From Rhodohalobacter sulfatireducens (lineage in GTDB: Bacteria; Bacteroidota; Rhodothermia; Balneolales; Balneolaceae), in the NCBI RefSeq assembly GCF_022012475.1, contig NZ_JAKLWS010000018.1, positions 1-64,000 of the forward strand: DNA of 64,000 nt, written 5' to 3'. Numbering within the stretch: position 1 is the stretch's first letter; every line of letters starts with the position of its first letter. Made by a program: the position numbers and the translations under genes. The notes beneath the pieces were generated by a model. That model saw nothing but the letters and a program-made list of their open reading frames with translations, ran no database searches and was not told the origin of the DNA. This document shows positions 1-64,000 of this stretch, one piece after another.

Positions 1-22
1 TGGGACTCTAATTGCTCTGACG

Positions 23-171
23 GGTCCAGGTTTCAAATTTGAACCAGTACGAGATCTACCCATAACTCGCGCAAGTTTGCAACTTGTGCGTTAAAGATCC
101 AAGTGACAAACTTGAACTAATTTGGGAATTGTCCAGGTCATAAATGGTCCAAGTTACAAACTTGAACCAGT
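23..171. repeat. Degenerate hairpin repeat family, two best copies (23-48 and 146-171)
   Basis: Positions 23-48 and 146-171 match at 23 of 26 bases. Each has the form GGTCCA, a short palindrome of the type CAAGTT-ACA-AACTTG, then GAACCAGT. Weaker relatives lie at about 96-119 and 241-264. The palindromic core resembles the core of the 45-bp repeat interleaved with them. I see no coding capacity. This looks like a cluster of intergenic REP-like hairpins upstream of the TetR gene. Confidence 0.75.
57..101. repeat. 45-bp perfect direct repeat, copy 1
   Basis: This segment is repeated without a mismatch at 202-246. It contains a 9-bp imperfect stem, GCGCAAGTT / AACTTGTGC, with a TGC loop and one G-T wobble. 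A perfect 45-bp match 145 bp apart in non-coding DNA points to recent copying or gene conversion of a small intergenic element. Confidence 0.9.
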
Positions 172-201
172 CTGGGGTTCACTCAAGAGATGGTGGTGGA
201 T

Positions 202-246
202 TACCCATAACTCGCGCAAGTTTGCAACTTGTGCGTTAAAGATCCA
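202..246. repeat. 45-bp perfect direct repeat, copy 2
   Basis: This is identical to 57-101, with the same internal hairpin around GCAAGTTTGCAACTTG. It is followed by a degenerate relative of the shorter repeat. The rest of 247-340 holds nothing I recognise except AT-rich sequence likely to contain the promoter of the TetR gene. Confidence 0.9.
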
Positions 247-340
247 CACTGCAAACTGAACGAGCCTGAGACTCAGTCCATCCGTTAAAATGCTCAGAAA
301 AAAATACTGCTTGTTTTGTAATATTTTATTGGTTAATTTT

Positions 341-360
341 TTGACTGAACGTTAAGTCAA
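341..360. promoter_or_regulatory. Palindromic operator candidate for the TetR regulator
   Basis: TTGACTGAACGTTAAGTCAA is a 20-bp palindrome with one mismatched pair (positions 7 and 14). It ends 6 bases before the ATG of the TetR-family gene. TetR proteins bind palindromes of this size and usually repress their own operon. The placement would block transcription or its earliest steps, so autoregulation of the whole operon is the simplest reading. Binding is inferred. Confidence 0.7.
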
Positions 361-366
361 TTGAAA

Positions 367-945
367 ATGAGTCCCAGAACAGCAGAACAGAACGAAGAGA
401 TCCGGCAGCAAACACAAAAGCAAATTGTGGATGCAGCTTTTGAGCTTTTTGCCAACGAAGGCTATTCAAAAACAAGTATCGCTGCAGTGGCAAAAAAAGC
501 CGGAATATCAAAGGGATTGATCTATCACTATTTTGAAAGTAAAGAGGCAATACTCGAAGCAATTTTTGATCAATTAGTGGAAATTGGTGAACATGTAACG
601 GATTTCCCCGAGGATTTTGGTCCGGCTGAAAAGATCAAGCAGACGCTGGAACAAACATTCGAATTTATCGAAAAAGAAACGGGCATGGGACGTTTGATGG
701 TCTCTCTTGCCCTTCAACCGGGAGTGTTCGACAGCCTGAAGCCAAAACTGGATAAAGTGCAAGAGAGGCAGAGATTGATGTTCAAAGAGATTATGTGGGA
801 TTTGGGGTACTCTAAACCCGAACTGGAGGCATATCAATTGGGAGCTTTAATGGATGGTGTTTTGATGGGTTATATAACCATGGGTGAAGATTATCCTCTC
901 GCAGAATTAAAAAAGAAAATAATGGAGGAATATGTACCTGATTAA
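367..945 (+). CDS. TetR/AcrR-family transcriptional regulator
   Basis: This is a 192-residue regulator. An N-terminal helix-turn-helix (about residues 15-64) contains the typical run TSIAAVAKKAGISKGLIYHY, and an all-helical ligand-binding domain follows. I chose ATG 367 over the in-frame TTG at 361 because TTG abuts the operator-like palindrome at 341-360. The gene overlaps the next one by 14 bases and opens a six-gene operon for an ABC exporter with outer-membrane parts. It probably represses that operon until an envelope lipid or hydrophobic ligand binds. The family is certain, but the ligand is not visible. Confidence 0.92.
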   Translation: MSPRTAEQNEEIRQQTQKQIVDAAFELFANEGYSKTSIAAVAKKAGISKGLIYHYFESKEAILEAIFDQLVEIGEHVTDFPEDFGPAEKIKQTLEQTFEFIEKETGMGRLMVSLALQPGVFDSLKPKLDKVQERQRLMFKEIMWDLGYSKPELEAYQLGALMDGVLMGYITMGEDYPLAELKKKIMEEYVPD

Positions 946-1687
946 AAGAGTAATATTTACTATTGGTTTTATTGGGTTGATGGCAATTTCAGCATCTGCC
1001 CAATCTGCTGAAGAGATTGTACGGCAGGCGTATGAAAAGATGGAAGGAGAAAGTTCCAGGGCCGAGATTACAATGAAAATTGTACGACCAAACTGGGATC
1101 GAAGTGTATCTATGAAAAGCTGGAGTTTGGGCGAGGATTATAGCCTGATTCTTATTACGGCACCGGCACGCGATGAGGGAACATCATTCCTTATGAGAAA
1201 TAACGAGATCTGGAACTGGCTGCCGGATGTAAACCGGACAATCAAAATGCCGCCTTCGATGATGAGCCAATCCTGGATGGGTTCGGATTTTTCAAACAAC
1301 GATTTGGTTCGGGAGTCCTCAGTCATCACAGATTATACATACAGCTTACTGGAAGATGAAACTGTGGATGGTTACGATTGCTACAAAATTGAGATGATTC
1401 CCAAACCGGATGCACCAATTGTTTGGGATAGGGTTGTAAGTTTTATCTCAAAAGACGAGTACCTGAACCTTCGGGTGGAATATTACGATGAGGATGATGA
1501 GATGGTGAGAGTAATGACGGGATCAGAAGTGGAGCAATTAGGCGGTCGATTACTCCCAACCAGGATGGAGATGATTCCTGTTGAAGATGAAGGAAACAGA
1601 ACGATCATCACTTACCAGGATATTGAATTTGACATTGATATATCTGAACGGTTTTTCAGCATTCAAAATATGAAGAGGGTGCAGTAA
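932..1687 (+). CDS. LolA-like outer-membrane lipoprotein-sorting family protein
   Basis: This is a 251-residue protein with a signal peptide (cleavage near ASAQS, residue 23). The mature part fits the LolA-like TP0789-type family: the LMRNNEIWNWLPDVNRTIKMP region, then alternating beta strands with charged loops, as expected of a half-barrel that carries acyl chains through the periplasm. It overlaps the TetR gene by 14 bases and precedes two FtsX-type permeases, so it probably is the periplasmic carrier of this exporter. It is not the housekeeping LolA, which normally stands alone. The carrier role is inferred from family and operon. Confidence 0.8.
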   Translation: MYLIKRVIFTIGFIGLMAISASAQSAEEIVRQAYEKMEGESSRAEITMKIVRPNWDRSVSMKSWSLGEDYSLILITAPARDEGTSFLMRNNEIWNWLPDVNRTIKMPPSMMSQSWMGSDFSNNDLVRESSVITDYTYSLLEDETVDGYDCYKIEMIPKPDAPIVWDRVVSFISKDEYLNLRVEYYDEDDEMVRVMTGSEVEQLGGRLLPTRMEMIPVEDEGNRTIITYQDIEFDIDISERFFSIQNMKRVQ

Positions 1688-1777
1688 GCATAGAAAATCA
1701 GCCGTCTGCCGCTCCAAGTGGTCTGTCGGCTTACATACTTTAACTTTAGCATCATAACTGTTAACTGAACCACTGAA

Positions 1778-2998
1778 ATGCTTTACTTCAACTTAGCATG
1801 GCGAAATATCTGGAGAAATAAGCGTCGGACGATTATTACGATTCTCTCCATTGTTGTGGCGGTTTTCCTGGCCTCTGTTATGCGTTCTATGCAGGAGGGT
1901 CAATACACCGATATGATTGAAAACACTGTGGGGACATTCTCCGGCTACATCCAGATTCATGCTGATGATTACTGGGATGATAAAACACTCGACAACACGC
2001 TCGTTGCAACAGATTCCGTGTATTCAAAAATTCAAGCAGAGGAATCGGTCCGTGCAGTTGTTCCCCGGCTGGAGTCGTTTGCTTTGGCTGCGGGGCAAAA
2101 CCAAAGCAGGCCTGCCATGGTGATGGGAGTTGATATTGAGGCTGAACGAAATCTAAGTGATCCCGAAAAACGGATTCAATCCGGATCATACTTTGGAAAA
2201 AATGACGAACGCTCCGTTATTATCGGAACAGAGTTGATGCAGCGGCTGGATGTTCAGCTTGGAGACAGCCTGGTGTTAATCGGGCAGGGATTCAGAGGAA
2301 TGAGCGCGACGGGTCTGTATGAAGTCAAAGGAACTATTGCTTTCCCCAATCCACAACTCAATCGCAACCTGGTGATGATGCCAATCGAAACAGCTCAATA
2401 TTTTCTTGCTGCAGAGGACCGGTTGACTGCCCTGTCAATCATCTTAGATGATACCGAGCAGGTGGATCGTACCGTAAGTAATCTTCAGTCAAAATTTTCT
2501 GATGACTATGAAGTGATGAGCTGGGAAACGATGATGCCAGAACTGACGCAAACAATTGAAGCAGATCGCGGCAGCGGGTTGATTATGATATTCATTCTCT
2601 ACATAGTGGTTGGATTTGGAATCTTAGGAACCGTTTTAATGATGATTACCGAACGCACGTACGAGTTTGGCGTGATGATTTCGGTGGGTACGCCAAGACT
2701 TGCCATTACACTGATGCTTGGAATAGAGATTCTTTTGATGGCTTTGGTGGGTACGGCAGCCGGAATTGTGGTATCTATTCCCATCGCCTGGTATTTCAAT
2801 GTTAACCCGATTCAATTTTCGGGAGATATTGCGGCAGTCTATCAATCCTATGGATTGGAAGCCGTATTACAGTTTTCAATGGAACCTGTTGTTTTTTATT
2901 CACAAGCTATAACAGTGTTTATCATCACTCTTGTGTTTAGTCTTTTACCACTCATCAAAGCAAGCAGGTTGAACCCGGTAGAGGCAATGAGGTCTTAA
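1778..2998 (+). CDS. FtsX/MacB-type ABC transporter permease (first of pair)
   Basis: This 406-residue protein has the LolC/LolE/MacB architecture: a short cytoplasmic start (LAWRNIWRNKRRT), TM1 at about 19-37, a large periplasmic domain to about 265, then three TM segments at about 268-290, 310-340 and 365-395. The ending, ASRLNPVEAMRS, is the usual coupling motif (P-hydrophobic-EA-hydrophobic-R). It is separated by one base from a second permease of the same fold, so the transporter is probably a LolCE-like heterodimer. Such systems extract lipid or lipoprotein from the inner membrane rather than transporting across it. Confidence 0.88.
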   Translation: MLYFNLAWRNIWRNKRRTIITILSIVVAVFLASVMRSMQEGQYTDMIENTVGTFSGYIQIHADDYWDDKTLDNTLVATDSVYSKIQAEESVRAVVPRLESFALAAGQNQSRPAMVMGVDIEAERNLSDPEKRIQSGSYFGKNDERSVIIGTELMQRLDVQLGDSLVLIGQGFRGMSATGLYEVKGTIAFPNPQLNRNLVMMPIETAQYFLAAEDRLTALSIILDDTEQVDRTVSNLQSKFSDDYEVMSWETMMPELTQTIEADRGSGLIMIFILYIVVGFGILGTVLMMITERTYEFGVMISVGTPRLAITLMLGIEILLMALVGTAAGIVVSIPIAWYFNVNPIQFSGDIAAVYQSYGLEAVLQFSMEPVVFYSQAITVFIITLVFSLLPLIKASRLNPVEAMRS

Positions 2999-2999
2999 T

Positions 3000-4223
3000 A
3001 TGTTTGTAAATATTCTTAAACTCGGTTGGAAAAATGTCTGGAGAAACCCGGCGCGAAGCGGTGTTGTGATTATTGCCGTACTACTTGGAACGTGGGCAGG
3101 GATATTTTCAGCGGGATTTTTCAACGGTATGTTGCAAGACTACCTGCACAAACAGATCGAGCTTTCCATAGGCCATATGCAGGTAGAGCACCCTCAGTTC
3201 GGTGATCTGTACAATCCCAAATACTCTGTTTCAAATTCTAATGAGATTGTAAGCTATCTTGAAGCTCAACCCTATACGCGAGAGATCTCTGCAAAAAGTA
3301 TCGCAACCGGCCTTGCTCAAAGTCCTCACAGCAGTTTCGGGGTGACCATCAACGGAATTGATGTGGAAGCCGATACATCCCTGGCTATTGAGCAATATAT
3401 CACTGAGGGAGAAATGATCGATACTACATCCAGAAATCCGATCCTGATTGGGATTGAACTCGCCGAACGGCTCGACCTGGAGTTAAGATCACGAATGGTG
3501 CTGAGCTTCCAGGATGTGACAGGCGAGATTACAGGTGGTGCATTCAGAGTAGCAGGTATTTTCGACAGTTTTATAGACCAGTTTGATGAGAGCACCGTAT
3601 TTGTACTTCAAAGTGACCTGAACCGATTGCTTGGTAATATGGATGCGATCCACAACATCCGGGTTGATATGGATGATTTAGCCACGGCCGAGATGCATGC
3701 CGAAGAAATAGAGCAGGCATTTCCGGGGGTATTAGTAAAAACCTGGAGGGATATTGCCCCCGACCTCCGATATACATTTGATATGATGGACCTCACGCTC
3801 TACATCGTGATGATCATTATTATCATCGGGTTAGTTTTCAGTATCATCAATACCATGTTGATGGCCGTTCTTGAGAGAACCCGTGAACTTGGAATGTTGC
3901 GGGCAATTGGTATGAACAAATCCAGAACCTTTAGTATGGTGATGATAGAAACGGTGTTTCTGACGATGGTTGGAGCACCCGGCGGATTGCTTCTGAGCTG
4001 GCTTTGTATCACCTACTTCGGAAATGTAGGAATCGATCTGAGCGCATTTGCACAGGGACTAAACCAGTACGGTATTGGAACCGTCGTATACCCAAGTCTC
4101 ACGTGGTCATACTATCTGAATATCATGCTGATGATCGCCTTAGCTGCTTTGTTGTCGGCGCTTTACCCGGCTTGGAGAACACTAAAGCTGAAGCCGGTTC
4201 AAGCGATACGAAAGTTTAATTAG
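3000..4223 (+). CDS. FtsX/MacB-type ABC transporter permease (second of pair)
   Basis: This 407-residue paralogue of the upstream permease has the same layout: the start LGWKNVWRNPARSG, TM1 at about 20-40, a periplasmic domain, three C-terminal TM segments (IVMIIIIIGLVFSIINTMLM and two more) and the ending LKLKPVQAIRKF. The start ATG follows the stop of the first permease directly, which implies translational coupling. Two different permeases with one ATPase is the LolCDE plan. The gap to the ATPase gene contains a perfect inverted repeat (4288-4354). Confidence 0.88.
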   Translation: MFVNILKLGWKNVWRNPARSGVVIIAVLLGTWAGIFSAGFFNGMLQDYLHKQIELSIGHMQVEHPQFGDLYNPKYSVSNSNEIVSYLEAQPYTREISAKSIATGLAQSPHSSFGVTINGIDVEADTSLAIEQYITEGEMIDTTSRNPILIGIELAERLDLELRSRMVLSFQDVTGEITGGAFRVAGIFDSFIDQFDESTVFVLQSDLNRLLGNMDAIHNIRVDMDDLATAEMHAEEIEQAFPGVLVKTWRDIAPDLRYTFDMMDLTLYIVMIIIIIGLVFSIINTMLMAVLERTRELGMLRAIGMNKSRTFSMVMIETVFLTMVGAPGGLLLSWLCITYFGNVGIDLSAFAQGLNQYGIGTVVYPSLTWSYYLNIMLMIALAALLSALYPAWRTLKLKPVQAIRKFN

Positions 4224-4287
4224 GTGAGGAGGAATGAGGTATGCGCATCGTGCAGAATCTAATTATGAATACTCAAATTCTACTAAA

Positions 4288-4354
4288 GAGTCATCGGATG
4301 AGTGTTATGCAGCAGAAAGTATGATTCCGGGTGTAAATACTCATCCGATGACTC
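4288..4354. repeat. Inverted repeat with 16-bp perfect arms
   Basis: GAGTCATCGGATGAGT (4288-4303) is the exact reverse complement of 4339-4354, with 35 bases between. Each arm is itself nearly palindromic (TCATC-G-GATGA). The same core recurs as an inverted pair at 9140-9197. Here it lies inside an operon, between permease and ATPase genes, so it could form an mRNA hairpin affecting the subunit ratio. Confidence 0.85.
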
Positions 4355-4386
4355 AGATTGAACCTGAAACCAGTAACCTGAAGAAA

Positions 4387-5070
4387 ATGTCAATTATAAC
4401 AACAACCGGATTAACCAAAGTTTATAATGCAGACCAGGTTCCCGTTCATGCACTTCGGGGCGTAGACCTGACCATTGATAAGGGAGAATTTACATCCATC
4501 GTGGGGCCATCCGGTTCAGGTAAAACCACTCTGCTGAATATCATTGGCGGATTGGATGAACCGACAGAGGGAAAAGCACTGATTGATAATACAGATCTGA
4601 CGACGTTATCAGACCGAAAACTGATAAACTTCCGGCTCCATCATATCGGGTTTGTGTTCCAGGCATACAACCTGATTCCAGTCCTGACCGCTCTCGAAAA
4701 TGTCTCTTTTATTATGCAGATGCAGGGCCGGTCATCCAGGGAGTGCAGGGAGAAAAGTATTGATCTGTTGAAAGAAGTTGGGCTGGAGGATAAAATCAAC
4801 AAACGTCCATCCGAGCTTTCAGGCGGACAGCAGCAGCGAGTTGCCGTGGCACGGGCATTGGCATCGAAACCGGCATTTGTTTTAGCCGATGAGCCCACAG
4901 CCAATCTTGACTCAGTCTCAACTGCCGAACTTCTGGATATGATGCTGGAACTGAATGAACGCGAAGAGATGACGTTTGTATTTTCCACTCACGATCAACG
5001 TGTAATCGACCGCGCGAGACGTGTGGTAACTCTCGTGGACGGTAAAATTGATACAGATGAAAAGAGATGA
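4387..5070 (+). CDS. ABC transporter ATP-binding protein (LolD/MacB type)
   Basis: This is a 227-residue ATPase with all canonical motifs: Walker A GPSGSGKTT, Q-loop FQAYNLIP, signature LSGGQQQRVAVARALA, Walker B FVLADEPTANLDS and the switch histidine in FSTHD. The reading frame stays open upstream to 4234, but that extension is low-complexity, contains the inverted repeat at 4288-4354 and has no family similarity. I therefore use ATG 4387, where the usual N-terminus (ITTTGLTKVY) begins. Its stop overlaps the next start (ATGA). It would energise the two permeases encoded just upstream. Confidence 0.93.
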   Translation: MSIITTTGLTKVYNADQVPVHALRGVDLTIDKGEFTSIVGPSGSGKTTLLNIIGGLDEPTEGKALIDNTDLTTLSDRKLINFRLHHIGFVFQAYNLIPVLTALENVSFIMQMQGRSSRECREKSIDLLKEVGLEDKINKRPSELSGGQQQRVAVARALASKPAFVLADEPTANLDSVSTAELLDMMLELNEREEMTFVFSTHDQRVIDRARRVVTLVDGKIDTDEKR

Positions 5071-6284
5071 TTTCTACTCAAAAAAGAGAGAATATTGCAA
5101 GATGTACTAAGCAACCTCTCAGAGTCCGCAGGACCTGGAAGAGTTGTTTTTTTATATTCATGATCCTGAGTGTTCCATTTTCATCCCATGCTCAATTCAA
5201 TGATATTCTGGAAATCAGCGGGTATGTAAAAGAGCTCGGTCAACTTTCCATCGATAATGGTTTTTCCACATTTCGGTACGATAACATTTTGCATCACAGG
5301 CTTGAAACGGAGTGGAGTTTTACATCAAACTTTGAACTTAATGCAGACATCCGAACGAGACTACTGACCGGATATACAGTTCGAAATTCACCCGGGCTGG
5401 ATGGTTTATATGAAAACGATCCCGACCTTGTCGATCTTTGGTGGGTTTGGGCTGATTCGGATGAACTGCTGCTTCATTCCCAGATCGATCGAATGCATCT
5501 CAGTTACTTTAACGGGCCGTTGGAGATCTATGCCGGGCGACAGCGAATAAACTGGGGAAAAACCTATGTATGGAATCCCAACGACCTGTTCAATAATTAT
5601 GCCTTCCTGGATTTCGATTACGAGGAGCGTCCCGGCGTGGATGCAGTGTCTATGATCTATAACCTGGATTTTGCTTCCAGTATTGAAACGGCCGTAAAAC
5701 TGGGTGATTCCTTTGAAGAGATGGTTATTGCAGGAATGTATCGAACCAACTGGAAGCAATACGACCTTCAATTCATTGGCGGTCACTATTTTGATAAGCT
5801 GACTGTTGGGATTGGCTGGGCCGGTTACATTAAGGATGCCGGTTTCAAAGGTGAGGTCTCCTATTTTCACCCGGAGGATAATGGGTCGGAATCAAAAGGA
5901 AATATTACAACAACGGTAGGGTTGGATTACATGTTTTCGAATTCGCTCTATGCACAGGCTGAGTTGTTGTATAACGGTGGCAACAGGGGGAGAGGCAGCC
6001 CGGTTTTTGAACTATTGCAACCGCCAAGTGCAGATAATCTGTTTATCACAGAAACCGGGTATTTTTTGAATGCTTCCTATCCACTAACACCACTCACAAG
6101 TATCACAGGAGGAGTATTGGGCAGTTTTGATGAAGAATTTGTGATACTGATACCCCAAATCTCTCATTCACTCACCAATAACATCGACTTTTTAGTTCTG
6201 GCTCAACTTCTGAAAGGCTCATTTCTCACGGAATTTATCGATACACCGAATGTATTCTATTTTCGGCTGAAATGGAGTTACTAA
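5067..6284 (+). CDS. Outer-membrane beta-barrel protein of the TetR/ABC operon
   Basis: This 405-residue protein has a signal peptide with an unusually long basic n-region and cleavage near SHAQF (about residue 43). The mature part is rich in alternating aromatic strands, with GRQRINWGKTYVWNPNDLF (an alginate-export/DUF1302-like porin flavour), and ends in the aromatic FRLKWSY. The last strand and terminal aromatic fit a BAM substrate. It overlaps the ATPase gene by 4 bases and so is translated with it. I infer that it is the outer-membrane terminus of the export path. The exact barrel family is uncertain. Confidence 0.75.
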   Translation: MISTQKRENIARCTKQPLRVRRTWKSCFFIFMILSVPFSSHAQFNDILEISGYVKELGQLSIDNGFSTFRYDNILHHRLETEWSFTSNFELNADIRTRLLTGYTVRNSPGLDGLYENDPDLVDLWWVWADSDELLLHSQIDRMHLSYFNGPLEIYAGRQRINWGKTYVWNPNDLFNNYAFLDFDYEERPGVDAVSMIYNLDFASSIETAVKLGDSFEEMVIAGMYRTNWKQYDLQFIGGHYFDKLTVGIGWAGYIKDAGFKGEVSYFHPEDNGSESKGNITTTVGLDYMFSNSLYAQAELLYNGGNRGRGSPVFELLQPPSADNLFITETGYFLNASYPLTPLTSITGGVLGSFDEEFVILIPQISHSLTNNIDFLVLAQLLKGSFLTEFIDTPNVFYFRLKWSY

Positions 6285-6611
6285 GAACTTCTTCTGCCAA
6301 TTGGCTTTAACGGCTGAAGAATAACACGAACTTATTCCAATTGGCAAAGAGTTACCAAAGATCAAATAGTCATTGCGAAGTATATGAGCGCCTGCGGCAA
6401 TCTTAAGCCCGATTACACAAATTTCCAGAAGCAATGCGATGAGAAAAGTCAGCCTATTCCAGGATAATTATCAATGATAAGGTTCAAATAAAGAGGCTAC
6501 AAAATAGTAAAGTGACAAATTGATGATTACTTTAAAGTGCAAAGCAATACCACAGCTTTTTGTAGATCATGAAAGATATTTAAACAGCGCTAATAAAATA
6601 AACCAACAAAA
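6285..6611. other. Non-coding gap with a 10-bp inverted repeat
   Basis: These 327 bases separate the barrel gene from the esterase. TGCCAATTGG (6295-6304) pairs with CCAATTGGCA (6337-6346), which may mark the 3' end of the upstream operon, although no T-run follows. A leftward open frame covers part of the gap (hydrophobic, about 6330-6450), but I do not recognise it. The remainder is AT-rich leader for the gene at 6612. Confidence 0.5.
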
Positions 6612-8039
6612 ATGACAAGCATATCCGCCAAGATCCGGTTAACGGCTACGCTAATAGTTGCCACTATTTCTTTGTTTTCGGTCCTTCCAAGCAACGCCCA
6701 AACCAAACTCGCCAATATTTTCACCGATCACATGGTGTTACAAAGGGGTACCACCGTAAATATTTGGGGTACTGATGAAGCGGGGCAGTCTATTCAATTA
6801 TCCGCTTCCTGGGAGGAAGAAAGTGCTACTATATCAGATGAAAATGGTGAATGGAACTTGAAACTCAACACCCCCAAAGCCGGTGGTCCTTTCACAATTA
6901 CGGTAACCGGTAGTGAAACCATTCAACTGGAGGATATACTGATCGGCGAGGTGTGGTTTTGTTCCGGACAATCCAATATGGAAATGCCGATAAAGGGCTA
7001 TATCAACCAGCCTGTATTCGGCAGCAATGAGGCCAAATTAAATGCCGGAAATGATCAGATACGCTTATTTCATGTCCCTCATAAAGCCAGCGTAGAACCT
7101 ATGACTGATATCGAAGGGGAATGGCTGGTCGGAAGCCCGGACACCGTTGGAGATTTCAGCGCTACTGCCTACTTTTTTGCCAGAAAGTTACAACAAGCGT
7201 TAAATGTTCCCATCGGTTTGGTACATGCTTCCTGGGGCGGTTCATCGGCAGAAGCCTGGACCGATGCAGCGACCTTACGCCGGCTGCATCCTGAATTGGA
7301 AATTCCGACGGAAGTTCCGGAGGAACGCATCAATCAAGCTCCTTCTCTTTTATATAACGCCATGCTCCATCCATTAATCGGCTACACCATCAACGGAGCA
7401 ATCTGGTATCAGGGAGAAAGTAATATAGGACGTTATGAAGATTACGGTGCTCTTGTAACGGGGATGGTCAATTCCTGGCGACAAAAATGGGGGCAAGGCC
7501 AATTCCCCTTTTATTATGTACAAATTGCTCCCTACCGCTATTCCCCGGATTCACCAGTCGCTTTGCAACGAGAAGCGCAATTGGCTACCCTCGATCTCTT
7601 AGAAAATTCCGGAATGGCGGTCACACTCGATATCGGTAATTGTACAAATATCCATCCAGGAGACAAGGAAACCGTGGGAAACCGACTTGCGTATATCGCC
7701 CTGGCCAAAACTTATGGTATGGAAGGGATTGCCTACAGCGGGCCAGTTTATGATGCAATGGAAATAACCGATGATGGAAAGATCAACCTTTCTTTTCGCA
7801 TGGCAGAGCGCGGACTGTCCAGTTTTGGTAAACCGTTGAGCGGTTTTAAAATTGCAGGTGAGGATAAAGTCTTTAAAACAGCCAAAGCCCAGATTAATCG
7901 AAATAGGACTCTGAGCGTGTGGTCAGAAGAGGTGCCGGATCCGGTGGCCGTTCGTTATGCATTCGATAATTGCCCGGAAGCTACGCTTTATAATACGTCC
8001 CATTTGCCTGCTTCCTCATTTCGGACGGATGATTGGTAA
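6612..8039 (+). CDS. Sialate O-acetylesterase-like SGNH hydrolase, secreted
   Basis: This is a 475-residue protein with a signal peptide (about 1-30, SNAQ). Family blocks are clear: IGEVWFCSGQSNMEM with nucleophile Ser121, the WGGSSAEAW block, AIWYQGESNIGR with the oxyanion residues, and NIHPGDKETVGNRL with catalytic His348. The Asp expected two residues before His in many relatives is Asn here, while other relatives also carry Asn. The family removes O-acetyl groups from sialic acids or plant glycans. It stands alone between non-coding gaps and fits the glycan-scavenging content of the window. The substrate is inferred only at the level of an acetylated sugar. Confidence 0.88.
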   Translation: MTSISAKIRLTATLIVATISLFSVLPSNAQTKLANIFTDHMVLQRGTTVNIWGTDEAGQSIQLSASWEEESATISDENGEWNLKLNTPKAGGPFTITVTGSETIQLEDILIGEVWFCSGQSNMEMPIKGYINQPVFGSNEAKLNAGNDQIRLFHVPHKASVEPMTDIEGEWLVGSPDTVGDFSATAYFFARKLQQALNVPIGLVHASWGGSSAEAWTDAATLRRLHPELEIPTEVPEERINQAPSLLYNAMLHPLIGYTINGAIWYQGESNIGRYEDYGALVTGMVNSWRQKWGQGQFPFYYVQIAPYRYSPDSPVALQREAQLATLDLLENSGMAVTLDIGNCTNIHPGDKETVGNRLAYIALAKTYGMEGIAYSGPVYDAMEITDDGKINLSFRMAERGLSSFGKPLSGFKIAGEDKVFKTAKAQINRNRTLSVWSEEVPDPVAVRYAFDNCPEATLYNTSHLPASSFRTDDW

Positions 8040-8093
8040 TGAATTGGTTTAGTTTGATGAGTTTTGTCTTATAACGAAAATAACCAACTTCAC

Positions 8094-8261
8094 TTACACA
8101 GCCGTTTCTATGGTCCTTTTTTTTACGCCTTTTTCTTTTATGTCCTCCCCGTTCTCTTCACTTCGTACCAGTGCGGCAACATGGGTATCTGGATTTTTCT
8201 TGAGAAGATGATCAATAGTCATAGATCTCAAATGTCTGTTTGCACCTGTTACTAAAATCAT
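8094..8261 (-). pseudogene. N-terminal remnant of an NmrA-like NAD(P)-binding oxidoreductase
   Basis: Read leftward from ATG 8261, 55 codons give MILVTGANRHLRSMTIDHLL and then VAALVRSEENGEDIKEKG before the frame degenerates and stops. This matches the first Rossmann unit (beta1-alphaA-beta2) of NmrA/QOR2-like SDR proteins, whose usual start is ILVTGATGHLG. Here the second and third glycines of the nucleotide loop are replaced (NRHLR), and the remaining 200 or so residues of the family are absent. It is a decayed, truncated gene in the gap between 8039 and 8358. Confidence 0.75.
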
Positions 8262-8357
8262 ATTTCTAAATTTTTAATCGATTCAAAATCAACTCTTTTA
8301 AAATTGCGAAATCAATTTATTTTGGTTGAAACCAAATCAAACAATGCATCCATAACT

Positions 8358-9092
8358 ATGAAATATTTATCTGCACTTTTTCTTCTGATTCTTTCTGTCT
8401 CCATCCAGGTAGAAGTACTGGCTCAATCTTTGGAAAGACCCATTCATGTAGTAAAGAAAACAGGTGATTTTGAACTGAATGGGGATGGCTCAGCCGAAGA
8501 ATGGAATCAAACCGAGTGGATTGATCTCACCCAAAGAAATTTGATGGAAAACACCACGGAAAGAAACACTAAAATGAAACTCCTTTACTCAGAAACGGGG
8601 TTGTACGTGTTGTTTCAAAACGAAGACAGCCTGGTAACCACACCATTTACTGAGGATTTTGAGAATCTTTGGCTGGGTGATGTCGTTGAGGTTTTCCTGT
8701 GGACCAACCAGTCGGCACCGGACTATTTTGAGTACGAAGTTACACCGCTGAACTATGAGCTTCCGTTGATCGTATCGAACAAAGATGGGGAGCTTCTGAG
8801 TTGGATTCCATTTGACGATACCTACCGGGAAGGCCGAAAAGTCCGACACAAAACGAGCGTCACAGGCGGAGAAAAGGAGAACGGTGCCGCTATTGAATCA
8901 TGGACAGCCGAGATGCTTATTCCGTACAAACTGCTGCACCCGTTAAAAAATATTGATCCCAAACCAGGCACCACCTGGCGGGCCAACTTCTATCGGGTTG
9001 ATTATGATGATGACGGTGCCTACTGGTCATGGAGTATATTTGAGGGGAGTTTCCACGATTACCAAAACTTTGGTGTGTTGATCTTTGAGTGA
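8358..9092 (+). CDS. Secreted carbohydrate-binding family 9-like protein
   Basis: This is a 244-residue protein. ATG 8358 gives a clean signal peptide (KYLSALFLLILSVSIQVEVLAQS), so I prefer it to the upstream in-frame TTG at 8304. The mature part is a CBM9-like domain: FELNGDGSAEEWNQTEW near the start, LYVLFQNEDS, the acidic strand GDVVEVFLW, a YFEYEVTP strand, then WTAEMLIPYKLL and WRANFYRVDY. Nothing catalytic follows. Stand-alone CBM9 proteins are common beside Bacteroidota glycan genes. A larger relative is encoded at 18779-19924. The ligand is unknown. Confidence 0.85.
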   Translation: MKYLSALFLLILSVSIQVEVLAQSLERPIHVVKKTGDFELNGDGSAEEWNQTEWIDLTQRNLMENTTERNTKMKLLYSETGLYVLFQNEDSLVTTPFTEDFENLWLGDVVEVFLWTNQSAPDYFEYEVTPLNYELPLIVSNKDGELLSWIPFDDTYREGRKVRHKTSVTGGEKENGAAIESWTAEMLIPYKLLHPLKNIDPKPGTTWRANFYRVDYDDDGAYWSWSIFEGSFHDYQNFGVLIFE

Positions 9093-9139
9093 TGAACCCG
9101 CTGTTGTTTTTTGAATTTAGTGTGTTACAGATTTCAAAA

Positions 9140-9197
9140 TCATCGGATGAGTTTTAAAAAGTAGAATCAGATAACGGTAAATCGACTCATCCGATGA
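9140..9197. terminator. Inverted repeat between convergent genes, probable bidirectional terminator
   Basis: TCATCGGATGAGT (9140-9152) is the exact reverse complement of 9185-9197. The element lies between the convergent CBM9 gene (ends 9092) and the protease gene (ends 9244), where a shared terminator is expected. The arms carry the same TCATCSGATGA core as 4288-4354, so this is also a dispersed repeat. The 32-base loop and lack of a clean T-run make terminator function uncertain. Confidence 0.55.
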
Positions 9198-9243
9198 ATT
9201 ATCAGAAGTTATTTAACTACACCATTCCTCGACTGCCACTGAA

Positions 9244-12200
9244 TTAATTTCCGGAGTTGTCAGGCCGTTTCCATCGGACCGGATCTTCTGGTGTTGGAAC
9301 AATCGGGTTTGGATGATTCTCCAGTAATCTCAGGGCTTCATTTACTGCAGCTTCCAGTTGCGGATCGTGTCCCTCAATTACTTCTTTTGGCGTTTGCATC
9401 ACGTCGATGTCCGGCTCAATACCTTCACCTTCTACCGCCCACTCGCCGTCGAGGTTGTAAAATCCACCACGCGGGGCAACAAAGTATCCGCCGTCAATAA
9501 ACGGAGGGGTATCCCAGGTTCCAACCAAACCACCCCAGGTTTTTGACCCCACCAGCGGACCGATCTCCATCTTTCGGAACAGGTATGGAAGCAGGTCGCC
9601 ACCGGAACCGGCGCGTTCATTAATCACCATAACTTTGGGCCCCCAGATTCCCGCGCCCGGTGTGGTAAACGGTTTTCGGTCGCCGGCTTTACTGTTGAAG
9701 AACCCGTGGAGGTCACGTGCCATGATATCAACCATATAATCAGCAGCCGAACCACCGCCGTTATTGCGTTCGTCGATAACAGCACCGCGTTTATCCTGCT
9801 GTGCAAAATAGTAGCGATTGAAGTATTCATAGCCGCTGGTGCTTGTGTTTGGAACCCAAACGTAAGCCAGTTGCCCGTCAGACATTTCACTTACTCTTTG
9901 CCGGTTATTTTCCACCCAATCCCTCGTCCTCAAATCATACTCGCTGGAAACGGGTACAACGGTTACCAAACGGGCACCTTCTTCGCTGGGATTGTCATTC
10001 ACTAAGAGCTGAACCTGGCGGTTTACAGTCCCTTCAAAGTACTTGTAGAAACTTTGTTCTGGGGAAATCTCAGTTCCGTTGACGGCTAAAATATAGTCCC
10101 CTTCATTTACATCTATTCCCGGCCCGGAAAGAGGCGCATTCAGGTCAGGGTTCCAGCTTTCGCCGGTGTAGATCTTATCAATACGATAAGCTCCATTCTC
10201 AAGTGAAATATCGGCTCCTAATAAACCGGCCTGAACATCTTCCAGGTCGGGAAAATCGCCACCGCCTACATAGGAGTGTCCCACAGCAACTTCTCCGCTC
10301 ATAATATCCAATACATAATTCAGGTCCGTTCGGTGTTTGGCGTGATCAACCCATGGGGAGTACCAATCGTAGACATCCTGCCAGGGGGCTCCGTGCATAT
10401 TGTCTACATATAGGAAGTCTCTCATAAATCGCCATCCGTCAGCAAAAATTTGATGAAACTCCTCCTGTGGATACACCTTCACTTGAATTCCCGAAATATC
10501 GATGCTTCCGTCGCCCGGATTTTTCTCCCCGTTTTCAGTACCTGTAATTCCCCAGGTACCACCGCTTCTGTAGAGCAGATTTTTTCGGTCATGAGATACA
10601 ACGCCATCATTAAAGCTGCTCATAAAGAGGTTTCCTTCTCGATTTTCCAGGCTATATTTGTGAAGCCTTGTGCCTTCATTTTCAACGGATTCAGCATAAA
10701 AAACATCCCCGCCTGGACCGGGCAGCAAACCGGTATAATTTCTTTCGGGTATGTCAACTGCAAGTGTTCGTTCGGCAATTCTATCCAAATCGATAACAAC
10801 CTCTGTTGCTGATTCATCATCAGCTGCCTCTTCGCTGTTATCTTCTGAGGACACTTCATCATCACTTTTAGGAAGCAGCGGTGAGGGATCTTCATCATTC
10901 AAAACGATCATGTAAAGCGCCCGGGTAACCGGCATATTGTATGAACTCATATCCAGCCATCCTGTATTCAGCCCAAAATCTGTACTTGCGAGAAAATAGA
11001 GATATTTCCCATCTTCACTCCAAACCGGGGTAATGGCATCAGACATACCGTCTGTAAGTTGGTGTGTTTCTCCCGATTCTACATTGTGAACATGCACGGC
11101 CTTAAACTGATTTTCGAGTATTTTCACATATGCAATCCACTTGCTGTCGGGCGACCAAACTGGGTTCATGGTTCTGTTGGGATGAGCATATCCGTCGGTA
11201 TCCACTTTTTTGGCTTCACCCGATTCAACATCTACATACCATAGATTATAATCCGTATCGGTGTAAGCGATGTATTTACCATCTGGTGACCAATCGGGAC
11301 GGAAATAAAATGTAGGATTCGGAAGTTCGATAATTGTTGGCTCTTCAAGTCCAAACTGATCACCAATCATTAAGGTATATTCTCCGCTTTTATCAGAAAA
11401 CCAGGCAACTTTACTGCCATCCGGCGACCAAACCGGGTATCGGTCTGCATTGTCGGAGGAGTTTGTAAGGTTGCGCCATGTTCCATTTTCTTTGGGAACT
11501 GTAATAATCTCACCCCGAAACTGGAATACTGCTCTTTTACCGGTAGGCGAGATGGCGGGATTATCTAAATTGAAAGCTGTTGGTTCTTCCCAACGTGGCC
11601 GGCCCCAATTCATATCGCCTGCAACGTGAATTTCGAGCTGTTCGGTATTTCCGGTTTCCGGATCAAGAAGATGCAGATAACCGCCCTGTTCATAGACAAT
11701 CATTCCAAAACCGGCGTCCAGGCTTTTTGCGTCAAAATCGGAATGGAAAGTCCACTGTTTTTCCTCCCGGGTCTCGGGATTGAATGACCAGATGTTATTA
11801 GCAAAATCTCGTTCAGATAAGTAAAACACGGTTCCGTCCAGCCACACCGGATCCGTGTGACGCTCATTGTCGGTTCTGGGAGTTTGAATCAGTTCGTGAT
11901 TGTCCAGGTTTACAATCCAGATCGGCTGCGCCTGACCGCCCCGGTAGTTTCTCCATTCCGGATCCCAAAACGTGATAGGGTTATATGCCAGGTATTTGCC
12001 ATCTTCAGACATTTCACCACGAGCGGCACGTTTCACTGCTAAAGGTTCAGGCATTCCACCGTCTGTATCGACTTTCCAAATTCTGTTTGTTTTTGTTGGA
12101 TGAGCCGTACGTGTCGACCGAAAGAGAATTTCACCTTGAGGAGTCCAGCCGGTTACTTCATCAGTTGAGGGGTGCCAGGTTAACCGTTGAGGCGATCCGC

Positions 12201-12498
12201 CTTCGGCCGGAATCAGATAAACATCAGTATTTCCTTCAAATTGGCCTGTGAAAGCAATCATGCTACCATCCGGTGAAAAATGAGGATTCGATTCTCCCCC
12301 GATGTTGCTGGTTAAGCGAATGGCATCACCACCATTTCGATCCACTTTCCAAAGGTCGTTTGCGTGAACAAAAACAATATGCGACTCAGAAATGGTTGGT
12401 TCCCGAAGAAGCTGGGTTCCCTGGCCGTTGGCAAAATTACTGAAGGCTGAAATTAAAAAAATGAATAGTGCAGCGAATAAATATCTGTACATTTTCAT
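9244..12498 (-). CDS. Tricorn-type S41 serine protease, exported
   Basis: This is a 1084-residue protein. Start 12498 (MKMYRYLFAALFIFLISAF) gives a signal peptide, and the frame is open 12 codons further upstream. The N-terminal half contains two beta-propeller blocks with TolB/WD-like repeats such as SPDGSMIAFTG and WSPDSKWIAYV. An acidic linker (DDEVSSEDNSEEAADDES) follows, then the C1 domain, a PDZ domain (INGTEISPEQ-like strand) and the C2 catalytic core. Catalytic positions are His741 (GHSYV), Ser965 (AGSGGD) and Glu1023 (VEGEG). The residue before His is Gly, where archaeal tricorn has its fourth active-site residue, Ser745. Tricorn trims oligopeptides, and here it would act in the periplasm. 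Confidence 0.9.
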   Translation of the reverse strand: MKMYRYLFAALFIFLISAFSNFANGQGTQLLREPTISESHIVFVHANDLWKVDRNGGDAIRLTSNIGGESNPHFSPDGSMIAFTGQFEGNTDVYLIPAEGGSPQRLTWHPSTDEVTGWTPQGEILFRSTRTAHPTKTNRIWKVDTDGGMPEPLAVKRAARGEMSEDGKYLAYNPITFWDPEWRNYRGGQAQPIWIVNLDNHELIQTPRTDNERHTDPVWLDGTVFYLSERDFANNIWSFNPETREEKQWTFHSDFDAKSLDAGFGMIVYEQGGYLHLLDPETGNTEQLEIHVAGDMNWGRPRWEEPTAFNLDNPAISPTGKRAVFQFRGEIITVPKENGTWRNLTNSSDNADRYPVWSPDGSKVAWFSDKSGEYTLMIGDQFGLEEPTIIELPNPTFYFRPDWSPDGKYIAYTDTDYNLWYVDVESGEAKKVDTDGYAHPNRTMNPVWSPDSKWIAYVKILENQFKAVHVHNVESGETHQLTDGMSDAITPVWSEDGKYLYFLASTDFGLNTGWLDMSSYNMPVTRALYMIVLNDEDPSPLLPKSDDEVSSEDNSEEAADDESATEVVIDLDRIAERTLAVDIPERNYTGLLPGPGGDVFYAESVENEGTRLHKYSLENREGNLFMSSFNDGVVSHDRKNLLYRSGGTWGITGTENGEKNPGDGSIDISGIQVKVYPQEEFHQIFADGWRFMRDFLYVDNMHGAPWQDVYDWYSPWVDHAKHRTDLNYVLDIMSGEVAVGHSYVGGGDFPDLEDVQAGLLGADISLENGAYRIDKIYTGESWNPDLNAPLSGPGIDVNEGDYILAVNGTEISPEQSFYKYFEGTVNRQVQLLVNDNPSEEGARLVTVVPVSSEYDLRTRDWVENNRQRVSEMSDGQLAYVWVPNTSTSGYEYFNRYYFAQQDKRGAVIDERNNGGGSAADYMVDIMARDLHGFFNSKAGDRKPFTTPGAGIWGPKVMVINERAGSGGDLLPYLFRKMEIGPLVGSKTWGGLVGTWDTPPFIDGGYFVAPRGGFYNLDGEWAVEGEGIEPDIDVMQTPKEVIEGHDPQLEAAVNEALRLLENHPNPIVPTPEDPVRWKRPDNSGN

Positions 12499-12687
12499 AG
12501 TAAGTGGACTTATTTTAACAGGTGGTATTGACAAGTAATATTGAATATTGTGTATGATTGGTTACTCCCTCTGATATTTATAAAGATACGATCTTGTATG
12601 AGTATCAGTTTATCATATATCAATAGTAAAAAATAACAGAAAACTAATTTAAAAGAACACTGTTTTGTTAGAGAAGTAACTGATCAC

Positions 12688-14247
12688 CTACCCTCCTCTT
12701 CGAATCACCCCAGCCGGACGACTCTCGTTCCTTTCACCATCTTCGATAACCGCTTGCCCATTCACAAACACCCAGTCAAACCCTTCTGCGTATTGGTGAG
12801 GATTTTCAAAATCCGAAACGTCCCGAATGTTAACCGGATCAAAAATCAAAAGATCAGCAGCAAAGCCTTCTCGAATGAGTCCTCGTGGAGTTTCAACATG
12901 ATTGGAGTCGGATAAACCGAGTGTTTCAGCTGGAAGTCCGGTCATTTTGTGGATTGCCTCTTCGAGAGTCAGAATAGGTTCTTCATTCACGTAGTTGTCA
13001 ATAATTTTAGCGAAACTGCCGTATCCTCGAGGGTGGCGCATGGTAGGGCTGCCGTCGGAGCTGACCATCACATGCGGATCTTGCAGAAATCGTTTCATCA
13101 CCTCTTCATTCATCACAAAATAGGCGGCGCTGGCTCCGCTTGGCCCGATGTCATCAATCAAGACGTCCTCAAATGGTTTGTTGAGGGAGTCGGCAACCTC
13201 GGCCAGGGTCATGCCCGCCCATGGTGCCGTTCCGAAAAGAGTGGCTTCGGGTCCGTTTCGTTTTTCAATACGATTACGGAGATATTCTTCAAGTTCATTG
13301 CGCCGAGTTTCTTTAATCTCCTCAAAATTTCCGGGTGTGACCCAATTCGGAAAAACAATACCAATTCCTGTAAAGCTGGCCGCATAAGGATAGACATCAG
13401 CTGTAATTTGAACTCCGTTTTGCCTCGCCTCATCCATTAAAGCCAATAATTCACCAGCTCGCTCCGGGTCATTTGCATATACAATCTTGATGTGTGAAAC
13501 ATGGACTTTTGCCCCGGAATCTCTTCCCTGGTTGATCAGTTCCCGAACGGAATCCTCAATTTCGCTGTCATCTTCACTGCGCAGGTGACTCATCACCAGT
13601 CCATTGTGATTTGCAATGGGCTGCGCCAAAGCAACCAATTCAGGCATCGTTGCGTACCGCCCGGATTCATATTCCAGGCCGGTTGTCAATCCAAACGATC
13701 CGGCATCCATTGCATCATTCAACAGGCCAACCATCGATTCTACATTTGCATCTGCAAGCATTGGTTGTTGTGGAGTGTTGGTTAATCGGCGGAGAGTGCC
13801 ATGTCCCATAAAGTGTAGGATATTCGGACCGGTGCCGACAGAATCAACCCGAGCCATCCAGCCGGAAAGGTCGGTCGTTGAGGGACTTCCTCCATCCTGA
13901 CCCAGGCTAATCGTTGTTACTCCCATTGAGAGAAAGTTGTCGAATCGAGGTGTTTCAAGCGGATTGCCGTGCGAATGTGTATCAATAAAACCGGGTGAAA
14001 CGGTTCGTCCTGTCGCATCAATGGTTTGAGCCACTTGAATGGTATCAGTTGCAAAATCTCCGACATTTTGAATGATTCCGTCATCAACTAAGACATGGCC
14101 TTGAAAAGCCTCAGTTCCTGTACCATCAACGATTTGGGCATTTGTGATGAGAAGATCGTATTCGGTTTGGGGTTGAGTGGAGATGTTACAGGAGATCAGA
14201 AATGCAAGAATTAGAAATAAATATGTCGAAATTAATCTCATAATCAA
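12688..14247 (-). CDS. N-acyl-D-amino-acid deacylase-family amidohydrolase, lipoprotein
   Basis: This is a 519-residue protein with a lipoprotein-like leader (LILAFLISC, Cys about 20). It has the amidohydrolase metal motif FIDTHSH, the VHVSHIKI strand, and the D-aminoacylase-type segment VSSDGSPTMRHPRGYGSFAKII. The C-terminal beta-sandwich closes with RGLIREGFAADLLIFDP. Relatives hydrolyse N-acyl-D-amino acids or dipeptides. It lies upstream of the tricorn-type protease on the same strand with a gap of about 190 bases, which suggests a shared role in using extracellular peptides. Substrate stereochemistry cannot be read from sequence. Confidence 0.85.
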   Translation of the reverse strand: MIMRLISTYLFLILAFLISCNISTQPQTEYDLLITNAQIVDGTGTEAFQGHVLVDDGIIQNVGDFATDTIQVAQTIDATGRTVSPGFIDTHSHGNPLETPRFDNFLSMGVTTISLGQDGGSPSTTDLSGWMARVDSVGTGPNILHFMGHGTLRRLTNTPQQPMLADANVESMVGLLNDAMDAGSFGLTTGLEYESGRYATMPELVALAQPIANHNGLVMSHLRSEDDSEIEDSVRELINQGRDSGAKVHVSHIKIVYANDPERAGELLALMDEARQNGVQITADVYPYAASFTGIGIVFPNWVTPGNFEEIKETRRNELEEYLRNRIEKRNGPEATLFGTAPWAGMTLAEVADSLNKPFEDVLIDDIGPSGASAAYFVMNEEVMKRFLQDPHVMVSSDGSPTMRHPRGYGSFAKIIDNYVNEEPILTLEEAIHKMTGLPAETLGLSDSNHVETPRGLIREGFAADLLIFDPVNIRDVSDFENPHQYAEGFDWVFVNGQAVIEDGERNESRPAGVIRRGG

Positions 14248-14265
14248 TCAAAGTAATTACTGGTT

Positions 14266-14352
14266 CACGCAGAGTCGAGCTGAGTTTTCCGCAGAGTTTC
14301 GCTGATCTTCTCTGCGTAACTCGGCGGTACATCTGCGAAAATCAGCGAGAAA
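14266..14352. repeat. Hairpin-rich intergenic repeat with CGCAGAG/TCTGCG arms
   Basis: CGCAGA occurs at 14268 and 14290, and its complement TCTGCG occurs at 14311 and 14332. TTTCGCTGAT (14297-14306) pairs with the ATCAGCGA run at 14341. These elements fill the gap between tdh and the amidohydrolase and could form a branched hairpin. It resembles the CGCAGAG-rich dispersed repeats seen in many bacterial genomes and may also serve as a 3' end for tdh. Confidence 0.6.
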
Positions 14353-14370
14353 AAAAAGGGTAAAATTGAG

Positions 14371-15339
14371 TTACCGTACCGTATCCGGCACTTCCAGATC
14401 CCAGAATTCCGGGAGATGTTTAAGTATATCATCCGTCATTTTTTCGAGATTATACCCCGGTTTCCATTTCCAATCCTCGCGGGCTTTGCTATCGTCAATG
14501 CTGTCAGGCCAGGAGGCTGCGATATCCTGCCGGTGGTCGGGTTTGTACTGAATCTCAAACCGGGAAATTTTTCGCTTGATGGACTCAGCAATTTCCTCGG
14601 GCGAAAAGCTGATGGCTGAGATATTATAACTCGTACGGATCGAGATCTTATCAGGCGGAGCGTTCATAAGGGTGATCGTAGCTTTTACGGCATCTCTCAT
14701 ATACATCATCGGGAGTTTGGTGTCTTTTTCGAGAAAGCACTCAAAAGTTTCCTCCTTGATAGCTTTGTGATAGATATCCACAGCATAATCCGTGGTGCCG
14801 CCGCCGGGCATCGCTTTATAACCAATCAAACCGGGATATCGAAGGCTTCTCACATCCACTCCAAATTTCCGATGATAATATGCGCACCACTGCTCACCTG
14901 CCAGCTTACTGATTCCATAGACGGTTGTGGGATTGCAGGCACTGTTTTGAGGTGTATTGATTTTCTTGGCATCAGGACCAAAAACAGCAATTGAACTCGG
15001 CCAAAAAACCTTTTCAAGTGATTTCTCCTTCGCAACCTCCAACACATTCAGAAGTCCGTTTACATTCAATTTCCACCCGAGATATATATTTTTTTCCGCT
15101 TTGGCAGATAAAAGTGCGGCAAGATGGTAGATAATTTTGATATCGTATTGATCGACAATCTTTTTGATACTGGATTCATCCGTAACGTCGAGATACTCAA
15201 AGGGTCCCTCGCCAAGTCGTTCATTCGGTTCGGAGATGTCGGACGCAACGACCTGGTGATTTCCATGAATTCGCCGAAGTTCGGAGGTAAGTTCACTCCC
15301 GAGTTGTCCGCAAGCGCCGGTAATTAGGATTTTAGTCAT
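14371..15339 (-). CDS. tdh: L-threonine 3-dehydrogenase, SDR (epimerase-like) type
   Basis: This is a 322-residue short-chain-type threonine dehydrogenase. It has the NAD-binding loop GACGQLG at residues 8-14, a conserved YLDVTDE acidic turn, and the catalytic YGISK (Tyr-x3-Lys). The SLRYPGLIGYKAMPGGGTTDYA segment is diagnostic of the Flavobacterium-type enzyme rather than UDP-sugar epimerases. It oxidises L-threonine to 2-amino-3-ketobutyrate, which the Kbl enzyme encoded at 15959-17149 cleaves with CoA. The two genes point the same way, with kbl upstream, but are separated by a four-helix-bundle gene and repeats. Confidence 0.92.
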   Translation of the reverse strand: MTKILITGACGQLGSELTSELRRIHGNHQVVASDISEPNERLGEGPFEYLDVTDESSIKKIVDQYDIKIIYHLAALLSAKAEKNIYLGWKLNVNGLLNVLEVAKEKSLEKVFWPSSIAVFGPDAKKINTPQNSACNPTTVYGISKLAGEQWCAYYHRKFGVDVRSLRYPGLIGYKAMPGGGTTDYAVDIYHKAIKEETFECFLEKDTKLPMMYMRDAVKATITLMNAPPDKISIRTSYNISAISFSPEEIAESIKRKISRFEIQYKPDHRQDIAASWPDSIDDSKAREDWKWKPGYNLEKMTDDILKHLPEFWDLEVPDTVR

Positions 15340-15398
15340 TCGTGGTTTTTGTAAATTTATAATCGTTTTGAGTCTATTCCGTGTTCATCAGAAGTTGA

Positions 15399-15426
15399 CA
15401 GTAGGTAATTGGCAGTTGACAAATTA
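15399..15426. repeat. Left arm of four 7-mers flanking the four-helix-bundle gene
   Basis: The arm reads as four 7-mers: CAGTAGG, TAATTGG, CAGTTGA, CAAATTA. The opposite strand of 15833-15859 gives CAGTTGA, CAATAGG, CAATTGA, CAAATT(C) in the same order. The 28-base arms match at about 22 positions as an inverted pair around the gene at 15430-15810. Confidence 0.7.
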
Positions 15427-15429
15427 AAG

Positions 15430-15810
15430 CTAAGAACTGGATTTTCTTCTGTACTTTTTGGGGTATTGCATCATGTGATTTAACAATCTTCCCACCTCTT
15501 CTGATTTTTCTTGAAGTTCCATATTCAATTCGGGCTCAATATATCCGCAAGATTCAGCGAAATCGAGTGATATTTGGGTTTCAGTATTTTCCATGTCAGC
15601 ATCACTGATTTTATTGACAAAATATTTTGGATACTGTCTTTTTCGATATCCTTCACCAATTGCTCGGCAAACAGATCTTGAAGATCTTCGAACCTGATCA
15701 GTCAACGCGTATGTTTCTTCTTTCGGGAATGAATTTGAAACTTCGAACACTTTCATAGATAAAGAGTATGCCTTTTTATAAACCGTCAGATCTCTAAAGT
15801 TAGAAGCCAT
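15430..15810 (-). CDS. Four-helix-bundle protein (S23/IVS/Avd-like family)
   Basis: This is a 126-residue basic protein of the four-helix-bundle family first seen in 23S rRNA intervening sequences and as the Avd accessory of diversity-generating retroelements. Typical features are FRDLTVYKKAYSLSMKVF at the start, LTDQVRRSSRSVCRAIGEGYRK in helix 2 and TQISLDFAESCGYI in helix 3. No reverse transcriptase, template repeat or rRNA is nearby, so it is a free-standing member. It sits between tdh and kbl and is enclosed by inverted 7-mer arms, so it is probably a small insertion. The biochemical role of chromosomal members is unknown. Confidence 0.88.
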   Translation of the reverse strand: MASNFRDLTVYKKAYSLSMKVFEVSNSFPKEETYALTDQVRRSSRSVCRAIGEGYRKRQYPKYFVNKISDADMENTETQISLDFAESCGYIEPELNMELQEKSEEVGRLLNHMMQYPKKYRRKSSS

Positions 15811-15832
15811 AATTATTCGGTTATCATTCGGG

Positions 15833-15859
15833 AATTTGTCAATTGCCTATTGTCAACTG
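15833..15859. repeat. Right arm of four 7-mers flanking the four-helix-bundle gene
   Basis: On the minus strand this reads CAGTTGA, CAATAGG, CAATTGA, CAAATT. It mirrors the left arm at 15399-15426 and points toward the gene. It lies just upstream of the gene's start codon and may contain its expression signals. Confidence 0.7.
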
Positions 15860-15923
15860 TTAATTTACCATTCGGATCTACCCGAATATTCGATGACATA
15901 ACATAATATCATTTTAAACCTTT

Positions 15924-17149
<1,226 letters not shown>

Positions 17150-17226
17150 GATGTCCGTTTATATTTTCTTATTTGATGGGAATACAGCCCTTTTTTGGTT
17201 CCACTAAAAGTAAGAAAAAAAAGTAC

Positions 17227-17275
17227 GCCGGACAGTTTAGTCAACGAAGTTTTAACGTAGTTGAGCTTGTCCGGC
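17227..17275. repeat. Inverted repeat with GCCGGACA/TGTCCGGC arms
   Basis: GCCGGACA (17227-17234) is the exact complement of 17268-17275 across a 33-base interior. It opens a repeat-filled gap of about 410 bases (17150-17559) between kbl and the GHL10 gene. I see no gene in that gap. Confidence 0.7.
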
Positions 17276-17280
17276 TTAGA

Positions 17281-17557
17281 AATATTGTTCAGTTAAAGTC
17301 CAAGAGCTTAGCTATTGAACTGAAGTCAAATATCCTCTTCCAAATGAATTGTTTGTTTTGAATTGATCAGTAACGGGCAGTGCCTGTCCCGAACACTTTC
17401 GGGGCTGCCCGTTGTACGCCGGAGAAGCTTCTCTGGCCCTGAACTATTGTTCGGTTGGAACCAATGATTTAAGACTTTGAACGGCAGTCAGGTATCCTCT
17501 TTCTATACGCGTCGGTTGTTCTGAATTGATCAGTAACGGGCAAGCTGCCCGTTGTAC
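17281..17557. repeat. Tandemly duplicated intergenic unit, period about 163 bp
   Basis: Positions 17281-17417 and 17443-17557 are diverged copies. Both contain ATTGTTC, then TCAAATATCCTCTT or TCAGGTATCCTCTT, then a perfect 20-base match GAATTGATCAGTAACGGGCA (17360-17379 and 17523-17542), and end in GCTGCCCGTTGTAC. In each, ACGGGCA pairs with TGCCCGT. The first copy has a 26-base interior, the second only a 3-base loop. The second hairpin ends at the stop of the GHL10 gene. Confidence 0.75.
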
Positions 17558-17559
17558 AG

Positions 17560-18648
17560 TTATCCTTTTTGAAGTACCCGGCTCAGATAATCCCAGTGTT
17601 CTTGAGTCATGCTGTGATCGGGAAAAATGCAGATGCCATTTGCGCCGTTTTCCATTGCAAATTCATAAGCTTGAGATACTTCGATGGGCGTCATTTCCGG
17701 GACATAAAGTCCGCTAAACATCTCTGTGGTGGCAGGTAGTTCTCTTCTTGCTTCGGCGGCGGCCTGTCCGATCCAGCTCACCGGTTTGTGGTAAAAGTGG
17801 TTGTACTGCATCGGGAAAACGGCATCGAGATTCCAAACGGGCCAGTTTTGGCGTACGAGAGATCTCGCGATGTCCGGTGTAGGGAAAACGGCGGCGGTCA
17901 GTTTTATACCGTTATCGTGAACTTTCATCGCGACTTGATTCACCAGGTGCGTGACTTGGTTGTACCGAAACTGGCTGAACGTATCATCTTCAGTTGGATT
18001 TTCAAGATCCATCGGGTCTTTATCGTACAAATTTTCATATTTATTTCGGCACGCATCACAGAAACAGTAGTCATACTGGGGATACTCTTTATCCTGAACA
18101 ATCCCATATCCCGGCTGGAGTTGAATCGGAAGAATTACATCGGGATAGCGGATATAATCCAAATGAACACTTTTGATTTCGGAGAGCTTCAGAATCTCAT
18201 CTACTTTGTTGAGTATATATTCTTGAGCTTCCGGCCGGGTCGGGCAGAGCCATTTGTAGTAATCTACATAAGCAGGATCGGTTACAGATGATTCTCCATT
18301 TCGGTTCACCATAAACCACTCGGGGTGATTTTCGATCAGCCAGTCATCACCGCCCCGTTGAAGAGTAACGAACCAGGCATGGACATCGAGTTCAAATTCC
18401 TCAGCCAGCTGAATCCATTTCTCATAATTGCCGGAGGGCAGAATTCCGTCCAAACCCGCATTTTTCATCAGTTCAAGACGAGCCCGGAGTTCATCATCGG
18501 TTCCATTGTGATTGGAGATCCATGCATAATTTCGTGAATCCCATGTTCGCCCCTGGAACGCGTTTGTCACCTGAAATGGCATTGATTGTAGAGCAGTGAG
18601 CCCAACGGTTCCGGTTCCGATTTTCTTGAGAAATGATTTTCTGTTCAT
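17560..18648 (-). CDS. GHL10-type putative glycosyl hydrolase, exported
   Basis: This is a 362-residue protein. The N-terminus NRKSFLKKIGTGTVGL resembles a Tat leader with a degenerate twin-arginine (RK) motif. The body is a TIM-barrel of the glycosyl-hydrolase-like family 10 group: GLDGILPSG, WFVTLQRGGDDWLIENHPEWF, VHLDYIRYPD (the hallmark DxxRYP strand), LTAAVFPTPD and FPMQYNHFY. It neighbours a CBM9 protein on the same strand and a divergent SusC/SusD pair, so it probably belongs to the same glycan-utilisation locus. Substrate specificity is unknown for this family in general. Confidence 0.82.
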   Translation of the reverse strand: MNRKSFLKKIGTGTVGLTALQSMPFQVTNAFQGRTWDSRNYAWISNHNGTDDELRARLELMKNAGLDGILPSGNYEKWIQLAEEFELDVHAWFVTLQRGGDDWLIENHPEWFMVNRNGESSVTDPAYVDYYKWLCPTRPEAQEYILNKVDEILKLSEIKSVHLDYIRYPDVILPIQLQPGYGIVQDKEYPQYDYCFCDACRNKYENLYDKDPMDLENPTEDDTFSQFRYNQVTHLVNQVAMKVHDNGIKLTAAVFPTPDIARSLVRQNWPVWNLDAVFPMQYNHFYHKPVSWIGQAAAEARRELPATTEMFSGLYVPEMTPIEVSQAYEFAMENGANGICIFPDHSMTQEHWDYLSRVLQKG

Positions 18649-18723
18649 GGTGATTAGTTTTTGCTTCTAAATGATGTATAAGTTGATATGAAAAGTGTTA
18701 ATGAATATCTGTTTTTAGCTAAC

Positions 18724-18799
18724 GGAATGCGGGATGCGGTATGTGGATTGGGGAAGATCGGTTCAAAAAACACATTCCTCAATCCCCATTCCGCAATCC
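18724..18799. repeat. Inverted arms, each of four GGAWTGN 7-mers
   Basis: The plus strand at 18724-18751 reads GGAATGC, GGGATGC, GGTATGT, GGATTGG. The minus strand from 18799 to 18772 reads GGATTGC, GGAATGG, GGATTGA, GGAATGT. The arms are separated by 20 bases and can pair as a long imperfect hairpin. The right arm encodes the last codons of the CBM9 gene. The element may terminate transcription. Confidence 0.75.
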
Positions 18800-19924
18800 A
18801 CCAACCGATTTCACCTCCTTCCAGGCCCGGCTGTCCTCGCGAATGTAAAATGTGTGATCCAACTCCTCGGTTGTGAGACTCATCAAATAAGAATCCCCTA
18901 AAACTTTAATCTGAACTTCTGGCTGTATATCATGGTCGTTAAAAAGTGTTTGGGCTTCGAGCTTATTCAAGTCATTAGAAAATCTCCCATTCTCTCGTAG
19001 ATAATTTCCTTGCCGGTAGTACAGTTGCCTTAAAACCCACTCATATTTCAAGTCGTCTGAATGTGAGAAGGAAACGTCGCTTCCGGGGGCTTCAGTAGAA
19101 AATTGAATAATCCCCCATCGCTCAGGCAGGTGCATATCAATCACTCCCTGGGGCGACCATACCCAGTTGTCTTCCGGGAAAGGCCTGCCCGTTTCCGGAT
19201 TTGTTTGCTTTATATATGCCCCGTTCTCTACGTCTGTTTTCCATTCAACACGAGAGAAATTAAGTTTCCATTGGGAGCCGTCTTCAGGCTGACCCCGGCC
19301 TATGGTTTGATTCAAAACATAAAAAGGGATCGCTACCTCAAGTGTCCAGCCATCGTCTACATCCGACGGATTATTCAATGTGCCTCTAAGATCAACTCCA
19401 ATTTCCAACCCTTTAATATCCCAGGCGTTCAGTGGTCGGCCGCCGGTTCGATAGGGTTGGGTGAGCATCAAATCCCAAAAAGTTTTTAAGGCATTGATTT
19501 CAAGCTCATAATAGTTATGTGTGTCCCCGTCCGGATCAATAAAAATTTCAAAGTTATTTTCCTGGAAAATCACGGCATCCCTTTCTTCAATGGTCGCCCA
19601 CAGATGCGGCTCTACCATCTCGGCAGCGATGTACAGAAACTGATCATCCCAAAGTATTTTAGCCCTGGTTTCAAATCGAGGGATCGGGAGGTGTTCTCCC
19701 CGGATATCTAAAAAAGAGTCCGTCCAGCGAGATTGCTGCCAGGCGGGTTCATCCAATTTTCCGTCGATGATAAGCGAATCAGAAATTTTGTGAGTGATAT
19801 AAGTTTTTGGAGAAAATTGATAGGGAACCTTCGTTTTTTGAATAGCGAAAAGTTTTTCTTCACTCATTGAAAGAAAGAGAAATGCAGAAACAAGTAGTGT
19901 AACGAGGGATATTTTCTCAGTCAT
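18779..19924 (-). CDS. Secreted CBM9-domain protein
   Basis: This is a 381-residue protein with a signal peptide (about 1-28). The CBM9 fold is well marked: SLIIDGKLDEPAWQQSRWT, LYIAAEMVEPHLWA, NNFEIFIDPDGDTHNYYELEINAL, GWTLEVAIPF and WKLNFSRVEW, ending near PERWGIIQFS (about 262). A charged tail of about 110 residues follows (RQLYYRQGNYLRENGRF). Relatives occur beside SusC/SusD pairs. The gene diverges from susC across 310 bases that contain a palindromic operator candidate. Its last codons lie inside a 7-mer repeat. Confidence 0.87.
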   Translation of the reverse strand: MTEKISLVTLLVSAFLFLSMSEEKLFAIQKTKVPYQFSPKTYITHKISDSLIIDGKLDEPAWQQSRWTDSFLDIRGEHLPIPRFETRAKILWDDQFLYIAAEMVEPHLWATIEERDAVIFQENNFEIFIDPDGDTHNYYELEINALKTFWDLMLTQPYRTGGRPLNAWDIKGLEIGVDLRGTLNNPSDVDDGWTLEVAIPFYVLNQTIGRGQPEDGSQWKLNFSRVEWKTDVENGAYIKQTNPETGRPFPEDNWVWSPQGVIDMHLPERWGIIQFSTEAPGSDVSFSHSDDLKYEWVLRQLYYRQGNYLRENGRFSNDLNKLEAQTLFNDHDIQPEVQIKVLGDSYLMSLTTEELDHTFYIREDSRAWKEVKSVGGLRNGD

Positions 19925-20234
19925 AGCTCAAATCAAATCGTAATGTAATGAGTTTTTACCAGGGTACTCAACATTTGTATCAGTTATCCTATATACAACC
20001 TCTGGCCGATAATTGTGAACAGTAGTGAATTTTTGGAACCGGTACCAAATTGTATCTGACCGCTAAATTGGTATAATTAGTGAACTACTAAATTGTAAGT
20101 TAACATAAAGTCAGTCAGTTCGGGTACAAGCAGGACTAAAAAGACAGGCTTTCCTTTACAATTCAAAAAGAACCTATAAGTAGCAAATACCCGCTTACAG
20201 GTATAATTAATAACAATAATTAAACGGTAAATAT
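19925..20234. other. Divergent promoter region between CBM9 gene and susC
   Basis: These 310 bases must hold the promoters for both divergent genes. Apart from the 18-bp palindrome at 20032-20049 I see no other clear element. It is AT-rich and has no open frame of note. A TTTG/TAnnTTTG-type promoter could not be assigned with confidence. Confidence 0.5.
20032..20049. promoter_or_regulatory. LacI-family-type palindromic operator candidate upstream of susC
   Basis: TTTGGAACCGGTACCAAA is an 18-bp palindrome with a single mismatched pair and a central CG. That is the layout of LacI/GalR operators such as GGAACCGGTTCC. It lies 186 bases before the susC start and 108 bases before the divergent CBM9 gene. 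No LacI-family gene is in the window. The assignment is by pattern only. Confidence 0.5.
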
Positions 20235-23200
20235 ATGCACAGTCCGTACAATAACTTCCTTAGAAGGTTGACCAAAGCAATAGGACTGCTTAGTCTCGTG
20301 TTTTGTTTGGCTTTTAGTGTATCAAATCCCGTAATGGCTCAGGGATTTGAGGTAACCGGCCAGGTGGTGGACGGTGAAACAGATGAGCCGATACCCGGTG
20401 TCAACATCGTAGAAGTTGGTACACAAACGGGTACGGTAACAGATGTAGATGGTGAATTCACACTCACTGTTTCAGGACCCAACGTTCAGCTAACATTTAG
20501 CTTTGTTGGTTATGAAGCACAAACCATTGCCCTTAGTGGCAGAGAAGATATAACAGTTGAGTTAGGGCAATCACTCGCTCAGCTCGATGATCTCGTAGTC
20601 ACGGCATTTGGGATGGAACGAGAACGAAAATCTCTTGGATATTCAGTAACACAGGTTGATGGAGCTGAACTTGCTCAAGCTCGTGAAGTAAACCTTGGAG
20701 ACGCCCTTCAGGGACGCGTAGCCGGGGTAAACGTCAGTAATATTGGTTCCGGTGTAGCAGGATCCAGTCGTGTTGTAATTCGTGGTAATGTTTCTCTTAG
20801 TGGAAATAATGAACCTCTCTATGTAATTGATGGTATCCCGATGGATAACTCACAGCTTGGTTCTGCCGGTATGTGGGGTGGTTCCGACTGGGGTGATGGT
20901 CTTACAAGTATCAACCCGGATGACATTGAAGATATCAGTGTTTTGAAAGGTGCTACAGCCGCAGCATTGTGGGGCTCAAGAGCTTCTAACGGTGTTGTTA
21001 TGATTACAACTAAATCCGGTGAAGGAGCCCGGGGACAGGATGGAATTGGTGTTGAACTCAATTCAAACTTTACTGCTGAACAACACATCAATACGTACGA
21101 TTTTCAGAACCAATATGGTCATGGAAACCGAGGCAGAAAGCCAGAAACAGCAGCGCAAGGTGCGGAATTTGGTGCCAGTGCGTGGGGTGCAAGACTTGAT
21201 GGATCCAACGTGTACCAATTTGATGGAGAACAGCGTCCTTATGTAGCTAATGAAGATAATTTATCCAATTTCTACAGAACAGGTTATACCAACACAAATA
21301 CCATTGCTTTGACAGGTGGTACAACAAATCAAACATTCCGATTGTCAATGTCTGATTTGAGAAATGAATCGATTGTACCAAATTCCGGTATGAACCGGCA
21401 AACAGTTGTGTTAAGTTCAGCCGGTGAATGGGCTGACAGGCTTTCCGTGGATACAAAACTCCAGTATACACGTGAAGATGTTACAAACAGGGCTCGACTT
21501 TCTGATGCACCCGGTAATGCCAACTACACTTTATCAGTATTGCCGCCCAGTATTGATGTTCGGGACTTAAAAGGCCCAACAGATAAATTAGGTGCTCAGG
21601 CTGATGGTTCTGAATTGTTGTATTCAAACAACATTTTTAGTCAGAACCCTTATTGGGCAACCCACCAGTTTGTGAATGATAACCTCAGAGACCGTTTTAT
21701 GGGTTCAGGTACATTCAGATTTGATGTCATGGAATGGCTTTATGTTCGTGGCCGGATTGGTATGGACTGGTACACAAACCGTCGAACCAACCTTGAACCA
21801 TATGGAACGGGTTACAGACCTCAAGGTGCTATGAACGAAATTGAACAGCGTGTTCGGGAAACCAATCTTGAATACATGGTTGGTTTTAACCAGGATTTCA
21901 GCGATTTCGGTATTAGTGGTCTTTTTGGTGGTAACTGGATGAGAAGGAGTTTTGAAACCCTGAACGGTAGAGCAGAAAACTTCAACATCCCATTCCTTCA
22001 TACTCTCGGAAATGGTGCAAACCAGAGTGTTGGTTATGGAATTAGCGAGTCAGGAATTAACTCATTGTTTGGTTCTGCTGAACTTTCATGGAGAGATCTT
22101 ATCTACCTGAATGCTACAGCAAGAAATGACTGGTTCTCAACTCTTCCAACGGCTTCGAATAGTATTCTTTATCCAAGTATTGGGGGTAGTTTTGTCTTTT
22201 CCGATGCTTTTGAACTTCCTGATGTTATCACATTTGGTCGATTGAGAGCCTCTTGGGCACAAGTTGGTGGCGGTACCGATCCCTATCAGCTTGCTTTGAA
22301 TTACACCATTGTTGGTCAAGGTCACATGGGTGCCGCACTGGGAAGAATTTCTCAGGGTAGTGTACCGAATAACCAATTGGAACCATTGACGCTTGAGGAG
22401 TATGAAATTGGCTTTGATCTTCGACTGTTTAATAACCGAGTTGGACTCGATTATGCCTATTACAGTAAAAAGACAACCGATGACATTCTGAGGGCGGCTA
22501 TTTCTAATACATCCGGTTTTGGAAGTGCCACTGTAAATGTTGGTGAAGTTTCCAATACAGGGCATGAGTTCCTGGTGACACTTGCTCCCATGCAAAATAT
22601 CAACTTTAACTGGGATGTTACTTTAAACCTGTCTTACAACGAGAACGATGTTGAGCAGTTGTACCAGGATTCAAAAGTACTGAATGTACAGGAAGCCAGA
22701 AGTAGAAATGCTTATTCTCAACACCGAATTGCCTTTACAGATGAAGATGGTGAGTTCTTCGAAGGCGGTTACAGTATGATTGTTGGACGTGAGCATATGA
22801 GAATCAACGGCCAGAAAGTGTACGATGCAGACGGACTTCCGGTTTGGGACCCTAAACAGCGTGTACTTGGCAGCGGTATTCATCCGTGGGCCGGTGGAGT
22901 TCAAAATAACTTCCAGTACAAAAATTTGAATTTTGGTTTCTTGGTTGACTTCAAATTGGGCGGTGATCTTTACACCGGTACAAATGCTTCAACCTATGGC
23001 AGTGGAATGCATAAAGCTACCCTTGAAGGCCGTGAAGATGGCTTAACCATCAACGGTGTTGATGAGGAAGGAAATCAGCAAACATGGAATATCCTCCCAA
23101 ATACACCTGAAAACGAAGGTGAAGTTACTGTACAGGATTACTACGGCAGACTTGGGTCCATAACAGAATACTTTGTACAAGACGCCAGTTTTGTGAAACT

Positions 23201-23426
23201 GAGAAGTCTGACCGTGGGTTACCAATTGCCAGCAAGATTTACAGAAGGTTTACCATTTAGTGGTGCATCTGTTTCAGTTGTAGGGCGTAACCTCTGGTTG
23301 ATCTACAGCGAAGTTGATAATGTTGATCCTGAATCAACATACAACACAAGCAACGGTCAGGGACTGGAATGGTTTGGTGTTCCCCAAACCCGAAGTTTTG
23401 GTTTGAATGTGAACCTCAAATTTTAA
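20235..23426 (+). CDS. SusC/RagA-family TonB-linked outer-membrane transporter
   Basis: This is a 1063-residue protein: signal peptide (about 1-36, NPVMAQGFE), then an N-terminal carboxypeptidase-regulatory-like domain (VTGQVVDGETDEPIPGVNIV, about 40-115). The plug domain follows (LGDALQGRVAGVNVSNIGSG, LYVIDGIPMDNS, ISVLKGATAAALWGSRASNGVVMITTKSG), then a 22-strand barrel ending in FGLNVNLKF. SusC proteins import oligosaccharides or peptides with TonB energy while SusD covers the mouth. The susD-like gene starts 5 bases downstream. The aromatic-rich barrel does not reveal the substrate. Confidence 0.96.
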   Translation: MHSPYNNFLRRLTKAIGLLSLVFCLAFSVSNPVMAQGFEVTGQVVDGETDEPIPGVNIVEVGTQTGTVTDVDGEFTLTVSGPNVQLTFSFVGYEAQTIALSGREDITVELGQSLAQLDDLVVTAFGMERERKSLGYSVTQVDGAELAQAREVNLGDALQGRVAGVNVSNIGSGVAGSSRVVIRGNVSLSGNNEPLYVIDGIPMDNSQLGSAGMWGGSDWGDGLTSINPDDIEDISVLKGATAAALWGSRASNGVVMITTKSGEGARGQDGIGVELNSNFTAEQHINTYDFQNQYGHGNRGRKPETAAQGAEFGASAWGARLDGSNVYQFDGEQRPYVANEDNLSNFYRTGYTNTNTIALTGGTTNQTFRLSMSDLRNESIVPNSGMNRQTVVLSSAGEWADRLSVDTKLQYTREDVTNRARLSDAPGNANYTLSVLPPSIDVRDLKGPTDKLGAQADGSELLYSNNIFSQNPYWATHQFVNDNLRDRFMGSGTFRFDVMEWLYVRGRIGMDWYTNRRTNLEPYGTGYRPQGAMNEIEQRVRETNLEYMVGFNQDFSDFGISGLFGGNWMRRSFETLNGRAENFNIPFLHTLGNGANQSVGYGISESGINSLFGSAELSWRDLIYLNATARNDWFSTLPTASNSILYPSIGGSFVFSDAFELPDVITFGRLRASWAQVGGGTDPYQLALNYTIVGQGHMGAALGRISQGSVPNNQLEPLTLEEYEIGFDLRLFNNRVGLDYAYYSKKTTDDILRAAISNTSGFGSATVNVGEVSNTGHEFLVTLAPMQNINFNWDVTLNLSYNENDVEQLYQDSKVLNVQEARSRNAYSQHRIAFTDEDGEFFEGGYSMIVGREHMRINGQKVYDADGLPVWDPKQRVLGSGIHPWAGGVQNNFQYKNLNFGFLVDFKLGGDLYTGTNASTYGSGMHKATLEGREDGLTINGVDEEGNQQTWNILPNTPENEGEVTVQDYYGRLGSITEYFVQDASFVKLRSLTVGYQLPARFTEGLPFSGASVSVVGRNLWLIYSEVDNVDPESTYNTSNGQGLEWFGVPQTRSFGLNVNLKF

Positions 23427-23430
23427 GAAC

Positions 23431-24975
23431 ATGAACAAGATGAAATATCTCAATTATTTAACAGCCCTTGTTGTTGCAGCTCTGCTGATACCACTCAATG
23501 GCTGTAACACAGACAGTTTAAGTGAACTGAATGAGAACCCGACGGTTGCAGAAGAGATTGATCCTGGATTTATCCTGGCTTATACACAACTGCAAACATC
23601 CGGGGAACGGTATGAAAACTGGCGTACCCAGCTGATCTATCAATCAACCATGATGCAGCAATTTGCAACTTTGCCTACATACTGGGCAGGTGACAAGTAT
23701 CTGTACATTGGCAGTTATTCTGCCGCGTTGTGGGATCGAGCTTTTACCGGGTACATCAAAGACCTGACAAACCTTGTTGAGATTACTGATCCAACAGTTG
23801 ATGGGCAAGAAGATCTCGTGAATTATAATTCAATTGCACGAATCTGGAAGGTCGTAGCTTTTCAGCGTATCACCGATATCTATGGTGATGTTCCCTATTT
23901 TGGTGCTGGTAAAGGATTCAGTGAACGGGATTTCTTCCCCACATATGATCCTCAGTCAGAAATCTATGCAGATATGCTCAATGAGCTTGAAGTGGCTGCA
24001 GGTCAGCTCTCTGCAAGCGCAAGCACGCCCGGGACTCAAGACCTGATTTACGGTGGCGACGTTGAGAAGTGGAGAAAATACGCATATTCAATGATGCTGC
24101 GTCTTGGACTCCGTATGGTAAAAGTTGACCAGGCTGCAGCCCAGGAATGGGTGCAGAAAGCCATTGCGGGTGGAGTGATGGATAGCAACGACGATATCAG
24201 TTACATTCAGCATACCGACGGGCCCGGTGGTATCAACCGAAACGGTATGGGCGAAGTATTTAACTGGAATGGAGAGAGATACACGACAGATGATTCTCCA
24301 AGACTCAGTACAACGTTTGTTGGATGGATGCAGGAACACAACGATCCAAGACTCGAGCGTTTAAGCTGGGTAGTAACCGGCGGACCTGCACAAGGTATGC
24401 CAAATGGTTACGATGCGAGTACAATCACACAGTATGATCCTACATATGAGGAGCATAATGGTGATGCATACAGCCGTATCAACCCAATGTTCGTACTGAA
24501 GGAATCTCCAATGGTATTCCAAACCTATGCCGAAGTTGAATTTATGATTGCAGAAGCGATCGAAAGAGGCTGGGCTACAGGAAACGCGGCCGACCATTAT
24601 AATGCAGGTGTACGAGCAGCTATGCAGATGTACTCCATTTATGATGCTTCGGTAGAAGTTCCATCTGCTGAAATTGATGCTTACCTTGCTGCAAATCCAT
24701 ACGATTCTGCAAATTGGGCGCAACAGATTGGCGAGCAGTACTGGGCGGCAACATTCCTGAACTTCTATGAAGTTTATGCCAACTGGAGACGAACCGGGTA
24801 TCCTCAATTGACACCTGTTGATTATCCCGGAAATCAATCAAATGGTACGATTCCAAGAAGATTGATCTATCCTACAAGTGAAGCAAGCAACAACCCTGAA
24901 GGATACAATTCTGCAATAAATCGTCAGGGACCTGATGAGTTTACAACACGATTCTGGTGGGATGTAGCCCAATAG
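23431..24975 (+). CDS. SusD/RagB-family surface lipoprotein
   Basis: This is a 514-residue protein with a lipoprotein signal (lipobox LNGC, Cys about 26). Its TPR-like alpha-helical body, with segments such as WRKYAYSMMLRLGLRMVKVD, YAEVEFMIAEAIERGWATGNAADHY and FLNFYEVYANWRRTGYPQL, is characteristic of the SusD/RagB group. It follows susC by 5 bases and precedes a strong terminator, so the two form a minimal transcription unit. SusD binds glycan on the cell surface and hands it to SusC. Confidence 0.95.
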   Translation: MNKMKYLNYLTALVVAALLIPLNGCNTDSLSELNENPTVAEEIDPGFILAYTQLQTSGERYENWRTQLIYQSTMMQQFATLPTYWAGDKYLYIGSYSAALWDRAFTGYIKDLTNLVEITDPTVDGQEDLVNYNSIARIWKVVAFQRITDIYGDVPYFGAGKGFSERDFFPTYDPQSEIYADMLNELEVAAGQLSASASTPGTQDLIYGGDVEKWRKYAYSMMLRLGLRMVKVDQAAAQEWVQKAIAGGVMDSNDDISYIQHTDGPGGINRNGMGEVFNWNGERYTTDDSPRLSTTFVGWMQEHNDPRLERLSWVVTGGPAQGMPNGYDASTITQYDPTYEEHNGDAYSRINPMFVLKESPMVFQTYAEVEFMIAEAIERGWATGNAADHYNAGVRAAMQMYSIYDASVEVPSAEIDAYLAANPYDSANWAQQIGEQYWAATFLNFYEVYANWRRTGYPQLTPVDYPGNQSNGTIPRRLIYPTSEASNNPEGYNSAINRQGPDEFTTRFWWDVAQ

Positions 24976-25000
24976 AATAAACGTGTTATAACCGTAGCTT

Positions 25001-25030
25001 AAAAACCCGGCCTGTGTGCCGGGTTTTTTT
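25001..25030 (+). terminator. Rho-independent terminator after susD
   Basis: CCCGGC (25006-25011) pairs with GCCGGG (25018-25023) around a 6-base loop. The stem is preceded by five A and followed by seven T. This is a textbook intrinsic terminator 26 bases after the susD stop. Confidence 0.93.
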
Positions 25031-25129
25031 ATATCTGAAAATGACTCATATTTAATAGAAGAAGATTAAAATGGTGAATAATCATTTTCATAAATTATGA
25101 GTAGTAAACCTTAGTAAGTGATATAAGAC

Positions 25130-28100
25130 ATGCTCTATTTGTTCGCATTTCTTCTTTTTTTAACAATTCAAACATCTCAAGAAACGGACCCGTTATTCCG
25201 GGAGCTGCCTACAAATTATACGGGGATTGATTTCCAAAATACGTTGGTAGAAGGTGTTGGGAATAACATCCTTGAATCTGAATTTTTCTATAATGGAGGT
25301 GGAGTTGCGATTGGGGATCTGAATGAAGACGGACTTCCTGATATCTATTTTACAGCAAATCAGGTTGATAATGCCCTATACCTGAATGAAGGTAATTTCC
25401 AATTTCGAAATATTACAACTCGCGCCGGTGTAAATGATGCGGGTGGATGGTCGGCAGGTGTTATGATGGGAGATATCAATGCCGATGGCCTAATCGATAT
25501 CTATATTTGTAAAACAGGAAAAGAACCCGAAAATGAACGTAGAAATAAACTTTTTATTAACCAGGGTACTGATGAGAATGGAATCCCCTCGTTTGAAGAG
25601 CAGTCAGAAATGTTTGGTTTGGATGATCCGGGTTATTGCACCCAATCAAACCAGTTAGATTACAATGGAGACGGGTTGTTGGACCTGTTTATTGTCAACT
25701 ACAATACAAGGGAGTTCGCTCGATTCGATATGACAACCATTCGAAACCAGGGTGATAGATTTGCGGGAGATAAACTCTATCGAAATAATGGAGACGGAAC
25801 TTTTACAGATGTGAGTGAAGAGGCGGGAATCTATCAAAATCCGATTGGATTTGGTTTGAGTGCCACGGTTTCTGATTTAAATAAAGATGGCTGGCCCGAT
25901 ATTTACGTGGCCAACGATTATATGGAGCGTGACTACATGTACATCAACCGGGGAGATGGTACCTTCTCAGACGAAGTTCTCAGCCGGACCAATGTAACCT
26001 CCTACTTCTCGATGGGCTCGGATATTTCAGACATAGACAATAATGGCTCACCCGATATTATGATCGTTGATATGCTGCCTCCGGAGTATGAACGACGAAG
26101 CGTGTTTAAAACACCCGATTACACTATTTACGACCGTCTTGTAGCGAATGGCTATCATCGGAAAAACATGCGGAATACCCTTCAGATTAACAATGGAGAT
26201 GGATTTTTTACGGAGGTGGGTCAAATGGCCGGAGTTTCGGCATCTGACTGGAGCTGGGCAACGCTCTTGGCTGACTTTGATAATGACGGCCTTAAAGATC
26301 TGTACATCACGAATGGATTTCCGCGCTTCTACACCGATCTCGATTATTTAAATGAGATTCTCTGGGAGCAATTTCCGGATTCCGATCTACCGGATGACCC
26401 CGATTTGAAATATGAGCTTTCCCAACAAATGGAACCGGTAGAGATGCATAACTTTTCATTTAAAAATGAGGGGCACTATTCTTTTAAGGATGCAAGTCAG
26501 GATTGGGGATTAAATAAATATGCAGTCTCAAGTGGGGCGGCTTATGCAGATTTAGATAATGATGGGGACCTGGACCTGGTAGTTAATAACTGGAATGAAT
26601 CGCCATCCATATATCAGAACAGTATATCTGATAACCGTAGTTCAAGCTACCTGAAAATCAAACTTCAGGGAGAGGGAAATAACCGAATGGGAATCGGTTC
26701 GAAAGTAAAGGTGACCGGTTCAGGTGGTGATATTTTCTATCAGGAAGCCTTTCAAACCAGGGGTTTTCAATCATCTGTTGACCTTGTCCTGCACTTTGGC
26801 CTTGGAGATTTGGATCGGGTAGAAGTTGAAGTCACATGGCCGGATCAAACCCGGCAAACCATTTCTGATGTTGAAGTTAATCAAACACTTGAGATAGACC
26901 AGGTGAATGCTCAGCAAACAATCGAGAAATCGGATTCAGAAACGTTTTTTGTACAACTCAATCCGGGCGCTCTCGGAATAGAAGAGGGGCACCAGCCGAA
27001 TGTTTTTCGAGATAGAATTTTCAGCCCTCTAATGCCCTATACGCTCTCGAACCTGGGCCCTGCATCGGCTTCAGCCGATATTAACGGTGACGGTTTGCAG
27101 GATCTTTTTTTAGGAGGAAGCCAGGGGCAGACGTCAAGTATCTACCTTCAACAACCAGACGGAACATTTTCAAAAACTGAGCAGCGCTATTTGGAACTGC
27201 ATAATAGTTACGATGATGTTGAAGCACTTTTCTTTGATGCTGATGGTAACGGTACGCCCGACCTGTACGTGGTTTCGGGAGGGAATTTCGATCAGATGAA
27301 CAGCCATCAATATCGAGACAGGTTATATATGAATGATGGTTTTGGCAACTTTCGATATGCAGAAAACGCTCTGCCAAAGATGAACGCAAGTGGCGGGGCA
27401 GTGACTGTTTTAGATTTTGATGGAGATAACGACCCCGATCTTTTTGTTGGAGGCAGAGTTCTGACGGGACAGTATCCGCTTCCGCCCCGAAGTTATTTGC
27501 TGCGAAATGAGGGTGGCAGGTTTACAGAGGTAACCGAAAGTGTTGCACACGAATTGGAGCGACCCGGTATGGTTACCGATGCGGTTTGGTTTGATACGAA
27601 TGCAGATGGTACGAATGAACTGATTATTGCCGGAGAGTGGATGCCCATTCGTGTGTTTGAAATTGAAGACGGATCTTTTCGTGAAATCACAAGCGAAACC
27701 GGTTTTGCAGATACTAAAGGACTTTGGAATACGCTACACGTGGCTGATATAAACGGTGACGGAGCTCCTGATTTATTAGCCGGGAATATTGGATTCAATC
27801 ATTTTCTAAAAGCTTCAAAAGAAAACCCGGCGATCATTTACTACGGAGATTTTACCGACAACGGATTGAGTGATCCTATGCTCACTTATGATTATGATGG
27901 AAATCGAGTGCCTTACGCGGGCCGGGATCTTTTTATCAGACAAATATCCGGTTTTGAGGAAAAATTTCCAACCTATAAATCCTGGGCCGAATCGAGCATT
28001 GAAACAATACTGGGCGAGGGGTTTGAAAATGCCTATAAATATGAGGCACAAACGTTTGCTTCAAAACTTTTTTTGAATAACGGTTCAGGAGAGTTTACGG

Positions 28101-28423
28101 GAATTGACCTGCCACCGGAAGTGCAGATGGCACCTGTATACGACTTCTTTGTAGGAGATTTCTTTGCTGATCAAAACCCGGAAATTTTGGCTGCCGGGAA
28201 TAACTATGGAACACGTCCGGAAATCGGCCCTCTAGCAAGTGAAGGTGCTTTTTTCAGGTTCAACAATAACGGGTTTGAGGCTATTTCATCAGCAGAATCC
28301 GGTTTTTATACGACAGGAGATGTTAGGAAGATTGAGTATCTGCCAACTACTCTTGGCCCTCTGTTTTTACTATCTGTTTATGGAGAATTGCCAAAACTAT
28401 TTTTATACCAGCCGGCCGACTGA
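25130..28423 (+). CDS. FG-GAP/VCBS repeat protein with ASPIC/UnbV domain
   Basis: This is a 1097-residue secreted protein with a short signal peptide. About seven calcium-binding FG-GAP repeats (DLNEDGLPDIYF, DINADGLIDIYI, DYNGDGLLDLFI, DLNKDGWPDIYV and others) build a first propeller to about residue 490. An ASPIC/UnbV domain follows (RMGIGSKVKVTGSGG, LHFGLGDLDRVEVEVTWPD), then about five more FG-GAP repeats. Such proteins are often encoded next to SusC/SusD pairs in this group. It has its own transcription start after the terminator at 25001. It may bind glycan or protein at the cell surface. Nothing catalytic is visible. Confidence 0.88.
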   Translation: MLYLFAFLLFLTIQTSQETDPLFRELPTNYTGIDFQNTLVEGVGNNILESEFFYNGGGVAIGDLNEDGLPDIYFTANQVDNALYLNEGNFQFRNITTRAGVNDAGGWSAGVMMGDINADGLIDIYICKTGKEPENERRNKLFINQGTDENGIPSFEEQSEMFGLDDPGYCTQSNQLDYNGDGLLDLFIVNYNTREFARFDMTTIRNQGDRFAGDKLYRNNGDGTFTDVSEEAGIYQNPIGFGLSATVSDLNKDGWPDIYVANDYMERDYMYINRGDGTFSDEVLSRTNVTSYFSMGSDISDIDNNGSPDIMIVDMLPPEYERRSVFKTPDYTIYDRLVANGYHRKNMRNTLQINNGDGFFTEVGQMAGVSASDWSWATLLADFDNDGLKDLYITNGFPRFYTDLDYLNEILWEQFPDSDLPDDPDLKYELSQQMEPVEMHNFSFKNEGHYSFKDASQDWGLNKYAVSSGAAYADLDNDGDLDLVVNNWNESPSIYQNSISDNRSSSYLKIKLQGEGNNRMGIGSKVKVTGSGGDIFYQEAFQTRGFQSSVDLVLHFGLGDLDRVEVEVTWPDQTRQTISDVEVNQTLEIDQVNAQQTIEKSDSETFFVQLNPGALGIEEGHQPNVFRDRIFSPLMPYTLSNLGPASASADINGDGLQDLFLGGSQGQTSSIYLQQPDGTFSKTEQRYLELHNSYDDVEALFFDADGNGTPDLYVVSGGNFDQMNSHQYRDRLYMNDGFGNFRYAENALPKMNASGGAVTVLDFDGDNDPDLFVGGRVLTGQYPLPPRSYLLRNEGGRFTEVTESVAHELERPGMVTDAVWFDTNADGTNELIIAGEWMPIRVFEIEDGSFREITSETGFADTKGLWNTLHVADINGDGAPDLLAGNIGFNHFLKASKENPAIIYYGDFTDNGLSDPMLTYDYDGNRVPYAGRDLFIRQISGFEEKFPTYKSWAESSIETILGEGFENAYKYEAQTFASKLFLNNGSGEFTGIDLPPEVQMAPVYDFFVGDFFADQNPEILAAGNNYGTRPEIGPLASEGAFFRFNNNGFEAISSAESGFYTTGDVRKIEYLPTTLGPLFLLSVYGELPKLFLYQPAD

Positions 28424-28638
28424 AATCAGCAAATAATGCCTTTTAAGGGTCTGAAGGCTGTTAATGTGAAAATTCTATTTTGGGGAGACAAAGCGGATGC
28501 AGTAATATTCGAGTCATAAATCATAAGGGTGTGACAAAAAATATTTCTTAATACCGCTCATTTTATTTTTTTGTTTGGTTTGTACTTTTAATTCCAGAAT
28601 CTTGACCCCCTTTAATTTTTTTTAAAAGAGATTTGGGA

Positions 28639-29505
28639 TTAATATTTGCCGACGATTCTCTCAAATTGAGATACATAATGCCCGCCAAAGAGATTTACAT
28701 GAACAAGAAGTGGATACAAATTATAGATCGGTACACGGTTTGAGAAATCGTCTTCCAATGGGGTTACGGATTTGTATCCTTCATAAAATGAGGTTGAAAA
28801 TCCGCCAAACATCTTCGTAAATGCAAGATCCATTTCCGGGTGCCCGTAATAGACGGCAGGATCGATTAAAATACCGGTTCCATTCTCATCAAAAAGATAG
28901 TTTCCGCCCCATAGATCACCATGAATCAAACAAGGTTTTGTTGGAGGAAGAAGGTCTTCCAGTTTTTTGCTGAGCCGGTTCCAATTTCCAAAAAAGTTTT
29001 GAGAAATCTTTCCGGAATCAATAGCCATTTTAAGTTGAGGGTTGATACGCTTTTCAACAAAAAATGGAATCCAGTTGTCGAATTGGTCATTCTGTTGCGG
29101 CAGGCTACCAATAAAATTATCATAGGCAAGGCCGAAATGATCACCCGTAGTATTGTGAAGTTTCGCCAATTCAGCCCCGAAATTATATGAGTCGGATGAA
29201 CTACCCGAACCTTCTCTGATATACTCTATCAGCAAGAAACCGGGAGTATCAGGTGAAGGAGGTTGAGTAACCAAAACAGAGGGTACTCGTATATCTGCAT
29301 CCACGGAGGCGAGCAGCTTTAACCCTCTAGCCTCAACATCAAAAAAATGATCCGGTGCAGATCGATTCCATTTCAGAAAGAGTGCTCCCTGATCGGTTTG
29401 CAGTTTATGGGCACGATTTATACTCCCGCCGGAGACTGTTTGCTCACTCTCAATCTTAATATCAAATTGATTTTCTAAAACATTTCTTATCGATTTTGGG
29501 ATCAT
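28639..29505 (-). CDS. Fructosamine kinase-family protein
   Basis: This is a 288-residue kinase of the fructosamine/ketosamine-3-kinase family (aminoglycoside-phosphotransferase fold). Landmarks are SGGSINRAHKL near the N-terminus (nucleotide loop), FLKWN (ATP lysine), LIHGDLWGGNYLF (catalytic Asp) and ILIDPAVYYGHPEMDLAF (metal Asp). Relatives phosphorylate sugars attached to protein amines and so trigger deglycation. It is encoded just downstream of an LMW phosphatase on the same strand, a pairing seen elsewhere. The two may act together, but that is inference. Confidence 0.88.
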   Translation of the reverse strand: MIPKSIRNVLENQFDIKIESEQTVSGGSINRAHKLQTDQGALFLKWNRSAPDHFFDVEARGLKLLASVDADIRVPSVLVTQPPSPDTPGFLLIEYIREGSGSSSDSYNFGAELAKLHNTTGDHFGLAYDNFIGSLPQQNDQFDNWIPFFVEKRINPQLKMAIDSGKISQNFFGNWNRLSKKLEDLLPPTKPCLIHGDLWGGNYLFDENGTGILIDPAVYYGHPEMDLAFTKMFGGFSTSFYEGYKSVTPLEDDFSNRVPIYNLYPLLVHVNLFGGHYVSQFERIVGKY

Positions 29506-29546
29506 AGCTGTGCTCTTTTAGCGCATCAATAATTTTACGTTGAACG

Positions 29547-29579
29547 CGTAGTACAGGCAATTCATGAATTGCCCCTACG
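29547..29579. repeat. Palindromic repeat overlapping the LMW phosphatase stop codon
   Basis: GGCAATTCATGAATTGCC (29556-29573) is a perfect 18-bp palindrome, extended by CGTAG (29547) and CTACG (29575). The right flank contains the stop codon of the phosphatase gene, so this intergenic repeat defines where that protein ends. It may double as a transcription end. Confidence 0.85.
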
Positions 29580-30090
29580 TGTCACCTGAATCCTCAATTT
29601 GCTCGGCCAGCTCATTCAGCAACGCTTCACTGCTGCGTTTGATCACATCAAAAACATTCTGGAATCCCTGCATGCCACCATAATATGGATCGGGTACAGC
29701 TTTATCGTCCGGTTGAGGGTCAAACTCCCGAAGTAATTTTATTTTATCAGAATACACCGGATTGCCGTTTAAATACTTGATATTCTTCAAATTCTCATGG
29801 TCCATTGCCAGGATGAGGTCGAACTCCTCAAGGTCGGCTTTTTCAAACCGCCGGGCTTTCGAGTGAAGTTTCACTCCTTCCTGGTTGGCCACCCACTGGC
29901 TTTTACTGTTGGCCGGCTCACCTATGTGATAGGCAGAGGTACCGGCCGAGTCAATATAAAAGTACGATTTAAGATCGCGCTCATTTACAAGATGCTGGAA
30001 AACTCCTTCGGCTGTTGGACTTCTGCATATATTGCCAAGGCAAACAAAACAGATTTTGTACGGATTGTCTTTTGTAATTTTTTGATTCAT
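29575..30090 (-). CDS. Low-molecular-weight protein-tyrosine-phosphatase family protein
   Basis: From ATG 30090 the protein has 171 residues. I prefer this start to the in-frame TTG at 30111. The P-loop FVCLGNICRSPTAEG carries nucleophile Cys17 and Arg23, and the general acid lies in VPDPYYGG. LMW phosphatases dephosphorylate tyrosine or low-molecular substrates, and relatives beside fructosamine kinases may process phosphorylated adducts. The last codons and stop are supplied by a palindromic repeat. The C-terminal tail (LAEQIEDSGDT) is short and acidic. Confidence 0.9.
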   Translation of the reverse strand: MNQKITKDNPYKICFVCLGNICRSPTAEGVFQHLVNERDLKSYFYIDSAGTSAYHIGEPANSKSQWVANQEGVKLHSKARRFEKADLEEFDLILAMDHENLKNIKYLNGNPVYSDKIKLLREFDPQPDDKAVPDPYYGGMQGFQNVFDVIKRSSEALLNELAEQIEDSGDT

Positions 30091-30342
30091 TGCTATAGTT
30101 TTGTCCTTCAAAATTGTGTTTAAAATACAATGGATAGTGCAAGTTATTCAACTACTTAACATTCTGATCGTTCCCCGGAATATGAAACGAAATCCGGTAT
30201 CCTTTAATTTTAATCTGATTTTCTACCGGAATGATTCTATCTTCATTGCTTTTATAGATCGGAGTAAAAAACTGTAAACCATAAAGTATTTTGATTGTAT
30301 AGCTTTTCTTATATTGTAGGCTTACATCAAATTTTTAGAAGA

Positions 30343-30358
30343 TGAACGATAACGTTCA
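30343..30358. promoter_or_regulatory. Perfect inverted repeat immediately before ileS
   Basis: TGAACG-ATAA-CGTTCA ends 2 bases before the ATG of ileS. It occupies the place of the ribosome-binding site, and no purine-rich SD is present there. It could be an operator or a small hairpin that controls initiation. The half-site GAACG also occurs in the TetR operator at 341-360. Function is inferred. Confidence 0.45.
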
Positions 30359-30360
30359 CT

Positions 30361-33300
30361 ATGGCTAAAAAATTCAGCGAAGTTAAACAACTTGCCTACC
30401 CAAAGGCAGAAGTTGAAATTTTAAATTGGTGGAAAGAACATCAAATCTTTAAGAAGAGTTTGGATACCCGCGATGACGGGATTCCATTTACCTTCTTTGA
30501 GGGTCCTCCAACGGCAAACGGCAAACCGGGCATTCATCATGTGATGTCTCGGACCGTTAAAGATCTGTTTTGCCGGTACAAAACGCTTAAAGGGTTCCGT
30601 GTGGAACGAAAAGGCGGCTGGGATACCCACGGCTTGCCGGTAGAGATCGAAGTAGAAAAAGAGCTTGGATTGGAAGGACGCTCGCAGGTTGAAGAGTACG
30701 GTATGGCTAAGTACAACGCCAGGTGCCGGGAAAGTGTGCTCAAATATAAAGACATTTGGGATGAGCTTACCGCTCGAATCGGGTATTGGGTAGATCTGGA
30801 TGATCCGTACGTCACTTTCGAGAATGACTACATAGAATCTGTTTGGTGGGCATTTAAACAGCTTTATGATAAGGGGCTTGTTTACAAGGGATATAAGATT
30901 CAGTGGTATTCTCCCGGCAGCGGGACAGTACTTTCATCACATGAAGTTAGTTTGGGATACGAGGAGACTCAGGACCCATCAATTTATGTGAAGTTTCCGC
31001 TGGAGGCCGATGAAAATGTCTATTTCCTAGCATGGACAACCACACCGTGGACGATTATTTCAAATATGGCGCTTGCCGTGAATCCAAACCTGGAATATGT
31101 GAAGGTTAAGGTTTCTGAAGAGAATCAAACCGAATATTATATCCTGGCGAAAGGGTGCCTGGATGATGCCATGAAGCATGATTACGAAATTGTTGATTCT
31201 TACAAAGGCTCCGAACTGGTTGGATGGGTGTACAATCCCATTTTTGACTATGCACTTGAAGAAGTCGACAAAAATGATGCATGGAGAGTTATAGAGGCCG
31301 ATTATGTAACCACTGATGAAGGTACAGGGGTAGTTCATACAGCCCCGGCTTTTGGTGCGGATGACTATGAAACGTGCAAAAAAGAGGGAATCCCTCTCTA
31401 CAATCCGATTGACGGAGACGGCCGGTTCACCGAAAAAGTACCTGATTTTGAGGGTGAATGGTTCAAAGATGCCGATAAAGAGATTGCACGTGCCATTAAA
31501 GACAAAAACAAGATGTACTGGCACGAAACCTACCTCCACAACTATCCATTTGATTGGAGAAAAGGAACCCCATTGATGTCGTACCCGGTTGAATCCTGGT
31601 TTATTCGTACTACCGAGATCAAGGATAAGATGGTGGAGTTCAACAATAAAATTAACTGGAAGCCGGAAAGTACCGGTACCGGCCGGTTTGGAACCTGGTT
31701 GGAAAATAATGTAGACTGGGCTGTTTCCCGTCAGCGATACTGGGGAACTCCGATCCCGATTTGGGTGAGTGATAAAGACCCGGAGTACGTGGAGTGCATT
31801 GGCAGTATTGAGGAGTTACGAAAGAAAGCGGGTATCGACGAAAATGAAGAGATTGATTTACACCGACCCCATATAGACAAATACACCTGGGAATGCCCGA
31901 AAGGCGGAACCATGAGGCGGATTCCTGACCTTCTTGATGTCTGGTTCGATTCCGGCTCTATGCCGTGGGCACAATGGCATTATCCTTTTGAACACAAGAA
32001 AAAGTTCAAGCAAAATTTCCCGGCCGATTTTATTGCTGAAGGAGTTGACCAGACTCGTGGCTGGTTTTATACCTTGCATGCTCTGGGAACGATGTTATTT
32101 GATAAGCCTGCTTATAAGAATGTTGTTTCCAATGGCCTTGTGCTTGATGCCAATGGCGAGAAGATGAGTAAATCTAAAGGAAACAGTGTTGATCCGGCCG
32201 ATGTGATTCAGAAATTTGGTGCTGATACGGTTCGCTGGTATATGATGAGTAACTCATCGCCATGGGAGAATCTGAAGTTCAGTGAAGATGGACTGAGGGA
32301 GGTGCAGCGAAAATTCTTTAATACGATTGTTAATACGTACTCCTTTTTTGCAATGTACGCTAACATTGATGGATTTGCGTACTCAGGTGCATCTATTCCA
32401 AGTGCGGAGCGAACCGAGATGGACCGATGGATTATCTCCAGGTTAAACTCCACAGTGAAACTGGTGGATGAATATCTCGAAGAATATGAACCGACAAAAG
32501 CGGCACGCGCTGTAGAAAATTTTGTCGAGGAGCTGAGTAACTGGTATATCCGAAGGAATCGCAGACGATTTTGGAAAGAAGGTAAAAGCCTTGATAAAAC
32601 AGCTGCCTATCAAACTCTTTTTGAATGTTTGTTGAGTCTCGCGAAAATGATGTCGCCCATTGCACCATTTATGGGTGAGTGGCTATTCCAGAGATTGAAC
32701 GATGTGGCGAAGAAGGATGAAGAATCCGTTCACCTTTCGTTTTACCCTACGGTAGAAGAAACAGCAATTGATAAGCAGCTCGAACGCCGTATGGATGTGG
32801 CACGAATCATTAGTTCGGTAGTGCTTCGAATCCGGAATCAGATTGATATAAACGTTCGGCAGCCACTGGCTCGGATTATCTTACCGATCGACAAAGAAGA
32901 ACAATCTGTCGTTGAATCGGTAAAAGATATTATATTGGATGAAGTTAACGTTAAAGAAATTGAATACGTTAAAGATGAGTCAGGAATCGTCAGTAAATCG
33001 GCGAAACCTAACTTTCCTGTTCTCGGGAAACGGCTTGGAAGTAAAATGAAAGCTGTCGCTGCAAAAATAAACGACCTTGGAAACGAAGAAATCACTACCT
33101 TTGAAAGAGAGGGAGTGATTGAGTTAAGCCTGGATGACGGCGAGACCGTTCGGATTTCATCCGATGAACTTGAGATCCAACGAACCGGTTTAAAAGGTTG
33201 GTCCGTTGAAACGGAAAAAGGCATAACCGTTGCTGTAGATACTGAGCTAACACCTGAATTGGTCCGGGAAGGTCTCACGCGTGAATTCGTAAATAGAATT

Positions 33301-33531
33301 CAAAATATGCGCAAAGAGGCCGATTTTGAGGTGACTGACAGAATCGTAGTTGGTTTTTCAGGATCTGAACAGTTGACTGAGGCGGTAGAGTCTTCTTTAG
33401 AAAGTATTAAAACAGAAATTTTAGCTGAAGAAATTAATACCAATTTATTAGAGGTGTCAGATTTTATAAAAACCTGGGAAATTGAGGGAAATGATACAGA
33501 AATATCAATACGCCGAACGATTAACAATTAA
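30361..33531 (+). CDS. ileS: Isoleucyl-tRNA synthetase, type 2 with altered HIGH motif
   Basis: This 1056-residue class I synthetase charges tRNA-Ile. Length and sequence (WDTHGLPVEIEVEKELG, DEGTGVVHTAPAFGADD editing-domain block, QTRGWFYTLHAL) place it with IleRS2, the long eukaryote-like form common in this group, rather than the roughly 930-residue IleRS1. KMSKS is at 601-605. The HIGH motif reads G57-I-H-H60 (in NGKPGIHHVM), so the first and third residues are swapped compared with HxGH. It is the only IleRS in the window and so probably essential. It begins a run with the dksA-like gene and lspA on the same strand. Confidence 0.96.
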   Translation: MAKKFSEVKQLAYPKAEVEILNWWKEHQIFKKSLDTRDDGIPFTFFEGPPTANGKPGIHHVMSRTVKDLFCRYKTLKGFRVERKGGWDTHGLPVEIEVEKELGLEGRSQVEEYGMAKYNARCRESVLKYKDIWDELTARIGYWVDLDDPYVTFENDYIESVWWAFKQLYDKGLVYKGYKIQWYSPGSGTVLSSHEVSLGYEETQDPSIYVKFPLEADENVYFLAWTTTPWTIISNMALAVNPNLEYVKVKVSEENQTEYYILAKGCLDDAMKHDYEIVDSYKGSELVGWVYNPIFDYALEEVDKNDAWRVIEADYVTTDEGTGVVHTAPAFGADDYETCKKEGIPLYNPIDGDGRFTEKVPDFEGEWFKDADKEIARAIKDKNKMYWHETYLHNYPFDWRKGTPLMSYPVESWFIRTTEIKDKMVEFNNKINWKPESTGTGRFGTWLENNVDWAVSRQRYWGTPIPIWVSDKDPEYVECIGSIEELRKKAGIDENEEIDLHRPHIDKYTWECPKGGTMRRIPDLLDVWFDSGSMPWAQWHYPFEHKKKFKQNFPADFIAEGVDQTRGWFYTLHALGTMLFDKPAYKNVVSNGLVLDANGEKMSKSKGNSVDPADVIQKFGADTVRWYMMSNSSPWENLKFSEDGLREVQRKFFNTIVNTYSFFAMYANIDGFAYSGASIPSAERTEMDRWIISRLNSTVKLVDEYLEEYEPTKAARAVENFVEELSNWYIRRNRRRFWKEGKSLDKTAAYQTLFECLLSLAKMMSPIAPFMGEWLFQRLNDVAKKDEESVHLSFYPTVEETAIDKQLERRMDVARIISSVVLRIRNQIDINVRQPLARIILPIDKEEQSVVESVKDIILDEVNVKEIEYVKDESGIVSKSAKPNFPVLGKRLGSKMKAVAAKINDLGNEEITTFEREGVIELSLDDGETVRISSDELEIQRTGLKGWSVETEKGITVAVDTELTPELVREGLTREFVNRIQNMRKEADFEVTDRIVVGFSGSEQLTEAVESSLESIKTEILAEEINTNLLEVSDFIKTWEIEGNDTEISIRRTINN

Positions 33532-33542
33532 TATTTAGTGCT

Positions 33543-33947
33543 ATGGCTGCTTCAAAAGAATCACAAAACGAAGAAAGAGTTTCTCCTTATAGTGACGAAG
33601 AACTCGAGTATTTTAAGGAAATCATCATCAAAAAAAGAGATGAAGCCGAGCAAGAGTTAACGACTCTTCAAAATCTTCTTCGGGAAAGTATGGAAAATGC
33701 TTCAGACGAGTCTGCGTATTCATTTCATATGGCAGATGCCGGCACAGATGCCCAGGAACGGGAAAAGACCTATATGCTTTTCAATCGTACAAAGAAATTT
33801 ATCCGTTACCTGGATGATGCTCTGAGACGGATTGAAAATAAAACCTATGGTGTATGCAAAGTTACCGGCAAAAAAATTGCAAAAGGACGACTTGAAGCTG
33901 TTCCACATACCCAGTTGAGCATAGAAGCAAAACTGAAACGACGATAA
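33543..33947 (+). CDS. TraR/DksA-family protein with degenerate zinc finger
   Basis: This is a 134-residue protein: an N-terminal coiled coil (about 18-60), the tip motif DAGTDA at 65-70 matching the DxxDxA that DksA inserts into the RNA polymerase secondary channel, then a second helix. The C-terminal zinc-finger region YGVCKVTGKKIAKGRLEAVP keeps only Cys105 of the four ligands. Loss of the other cysteines is usual in Bacteroidota relatives. It is encoded between ileS and lspA with 11-base gaps. A role in stringent-type control of transcription is expected from the family. Confidence 0.88.
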   Translation: MAASKESQNEERVSPYSDEELEYFKEIIIKKRDEAEQELTTLQNLLRESMENASDESAYSFHMADAGTDAQEREKTYMLFNRTKKFIRYLDDALRRIENKTYGVCKVTGKKIAKGRLEAVPHTQLSIEAKLKRR

Positions 33948-33957
33948 TAGGCTTGAT

Positions 33958-34608
33958 TTGTCTGAGACAGGAAAAAAATTAGCCATACTTTTTTCGCCGA
34001 TTGTCCTTGTGTTGATACTCGACCAAGTTACGAAATACATGGTCAGAACAACTCCGGATCTTCAGCGGATGAGCGTCATTGACGGGTGGCTTGCATTTAA
34101 TTTTACAAAAAATCCGGGCATGGCACTCGGTATGGACTGGCTTTCTACACCGGTTATTAGCTCAGTTGCTATAGTGGCAACTATTGGTATTCTTACCTAT
34201 GTGCTCTTTAACCTCTCACAAGCCACATATGCATACCTGGTTTGTATGGGGTTGATTTTAGGTGGGGCACTTGGCAATATCATGGACCGAATTTTCATGG
34301 GGATTATTGGCGGATACGGCGGCGTATTAGACGGTCATGTTGTTGATTTTATTCACTTTAACCTTGAAATTGGTGAGACTCCAGTATTTCCCTACATATT
34401 TAATGTGGCGGATATTGCAATCAGTACGTCAATAATCATTCTTCTCTTGTTTCATAAAAAAATTATGCCTGTGGAAGATGAAGCTTCGATTTCAGAACAG
34501 GATCAAGGGGAGCAAATCTTTTATAGATCTGAAGAAGAGTTTATTGAGGCGAAATCAAACGAAGAGAAGAGTATCAGGGAGTCGGGCAGTGATTCACCCT
34601 CACTCTAA
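33958..34608 (+). CDS. lspA: Lipoprotein signal peptidase (SPase II)
   Basis: This is a 216-residue membrane aspartyl protease that cleaves prolipoproteins. Four TM segments carry the family boxes: LILDQVTKYMV, FTKNPGMALG, GGALGNIMDRI, DGHVVDFIHFN with Asp130 and FNVADIAIS with Asp152, the catalytic pair. The start is TTG 33958, since no ATG lies near and residues from MSETGKK fit an N-terminus. An extra charged tail of about 45 residues (after KKIMPVEDE) makes it longer than the usual 160-170. The last 9 bases overlap the convergent ribB gene. Confidence 0.93.
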   Translation: MSETGKKLAILFSPIVLVLILDQVTKYMVRTTPDLQRMSVIDGWLAFNFTKNPGMALGMDWLSTPVISSVAIVATIGILTYVLFNLSQATYAYLVCMGLILGGALGNIMDRIFMGIIGGYGGVLDGHVVDFIHFNLEIGETPVFPYIFNVADIAISTSIIILLLFHKKIMPVEDEASISEQDQGEQIFYRSEEEFIEAKSNEEKSIRESGSDSPSL

Positions 34609-35820
34609 CATCAGTTTTTTCAAAAATCCCTCTCTGGTTTGAGGTTTATCTAATTTCTCTTCCGAATCGTCAGGATCATGATGGATTGGAATTGGCACCT
34701 CTTCAATCATCTCAAGCCCGAAGCTTTTCAACCCCACTCTTTTTACGGGATTATTGGTAAGCAACTTCAATTTTCGAACACCGAGCGAGTGCAGAATTTG
34801 AGCTCCGACTCCATAATCCCGGTAGTCCATTCGAATTCCCAAATTCTTCTGGATCTGTTCTTTATTGAGACCATCTTCTTGTAGTTTAAGAGCTTTTATC
34901 TGTTCAACTATTCCATAGTCTCTATTCATCTGATCCATATACAAAACCACACCTTTGCCGGCTTTTTCAACCATTTTCATTGCTTGGTGAAGCAGTTCTG
35001 TTTTGTCACTTCGCTTGCTGCCAAAAATATCGGCAAGAGGTGTAGATGAATGAACCCGAACTAAAACAGGCTCAGATTCTTTCCAGGAACCTTTTACAAA
35101 TGCCAGATGATGATCGTTGGTGAGTCTTTCAGAAAAAACATGGAGGTCAAAATCACCATAGATGGTTGGCATATCCACACTCAGATCTTCTTTTACCAGA
35201 GATTCATGCTCCATCCGGTAGGCTATTAAATCCTTTATGGTGATGATCTTCATGTCGAAATCTTTCGCCATCTTCATGAGGTCGGGGAGACGGGCCATAT
35301 CACCGTCATCTTTCATGATTTCACAAATAATTCCGGCTGGTTGAAGACCTGCAAGCCGGGCAAGATCAGTGGCTGCCTCAGTATGTCCGGCACGTCTGAG
35401 CACACCTCCGTTAGCAGCTACAAGCGGAAAAATATGCCCCGGTTTTCGAAAATCATCTGGATTTGCCTCCGGGTTGATCAACTCCCGAATGGTATTAGCT
35501 CGATCGGGTGCAGAAATACCGGTTGTGGTTTTACTCTTGTGATCGACGGAAATGGTGAATGCCGCCTCATCCGGATCCGCCCCGTCGGTGACCATAAAAT
35601 CGAGATCTAATTCGTGGGCTTTTTCCCGGGTAATTGGAGCACAAATTAAACCACGCCCATGTTTTGCCATAATATTTATAGCATCGGAAGTCACTTTGTC
35701 GGCAGCCATCAGAAAATCACCTTCATTTTCGCGATCTTCGTCATCCACCACAATGAGCATTTTTCCTTCACGAATATCCTCAATCGCTTCGGGAATTGTA
35801 TGAAAAGTAAATTCAGACAT
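34600..35820 (-). CDS. ribB: 3,4-dihydroxy-2-butanone-4-phosphate synthase with degenerate RibA-like domain
   Basis: This is a 406-residue riboflavin-pathway protein. The N-terminal DHBP synthase is intact ([31 protein letters not shown]-like block, [12 protein letters not shown]) and converts ribulose 5-phosphate to DHBP and formate. The C-terminal GTP-cyclohydrolase-II-like domain keeps the fold, but its zinc site is gone. Where RibA has Cys-x10-Cys-x-Cys, residues about 254-272 read [18 protein letters not shown] without any Cys. It should therefore be RibB only (RibBX-like), with GTP cyclohydrolase II supplied elsewhere. It converges on lspA with a 9-base overlap. Confidence 0.9.
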
Positions 35821-35902
35821 AAAAATTAGCGTCTTCCGATCAAAATATTGATGGTGCAGTGCTTAAAGTGTCAATTTAAAAAATATCGGATGTTGAACCG
35901 GT

Positions 35903-36226
35903 TTATTTATTCTTGCCGGGATTTACATCCGTGATTGAACTTTTTTGGAAACGAGCCTTTACGCCACTGTCAATCTCCAAAAGAACAGTATCGTCATCAA
36001 TAGAATTCACAATTCCAAACATACCACCGCCGGTTACTACTTTGTCTCCCTTTTTCATTTCGCTCACTTTCTTCTGGATCTCTTTTTGGCGTTTGGTTTG
36101 CGGGCGGATGATAAAGAAATAGAACACAAAGAAAATTGCACCCAGGAAAAGCAGGTTGATCATTGCCCCGCCACCGCCTTCACCGCCGGGAGGAGACATC
36201 ATAAAATAGGTATATAGAAAAGTCAT
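35903..36226 (-). CDS. yajC: Preprotein translocase subunit YajC
   Basis: This is a 107-residue protein with a glycine-rich N-terminus (PPGGEGGGGAM), one TM helix (INLLFLGAIFFVFYFFII), the family hallmark RPQTKRQKEIQ after it, and the cytoplasmic KKGDKVVTGGGMFGIV domain. YajC associates with SecDF-YidC and assists protein export. Alternative starts at 36202 or 36199 (MMSPPGG) are possible. It stands alone between ribB and the DUF2892 gene, with an AT-rich leader of about 150 bases on its upstream side. Confidence 0.93.
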   Translation of the reverse strand: MTFLYTYFMMSPPGGEGGGGAMINLLFLGAIFFVFYFFIIRPQTKRQKEIQKKVSEMKKGDKVVTGGGMFGIVNSIDDDTVLLEIDSGVKARFQKSSITDVNPGKNK

Positions 36227-36374
36227 AAGTATATAATATGTTAAAAATTTTCAGACTTTAAAGATACCGTATTCTTAACCGTAGAGCAATTTATGTAGTT
36301 TGATTAATAATCAGCCTGTACTATTCCTGTTGCATATAAACACAAAAAATCTCAACAAAAAATTAATTGAGATG

Positions 36375-36581
36375 CTACTTGGTTTCTTTTTTGGTTGAAA
36401 GTCCTACCGGAAGATAGAGTGGACATGTTCCAATTAAACTGGTTAAAAGAAATACTGCCGCTAGTACGCCCAGGACAATGGCAACAGTGCCACTTATAGC
36501 GCCTGTGAAGTAAAGTATTGCTACAACTATTGCAATAACTGTTCTGATGGTTCTGTCGATTGACCCCATGTTCTTTTTCAT
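36375..36581 (-). CDS. DUF2892 (YgaP-like) inner-membrane protein
   Basis: From ATG 36581 the protein has 68 residues. This start has GAGG 8 bases upstream, whereas the in-frame ATG at 36593 lacks one. It holds the DUF2892 signature NMGSIDRTIRTVIAIVVAILYF, a second TM (VAIVLGVLAAVFLLTSL), then GTCPLYLPVGLST with the conserved Cys-Pro. The domain forms the membrane half of the sulfurtransferase YgaP and is often encoded near rhodaneses. It is last in the leftward GntR operon, divergent from the sulfur-transport operon, which supports a sulfur link. Confidence 0.85.
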   Translation of the reverse strand: MKKNMGSIDRTIRTVIAIVVAILYFTGAISGTVAIVLGVLAAVFLLTSLIGTCPLYLPVGLSTKKETK

Positions 36582-36597
36582 AATAATCCTCATTAGT

Positions 36598-36699
36598 TCA
36601 AGTGAATTGTTGGATCAACAAACCAATAAGAGCAGCGATGACCAGGCAAATAGTACATACGAGAATCAACTTCACCCATGTTGGTTTGTCTTTAATCAT
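36598..36699 (-). CDS. 33-residue single-pass membrane peptide
   Basis: ATG 36699 to TGA 36598 encodes a 33-residue peptide with a charged start (MIKDKPTWVKL), one hydrophobic helix containing two Cys (ILVCTICLVIAALIGLLI), and a QQFT tail. Its ATG overlaps the stop of the GntR gene by 8 bases, and its stop lies 16 bases before the DUF2892 start, so the three are probably co-translated. It is too short for routine gene calling. The coding case rests on gapless packing in an operon and the clean TM pattern. Function is unknown. Confidence 0.55.
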   Translation of the reverse strand: MIKDKPTWVKLILVCTICLVIAALIGLLIQQFT

Positions 36700-37504
36700 T
36701 TTGATTTTGTTGGGTTATTTTTTCTGAACTGAAAACAGGTATAAACTCTTTTAAGGGCATTCCACTACTTCTTTCGCCCGGAGTTCTTTCCAACGTTAGT
36801 TCATAGACCACTTTATCATTTCTGTAATATCTTTTTTGATAGTACAGTGGTTTGTCCCCTATAGTATAAGATAGCCGATCAATCAAAAAAAGCGGAGAGT
36901 TTTCTTTAATTTTTAAGACATCAGCTAAATTCTGATTAGCTATTTCAGCTGATAGTTTATAGCATCCGCGAATTACCGGGATATCATAATTTTCTTCCAA
37001 AACCCTGTAAATAGTTGATTTTGTTAAAGTTTTTACGTCCAATAATTGTCCATATAAAATGGGCAGCCATGTACTGTCGAAGGCGATCGGTTCACCGTCA
37101 CCAAGTCGTAACCGGTCTATCTGAAGCACTTTACTTCCTTTATCAATGTTTAATAGCGGCGGAAGCCATTCTGGGGCATCTACAGTATCAAACTTTTGCA
37201 CGATAGATGCTGGTTCAAGGCCGGCTTTGGCCATATCTTCATTAAAGTCGGTAAGTTTTACAAGGTCGTGGGTGGCTCGTTCATCGCTTACAAAAGATCC
37301 CAGTCCCTGGCACCGATAAATGATTGAATCACTTTCTAAGGATTGAAGAGCCCGTCGAATGGTAACTCGACTTACATCAAACTTTTTGGCAAGATCATTT
37401 TCAGACGGGAGTTTTTCATCGGCTTCATATACTCCCTTTTCTATTTGATTTCGCAGCCACTGCGTTATCTGTGCGTGTCGCGGTATTCCTTTCTTTAGCT
37501 CCAT
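36692..37504 (-). CDS. GntR/HutC-family transcriptional regulator with UTRA domain
   Basis: This is a 270-residue regulator. The winged HTH at about 8-72 (LRNQIEKGVYEADEKLPSENDLAKKFDVSRVTIRRALQSLES) is followed by a UTRA effector-binding domain (about 95-240, including SPLFLIDRLSY near its end). It is the first gene of a leftward unit with the 33-residue peptide and the DUF2892 gene, and it diverges from the sulfur operon at 37736. The shared 231-base region contains inverted repeats suited to a dimer (37666-37689). It probably controls both units in response to a small sulfur-related or sugar-like effector. The effector is not evident. Confidence 0.9.
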   Translation of the reverse strand: MELKKGIPRHAQITQWLRNQIEKGVYEADEKLPSENDLAKKFDVSRVTIRRALQSLESDSIIYRCQGLGSFVSDERATHDLVKLTDFNEDMAKAGLEPASIVQKFDTVDAPEWLPPLLNIDKGSKVLQIDRLRLGDGEPIAFDSTWLPILYGQLLDVKTLTKSTIYRVLEENYDIPVIRGCYKLSAEIANQNLADVLKIKENSPLFLIDRLSYTIGDKPLYYQKRYYRNDKVVYELTLERTPGERSSGMPLKEFIPVFSSEKITQQNQND

Positions 37505-37665
37505 TTGTTTAATCGTTTTATTGAAATGTAATCAATCAGGAATTAAACATCAATACCTGTATTAACATGTCTAGGTTTCTACTGTAAAAGCCGGAAATTT
37601 GAGATCAAACAGTGCAATTTATTTCAAATAAGGATCATTTAAAGTATTTATGAAATATTCAAACA

Positions 37666-37689
37666 ACTTGTATTGACAAGTACATACAA
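37666..37689. promoter_or_regulatory. Overlapping inverted repeats and promoter before the sulfur operon
   Basis: ACTTGT-ATTG-ACAAGT (37666-37681) is a perfect inverted repeat. TTGTAT (37668-37673) and ATACAA (37684-37689) form a second one with a 10-base spacer. TTGACA inside it, followed after 17 bases by TATTTT, resembles a -35/-10 pair upstream of ATG 37736. Bound GntR dimers would cover this promoter. The GntR gene lies only 160 bases away, which supports the assignment. Confidence 0.55.
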
Positions 37690-37735
37690 TTGTCTTATTT
37701 TGGGTGAAACAAATGAAAACAAAACATAAAAACTC

Positions 37736-38296
37736 ATGGATTTTTTAACTGAACCGTGGCCTTGGTACATAGCCGGACCCCTGATTGGTTTGACAGTACC
37801 GGGCTTATTAATAATGGGGGGCAAAAAATTCGGTATTTCATCGAATTTCCGGCATGCTTGTGCTGCCTGTTTTCCGGGTGATGTAGATTTCTTTCATTAT
37901 GACTGGAAGAAAGAAGGCACTTGGAATATGATATTCTTAACAGGAATTGTCCTGGGTGGATTTCTTGCCGGATATGTCTGGGCAAATCCTGACCCGGTAG
38001 CTATTTCTGCTCAAACAGTTGCAGATTTGCAAGCATTAGGAATCAACTCTTTTGAAGGCCTTGTGCCCGCCGACCTGTTTAGCTGGGCAAGCCTTGGAAC
38101 ATTTGAAGGAATCATGATTCTTGCTCTCGGTGGATTCCTGGTCGGCTTTGGAACCAGGTATGGCGGGGGTTGTACTTCTGGTCATGCAATAACCGGTATT
38201 TCCGACCTGCAAATTGCAAGTGTAGTTGCAACCATCTCATTCTTTGTGGGTGGATTGATTATGACTCATATCATCTTACCCCTCATTTTATCATAA
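37736..38296 (+). CDS. YeeE/YedE-family transporter, N-terminal half
   Basis: This is a 186-residue membrane protein with about five helices. Cysteine motifs typical of the YeeE/YedE (TsuA-like) family are present: FRHACAACFPGD and GTRYGGGCTSGHAI. In the full-length thiosulfate importer such Cys residues line the path and pass thiosulfate. Here the protein is half-size, and the second half is encoded 10 bases downstream. A short frame (ATG 37713, 11 codons) overlaps its start and may be a leader, but I cannot support it further. It opens the divergent sulfur operon. Confidence 0.9.
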   Translation: MDFLTEPWPWYIAGPLIGLTVPGLLIMGGKKFGISSNFRHACAACFPGDVDFFHYDWKKEGTWNMIFLTGIVLGGFLAGYVWANPDPVAISAQTVADLQALGINSFEGLVPADLFSWASLGTFEGIMILALGGFLVGFGTRYGGGCTSGHAITGISDLQIASVVATISFFVGGLIMTHIILPLILS

Positions 38297-38306
38297 GTAA
38301 TAAACT

Positions 38307-38726
38307 ATGTTAAGTAATTTAAGATATTTAGTAGGCGGTCTATATTTCGGATTTATCCTTGTAAAGTCAGAGGTAGTGTCATGGTTCAGAATCCAGGAGA
38401 TGTTCCGATTCCAGGATTTCCATATGTTTGGAATTATCGGTTCTGCAATCATTGTGGGAATTATCTCTATTCAGATTATTAAAAGAATGAATATTCCGGA
38501 TATTGAGGGTAACCCGATATCGATTCCTCCTAAGGATTCTTCTCAATGGAAACGGTATATTATAGGAGGATCGATGTTTGGCCTTGGATGGGCGTTGTTA
38601 GGTGCATGCCCGGGGCCAATATTTGCACTTTTAGGTACGGGTTTAACGATCATGATTATTCCGATAGTAACAGCAACTTTTGGCACCTGGCTGTACGGGG
38701 CTGTTCGACATAAATTACCGCATTAA
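38307..38726 (+). CDS. YeeE/YedE-family transporter, C-terminal half (DUF6691-like)
   Basis: This is a 139-residue membrane protein with about four helices: LRYLVGGLYFGFILVKSEVVSW at the start, then GSMFGLGWALLGACPGPIFALLGTG with the conserved Cys-Pro. It pairs with the upstream 186-residue protein to form one YeeE/YedE-type channel for a reduced sulfur compound. Two-gene YeeE/YedE modules next to MBL-rhodanese genes are widespread in Bacteroidota and Proteobacteria. The downstream gene follows by 35 bases with a GAGAAAAGGAG ribosome site. Confidence 0.9.
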   Translation: MLSNLRYLVGGLYFGFILVKSEVVSWFRIQEMFRFQDFHMFGIIGSAIIVGIISIQIIKRMNIPDIEGNPISIPPKDSSQWKRYIIGGSMFGLGWALLGACPGPIFALLGTGLTIMIIPIVTATFGTWLYGAVRHKLPH

Positions 38727-38761
38727 CGAATTTCAAAACATAGAGAAAAGGAGAAAAAACT

Positions 38762-40171
38762 ATGTATTTCAAACAATTCTTTGATAACAAATTAGCACAA
38801 TATTCATATCTCGTGGGTTGTCAGGCCAATGGTACGGCCTTGGTCATTGATCCTATGAGGGATATCGATCAGTATATTGATGCAGCAGCCGATGAAAATT
38901 TAACCATCGTGGCTGCAGCCGACACTCATATCCATGCAGACTATATTTCCGGGTTGCGTGAATTTGCCGAACGAGATGTAAAAGTATACGCTTCTGACGA
39001 AGGTGATAAAGACTGGAAATATGAATGGCTCATGGACAGTGATTATGATTTTGAGCTTCTCAACGACGGTGACACATTCCAGCTTGGAAACATCACATTT
39101 AAAGCATGGCATACACCGGGACATACTCCTGAGCATTTAAGCTATTTTATCACAGACGGTGCTGCGGCTGATGAGCCGATGGGTATTGCTACCGGTGATT
39201 TTGTGTTCGTGGGAGATGTTGGGCGTCCGGATCTTTTAGAATCGGCTGCCGGCCAAAAGGATGTGATGGAACCTTCAGCCCGAACACTTTACAAATCTGT
39301 AGAGGAGTTCAAATCTGTACCGGAATATCTGCAGGTTTGGCCGGGGCACGGGGCAGGAAGTGCATGCGGGAAAGCATTGGGTGCAATTCCGGAGTCAACC
39401 GTTGGATATGAACTGAGATACAACAACTCCCTCAAATCTGCTACATCTGAAGATAATTTTGTGAAATTTATCCTTGAGGGTCAGCCGGAACCTCCACTCT
39501 ATTTTGCACGGATGAAACGTGATAACAAGGTTGGCCCGGCTATTACCGGTGGTTTACCACAGCCGAAAAGATTAACTCTTAAAGAGTTGAAGAAAGTAAC
39601 ACAACAAGAGGGTGCAGTTCTGTTGGATACCAGGAACCGAGAGGATTTTGCGTTCGGATACATTCCCGGATCACTTCTGTCTCCGCTGAATAAGCAGTTC
39701 AATACTGTAGCTGGTTCTTACATCACTGAGGATGAAGAGATCTACCTGGTGGTTGAAGAACACCTGGCTGAAGAGGCCGTACGTGATCTGTACAGGATTG
39801 GATACGACAAAATCCGAGGATTTGTAACTCCAAAAGATCTGGTCATGTACTCCGAACAAAATATCGGAACACTCGAAAAAGTGGATGTGAGAACCTTTGA
39901 GGGGATTGATGAAGCAGATGCTAATTCACTCGTCCTGGATGTTCGAAAAGCGTCAGAATATCAAGAGGGACACATCGATGGAGCTCTGAATATTGCTCAC
40001 ACAAGATTACTTCCAAGAATGGATGAAGTTCCTGTTAAGAGAAAAATTTACGTTCATTGCCAGGCTGGTGGACGTTCTGCGGTAGCAGCGGCACTTTTAG
40101 AAAGAGAGGGGTATGATGTTGTTCTTATTGACGACAACTTCGAGAACTATCAAAAGCCGCAAACAGCGTAA
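38762..40171 (+). CDS. Persulfide dioxygenase-rhodanese fusion (CstB-like)
   Basis: This is a 469-residue protein in three parts. An ETHE1-like metallo-beta-lactamase domain (about 1-250) carries DTHIHADYISG (His56, His58, Asp60; Tyr61 where classical MBLs have His), HTPGHTPEHLSYF and WPGHGAGSACGK. A first rhodanese domain (about 270-350) lacks its cysteine (LVVEEHLAEEAV). A second, active rhodanese (about 365-469) has Cys433 in YVHCQAGGRS. Staphylococcal CstB has the same order: MBL, pseudo-rhodanese, rhodanese. It oxidises persulfide to sulfite and transfers sulfane sulfur, detoxifying sulfide. The SulP transporter encoded next could move the anionic product. Confidence 0.93.
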   Translation: MYFKQFFDNKLAQYSYLVGCQANGTALVIDPMRDIDQYIDAAADENLTIVAAADTHIHADYISGLREFAERDVKVYASDEGDKDWKYEWLMDSDYDFELLNDGDTFQLGNITFKAWHTPGHTPEHLSYFITDGAAADEPMGIATGDFVFVGDVGRPDLLESAAGQKDVMEPSARTLYKSVEEFKSVPEYLQVWPGHGAGSACGKALGAIPESTVGYELRYNNSLKSATSEDNFVKFILEGQPEPPLYFARMKRDNKVGPAITGGLPQPKRLTLKELKKVTQQEGAVLLDTRNREDFAFGYIPGSLLSPLNKQFNTVAGSYITEDEEIYLVVEEHLAEEAVRDLYRIGYDKIRGFVTPKDLVMYSEQNIGTLEKVDVRTFEGIDEADANSLVLDVRKASEYQEGHIDGALNIAHTRLLPRMDEVPVKRKIYVHCQAGGRSAVAAALLEREGYDVVLIDDNFENYQKPQTA

Positions 40172-40220
40172 TCGTACAAAGGCGGCCTGGTATGATTGAT
40201 ATATCAGCCGCCAACTTATT

Positions 40221-41957
40221 ATGAGATCAATCATAAAATATATCGGAGAAATTCTCCCGGTTGTGGAGACTGTGCGTAGTTACGACGGTTCGACATTTAA
40301 GGGAGATTTGAATGCAGGCATTACGGTTGGTATTATGCTCATTCCGCAAGGCATGGCATACGCTATACTTGCCGGATTACCTCCCGTTTATGGATTATAT
40401 GCATCCCTTGTACCACTACTCATATATGCGCTATTTGGTACTTCGCGTCAGCTTGCAGTAGGTCCCGTGGCTATGGTTTCTCTACTTGTGATAGCCGGTG
40501 TAGGTGAGATAGCGGAAGTAGGTAGTGATCGGTTCATCCAGCTTGCAGTACTTACTGCCCTTGGAGTTGGCCTTGTACAATTCCTGATGGGACTTTTCAG
40601 AATGGGATTCCTGGTAAATTTTTTATCACATCCTGTTTTAAGTGGTTTCACTTCTGCTGCTGCAATCATCATCGGAGCCAGTCAGATTAAGAATCTTCTC
40701 GGAGTAGATCTGCCGAGAACAAACTATGTGCACGAAATTCTTATCGGCCTGGCGGGAAAACTATCCCAGATTGATCTGATGACAGCTGTGATTGGAATCG
40801 GGTCAATCTTTACTATAATGATGATAAGAAAGTGGAAAAAAACATTTCCCTCTGCATTGGTCGTTGTAATTCTTGGAACACTATTTACATATCTGTTTGG
40901 CCTGAATCAAGCAGGAGTAAGCATCGTTGGAGAAATACCGGAAGGCCTGCCGTCGTTTGATGCAGGATTTGTGAATTTCTCAGACATGCAACTTCTGATT
41001 CCAATTGTCTTGGTGATTTCATTGGTTAGTTATATGGAATCTATTGCTGTTGCAAAAGCAATTGCCAATAAACATGGCTACAAAGTAGATGCAAACAAGG
41101 AGCTTGTGGGTTTAGGCCTTGCCAATATTGGGGGTTCATTTTTCCAGTCCTTCCCAACAACGGGCGGGTTTTCAAGAACGGCAGTAAATGATCAATCCGG
41201 GGCAAAAACGACATTGGCCGCTGTAGTCAGTGCGGGAATAATCGGTTTGACGGTGCTGTTTTTAACACCTCTCTTTTATTATTTGCCAAGTGCAGTTTTG
41301 GCTGCAATAATTATGGTGGCCGTTGCCGGTTTGTTCGACTATCAAGAGATGCTGAATCTCTTTAAAACAGATAAAAAAGATCTGGCAATGCTGTTGATCA
41401 CCTTTGTTGCCACTTTGGCCCTCGGAATTGAAGAGGGTATCGGAATAGGCGTTTTAATCTCACTTGCTTTGGTAATTTACAGCAGCTCAAAACCTCATAA
41501 TGCAGAATTGGGCAGGTTGGGAGACAGTAAAACATTTCGGAATATAAATCGATACGAAGAAGCGAATATAACAGAAGATGTGATGATTTATCGGTTTGAT
41601 GCACCTATATACTTCGCAAATGTGGAGCATTTCAGGGAGTCGATAAACCATCGAATAGCTGACCATAGCGATGACCTGGAGCTTGTAATCCTGGATGCAT
41701 CCGCAATCAATAATATCGATTCAACAGGCGTACATATGCTCACAGAGTTGATACAGGAATTAAATCAAAAAGGAGTGCGGTTTTACATTGCCGGTGCCAT
41801 TGGTCCCGTTAGGGATAAACTTATGAAAAGCGGTGTTGTAGAATTGATGGGCAGAGATACCTACTTCTTTGATGTGGATGAAGCGCTGGAGTATTACAGG
41901 AAGAGTGAAGATGTGAGAGAAGAACGTGAATTCTCACCTCTTCAGACAAATGTCTGA
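40221..41957 (+). CDS. SulP-family inorganic anion transporter with STAS domain
   Basis: This 578-residue transporter has the SulP start (FKGDLNAGITVGIMLIPQGMAYAILAGLPPVYGLYASL), about 12-14 helices including the GSFFQSFPTTGGFSRTAVNDQSGAKT block, and a C-terminal STAS domain (about 450-560, VILDASAINNIDSTGVHML). SulP proteins carry sulfate, bicarbonate or related anions, often with sodium or protons. The gene follows the persulfide dioxygenase by 49 bases in the sulfur operon, so sulfate or sulfite is the likeliest substrate. The direction of transport is not readable from sequence. Confidence 0.92.
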   Translation: MRSIIKYIGEILPVVETVRSYDGSTFKGDLNAGITVGIMLIPQGMAYAILAGLPPVYGLYASLVPLLIYALFGTSRQLAVGPVAMVSLLVIAGVGEIAEVGSDRFIQLAVLTALGVGLVQFLMGLFRMGFLVNFLSHPVLSGFTSAAAIIIGASQIKNLLGVDLPRTNYVHEILIGLAGKLSQIDLMTAVIGIGSIFTIMMIRKWKKTFPSALVVVILGTLFTYLFGLNQAGVSIVGEIPEGLPSFDAGFVNFSDMQLLIPIVLVISLVSYMESIAVAKAIANKHGYKVDANKELVGLGLANIGGSFFQSFPTTGGFSRTAVNDQSGAKTTLAAVVSAGIIGLTVLFLTPLFYYLPSAVLAAIIMVAVAGLFDYQEMLNLFKTDKKDLAMLLITFVATLALGIEEGIGIGVLISLALVIYSSSKPHNAELGRLGDSKTFRNINRYEEANITEDVMIYRFDAPIYFANVEHFRESINHRIADHSDDLELVILDASAINNIDSTGVHMLTELIQELNQKGVRFYIAGAIGPVRDKLMKSGVVELMGRDTYFFDVDEALEYYRKSEDVREEREFSPLQTNV

Positions 41958-42083
41958 GACAAATAATGAAAGAAGAAAACTATATAGAAATGTGTATTTA
42001 AGTGAAACTCATCTTATTTTATCAAAACGATGCTTCTAAATAAAATCAAACAATTTTTTAACAGAATTACCCAGGAAGTAAAT

Positions 42084-42410
42084 ATGAGTCAGGATATTGA
42101 TATCAGCCCCGAAGAATTTAAAAATAAAATGGAAGAAGACCGGGGAGTAATCATTGATGTACGCTCGCACGGTGAGTATAAAGAAGGTCACCTGAAGGAA
42201 ACAGATCTTCAACACGACTACAACAGTGGTGAATTTCAGCAACAGCTTGGATCTTTAGATAAGGAAAAGAGCTATTATCTCTATTGCCGGACCGGAAATC
42301 GAAGTGGAAGAGCCGCTCGTATTATGAAAATGCAAGGGTTTGAAAAGGCATACAATATTGGTGGGTTTAAAAATCTCGCACATGCCGGTTTTGAAACGGA
42401 AAGGGGATAA
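42084..42410 (+). CDS. Single-domain rhodanese
   Basis: From ATG 42084 the protein has 108 residues. I prefer this start because AGGAAG lies 7 bases upstream and the rhodanese domain begins there. The frame itself is open to 42030. Active-site loop YLYCRTGNRSGRAA contains the persulfide-forming Cys. DVRSHGEYKEGHL is the usual CH2A-like block, and INYPH is replaced by LQHDYN. It ends the sulfur operon and would accept sulfane sulfur produced by the persulfide dioxygenase-rhodanese fusion. Confidence 0.9.
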   Translation: MSQDIDISPEEFKNKMEEDRGVIIDVRSHGEYKEGHLKETDLQHDYNSGEFQQQLGSLDKEKSYYLYCRTGNRSGRAARIMKMQGFEKAYNIGGFKNLAHAGFETERG

Positions 42411-42548
42411 AAGATCAAAGATAACTCTATGGCGACAAACATGAATTTGTCAGTTTGAAAAGAGTGAAGTGATCTCAATACTCGGTATGATTGGGATCGC
42501 AGAAGTCTCAAAACCTACTTTGCAATAGATTAATGAAAGAATAGATCT

Positions 42549-42731
42549 ATGAACATTCCAGAAGACAAATATAGAGAAATTGAAGAACTGATCAGCAGTG
42601 ATGAAAGTGTAGTTGGAATTGACGCCAAGAAAACGCACATACTTATCCTCCATATGCTGCAACAAATCCAAGATCGCTTAGATAGTGTAGAAAGCAGGCT
42701 TGAAGTTATTGAAGATCAAGTTGACGCTTAA
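42549..42731 (+). CDS. Small acidic coiled-coil protein, unknown
   Basis: This is a 60-residue orphan. After a polar start (IPEDKYREIEELISSDES) comes a heptad-rich helix (LILHMLQQIQDRLDSVESRLEVIEDQV) that should dimerise as a coiled coil. There is a purine-rich stretch (GAAAGAATAG) before the ATG. It lies 138 bases after the rhodanese, and its end overlaps the convergent SDR gene by 4 bases. I do not recognise a family. Codon use and spacing suggest it is real, possibly the last gene of the sulfur unit. Confidence 0.55.
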   Translation: MNIPEDKYREIEELISSDESVVGIDAKKTHILILHMLQQIQDRLDSVESRLEVIEDQVDA

Positions 42732-43492
42732 GATGTCATCCCACCGTCAATCACATAGGTGCTGCCGGTAATAAATTTGCTTTCATCGGAAGCCAGGAAC
42801 AGTACCAATTCTGCAATTTCATCATTTTCTGCATAGCGTCCCAAAGGAATCATCTTTTCAAAGTTCTGCTTAGCATCTCCGCCTGCACCCGGCGAAAATC
42901 CCTCCTCCAGCGATCTCATCATTCGGTTATCCACAGGTGATGGATGAATCGTATTTACCCGGATATTATGGGGAGCACCTTCAAGTGCAGCAACCCGCAT
43001 TGAACCAATAACAGCATGTTTGCTGGTTACATAGGCCATCACTTCCGGAGTTCCCTGCAGTCCGGCTACAGAGGAGTTAATAATAATGCTGCCTCCGTGT
43101 TTTTTCATATGCGGAAATGCATATTTCATACCAAGCCAAACACTTTTGGCATTTACAGCCATTACCTTATCATAGATATCTTCGGGATATTCCGACAATG
43201 GTTTTACGACCCCCTCAATTCCGGCATTTAGGAAGAAGATGTCAATCCTCCCAAATTCCCTTATCGCTTTTTCGATATATTTTTCTGTATCCCGGGCTTT
43301 GGATACATCAGCGGTAAATGTTTTGATACGATCTGATTCAAGGCTTTTCACTACATTCTTCAGTGCACTTGCATCTTGATCTACGAGAAGAATACCTTCG
43401 GCACCTTCATTCAAAAACCGTTTTGCAGTTGCTCTTCCGATAGAACCGGATCCACCGGTAATAATTGCAGTTTGATTTTTCAATCTCATCAT
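42728..43492 (-). CDS. SDR-family oxidoreductase
   Basis: This is a 254-residue classical short-chain dehydrogenase. The start 43492 follows a strong ribosome site (GAGGGAGGAT), although the frame is open to 43522. The glycine loop is TGGSGSIG, NAG is in FLNAGIEG, the catalytic serine is in IINSSVAG, and the Tyr-x3-Lys is YVTSK. It ends VFITGSTYVIDGGMTS-like (FITGSTYVIDGG), typical of the FabG-like group. The substrate is unknown. It follows the fadI-fadJ pair on the same strand after about 125 bases and may act in lipid metabolism. Confidence 0.9.
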   Translation of the reverse strand: MMRLKNQTAIITGGSGSIGRATAKRFLNEGAEGILLVDQDASALKNVVKSLESDRIKTFTADVSKARDTEKYIEKAIREFGRIDIFFLNAGIEGVVKPLSEYPEDIYDKVMAVNAKSVWLGMKYAFPHMKKHGGSIIINSSVAGLQGTPEVMAYVTSKHAVIGSMRVAALEGAPHNIRVNTIHPSPVDNRMMRSLEEGFSPGAGGDAKQNFEKMIPLGRYAENDEIAELVLFLASDESKFITGSTYVIDGGMTS

Positions 43493-43616
43493 ATCCTCCC
43501 TCTTTTCATTCACTTTGTACAAAATTAGGAAATCTCTGTGATTAGAGTATGAAAAGAGTATTGGTACTGCACAGAAATCCGCGAAGTTTTAAACAGTTTG
43601 CGGATTTAAATAAAGT

Positions 43617-45749
43617 CTATTCTTTTGGATGAAAAAGAGATTGACTGGATTTCATCTCTAATAACAGGTCAGCCGGTTTAAAACGATCTCCATTACTGCT
43701 ATGCAATGTGTTCATGCTTTCGAGGAAGCTTTCTAGCCCAATTCGATCGATATAGCGAAAGGGGCCTCCCAGGAACGGAGGAAATCCAAGACCGAGAATG
43801 GCACCAAGATCTCCATCTGTGGGATTCTTCAAAATCTCTTCCTGGAGGCATAAAACAGCCTCATTAATCATCATGGTTGAGAGCCTGTATTGGATCTCCC
43901 TTTGATCGAATGAAAGTCGGTCGGTTCCTCCAAAATATTTGTAGATCTTTTCATTCACCTCTTTTTTCTTCTTCGACCCCTTTTCATACTTGTAGAATCC
44001 TCTCTTGTTCTTTCGTCCAAGATAGTCCTCGTCCATCAATTCTTTTGATTTCTTACTTGTTTTGGCGCCACGAGCTTCAAACTTATCGCTGAGAGTATCT
44101 GCAACGTGAGCGCCTACATCTATTCCAACTTCATCCAAAAGTGCAACCGGGCCGACCGGGAATCCGAACTGTTTCATGGCACTGTCCAAGTCCTCAATTT
44201 TTGCACCTTCTTCGAGAAGCAGAAGAGCCTCATTGATATATGGAGCGAGGATGCGGGTTGTATAAAATCCGGGTCCATCATTTACAACGATCACATTCTT
44301 GCCCTGTCTGAGCCCCACATCAAAAGCTGTTGCAACAACCCAGTCTGCTGTTTGATCCGTTTTGACAATCTCCAGCAGCGGCATTTTTTGTACGGGCGAA
44401 AAGTAATGCATCCCCACAATGTTCTCCGGCCGTTTTGCATTTTTGGCAATGTCAGAAATTGGCAGGGATGAAGTATTGGATGCGAAGATCGTATTATCAG
44501 GGCAAACATCTTCAATCTCCTTCACAATGTTTCTCTTCAGATCCAAATCTTCGAAAACAGCCTCAATAACAAGGTCAATATCTTCAAACCCGTCGTATGT
44601 TTCAGTAGGATGTACAGAACTCATCGTTTCATCTCGTTCAAACTCCGAGATGATATGTTTGCCGACTTTTTTGTCAAGATTTTCACGGATTGAGCTCTCG
44701 CCCTTCATGGCATTTTCCAGCTTTTGATCCTTTAGCCACACATGAAATTCATCTTCAATACTAACCTCCGTAATTCCGCTTCCCATCAAACCGGCGCCAA
44801 GCACACCTATTTTTTTAATCTCTCTTTTCTTCTCTAGTGGATTCTTTTTCGAAGCGTTCATCGCAAAGAATAACTGAACAAGTGCTCTCGATTCGGGCGT
44901 TACCGCCAATTCACCAAACAGCCTGGATTCGTTTTCTAAGCCTTTCTCGAAACCATGTTTATAACCATACTCCACACTGTCGATAATTTTTGGAGGAGCC
45001 GGGTAATTTCCCTTTGTTTCACTTTGAGTTCGCTTTCGGGCCTGGCTGAAAATGATATTGCGCCCCAAAGCATTGCTCTCAGATACTTTTTCCAGTGCCG
45101 ACCGCTTATCCGGATGGCTCACCTTTTCATTCTTCAGTTTCTTGACAGCTTTAATTCCCGCCTCTTTCACGGCGTACTGGTGAACAACCTCATCAGCAAA
45201 ACCGGTTTTTCCTGCCTGGTAGCTGTACATATTTTTACCGGTCAGCAGATAGGGAAGGGCCTTCTGAATGCCAATAAGCCTCGGTAATCGCTGCGTTCCA
45301 CCCATTCCGGGAAGCAGTCCAAGTTTTACTTCCGGCAGACCGATTTTGGTTGATTTATGATCAGAAACGATCCGATAATGACTGGCAAGTGCAAGTTCTG
45401 TACCGCCTCCCATGCACGATCCATGAATTCCCACTACAATAGGTTTGTCGAAATTCTCAACTCTCAAAAGAATTTCGTGCCCGGTCCAGCTCAGTTCGGA
45501 GAGCTCTTCGGCCGTTTCTCTTGTCTTGAACATCTCAATATCAGCACCCGCAATAAAATTGTTCTCTTTTCCGCTTATAAGCAGTGCTCCCTCAAGGGTA
45601 TCATCGGATCCGAGCTTATCTAACAAATCAGAAAACTCATCAATCAGTTGCTCGTTTAGCTTGTTAACCTTTTCACCGGGCGTATCCAGCGTGATGATGG
45701 CGACATTCTCGACGGTTTCGGTTTGTAGTATTTTTTTCTTCTTGTTCAT
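43617..45749 (-). CDS. fadJ: Multifunctional enoyl-CoA hydratase/3-hydroxyacyl-CoA dehydrogenase
   Basis: This is a 710-residue fatty-acid oxidation alpha subunit. The hydratase half (1-about 190) has IHGSCMGGGTELALASHYRI and EVKLGLLPGMGGTQRLPRL. The dehydrogenase half has the NAD loop GVLGAGLMGSGI (about 310), HYFSPVQKMPLLEI and NDGPGFYTTRIL, followed by a C-terminal repeat (GFPPFLGGPFRYID). Length and partner match E. coli FadJ (714) better than FadB. It performs hydration and the second oxidation of beta-oxidation. It follows the thiolase gene by 159 bases that contain a dispersed repeat. Confidence 0.92.
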   Translation of the reverse strand: MNKKKKILQTETVENVAIITLDTPGEKVNKLNEQLIDEFSDLLDKLGSDDTLEGALLISGKENNFIAGADIEMFKTRETAEELSELSWTGHEILLRVENFDKPIVVGIHGSCMGGGTELALASHYRIVSDHKSTKIGLPEVKLGLLPGMGGTQRLPRLIGIQKALPYLLTGKNMYSYQAGKTGFADEVVHQYAVKEAGIKAVKKLKNEKVSHPDKRSALEKVSESNALGRNIIFSQARKRTQSETKGNYPAPPKIIDSVEYGYKHGFEKGLENESRLFGELAVTPESRALVQLFFAMNASKKNPLEKKREIKKIGVLGAGLMGSGITEVSIEDEFHVWLKDQKLENAMKGESSIRENLDKKVGKHIISEFERDETMSSVHPTETYDGFEDIDLVIEAVFEDLDLKRNIVKEIEDVCPDNTIFASNTSSLPISDIAKNAKRPENIVGMHYFSPVQKMPLLEIVKTDQTADWVVATAFDVGLRQGKNVIVVNDGPGFYTTRILAPYINEALLLLEEGAKIEDLDSAMKQFGFPVGPVALLDEVGIDVGAHVADTLSDKFEARGAKTSKKSKELMDEDYLGRKNKRGFYKYEKGSKKKKEVNEKIYKYFGGTDRLSFDQREIQYRLSTMMINEAVLCLQEEILKNPTDGDLGAILGLGFPPFLGGPFRYIDRIGLESFLESMNTLHSSNGDRFKPADLLLEMKSSQSLFHPKE

Positions 45750-45795
45750 GGGTTTAATCTTTTAGGCCTAAGGAAAAATTAAACAAATTTAATGC

Positions 45796-45868
45796 GTCAC
45801 CCTGAGCTTGACTCAGGGTCTCCAAATTCTACAACAGCAGGAGATTCTGAGTCAAGCTCAGAATGACA
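45796..45868. repeat. Dispersed inverted repeat (CCTGAGCTTGACTCAGG type)
   Basis: CCCTGAGCTTGACTCAGGG (45800-45818) is a hairpin. The segment 45844-45864 (ATTCTGAGTCAAGCTCAGAAT) is a second hairpin whose core is the reverse complement of the first. The pair therefore forms a nested cruciform-like element between fadI and fadJ. Sequences of this type are widespread intergenic repeats in bacteria. It could lower read-through between the two genes. Confidence 0.88.
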
Positions 45869-45908
45869 CATTCATGCTCCCCACTTTTCACGTTTGCCAT
45901 TTCACTTT

Positions 45909-47210
45909 TCACTCATTAAATCGTTCAAGTATCATCGCATGCCCCTGACCTCCGGCGGCACACGCTGCAATCAATGCATATCGCCCATCTTGTTTGATGA
46001 GGCGATTCGCTGCTGTTGTTACTAATCGAATCCCTGTTGCTGCGAATGGGTGTCCGAGTGACAACGATCCACCCCAGTGATTCAGTTTATCCCAGGGGAC
46101 TTTGCCAACCTTCTTTTTTCGTTTCAGCCGATCTTTAGCAAATTCATTACTGTCAAGTGCTTTAAGAACGGTTAACATCTGGCCGGCAAACGCTTCGTGA
46201 AATTCGAATACATCAATGTCATCGAGAGTCAATTTCATATCATCCAGAACTTTAGGAACGGCAAATGCCGGGCCAATCAACAGTTCATCACCCGGTCGTT
46301 GAGCTACATAGGTGTAGCTTCGAATTAATGCTTTTGGTTTATAACCATTGTTCAGAGCAAATCCCTTGTCCATCACCAAACCGGCAGATGCCCCATCTGT
46401 CAAAAATGATGAATTTCCGGCTGTAACTGTTCCGTGAGGTTTGATGAATGCCGGGCTCAGTTTTGCAAGCTTATCCATATCCGTATCAGGACGAACCCCA
46501 TTATCTTTCTCTACGATCGAGTTACCGTTGTTTACGCTCACAGGAAAAATTTCATTTTCCAAAAATCCCTCTTCAGTCGCTTTGAAAGCAAGCTGATGTG
46601 ACCGCAGCGCATAGGCATCTTGTTCCTCCCGCTTCACTCCATATTTAGCCGCCATCTTATCGCAACTCTCTCCCATGGTCTCACCGGTAGAAAATTCTGA
46701 GATCGAAGGAATTTCGGGCAAAAGGTCGGATGGGCTCAGGCCTTTAAAAAATTTCAGCCAGTCGGTCGGAGATTTATATTTTTGGGTTTGGAGTAATTTT
46801 TGCCTGAAGATTTTCCTGAAGCGGATGGGAATATCACTCATAATTTCCACACCTCCCACAATAGCTGCGTTAATTTGGCCATGGTTGATGGCGTCTGTGG
46901 CTGTGGTCAGAGCAATGTTCGAGGAGATACAAGCCATGGAGAGTGTGGTTGCGGGAATCGAGTCAGGCAACCCTGCTGCCATTGATGATTCCCGTGCAAC
47001 GTTACTTGTATTAATATCCTGGATCACATTTCCATAATAAACATGATCAATATGGCTTCCATCCAGTTTAGTTTTCTTGATTAGCCCGGCAATTGCCAAA
47101 CGTCCAAGATCGTAGGCGGAAAATTTTTTGAAATCTGTTTGTGCGCGCAAGAAAGGAGTGCGCCCGCCATTCACAAATACAATCTCCTTTTTCTTTTTGG
47201 ATTCACTCAT
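45909..47210 (-). CDS. fadI: Acetyl-CoA acyltransferase (thiolase), FadI type
   Basis: This 433-residue thiolase matches FadI (436) rather than FadA (387). The acylated cysteine is in TLSMACISSNIAL, the catalytic His in GHPFAATGIRL and the second Cys in AACAAGGQGHA. An insert region (about 120-170, RFRKIFRQKLLQTQK) corresponds to the membrane/alpha-subunit docking loop of the trifunctional-type thiolases. It cleaves 3-ketoacyl-CoA. It is upstream of the fadJ-like gene on the same strand, the order found in fadIJ operons. Confidence 0.92.
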   Translation of the reverse strand: MSESKKKKEIVFVNGGRTPFLRAQTDFKKFSAYDLGRLAIAGLIKKTKLDGSHIDHVYYGNVIQDINTSNVARESSMAAGLPDSIPATTLSMACISSNIALTTATDAINHGQINAAIVGGVEIMSDIPIRFRKIFRQKLLQTQKYKSPTDWLKFFKGLSPSDLLPEIPSISEFSTGETMGESCDKMAAKYGVKREEQDAYALRSHQLAFKATEEGFLENEIFPVSVNNGNSIVEKDNGVRPDTDMDKLAKLSPAFIKPHGTVTAGNSSFLTDGASAGLVMDKGFALNNGYKPKALIRSYTYVAQRPGDELLIGPAFAVPKVLDDMKLTLDDIDVFEFHEAFAGQMLTVLKALDSNEFAKDRLKRKKKVGKVPWDKLNHWGGSLSLGHPFAATGIRLVTTAANRLIKQDGRYALIAACAAGGQGHAMILERFNE

Positions 47211-47348
47211 GACTGATGGAACTGGTTAAATGAAATAGAAGCAGATTAACGGTGTTAACCTTACCCTTATAGATAACCAAAAATTTATTGAGGATAAACT
47301 GTTTTATCGAATTGATGAAGTTCTTATATTTAGGGTCTGAATGAATTT

Positions 47349-47450
47349 GAGTGGTTAACTCAGTTGGTTTTCCCAAAGGAATGCCTTCGGCAAGAGCATC
47401 CCGATGCAGTTCAATCGGGAGGGTCATAGGTTCGAATACTGAGTTAGTTA
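47349..47450 (+). pseudogene. tRNA-like relic related to the adjacent tRNA-Val
   Basis: Positions 47351-47370 match 18 of 20 bases of the D-arm region of the tRNA-Val gene (47481-47500). Positions 47421-47439 match 17 of 19 bases of its T-arm (47524-47542). Between them the D-loop is expanded by about 20 bases, including a GCC-TTCG-GC hairpin, and the anticodon-arm position holds CCCGAT/ATCGGG around an 8-base loop. Acceptor and T stems no longer pair well. It appears to be a decayed or rebuilt tRNA copy 29 bases before the intact gene. Confidence 0.6.
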
Positions 47451-47478
47451 AAGAAAGTTTTTGATTTATTGATATGAT

Positions 47479-47553
47479 GGGTGATTAGCTCAGTTGGTTT
47501 AGAGCACCTGCCTTACAAGCAGGGGGTCGTAGGTTCGAATCCTACATCACCCA
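47479..47553 (+). tRNA. tRNA-Val (anticodon TAC)
   Basis: The 75-base gene folds as a full cloverleaf. The acceptor stem is GGGTGAT with ATCACCC plus discriminator A. The D-arm is GCTC/GAGC. The anticodon stem is CTGCC/AGCAG-like, around loop CTTACAA with anticodon TAC. The T-arm is GTAGG-TTCGAAT-CCTAC. CCA is not encoded. A T-rich intrinsic terminator follows at 47573. Confidence 0.97.
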
Positions 47554-47572
47554 CTCTCTCTTGATAAAAAAT

Positions 47573-47608
47573 AAAAGGACAGCTCTGGATAAGGGTTGTC
47601 CTTTTTTT
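47573..47608 (+). terminator. Intrinsic terminator after tRNA-Val
   Basis: AAAAGGACA (47573-47581) pairs perfectly with TGTCCTTTT (47597-47605) around a 15-base loop and runs into a T tract. It ends the tRNA transcript. Confidence 0.9.
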
Positions 47609-47751
47609 ATTGGTTTATATTTGATATTCCAATCTTTTGTAAATCCAGTCACAACTAAAATTATCAATTAATTGGGGCACTTATTGCTAAAATTTGTACT
47701 ATTAAAATGAATTTAAAATTTTGCTAAAGAATTGATTCATGAGGATTTAAC

Positions 47752-48990
47752 ATGAAACGTAATTACTACCTGGTAGTACTCATCCTGGTCACATTTTTTG
47801 TGATCTCTTTTCTGACTAATATCATTGGTCCCCTCATACCTGAAATTATTGAGGATTTTAATTTAAGTCTTACACTTGTTGCCCTCCTGCCATTTGCGTT
47901 CTTCATTGCTTACGGTGTGATGTCCATCCCTTCCGGTCTGCTCATAGAAAAATACAGTGACAAAAAAGTGATGATCGCTGCCTTCCTGGTATCGTTCGTG
48001 GGAGCTCTCTTTTTTGCACTTTATCCAAACTATTTGGTTGCTGTTATCTCATTATTCCTGATCGGCACCGGAATGGCGATGCTCCAGGTAGCCATCAACC
48101 CGCTGCTTCGTGAGGCCGGTGGGGAAGAACATTTTGCGTTTAATTCCGTGTTGGGTCAACTTTTCTTTGGAGCTGCTTCTTTTTTAAGCCCCCTCGCTTA
48201 TTCCTACCTGGTATTGAATTTAGGGAGTGCAGATGTAGACAATTTTTTACTTAATACACTCGAAAAAGTTGTTCCGCCTGATTTGCCGTGGATTTCGTTG
48301 TATTGGTTGTTTGCAGTTTTATCACTGGTGATGGTAGCGGTGATAGCAGCTTCACCCTTTCCAACAGTTAAGCGGAAGGAAGATGAAAAAATCGGGGCCT
48401 GGGATACACATAAAGAGTTATTCAAAAACCCTAAGGTGTGGCTCTTTTTCCTGGGGATTTTTGCTTACGTAGGTTCCGAACAGGGAGTAGCGAACTGGAT
48501 ATCTGAATTTCTTTCGACGTATCACGGGTATGATCCGCAGACGACCGGTGCGAGCACGGTATCCTGGTTTTGGGGAATGCTGACAGCCGGAACCGTCCTG
48601 GGTTTGCTTCTGCTAAAAGTGATGGATAGTCGAAATGTATTGGTTTTCTTTACAATTGGAGCGATTGTCAGCCTTTCAGTGGCGCTGTTTGGAAGTGGTG
48701 AGACAGCATTACTTGCCTTTCCGGCTGTTGGGTTTTTCTCAGCCGTTTTGTGGTCGGTGATCTTTTCTCTTGCGCTTAATTCAGTTACTGAACATCATGG
48801 TACGTACTCAGGGATATTAGTATCAGGAATTGTTGGCGGTGCAATAGTTCCGTTGATCATTGGCTCTTTGGGAGATGTTTTTGGCTTGCGGGCCGGGATG
48901 TTTTTTCTCTACATCACATTCGGATACATTTTGAGTATTGGATTTTGGGCCAAGCCGCTGGTGAGTAATAAGACGATTGAGTTTGGGTAG
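47752..48990 (+). CDS. MFS transporter, FHS (FucP/GluP)-type sugar permease
   Basis: This is a 412-residue 12-helix major-facilitator protein. Features of the fucose:H+/glucose-galactose group are NIIGPLIPEIIEDFNLSLTLVALLPFAFFIAYGVMSIPSGLLIEKYSDKK (helices 1-2 with the A-motif), GTGMAMLQVAINPLLREAGG and the C-terminal half beginning near GVANWISEFLSTYHG. It probably imports a hexose or amino sugar with protons or sodium. The gene stands alone, 199 bases after tRNA-Val, and no metabolic partner is adjacent. Confidence 0.85.
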   Translation: MKRNYYLVVLILVTFFVISFLTNIIGPLIPEIIEDFNLSLTLVALLPFAFFIAYGVMSIPSGLLIEKYSDKKVMIAAFLVSFVGALFFALYPNYLVAVISLFLIGTGMAMLQVAINPLLREAGGEEHFAFNSVLGQLFFGAASFLSPLAYSYLVLNLGSADVDNFLLNTLEKVVPPDLPWISLYWLFAVLSLVMVAVIAASPFPTVKRKEDEKIGAWDTHKELFKNPKVWLFFLGIFAYVGSEQGVANWISEFLSTYHGYDPQTTGASTVSWFWGMLTAGTVLGLLLLKVMDSRNVLVFFTIGAIVSLSVALFGSGETALLAFPAVGFFSAVLWSVIFSLALNSVTEHHGTYSGILVSGIVGGAIVPLIIGSLGDVFGLRAGMFFLYITFGYILSIGFWAKPLVSNKTIEFG

Positions 48991-48994
48991 ATGT

Positions 48995-49022
48995 CAGTAA
49001 ACAGTTGACAGTTAGCAGTATA
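48995..49022. repeat. Run of four CAGTNNN 7-mers without an associated gene
   Basis: The run reads CAGTAAA, CAGTTGA, CAGTTAG, CAGTATA. It matches in unit and in length (28 bases) the arms flanking the four-helix-bundle gene at 15430-15810. It begins 5 bases after the MFS stop codon. I see no inverted partner nearby. Confidence 0.65.
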
Positions 49023-49108
49023 CAAGACATACCCGAGAGCAATATTCTATAACTTCCTTAGAAACCCTTCAATTTTGCTTCAAAATTTCAGGTTATATTC
49101 TAAGTGAT

Positions 49109-49798
49109 ATGAAACTACTGATTGTTGAAGACAATAAGGATCTACTCGAAAATATCCTGAAGTATTTGGAGAGAGAAGGGTACAGATGTGAAACGGCCAT
49201 CGATTATGATGAGGCGTTTGACAAGATCATGTCGTACACCTACGATGTGGTTCTGATCGATATCATGATTCCAAAAGGTGATGGATTGCAGGTTTTGCGG
49301 GAATTGAAATCTGTGAACCCTGAAACCGGAACCATAATTATATCAGCTAAAAATTCCCTGGATGATAAGGTATCCGGCCTTGAACTTGGCGCAGACGATT
49401 ACCTCACCAAACCATTTCAATTACCAGAATTATCAGCACGAATTAAAGCTGTCAACCGGCGTAATAATTTAGGCGGCAGTGAAATCGTCCGGGCGAATGA
49501 GATCTCTATCAATACAAAAACACGAGAGGTATCGGTAGATGAAGAACCGGTGGACGTAACCCCAAAAGAATACGACCTGCTTCTTTATTTTGCATCCAAT
49601 AAAAACCGGGTACTTTCTAAACAGAACATTGCGGAGCATCTCTGGGGTGATTATGTGGATCACCTGGATAACCTGGATTTTGTCTATCAACACATTAAAA
49701 ATTTACGAAAGAAACTGGTGGACGCAGGTGCCAACGATTATATAGAGAGTGTGTACAGCATCGGGTATAAATTTAAAGCGAACAGAGCCGGAACATGA
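49109..49798 (+). CDS. OmpR/PhoB-family response regulator
   Basis: This is a 229-residue regulator with a receiver domain (1-about 118), phospho-acceptor Asp51 in DVVLIDIMIPKGDG, acidic pocket EDN, and switch residues in IIISAKNSLDD and the KPF motif. A C-terminal winged helix follows (about 128-226, VTPKEYDLLLYFASNKNRVLSKQNIAEHLWG). Its stop overlaps the kinase start (ATGA), so the pair is coupled. The system may control the downstream TonB-dependent receptor, though no binding site could be defined. Confidence 0.94.
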   Translation: MKLLIVEDNKDLLENILKYLEREGYRCETAIDYDEAFDKIMSYTYDVVLIDIMIPKGDGLQVLRELKSVNPETGTIIISAKNSLDDKVSGLELGADDYLTKPFQLPELSARIKAVNRRNNLGGSEIVRANEISINTKTREVSVDEEPVDVTPKEYDLLLYFASNKNRVLSKQNIAEHLWGDYVDHLDNLDFVYQHIKNLRKKLVDAGANDYIESVYSIGYKFKANRAGT

Positions 49799-51057
49799 AG
49801 CTTATTACCCGATTTATCTTAATCTACCTGACCATCACTGTAATCGTACTCGGGATTGGTGGAGTGTTCTCATACTTCATCATAAAAGGAGAAGTTGACA
49901 GGGAGCTAACCTTTGAGTTTATGGAGCGGATTGACCGGGTGACCTATCTCCTGGAACGCGGCCGGAGATTTCATCCCGGGAGAGATGTAGATGGCGACCG
50001 TAATTTAATTGTAAGAGAGCTGGATACTCCTGTGGAGGAGAGAGTGGAGGTCGGTGATACTCTTATCTACTCGGAAAGACTTGAACAAAATGAACAAAAT
50101 GTAAAAGTCTCAGCTTATCGAAATATAAACGATCGTTCCTACTACATATCGACTTATGGGGCTATGATCGAACCGGATGACATTACGGAAGCTGTTATTA
50201 AAACATTACTGTGGATTTTGGGATTACAGATAATAGGTGCAATTGGTGTTGGCTTCATGGTTTCAGGCCGGCTCTTTAAACCCTTTCGAAAAACGCTGGA
50301 GAAAATTGGCAACTTCCAGCTCCATAAGAAAGAATATGTTCCGGCTGAAAAAACGGGGGTGAAAGAGTTCAACGACCTAAACAAATTTGTGGAACAGATG
50401 ACCCGCAAGGCAGTGTCTGATTATAAAAACCTGAAGGAGTTTGCAGAGAATGCTTCTCATGAACTTCAAACACCACTGGCTATTGCCAAAGGCAAGCTGG
50501 AGCTGCTTTCAGAAACGGATCTAACCGAAGAACAGTACAAATATATTGAATCGCTTGAGAGATCAGTGAAGAAGCTTTCGAGATTGAGTGAATCACTGGC
50601 ACTGTTAACTAAAATCGAAAATCATGAATTTCAAAATGACGAAAAGGTTGATCTGAGTGATGTAGTCAGGGAGAGCCTTGAAGCATTTAAAGAGTTTATC
50701 GCTCTTAATAATCTAACCGTTCAGACTAATATTCAGGATGATGTACAGATAAATATGCACCCGATTCTTGCGGATATACTATGGACCAATCTTTTCCAGA
50801 ATGCGGTTCGTCACAATATCGAGAATGGAGAAATTAACATTGAATTGAACGGTGAGAAGCTTGTCATATCAAACACAGGTAAAGATCCGGAAGTTGACCC
50901 TGGTCAACTTTTTGAGCGGTTTAGAAAAGCTGAACAAAGTTCTGAGTCCATTGGGCTTGGGTTGTCAATCATCAAGCGAATCGTCGATCAAAACGATTTA
51001 TCCATTCATTATTCCTATTCAGATAACTGGCACAGGATAGAGATCGATTTAAAATAA
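49795..51057 (+). CDS. Membrane sensor histidine kinase
   Basis: This is a 420-residue kinase: TM1 at about 8-28, an external sensor loop of about 110 residues (rich in Arg/Asp, no known fold recognised), and TM2 at about 138-160. A HAMP-like linker follows, then HisKA with phospho-His222 in EFAENASHELQTPLAI. The ATPase has N-box NLFQNAVRHNI, and the G-boxes are altered to KDPEVDPGQLFERFRKAEQSSESIGLGLSII. It phosphorylates the response regulator encoded just upstream. The short periplasmic domain suggests an envelope or solute signal. Confidence 0.92.
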   Translation: MKLITRFILIYLTITVIVLGIGGVFSYFIIKGEVDRELTFEFMERIDRVTYLLERGRRFHPGRDVDGDRNLIVRELDTPVEERVEVGDTLIYSERLEQNEQNVKVSAYRNINDRSYYISTYGAMIEPDDITEAVIKTLLWILGLQIIGAIGVGFMVSGRLFKPFRKTLEKIGNFQLHKKEYVPAEKTGVKEFNDLNKFVEQMTRKAVSDYKNLKEFAENASHELQTPLAIAKGKLELLSETDLTEEQYKYIESLERSVKKLSRLSESLALLTKIENHEFQNDEKVDLSDVVRESLEAFKEFIALNNLTVQTNIQDDVQINMHPILADILWTNLFQNAVRHNIENGEINIELNGEKLVISNTGKDPEVDPGQLFERFRKAEQSSESIGLGLSIIKRIVDQNDLSIHYSYSDNWHRIEIDLK

Positions 51058-51107
51058 GTCACGATTCATATTTTGAACTCTATTCATAGATGTAAAGCAA
51101 CGGGTGT

Positions 51108-51590
51108 CTAATCGGAAGTATCAGTAGAATTCCAGATGTCGTGAGTGGTTTTCCAGGTGCCGTCGGGTTGCCTTTGTAGAATGTTTAGATATTTCGAAGT
51201 GGATGAAGATGATTCTGTACCATTTTTGGGAATGAGTGTTACATTTGCCACCCCTCGTCCGTAGGCGAGATCTCCGTCTATTTTTATTTCTTCATAATAA
51301 CTGTCGAGATCTGTTTCATACTCATCAAAAATAGATTGATAATAATCACGTACTGCCTCTCTTCCTTCCATTGCAGGTACGCCCGGTGCCATCAAAATTG
51401 CGTCTACAGTAAAGTGCTCGGCGATTCCGGCGGCGTCTGAATTGTTAAAAGCTTCAGCGCGTGCATCACTGACCGCTGTAATCACCTCTTTGTCTTTCTC
51501 ATTGCTCTGTTCAGCAGGTGGGGCTTCATTTGTACAAGTGAGAAACAGTGTGAATATCAAAGACAAAAGAAAGATGTGAAAAAGTTTCAT
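51108..51590 (-). CDS. NTF2-like (SgcJ/EcaC, DUF4440-type) lipoprotein
   Basis: From ATG 51590 the protein has 160 residues and a lipoprotein signal ending FLTC (Cys about 19). The upstream frame to 51674 adds a sequence unlike a leader and is not used. The mature part shows the NTF2-like cone: AVSDARAEAFNNSDAAGIAEHFTVDAILMAPGVPAMEGREAVRDYYQSIF, then LAYGRGVANVTL and WKTTHDIWN. Relatives range from ketosteroid isomerase-like enzymes to binding proteins, and the role here is unknown. It converges on the histidine-kinase gene. Confidence 0.85.
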   Translation of the reverse strand: MKLFHIFLLSLIFTLFLTCTNEAPPAEQSNEKDKEVITAVSDARAEAFNNSDAAGIAEHFTVDAILMAPGVPAMEGREAVRDYYQSIFDEYETDLDSYYEEIKIDGDLAYGRGVANVTLIPKNGTESSSSTSKYLNILQRQPDGTWKTTHDIWNSTDTSD

Positions 51591-51963
51591 GTAGTCAGGA
51601 TTAAGTTTCTGTTGAATGGAAGTCGATTTTAAACAATTGAAGAATAAGCAATCATTAAACGAATACTCGATCAAAGCAACAAGATAGAGATGTAGCTGCC
51701 CTGCACAAAAAATGGGATTCGTTCAGATTTATTAAGTGACTCGTTTTCTTTCCAATCTGTAAAAAAATGAAAAATAGGAACTTATCAATCTTTAATTCTG
51801 GTTTGATGGGGGAAATAGAAATGAATATAGAATCAATTTCTGCTTAATAATTCAAAAATCTCCATTTATGGAGCAATCTTTAAATTTACTTCAGGATTCG
51901 TTCAACATTCAGGCAGGTTCAGGTTTTAGTTTAAGAGAAATAAAGAACTACAAGATTGAAAAC

Positions 51964-54384
51964 ATGAAAAAATTAATTCTTCTTATAGCGACTCTAGTTT
52001 TGATCTGTGGAGCATTTTCAGGACCTGTTTATGCCCAAAACTCAAGTGATGAAAAAGCAGAAGTTATCGGTACAATACAGGATTCGGACGGAAGCCCTGT
52101 ACCCAATGCAACGGTAGCAATTTATAATCAAGCTCAATCAGAAATTTTGACCGGTACTTCAAGCCTGGAGGACGGTAGCTTCTCTTTGAAGGTAGATCCC
52201 GGTTCATACGTACTGCAAGTCTCCTACATCTCTTACCGGACCTACCGAACAAATCTTGATCTTTCGGCAGGTGAAACCACAGATATTGAAAATGTTACCC
52301 TGCAAAACCAGGAAGCGATGCTAGACGAAGTGATTGTTGAGGGGGAACAGTCGTATATGCAGATGAATTTTGACAGTCGAAGTTTTAATGTTGGAAAAGA
52401 TATTACAAGTCTGGGTGGTTCCGCTCTCGACGTTCTCGACAATGTACCTTCTATTACGGTGGATTATGAAGGAAATGTAGCGCTGAGGGGCAACAGTGGT
52501 GTGCAGGTTTTGATAAACGGACGGCCTTCCAGCCTGGTTCGAAATGGCACGGAGGCGTTAAACAGTATTCCCTCTAATGTTATTGAAGAGGTTGAGATTA
52601 TTACGAATCCCTCCGCCCGCTATTCAGCTGAGGGAACCGGCGGAATCATAAACATTAAACTGGTAGATGACGTAACACTTGGATTCAATGGAAGTGTGCA
52701 GGCCAATACGGGTTACCCGCAAGATCATGCGTTAGGAGCGAATCTCAATTACCACAAAAATAATATTAACTGGTTTGGAAATTTTGAGATTGAATATGAA
52801 AATGATCCGGCTTCCGGAAGTACATTCCAAAGCTTTAACGGAGACACGACCTATGCGTACCGGGAAATCACTGAACAAGACGAAACGGAGCGTGAAGGCA
52901 GTGCATATGTTGGAGCGGATTTTTATCTGCCGGCGAACCAGATTCTTACATTCTCTACCAGAATTAGCCTGGAGAATGAAGAAGAGGATTCTGATGTAAG
53001 GTATACGGATTACAGTCCAGACGAGCCCGGTGTATACAGAAATGTATTTGAAAGCTGGGATATTCTGCAGCGAGTGAATAGAGACGATATCGAAGAGAAT
53101 CGAGAAAATGATTTTGATGTCCGCCTTCAGTATGAAAATCGTTTTGACGGGTCGGACCACAGGCTCACAGCCGATGCAGATTTTGAATTCGGCACAGAAG
53201 ATCAAAATTCGAATCTGATACAGTTGGTTCAAACCGGTGATGTGAATCCATTGAACCAGCGTACGTTTTCTGATGAAAGATACCGCGAGATGCGATTTGA
53301 CACAGATTATGAGCGGCCGCTTGGCAGAAACGGAAGACTTGAAGCAGGAATGCGGCTAAATTTCGATTGGATGGATAACGATTATGTGATTGAGGAGCAA
53401 CAAAATGGTTTTTGGGTGACACCCGATTCGAATTTAGGGATCAGTGATAACTTCACATATTATGAAAATGTTAATGCTGTCTATACCACAGTAGCAGGGG
53501 AAAACGGTAAATTTAGTTACCAGCTGGGTGTCCGTGCAGAGAATACCAGAATTCAGACAGAGTTAGACCGAACAGGTGAAGGAAGTGATCAAAACTACCT
53601 GGACCTTTTTCCAAGTGCTTTTCTCTCTTATACATTAGATGAAAGAAACTCGTTTCAAATAAGCTATAGTCGCAGAATTGACCGTCCATGGTCTCGAATG
53701 TTGTTGCCCTTTACTGAGATCGCAGATACGCGGAACCGGCGAGTTGGTAATCCCGGTTTACGGCCCGAGTTTGGAAACTCATTTGAAGCCGGATACTTAC
53801 GCTACTGGGATACAGGCTCCTTGCTGAGCAGTGTCTATTACCGACATCGAACGGATGTGATAGAGCGGGTTTCAACAATCGACGGGCAGGGCATTACAAC
53901 CCGCCGGCCAATTAACCTGGCAACAGAAGATTCATGGGGAGTAGAGTTCTCGGCAGACCAGGAGCTGTTTACCAATATGCAGCTTTCCGGAAGTCTGAAT
54001 ATTTTCCAGTCGGACCGGGAAGGTGAGTATCAGGATCAAATCTATTCAAGTTCCACCGGTCGCGTGACAGGGCGCCTGCGGGTTCGATATCAATTTTTGG
54101 ATGGCTGGAATCTACAATCTTATCTCAATTACCGGAGTGCGCAGCAAACCACTCAGGGTCGTCGAGACGGAAGCTTCTTTATGGGTTCAGGGATATCTAA
54201 GGATCTGTTGAATCGCAGAGCATCCATCTCATTAAATGTGCGAGACCTGTTCAATTCAAGACAGTATGAAGGAGAAATTATCAATCCTAATTCATACACA
54301 GACAGTAATTATCAATGGTCAACACGCTCATTCAGGTTAAATTTCCGGTATAATTTCGGGGGTGCCAATCGAGGTAGGAGATAG
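51964..54384 (+). CDS. TonB-dependent receptor with carboxypeptidase-regulatory-like domain
   Basis: This is an 806-residue protein from ATG 51964, which gives a clean signal peptide (KKLILLIATLVLICGAF, cleavage near VYAQ). The in-frame start at 51868 only adds a leaderless extension. An Ig-like CarboxypepD_reg domain (about 30-110, IGTIQDSDGSPVPNATVAIY) precedes the plug (ALDVLDNVPSITVDYEGNVALRGNSGVQVLINGRPSSL, NPSARYSAEGTGGIINI) and an outer-membrane barrel of the PF14905-like type ending FRLNFRYNFGGANRGRR. It imports an unknown substrate, possibly a metal chelate or peptide. The two-component genes are the nearest upstream plus-strand unit. Confidence 0.92.
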   Translation: MKKLILLIATLVLICGAFSGPVYAQNSSDEKAEVIGTIQDSDGSPVPNATVAIYNQAQSEILTGTSSLEDGSFSLKVDPGSYVLQVSYISYRTYRTNLDLSAGETTDIENVTLQNQEAMLDEVIVEGEQSYMQMNFDSRSFNVGKDITSLGGSALDVLDNVPSITVDYEGNVALRGNSGVQVLINGRPSSLVRNGTEALNSIPSNVIEEVEIITNPSARYSAEGTGGIINIKLVDDVTLGFNGSVQANTGYPQDHALGANLNYHKNNINWFGNFEIEYENDPASGSTFQSFNGDTTYAYREITEQDETEREGSAYVGADFYLPANQILTFSTRISLENEEEDSDVRYTDYSPDEPGVYRNVFESWDILQRVNRDDIEENRENDFDVRLQYENRFDGSDHRLTADADFEFGTEDQNSNLIQLVQTGDVNPLNQRTFSDERYREMRFDTDYERPLGRNGRLEAGMRLNFDWMDNDYVIEEQQNGFWVTPDSNLGISDNFTYYENVNAVYTTVAGENGKFSYQLGVRAENTRIQTELDRTGEGSDQNYLDLFPSAFLSYTLDERNSFQISYSRRIDRPWSRMLLPFTEIADTRNRRVGNPGLRPEFGNSFEAGYLRYWDTGSLLSSVYYRHRTDVIERVSTIDGQGITTRRPINLATEDSWGVEFSADQELFTNMQLSGSLNIFQSDREGEYQDQIYSSSTGRVTGRLRVRYQFLDGWNLQSYLNYRSAQQTTQGRRDGSFFMGSGISKDLLNRRASISLNVRDLFNSRQYEGEIINPNSYTDSNYQWSTRSFRLNFRYNFGGANRGRR

Positions 54385-54449
54385 AAGAGGAGATTATCGA
54401 GGGAGATAGTTCCGGCAAAAAATTTATCGAACAGTTCTTATTGCATAAT

Positions 54450-54485
54450 GGCCGACCGCGAAGAGATTCAGGGTCGGCTTTTTTA
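54450..54485 (+). terminator. Intrinsic terminator after the TonB-dependent receptor gene
   Basis: GCCGACC (54451-54457) pairs with GGTCGGC (54472-54478) around a 14-base loop and is followed by six T. It ends the transcript of the receptor gene, whose stop is 66 bases upstream. Confidence 0.9.
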
Positions 54486-54618
54486 ATTGTTGAATCGATT
54501 ATAATTGATTGAAAGAGCCCTAGTTGATCCAATGTAGGGCAATTTGACCCCTTCCCGTCTGAGCTTTCGCATGTATGAATAGAAAATCATGTAATTTCAA
54601 AATCAGATTCAGACGACT

Positions 54619-57180
54619 ATGAGAAACGCGGTACGATGTGCGTGGCTGGCTGCAATTTCTATTTTTGTAATGTTTTTAGGCTTGTCTTGTTCAAGTAATT
54701 CATCAACTACCTATTCCATCGAGGGATCCGTAACTCCAACTGAAGCCGGAAGTGTAACACCCGCCACCGGTGAATATGATGAGGGTGCAGATGTTGAGAT
54801 CCAGGCCGAAGCCAATGAAACTTGGATGTTCTCATCGTGGGAAGGAGATGTTTCCGGTACAGAAAACCCGATTATTATAACGGTTGACGATGATATGGTG
54901 TTTACGGCGATCTTTGAAAAATTGCAGTATCCGCTGGATATAACCGCAGAAGGTGGCGGGTCTGTTGAAGAGAATATCGTAGAGTCGAAAATGAAGGATT
55001 ATGAAATAGGAACACAAGTAGAACTCAATGCCGTTGCCGATAAAGGTTGGGTATTTGTTGAATGGCAGGGCGACCTTACCGGAAGTGAAAATCCCCAAAC
55101 CCTCAATATGGACGATTCAAAGAGCGTAACAGCCGTCTTCGAGCGAAAGAATTATCCGCTCACAATTTCCACGGAAGGCGAGGGTAATGTTTCTGAAGAA
55201 GTGGTTGAAGAGCCCGCCAAGGATTACGCGTATGAAACTGTAGTTGAACTCACTGCAAATCCTTCAGAGGGATGGGAGTTTGCCCGGTGGGAAGGTGACC
55301 TCGAAGGCACAGACAATCCAGCAGAGATTACAATCGATACCGAGAAAGAAGTAACGGCCGTATTTGAACGTGAGGGATATGAGTTGACCGTTAATGTGAC
55401 CGGGGAGGGAAGTGTAAATGAGGAGTTGATAGATGACGCCTCGAAGACATCCTATCCATTTGATTCTGTTGTTGAGTTAACCGCTGAACCGGCCGATGGT
55501 TGGACATTTGTTGAATGGCAGGGAGATTTAAGTGGTGATGAGAATCCTGAAGAAATTACTATGGATGAAAGCAAAGAGGTTACTGCAGTATTTGAGCGCA
55601 GGGACTATGCTTTGAATATAAATACTGACGGGGAGGGATCTGTAAATGAAGAAGTAGTTGAAGAACCTGCCAAGGATTATACTTATGAAACAGTCGTAGA
55701 ATTGACTGCAAACCCGGCCGATGGCTGGAACTTTGCACGCTGGGAAGGAGATCTCGATGGAAGTGATAATCCTCAGCAGATTACAGTTGATGAAGAGAAA
55801 ACAGTAACGGCTGTTTTTGAAAGAGAAACGTATGAATTGACCGTAGAAACAAATGGCCAGGGTAGTGTAAATGAAGAGAAGATAGACCAGGCAAAAACTT
55901 CATATGGATATAACAGCATTGTTGAACTGACAGCAGAGCCTGATGAAGGCTGGGAGTTCGATAAATGGCAGGGAGATCTATCAGGTAATGATAATCCCGA
56001 GCAGATAACTATTGATGAGGATAAAAACGTGACGGCCGTATTTGTTGAAGCAGAATACGAACTTGATTTATTAAAACAAGGTGACGGCGAAGGTGATATC
56101 GTTGTTGACCCGGATAAGGATTTCTATAACCATGGGGATGAGATTGAGTTAACCGCAAATCCGGATGGGACTTCTGAATTTGACGAATGGGATGGAGATA
56201 TCTCAGGCACTGAAAATCCCAAGACAGTAACCGTAACCAGCGATCTTGAAATTATTGCCATATTTGGTGGGCCCCCTGAGATTGAAACTGCCGATTGGAG
56301 TGATATGCGCGTCACTTCCGTAACCAGTGGAGGTGAAGTAACGGATGACGGTGGTTTTGAAGTGACTGAACGGGGAGTGTGCTGGAGTCAAGACGAAAAT
56401 CCTATCTTGTCAGATAGTTGCACAAATGACGGCAGTGGAACAGGTTCTTTTGAAAGTGATATCACGGGTCTTTCACAGGCTTTTACCTACTATGTAAGGG
56501 CATACGCTACAAATCAAGCTGGCACCTCATACGGTGACCAAATAGAATTGAAAGCCGGCTATATTTCTCACGGATTTATAAACGGTTTAACGCCAAGTAA
56601 TGATTCCAAATTTGAGAATCGGTCTTATAAACTTGTGAAATCTGAATGGAAAGGCGGTGTAGATAAAATCTGGATTGAAAAAAATCTGGGAGCTTCAACT
56701 GCTGTCAAAAGTGCCACTGATAATAACCCTAATGGAGCTGGATGGTATTTTCAGTTCAATAGAAAACAGGGATATTATCACGATGGAAGCAATCTGGTAC
56801 CGAATGGTGATTGGGAATCTGGTCAAAACCAGAAAACTGACTGGCAGATCGAGAATGATCCATGTAGAATAGCGTTTGGTGGAAACTGGCGGATTCCTAC
56901 CCAACAGGAGTGGGCAGATTTTAGAAATGCACCTGCAAGCGATGATGGTATGAGCAGTGGCAACCTGTCTGATGCCTTCGATTCTTTACTGCGAATTCAT
57001 GGAGCTGGAGTTATAACAGTAGGCGGTGATCTAAACGATCGTGGCAATACCGGTTTACTGTGGACCAGCGATACAGCTGATAGCAATGACGGTACATTTA
57101 TATGGATTGCCGGATCTGGAAGTGTAATGGATGCCGGGCCAAAAGGTGGCGGAACTCCATTAAGATGCGTGAAAGACTAA
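54619..57180 (+). CDS. Surface lipoprotein with seven InlB-type repeats, Fn3-like and FISUMP-like domains
   Basis: This is an 853-residue protein with a lipoprotein signal (FLGLSC, Cys24). Seven divergent InlB B-type repeats of about 75 residues begin at residues 32, 104, 179, 254, 330, 405 and 480. Each has a Y-x-L start, a VELTANP strand, W-x-F-x2-W-x-GDL and a VTAVFE end. A Fn3-like domain (about 556-650, VTSVTSGGEVTDDGGFEVTERGVCWS) and a FISUMP-type C-terminal domain (about 655-853, GGNWRIPTQQEWADF, GTPLRCVKD) follow. It is very acidic. An adhesive or stalk role is likely. It stands between two terminators, so it is a single-gene unit. Confidence 0.87.
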   Translation: MRNAVRCAWLAAISIFVMFLGLSCSSNSSTTYSIEGSVTPTEAGSVTPATGEYDEGADVEIQAEANETWMFSSWEGDVSGTENPIIITVDDDMVFTAIFEKLQYPLDITAEGGGSVEENIVESKMKDYEIGTQVELNAVADKGWVFVEWQGDLTGSENPQTLNMDDSKSVTAVFERKNYPLTISTEGEGNVSEEVVEEPAKDYAYETVVELTANPSEGWEFARWEGDLEGTDNPAEITIDTEKEVTAVFEREGYELTVNVTGEGSVNEELIDDASKTSYPFDSVVELTAEPADGWTFVEWQGDLSGDENPEEITMDESKEVTAVFERRDYALNINTDGEGSVNEEVVEEPAKDYTYETVVELTANPADGWNFARWEGDLDGSDNPQQITVDEEKTVTAVFERETYELTVETNGQGSVNEEKIDQAKTSYGYNSIVELTAEPDEGWEFDKWQGDLSGNDNPEQITIDEDKNVTAVFVEAEYELDLLKQGDGEGDIVVDPDKDFYNHGDEIELTANPDGTSEFDEWDGDISGTENPKTVTVTSDLEIIAIFGGPPEIETADWSDMRVTSVTSGGEVTDDGGFEVTERGVCWSQDENPILSDSCTNDGSGTGSFESDITGLSQAFTYYVRAYATNQAGTSYGDQIELKAGYISHGFINGLTPSNDSKFENRSYKLVKSEWKGGVDKIWIEKNLGASTAVKSATDNNPNGAGWYFQFNRKQGYYHDGSNLVPNGDWESGQNQKTDWQIENDPCRIAFGGNWRIPTQQEWADFRNAPASDDGMSSGNLSDAFDSLLRIHGAGVITVGGDLNDRGNTGLLWTSDTADSNDGTFIWIAGSGSVMDAGPKGGGTPLRCVKD

Positions 57181-57204
57181 AGGTAATTTCATCCTGAAAA
57201 TCTC

Positions 57205-57247
57205 AAAAAGCACAGCTACCGAAAGGTGAAAGGTGGCTGTGCTTTTT
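57205..57247. terminator. Bidirectional terminator between convergent genes
   Basis: AAAAAGCACAGC (57205-57216) is the exact complement of 57236-57247 (GCTGTGCTTTTT) across a 19-base loop. A-tract and T-tract on either side let it work in both directions. It sits between the repeat-lipoprotein gene and the leftward membrane-protein gene, and its last base starts the latter's stop codon. Confidence 0.93.
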
Positions 57248-57636
57248 CATCTATTTTTTGATCCGCTTTTCTTAATTCCCACCCAAAGCAAAGACCCGAG
57301 TCCGCCTGATGCAATTCCGGCAAGTAAAGCAATGAAAAGAGAGAGCTCAAAACGCGACTGTACATAGCTCGATATTAGGATGGAGCTTACAAAATGAATA
57401 ACAACGGCAATAACGTATCCTATTGCAAAACATCCCACCATATCACGGATATTCAGATTTACAATAAAACGAACAATAAGAGAGGCGAATATTCCAATAG
57501 CAATCCAGATTATTAAAAATTCTGTCTCAGTGAAATCTATTTGCCGAGTTTTTGACGTCCAAAGGGGTATACCAGCACCAATCGAAGAAATTAAAATTGT
57601 AACTAATCTATAATTATGTCTTGTAGATTCAAGCAT
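57247..57636 (-). CDS. Small four-helix membrane protein, unknown
   Basis: This is a 129-residue protein with four predicted TM segments: about 10-28, 38-60, 68-92 and 99-121. Its short basic tail is KKSGSKNR. Glycine-rich AGIASGGLGSLLWVG in helix 4 suggests tight packing. I recognise no family. The terminator shared with the convergent lipoprotein gene, and the complete TM pattern, support it as a real gene. Its neighbours give no clue to function. Confidence 0.65.
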   Translation of the reverse strand: MLESTRHNYRLVTILISSIGAGIPLWTSKTRQIDFTETEFLIIWIAIGIFASLIVRFIVNLNIRDMVGCFAIGYVIAVVIHFVSSILISSYVQSRFELSLFIALLAGIASGGLGSLLWVGIKKSGSKNR

Positions 57637-57897
57637 ATATTAATTTTAAAATGAATGGATAAATACAATGTTTTACTTAAAAACGTGTTATTTAATATTG
57701 AGTAGATATACTAAGAGACTAAATTTTTTGAAAACTGTATATTTTTCTATTAAATCTTTTATTTAGTTAAGATAATTATAATTTTCAGCTATTGAATTAG
57801 CTGAAAGAAAATATTAGTTTCTTTTTCCTAAATGAATTATCGATTTTAGATTGTTAAAATATTTTAAAGTATAAAACTATAGAGATTTTTGTTTGCC
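57637..57897. promoter_or_regulatory. AT-rich divergent region with a 9-bp hairpin
   Basis: This region of about 260 bases separates two divergent small genes. TTTCAGCTA (57783-57791) pairs perfectly with TAGCTGAAA (57798-57806) over a 6-base loop. The surrounding sequence is markedly more AT-rich than its neighbours. It should contain both promoters, and the hairpin could be an operator or leader structure for the gene at 57898. Confidence 0.4.
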
Positions 57898-58149
57898 ATG
57901 AATATTAAGTTTGTAAAAAGATCACAAATAAAATCAAGCAAGAGAAGAGCTTCAAAATTCAAACCATTGATGGATGCTTTGGATAAGTTAGAGCCCGGTG
58001 GGCAGGCTGTTGAGGTTTCTTATTCAAATGATAAGAGTGTAAACTCAATGAGAACAGCGGTTTACCAATATAACCAAGAGAATAATGTAAAAATCAGGAG
58101 CGGTAAAGACGCTTCCAACAAAAAAATATACTTTTACAGAGAAAAATAG
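57898..58149 (+). CDS. Small basic protein, unknown
   Basis: This is an 83-residue lysine-rich protein starting at ATG 57898; TTG 57889 is a less likely alternative. The N-terminal third (KFVKRSQIKSSKRRASKFKPLMDALDKL) is strongly basic. The remainder (GGQAVEVSYSNDKSVNSMRTAVYQYNQENNVKIRSGKD) has an alpha/beta pattern and ends KKIYFYREK. This resembles small DNA-binding or phage-derived proteins, but I cannot name a family. It lies in a locally AT-rich stretch, unlike its neighbours, which may indicate horizontal origin. Confidence 0.6.
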   Translation: MNIKFVKRSQIKSSKRRASKFKPLMDALDKLEPGGQAVEVSYSNDKSVNSMRTAVYQYNQENNVKIRSGKDASNKKIYFYREK

Positions 58150-58189
58150 ATCTATTCCTTTACTCTATAAAAATACAATCCTTTACATC

Positions 58190-60547
58190 TTAAAAAACTT
58201 TTTCAAAAAGTATCCCCTGAGAAATTGAGAGTCTAATGGGTTGATCAATCTCTCGCGCTCTTACAGATGGCGTAGCTATTGCCGCCTCCCACATGCCCGG
58301 GTTTGTAATGGGCAGATCGAGCTTAGTAGGAGTGATTTGTCGCGACTGACCTTCCATGTTCGCGAGAAATACAATCTCTTTACCTGTATCTATATTTCTG
58401 CGATATCCGTAGTAGATAACGGCCCCTTCGACCGGCTCCCTGAACTTCAGAAAATCAGATGATTGAAAATTATTATTCAACCATGGATTTTTAAGTCGAA
58501 ACTGGCGGGTTTGGTAATTAAAATTCGCTTTCTTTGAATCCATGTAATCTGCCTGCATATCTGCATTGCAGTATTCGTAGATATCCCCCATCCAGGCCCA
58601 GGCGTATTCATTCAGCTTCTCCAGCGTCCACTCTTCCGGATTGAATGCAGGTTTGGTTTGATTAATTAATTCTACAATGTTTTCAGGGTTGTAGTCGGTT
58701 ATCTTCACAAAGTTGAGAAGAGACTTGGCAAACCTCCGGAGGTCTTCAAGTTTTCTGAATCCAAGGTTTTTAAGTTTTTTGAAGAAGCGTGAATTTCGAT
58801 ACTCCACATCTGTAATTTGCCACTCCGTAAAGTAGGCCTCTTCTGCTGCGATTTTTATAGCAAATTCTGTATCTGTATTTCTGAAAAAACTCCAGGGGGT
58901 ATTTCCAAGTGCCTGTACAAAATCCATTGGAACACCGGGTAAAAAGGAATTCATCAACAATGTAGTGGAAGGATTGTTATATGCGTTAATCATTACCATT
59001 TTCAGGGAGTTTCCAAGCAGGAAATTTACATTTACTGTTTTGGGGTCGGCCTGGATTCCCCGGCGCATTGTATCGTGATTGGCATATCCGCTGATCCATT
59101 TCTCGCCATAGTCGAAATGTTCTTTAATTCTCCACCACTTAGATACCCAGTAGGTGTAATCATAGGGAGTGTTATAGGCAAAAATCATGGGCGACCACTG
59201 GAACGGGTGTTTCTGTTTTTCCGTAATTACACGGTACGTACAAGCCAGTTCCCAATCAGTTCGAGGCCAGGGTCGTCCATCCTCAAAAATCATCCATGGC
59301 TTATAGTCTACATCGGCAACGGACTGCTCAACGTTACTCATCTCCTTCAGGAAATCGTCATCATAATAGACTTCATCCTGTTCTTCAACGTAGTATTTGA
59401 AATCATGGGCGCTGTCAACACGAATTCCATCAAAGCCCCAGTTCATTTTACGGCGTTGCATTTCAAGAATCATCGCCCGTAGCAGCGGGTGTTTGAAATC
59501 TAAATTTTGTCCATAAATGTTAGGTCCTGCAAAACACTCATCAGGAAGAAGGTCTAATGCTTGGTTATCGGCATGGCCGTACACTACATCCAATACTACC
59601 TTGATAGGGCCTGTGGGGAACATATGGAGCGTTTCAATCAAATCCAGCAGTTCATGCGGCCGTCCTGTAGAAAGAATTGAGGGGTTTACGGCAGCTGCAC
59701 CGAAAATTACCACATCATACCCCCAGTTCATCACATTTGGTTTACGAAGGTGTAGTGTAATTTCTGAACCGTTTTCTTCGGGGGTTTGAATAGGATTCCA
59801 AAACAGATGCGCTTCGGGATGTTCAATAACCGGGTCAACCGGCATCAACTCAACACCATCAAACCCGATGAGGTTTTTTTCATCCGGTGAGAGATCTTCG
59901 CCATTTTCCACTGCGGCTGCAATCTGCTTATATCGTTTGGCAAGTGAGTCGAGAGTACCATCCATTGTAGCGGTACCGGTATGGATTTCCAACAGGTTTG
60001 TAGAGGGCCCCAGCCTGTTGTCATCAAGAGATAAAAAACTTGAAGCGAGATTTTCGAAATATTCTTTATCTTCGCGATTTCCAAGAACCTTGTTAATATC
60101 ATAAACTTCAGCAGGGGCATGAATACCGTATGGCATAGACCATGCCATGGGATCCAAGACAACCGTTTCCTCCCCCTTTTCATCTTGCAGGATAAACTGG
60201 TAAAAAGCGCCGAATTGATCACGGTTTCCTGTGGGAAGGTTATTCATAACCACCAAAGAAAATTCGTTAATACAGGTTGTCTCAAACCGGTAATAAGTTA
60301 CATTGCAATGTTGCTCCGGTTTGTCAAATATCAAGTCGATTGATGGGAGATAAAATTCAATATAGACCTTCTCAGCATCTTTAATCTTTGGATGCCATAT
60401 AAGGAATGTAGTTTCCGGCCCATCAACATGGGCCCCCAGGTTTTTGGAAATTAACCCGGCATTTGCAGAGGTAACTCCCTTTCGGGTTTTTTGGTGAATT
60501 CGCTGCGAAAATTCATCTGTTTTTGTTTGGTTGACGGAGATATTCAT
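58190..60547 (-). CDS. GH13-family alpha-glycosidase (possibly glucosylglycerol hydrolase-like)
   Basis: This is a 785-residue cytoplasmic protein without a signal peptide. After an N-terminal beta domain (about 1-150) comes a GH13 (beta/alpha)8 barrel with the catalytic triad: Asp378 in WGFDGIRVDSAHDF, Glu422 in PWMIFEDGRPW and Asp492 in YANHDTMRRG. The usual VVxNH block appears as KVVLDVVYGHAD. Long insertions and the KPNVMNWGYDV block set it apart from ordinary amylases. A compatible-solute hydrolase such as glucosylglycerol hydrolase would suit a saline organism, but that is a guess. The GH13 fold and triad are clear. Confidence 0.8.
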   Translation of the reverse strand: MNISVNQTKTDEFSQRIHQKTRKGVTSANAGLISKNLGAHVDGPETTFLIWHPKIKDAEKVYIEFYLPSIDLIFDKPEQHCNVTYYRFETTCINEFSLVVMNNLPTGNRDQFGAFYQFILQDEKGEETVVLDPMAWSMPYGIHAPAEVYDINKVLGNREDKEYFENLASSFLSLDDNRLGPSTNLLEIHTGTATMDGTLDSLAKRYKQIAAAVENGEDLSPDEKNLIGFDGVELMPVDPVIEHPEAHLFWNPIQTPEENGSEITLHLRKPNVMNWGYDVVIFGAAAVNPSILSTGRPHELLDLIETLHMFPTGPIKVVLDVVYGHADNQALDLLPDECFAGPNIYGQNLDFKHPLLRAMILEMQRRKMNWGFDGIRVDSAHDFKYYVEEQDEVYYDDDFLKEMSNVEQSVADVDYKPWMIFEDGRPWPRTDWELACTYRVITEKQKHPFQWSPMIFAYNTPYDYTYWVSKWWRIKEHFDYGEKWISGYANHDTMRRGIQADPKTVNVNFLLGNSLKMVMINAYNNPSTTLLMNSFLPGVPMDFVQALGNTPWSFFRNTDTEFAIKIAAEEAYFTEWQITDVEYRNSRFFKKLKNLGFRKLEDLRRFAKSLLNFVKITDYNPENIVELINQTKPAFNPEEWTLEKLNEYAWAWMGDIYEYCNADMQADYMDSKKANFNYQTRQFRLKNPWLNNNFQSSDFLKFREPVEGAVIYYGYRRNIDTGKEIVFLANMEGQSRQITPTKLDLPITNPGMWEAAIATPSVRAREIDQPIRLSISQGILFEKVF

Positions 60548-60646
60548 ATCTAAAAGAGAATTAGATCAGTTGGTAGAACTCGCTTTACAAAATAAAGCAA
60601 GATTTAAGACAATAGTGTAGTTAATATAATAAAGGTTCGGAAAGCT

Positions 60647-61408
60647 CTAAGAAAAAGTCTCGTTTTGGATCCCTGCCCACTTAAGATAATGATTTCGAAC
60701 ATCATTAATATGGTCTTCAAGATTTTCCAGTTTCCAATCTGATGTATCAATTGCCGGATAAATATGTGCAGTACAGGTGCCAGACTTTGTGATTAAAAAA
60801 TCTTCTGTGCTGAGTTCCCGGTTTCCTTCAAAGTAGATCGGTACGATGGGATACTGAAGATCCATTGCCATGCGAAAAGGCCCTTTTTTGAATGGACCGA
60901 TTATGCCGGGATGCTTTCGAGATCCTTCCGGTGCCAGCATAACTGTGAGATTGTTTTTACGAATTCGTTGAACATTTTTTTTAAGAGTTTGTACCGCTTT
61001 GTCCGATTGTTTTCTCCGGATAAATACTTGACCGGTTAATCGGCCGAGAATGAAAAAAATAGGATTGTATTGTAACTCCCATTTCGCCACAAATCGTACA
61101 CGAGGCAGTCCTAACGCTAATATGGTTAATATATCGAGAGTTGAACTATGATTTATAATGTAAACAGCCGGTGCGGGAATTGGGTCAACATGCTTTTTTA
61201 TTTTGAAATTGATCCCGGCAACTTTTAAAACAGGAATGGCAACAGCCGGCGCAATTTTTTCCACTACAAAATTGGCCATCTTGCCAAAAGAGAGAATAAG
61301 CAGCAGAAGAATAATGGGTGTGAAAAAAATCAGAAGCAAAAAAAAGAGCAGGATAGATAGCAAGCTGCGAACATATTCTGTCGTCGTAAATTTTTGTTTG
61401 GCAGCCAT
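60647..61408 (-). CDS. plsC: 1-acyl-sn-glycerol-3-phosphate acyltransferase family protein
   Basis: This is a 253-residue membrane-bound acyltransferase. Two hydrophobic N-terminal segments (about 15-45) precede the PlsC domain, which has IINHSSTLDIL (catalytic His87 and Asp92, the HX4D motif), FVAKWELQYNP, FIRRKQSD, and APEGSRKHPGIIGPFKKG for substrate binding. It acylates lysophosphatidate to phosphatidate in phospholipid synthesis. It follows yraN by 67 bases on the same strand. Paralogues acting on other lysolipids exist, so plsC is the most probable but not certain identity. Confidence 0.88.
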   Translation of the reverse strand: MAAKQKFTTTEYVRSLLSILLFFLLLIFFTPIILLLLILSFGKMANFVVEKIAPAVAIPVLKVAGINFKIKKHVDPIPAPAVYIINHSSTLDILTILALGLPRVRFVAKWELQYNPIFFILGRLTGQVFIRRKQSDKAVQTLKKNVQRIRKNNLTVMLAPEGSRKHPGIIGPFKKGPFRMAMDLQYPIVPIYFEGNRELSTEDFLITKSGTCTAHIYPAIDTSDWKLENLEDHINDVRNHYLKWAGIQNETFS

Positions 61409-61475
61409 TTTTGCAATTCCTAACGGTTTACGGGATTAATATAGTACAAATAGCGGCGATGACAGGATTGCCCCT

Positions 61476-61838
61476 CTATCGAAAGGCATCTTCGAAGTGC
61501 GAGATTTCCGGGTCTTCATCCTTCTTTTGAACAATTGCAATTACATCAAAACGAACCACAGCTGTTTCCATTTTACGTTCGTAGGTCCATGCTTCGGCTG
61601 CTTTTTTAATGTTTGCTTCCTTCTTTGGAGTAACAAAGTCCTCCGGCCTGCCGAAATAGGTGTCACTCCTGAATTTTACTTCTACAAACACTATGAAATG
61701 CCCATCAGTAGCTACGATATCAACCTCGGCTTTTTCAAAAAAGTAATTTCGGTCGATAATAATCCAACCTTTGGACTCGAGATATTCCACAGCTAAATCT
61801 TCACCCTTATCCCCGATTTTCCGGTGACTTTTACTCAT
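61476..61838 (-). CDS. yraN: YraN family (UPF0102) endonuclease-fold protein
   Basis: This is a 120-residue protein with the restriction-endonuclease-like YraN fold: GDKGEDLAVEYLESKGWIIIDRNY, then EVDIVATDGHFIVFVEVKFR carrying the Asp and E-x-K catalytic residues, then VTPKKEANIKKAAEAW. The family is linked to Holliday-junction or DNA repair, but its role is poorly defined. It overlaps the upstream GbsR-like gene by 8 bases and is thus co-translated with it. Confidence 0.9.
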   Translation of the reverse strand: MSKSHRKIGDKGEDLAVEYLESKGWIIIDRNYFFEKAEVDIVATDGHFIVFVEVKFRSDTYFGRPEDFVTPKKEANIKKAAEAWTYERKMETAVVRFDVIAIVQKKDEDPEISHFEDAFR

Positions 61839-62430
61839 TTTCCTGTTCCTGAACCGGCTTATTTCCTTTGAGAGATTGATGGGCCTCTGCCAGTTTCACG
61901 AGATGCTTTAAAAAGGTAAGATTCTTTTTGTTGATATAGGGAAGCAATGCTTTCGTGAACCGGTCGAACATCTCAAGGAATTCTACAAAATTTTCAAGCC
62001 TCTCCTTGAATTCCGCTTCGAGAGGCTCCTCACTGCTGTCTTCCTGAAACATCTCAAGAGTTTCGGCCAGGTTTTGTTGAATCGGCTCAATTTCTCGCTG
62101 ATGCCGTTCACGAATCAGTATGGCTACAATGTTCCACACATCTTTTTCGGCGGTGTAAAAGTCGCGGCGTTCGCCTTTAAAATGAACTTTTTGTACCAAT
62201 TGCCAGTGCAGCAGGCTTCGCAGATTCATATTGGCATTTCCACGACTGATACTCAACTGCTGCATAATTGCATCGGTATCAAGAGGTTCACTCTCTGCGT
62301 ACAGCAAAGCGTGAATTTGTGCCATCGTCTTGTTAATTCCCCACGCAGAAGCCATCTCTCCCCACAGAAGTACAAACTGGTCAATTGCTTGTTGGTGAGA
62401 TTCAGATTTTGGGGAATCGTTCTCCTGCAC
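61831..62430 (-). CDS. GbsR/MarR-type transcriptional regulator
   Basis: This is a 199-residue regulator with a winged HTH in the N-terminal half (INKTMAQIHALLYAESEPLDTDAIMQQLSISRGNANMNLRSLLHWQLV) typical of GbsR-like MarR proteins, and a helical C-terminal region. GbsR members respond to choline or osmolytes and control glycine-betaine genes, but no such genes are here. It starts 2 bases after the FmdB-like gene ends and overlaps yraN, so it is the middle gene of a three-gene unit. Confidence 0.87.
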   Translation of the reverse strand: MQENDSPKSESHQQAIDQFVLLWGEMASAWGINKTMAQIHALLYAESEPLDTDAIMQQLSISRGNANMNLRSLLHWQLVQKVHFKGERRDFYTAEKDVWNIVAILIRERHQREIEPIQQNLAETLEMFQEDSSEEPLEAEFKERLENFVEFLEMFDRFTKALLPYINKKNLTFLKHLVKLAEAHQSLKGNKPVQEQENE

Positions 62431-62432
62431 GG

Positions 62433-62717
62433 TTACTCCTTGGAATCTTTGGTGTCTTTTTTAGCTGATGATTCCTTTGACTCGGACTTTTCTGAAGTTT
62501 CAGATTTTGGAGTCGATGTCCCGTTATTTTTATGAGAACCATTTTTATAGTCTGTAACGTACCAGCCGGTGCCCTTGTAAACAACTCCTCCGCCTCCGGA
62601 GATGATTCTTTTTACAGGTTGACCGGTTGTAGGACAAGTTTCAAGCGGGTCATCATTTATGCTTTGAGTGATTTCAAAGGTGGAACCGTCTTCTCGTTTG
62701 TATTCGTATGTTGGCAT
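62433..62717 (-). CDS. FmdB-like protein with a degenerate zinc ribbon
   Basis: This 94-residue protein begins with the FmdB start PTYEYKREDGSTFEITQSI, but the first Cys-x2-Cys is replaced (KRED). Only Cys28 of the second pair remains (CPTTGQPVKRI). The GGGGVVYKGTGWYVTDY strand typical of FmdB proteins follows, then a charged Ser/Lys tail of about 35 residues. It probably folds without zinc. FmdB-type proteins were named for control of formamidase and amidase genes, and most have no known function. It leads the unit with the GbsR-like regulator and yraN. Confidence 0.85.
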   Translation of the reverse strand: MPTYEYKREDGSTFEITQSINDDPLETCPTTGQPVKRIISGGGGVVYKGTGWYVTDYKNGSHKNNGTSTPKSETSEKSESKESSAKKDTKDSKE

Positions 62718-62828
62718 AGGTTAAATATCTTGTTAGAAAATTACGTGACTATATAAGCATAAAATATGCCAAAATTGATGAATCGCTCATCATGGCAGAT
62801 TTTTCAAAAGCCTACAAAGATAGTAACG

Positions 62829-64000
62829 TTACGACAAAGAGGACAGTCCATCACTAAATCTAATCATCGCTTCTTTCAGGTCATCCATGGATGCGGCGTA
62901 GCTTAGGCGAATTCCTCCCGGTTCCCCGAAAGCATCTCCGGGTACGGTGGCTACACCAAACTCCTCAAGCAGGTAGATCGACAGGTCGGTTGTGTTTTCA
63001 ATTTTATTTCCCTCAGGAGTACTTCTGCCTAAAAAGCTGTGGACATCTGGAAATACGTAAAACGCTCCGGAAGGTGTAAAACACTCAACGCCTTCTATTG
63101 CACGTAAAGCTTTTACAATGTAATCTCTTCTTTTTTTGAAGGCTTTATTCATCTCCTGTATCGGTTTCATTGTACCGGTATAGGCGGCTAATCCCGCTTT
63201 TTGCGAAATGGATGAAGGAGCCGATGTCTCCTGGCTTTGAATTTTAGCAACTGCATCAGCTATCGGTTTGGGGCCGGCCATATAACCAAGGCGCCAGCCG
63301 GTCATTGCAAACCCTTTTGAAAATCCATTAATTACAACGGTTCGGTCTTTTAGTTGTGGAGCAGCATTCAAAATGCTCACGTGCTCACCTTCAAATACGA
63401 TATACTCATAGATTTCATCCGAAAGAATTAACACATCCGGATAATCATCGAGGACTGCAGCCAGCTCCTTCAACTCATTTTTTGTATAACAAGCTCCGGT
63501 GGGATTGGATGGAGAGCATAATATGATCGCCTTGGTTTTTTCTGAGATCACCTCTTCAAGCTGTCCGGGTGTTAATTTGTAATTGTTGGAAAAGAGAGTA
63601 TTTACCACGACGGGCGTTCCCTCCGCCAGCTTTACCATTTCAGGATATGATACCCAGTAGGGAGCCGGGATGATCACTTCGTCTCCCTCATCGATGGTTG
63701 CGAGTAAAGTAAATCCTACAGACTGTTTCGCTCCATTTGAGAGTACAATCTGGTTTGGAGGAATTTCAATATTGTTGTCGCGCTTCAGTTTATCGCTGAC
63801 TGCTTCGCGCAGCTCGGGCATCCCGGTGTTCATCGTGTAACCGTGGAAGCCTTCAGTGATAGCATCAATCGCGGCGTTACAAATGTGTGCAGGCGTTTTA
63901 AAGTCCGGTTCACCGGCGCTTAATGAGATAATAGATTTCCCTTGCCGGGCCAGCTCTTTTGCCCTGCCGGAGACTTTCATGGTTTGTGATGGGGATACGT
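62829..64000 (-). CDS. Aspartate aminotransferase-family PLP enzyme, 5' end beyond window
   Basis: At least 390 residues of a class I aminotransferase. The frame continues past the apparent ATG at 63980 (upstream codons give VSPSQT, matching the usual family N-terminus) and is cut by the window edge. Landmarks are ISLSAGEPDF, SNGAKQ, the CSPSNPTGA loop (PLP-binding Asn), ILSDEIYEYIVFEG and the PLP lysine in VINGFSKGFAMTGWRLGY. The C-terminal Arg is in GGIRLSYA. It probably transfers amino groups between aspartate or related amino acids and 2-oxoglutarate. Substrate range is not certain. Confidence 0.93.
   Translation of the reverse strand, partial: VSPSQTMKVSGRAKELARQGKSIISLSAGEPDFKTPAHICNAAIDAITEGFHGYTMNTGMPELREAVSDKLKRDNNIEIPPNQIVLSNGAKQSVGFTLLATIDEGDEVIIPAPYWVSYPEMVKLAEGTPVVVNTLFSNNYKLTPGQLEEVISEKTKAIILCSPSNPTGACYTKNELKELAAVLDDYPDVLILSDEIYEYIVFEGEHVSILNAAPQLKDRTVVINGFSKGFAMTGWRLGYMAGPKPIADAVAKIQSQETSAPSSISQKAGLAAYTGTMKPIQEMNKAFKKRRDYIVKALRAIEGVECFTPSGAFYVFPDVHSFLGRSTPEGNKIENTTDLSIYLLEEFGVATVPGDAFGEPGGIRLSYAASMDDLKEAMIRFSDGLSSLS

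Follow-up and report, generated by a model that had tools for sequence, protein, structure and literature searches.

Among the closest described counterparts of the enzyme considered here are type-2 isoleucyl-tRNA synthetases (IleRS2) whose class I HxGH (HIGH) signature has its first and third residues exchanged. The first-pass annotation had invoked a published GxHH variant with high mupirocin resistance, and such a variant exists as described. Brkic et al., 2023 (PMC10485003) report G/AxHH in 86 IleRS2 sequences and show that it brings a rise in mupirocin Ki of up to 1000-fold. For the natural ALHH enzyme of D. radiodurans (DrIleRS2) the Ki is 6.6 mM, with no catalytic trade-off. Exchange of HVGH for GVHH raised the Ki about 200- to 430-fold, from 0.20 to 35 µM in T. 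thermophilus IleRS2 and from 1.08 to 460 µM in P. megaterium IleRS2, and the swap is not tolerated by IleRS1. The motif-exchange kinetics come from Deinococcus, Thermus and Priestia enzymes, with S. griseus as the only other natural case quoted there with a measured Ki. The swapped motif was called surprising in that paper, whose main text does not name the phylum studied here, although its tree and source data probably include members.

The synthetase and its signature motif

The window (the whole 64,000-nucleotide stretch of Rhodohalobacter sulfatireducens DNA that was analysed) contains the following features.

30361..33531, + strand: ileS, type-2 isoleucyl-tRNA synthetase, 1056 aa (TIGR00392, PF00133, PF08264, PF19302 and PDB matches)
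30529..30540, + strand: GIHH signature motif, G57 I58 H59 H60 (codons read; alignment at the HIGH site)
30547..30549, + strand: Ser63, at the position of PmIleRS1 Asn70 (alignment and numbering; contact from PMC10485003)
32137..32139, + strand: Leu593, at the position of PmIleRS1 Phe586 and PmIleRS2 His582 (alignment; contact from PMC10485003)
32161..32175, + strand: KMSKS motif, residues 601-605, canonical

The open reading frame starts with ATG, and its product reaches 1019.4 bits with TIGR00392, the ileS equivalog model (cut-off 621.4), which identifies it as an isoleucyl-tRNA synthetase. It carries the PF00133 domain, the anticodon-binding domain PF08264 and the C-terminal domain PF19302 (residues 855-1052). 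Its best PDB matches are four Priestia megaterium IleRS2 chains (950-962 bits, residues 16-1046), and the fold can be regarded as settled because of this similarity to solved IleRS2 structures. In contrast, the PmIleRS1 chains reach only 378-386 bits and S. aureus IleRS1 384 bits, each aligning only to about residue 800-827. Thus the protein is nearer to IleRS2 than to IleRS1, C-terminal domain included, and belongs to type 2, as the first-pass annotation had proposed.

Positions 30529-30540 (GGCATTCATCAT, read as GGC ATT CAT CAT) encode Gly-Ile-His-His at residues 57-60, exactly where the motif had been placed. Around it the protein aligns without gaps both to the HVGH of PmIleRS2 (8c8u, 8c8v) and to the top PDB match, 8c8w, the engineered GVHH mutant of the same enzyme. 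By this alignment GIHH coincides with the HxGH position of class I enzymes, with Gly first and His third as in the G/AxHH form. KMSKS is intact. The genome's ValRS and LeuRS retain HMGH and HVGH, so the swap is not common to these two sister synthetases.

Two further positions match mupirocin contacts. Asn70 and Phe586 of PmIleRS1 are given in PMC10485003 as IleRS1-specific contacts in the sensitive enzyme, with PmIleRS2 His582 as the stated equivalent of Phe586. Both are replaced here, Asn70 by Ser63 and Phe586 by Leu593; the numbering of Asn70 was checked on the PmIleRS1 sequence, and Phe586 was placed by aligning the residues around KMSKS with E. coli IleRS1 and with PmIleRS2.

Against these known systems the protein can be placed as follows. 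P. megaterium IleRS2 (8c8u; GVHH mutant 8c8w) is of the same family over nearly the whole length, at about 950-962 bits, but its natural motif is HVGH and it is a second copy beside IleRS1, whereas the GIHH enzyme here is the sole copy. The G/AxHH enzymes of S. griseus and D. radiodurans (ALHH) are likewise type 2 with motif positions 1 and 3 swapped, and KMSKS is kept in the protein here; it differs in having lost most of its zinc-knuckle cysteines and in coming from a different lineage. The plasmid-borne staphylococcal MupA and MupB are homologous type-2 enzymes matching at 916 and 890 bits, far below their curated cut-off of 1900 bits; they are acquired genes, whereas this ileS is a chromosomal housekeeping gene.

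We are highly confident that this is the sole housekeeping type-2 IleRS of a Balneolaceae-type bacterium, that its class I signature takes the naturally occurring G/AxHH form and that, by homology, it would follow the published mechanism. Gly57 would occupy the first motif position, and a ring nitrogen of His59, at the third, would come to lie at the site that the leading His of HxGH occupies, so as to take over transition-state stabilisation in isoleucine activation. The side chain of His59 would clash with mupirocin and lower its affinity, adding to the generally lower affinity of type-2 enzymes for the drug. From homology with the published enzymes we infer that His59 is the catalytic residue and that the mupirocin Ki would greatly exceed the values for HxGH IleRS2; hyper-resistance at the level of the enzyme is likely. 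Whole-cell resistance is one further step, as susceptibility of the cell depends also on the outer membrane and on efflux; searches of the literature yielded no usable data on mupirocin in this lineage.

Two side observations concern zinc. Nearly all cysteines are lost from YSPGSG (183-188), YPFDWRKG (395-402), PIWVSDKDP (466-474) and WECPKGG (510-516) of the IleRS (30361-33531), four stretches that we take to correspond to the pair of zinc knuckles in T. thermophilus IleRS. Among relatives this loss is widespread and patchy, with 0 to 9 Cys across the four stretches. Between ileS and lspA, positions 33543-33947 encode a DksA/TraR-type zinc-finger protein (PF01258) that keeps one cysteine of its C4 finger (YGVCKVTGKK...HTQLSIEAK) and for that reason probably binds no zinc. 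The order ileS, dksA-like gene, lspA (30361-34608) resembles the E. coli ileS-lspA neighbourhood with one gene interposed.

Distribution of GxHH and the origin of the swap

The first-pass annotation was right in its core, but it had also implied that the motif singles out this organism, and here it did not hold. The nearest named relatives are Balneolaceae metagenome-assembled genomes with about 80-84% IleRS identity, and identity within the genus reaches 93%. GxHH was found in every relative read at the level of genus, family, order and class, and also in the related Gemmatimonadota. Motifs read in fetched loci were GIHH (96), GLHH (32, mainly from Gemmatimonadota), GVHH (11) and GMHH (1), counts that include repeats, since some genomes were present twice. 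None of these individually read motifs was HxGH, the E. coli control excepted.

A pattern search extended this to the phylum. With the final pattern, PP-x-[A/V]-N-G-x-x-[G/A]-x-H-H, GxHH was found in 295 of 296 sampled phylum genomes and in all 292 of good quality; the one exception (G333) has a completeness of 88%. Earlier counts of 156/394 and 253/394 were underestimates caused by the search pattern and are superseded. When 29 non-matching genomes were re-examined, 28 were readable and all 28 had GxHH, nearly always after TVNG rather than TANG; the 29th (G323) is picked up by a pattern that admits Val. For the unswapped form, the stricter pattern PPxANGxxHxGH, with E. coli ileS as positive control and covering the Ala-Asn-Gly context only, matched in 0 of 394 genomes. 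An HxGH pattern lacking the second proline was dropped, as its matches were mostly methionyl-tRNA synthetase (PYANGPxHIGH). In one other phylum genome a second GIHH match (L168; G164 contig C10, 1-2600) is an IleRS N-terminus of fewer than 100 residues that runs in-frame into unrelated sequence on a 5.6 kb contig, either an assembly chimera or a gene remnant.

In 97 distinct relatives the motif is kept despite synonymous codons at all fixed positions (GGC, GGT, GGA and GGG for Gly; CAC and CAT for both His), which indicates purifying selection and rules out sequencing error or chance. Since the motif is fixed across the phylum and in Gemmatimonadota, GxHH is a fixed, inherited trait of the housekeeping IleRS and ordinary for its lineage. 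Such a distribution means that the motif predates this organism by far.

We think it somewhat more likely than not that members of the phylum, with GxHH fixed throughout, would share a target-level hyper-resistance to mupirocin, and that the swap is ancestral and perhaps irreversible there. Fixation of the motif may also have had causes unrelated to mupirocin, with resistance as a by-product: the IleRS2 fold may tolerate the exchange as a neutral change, or the motif may guard against a different inhibitor or improve catalysis. Fixation across the phylum with no reversion in the sample fits inheritance as well as standing selection, and the lack of a trade-off in ALHH DrIleRS2 (PMC10485003) is in keeping with such an origin; another selective agent, however, has no positive evidence behind it. 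We regard a by-product origin as a real, if tentative, possibility. It speaks to why the motif evolved rather than to its function, and can stand alongside our preferred reading of the enzyme.

A single housekeeping copy and its meaning for the phylum

That the housekeeping enzyme itself carries the swap rests on searches of the genome, a 5.1 Mb assembly in 138 contigs rated at a completeness of 100 and a contamination of 0.4. One match lay above the TIGR00392 cut-off in the profile search, the weaker ones being ValRS, LeuRS and more distant class I synthetases. Thus the second ileS that the first-pass annotation had suggested looking for was not found in a genome rated 100% complete. As the sole copy, this IleRS must charge tRNA-Ile and serve all isoleucine codons, which implies isoleucine activation with GIHH. 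The GIHH protein could in principle be an accessory resistance copy beside a housekeeping HxGH IleRS, much as some Bacillaceae contain both IleRS types (PMC10485003), but this is refuted by the single match above cut-off unless an ileS lies in a gap between the 138 contigs, and we consider it very improbable.

The idea that this species alone gained the motif recently, in response to mupirocin or a comparable antibiotic in its habitat, deserves practically no credence, even though such motifs do increase resistance (PMC10485003); it is refuted by GxHH in all relatives read from genus to class, in 295 of 296 phylum genomes and in Gemmatimonadota.

Variants of this kind were already known, along with how they work and what they do; what is added to the published variant is its sampled distribution, GxHH being practically universal in the sampled phylum. 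In this phylum the swapped HIGH motif is the rule and not the exception. Target-based insensitivity to mupirocin is predicted phylum-wide, and would matter both for selective media that contain mupirocin and for the annotation of such genes as acquired resistance.
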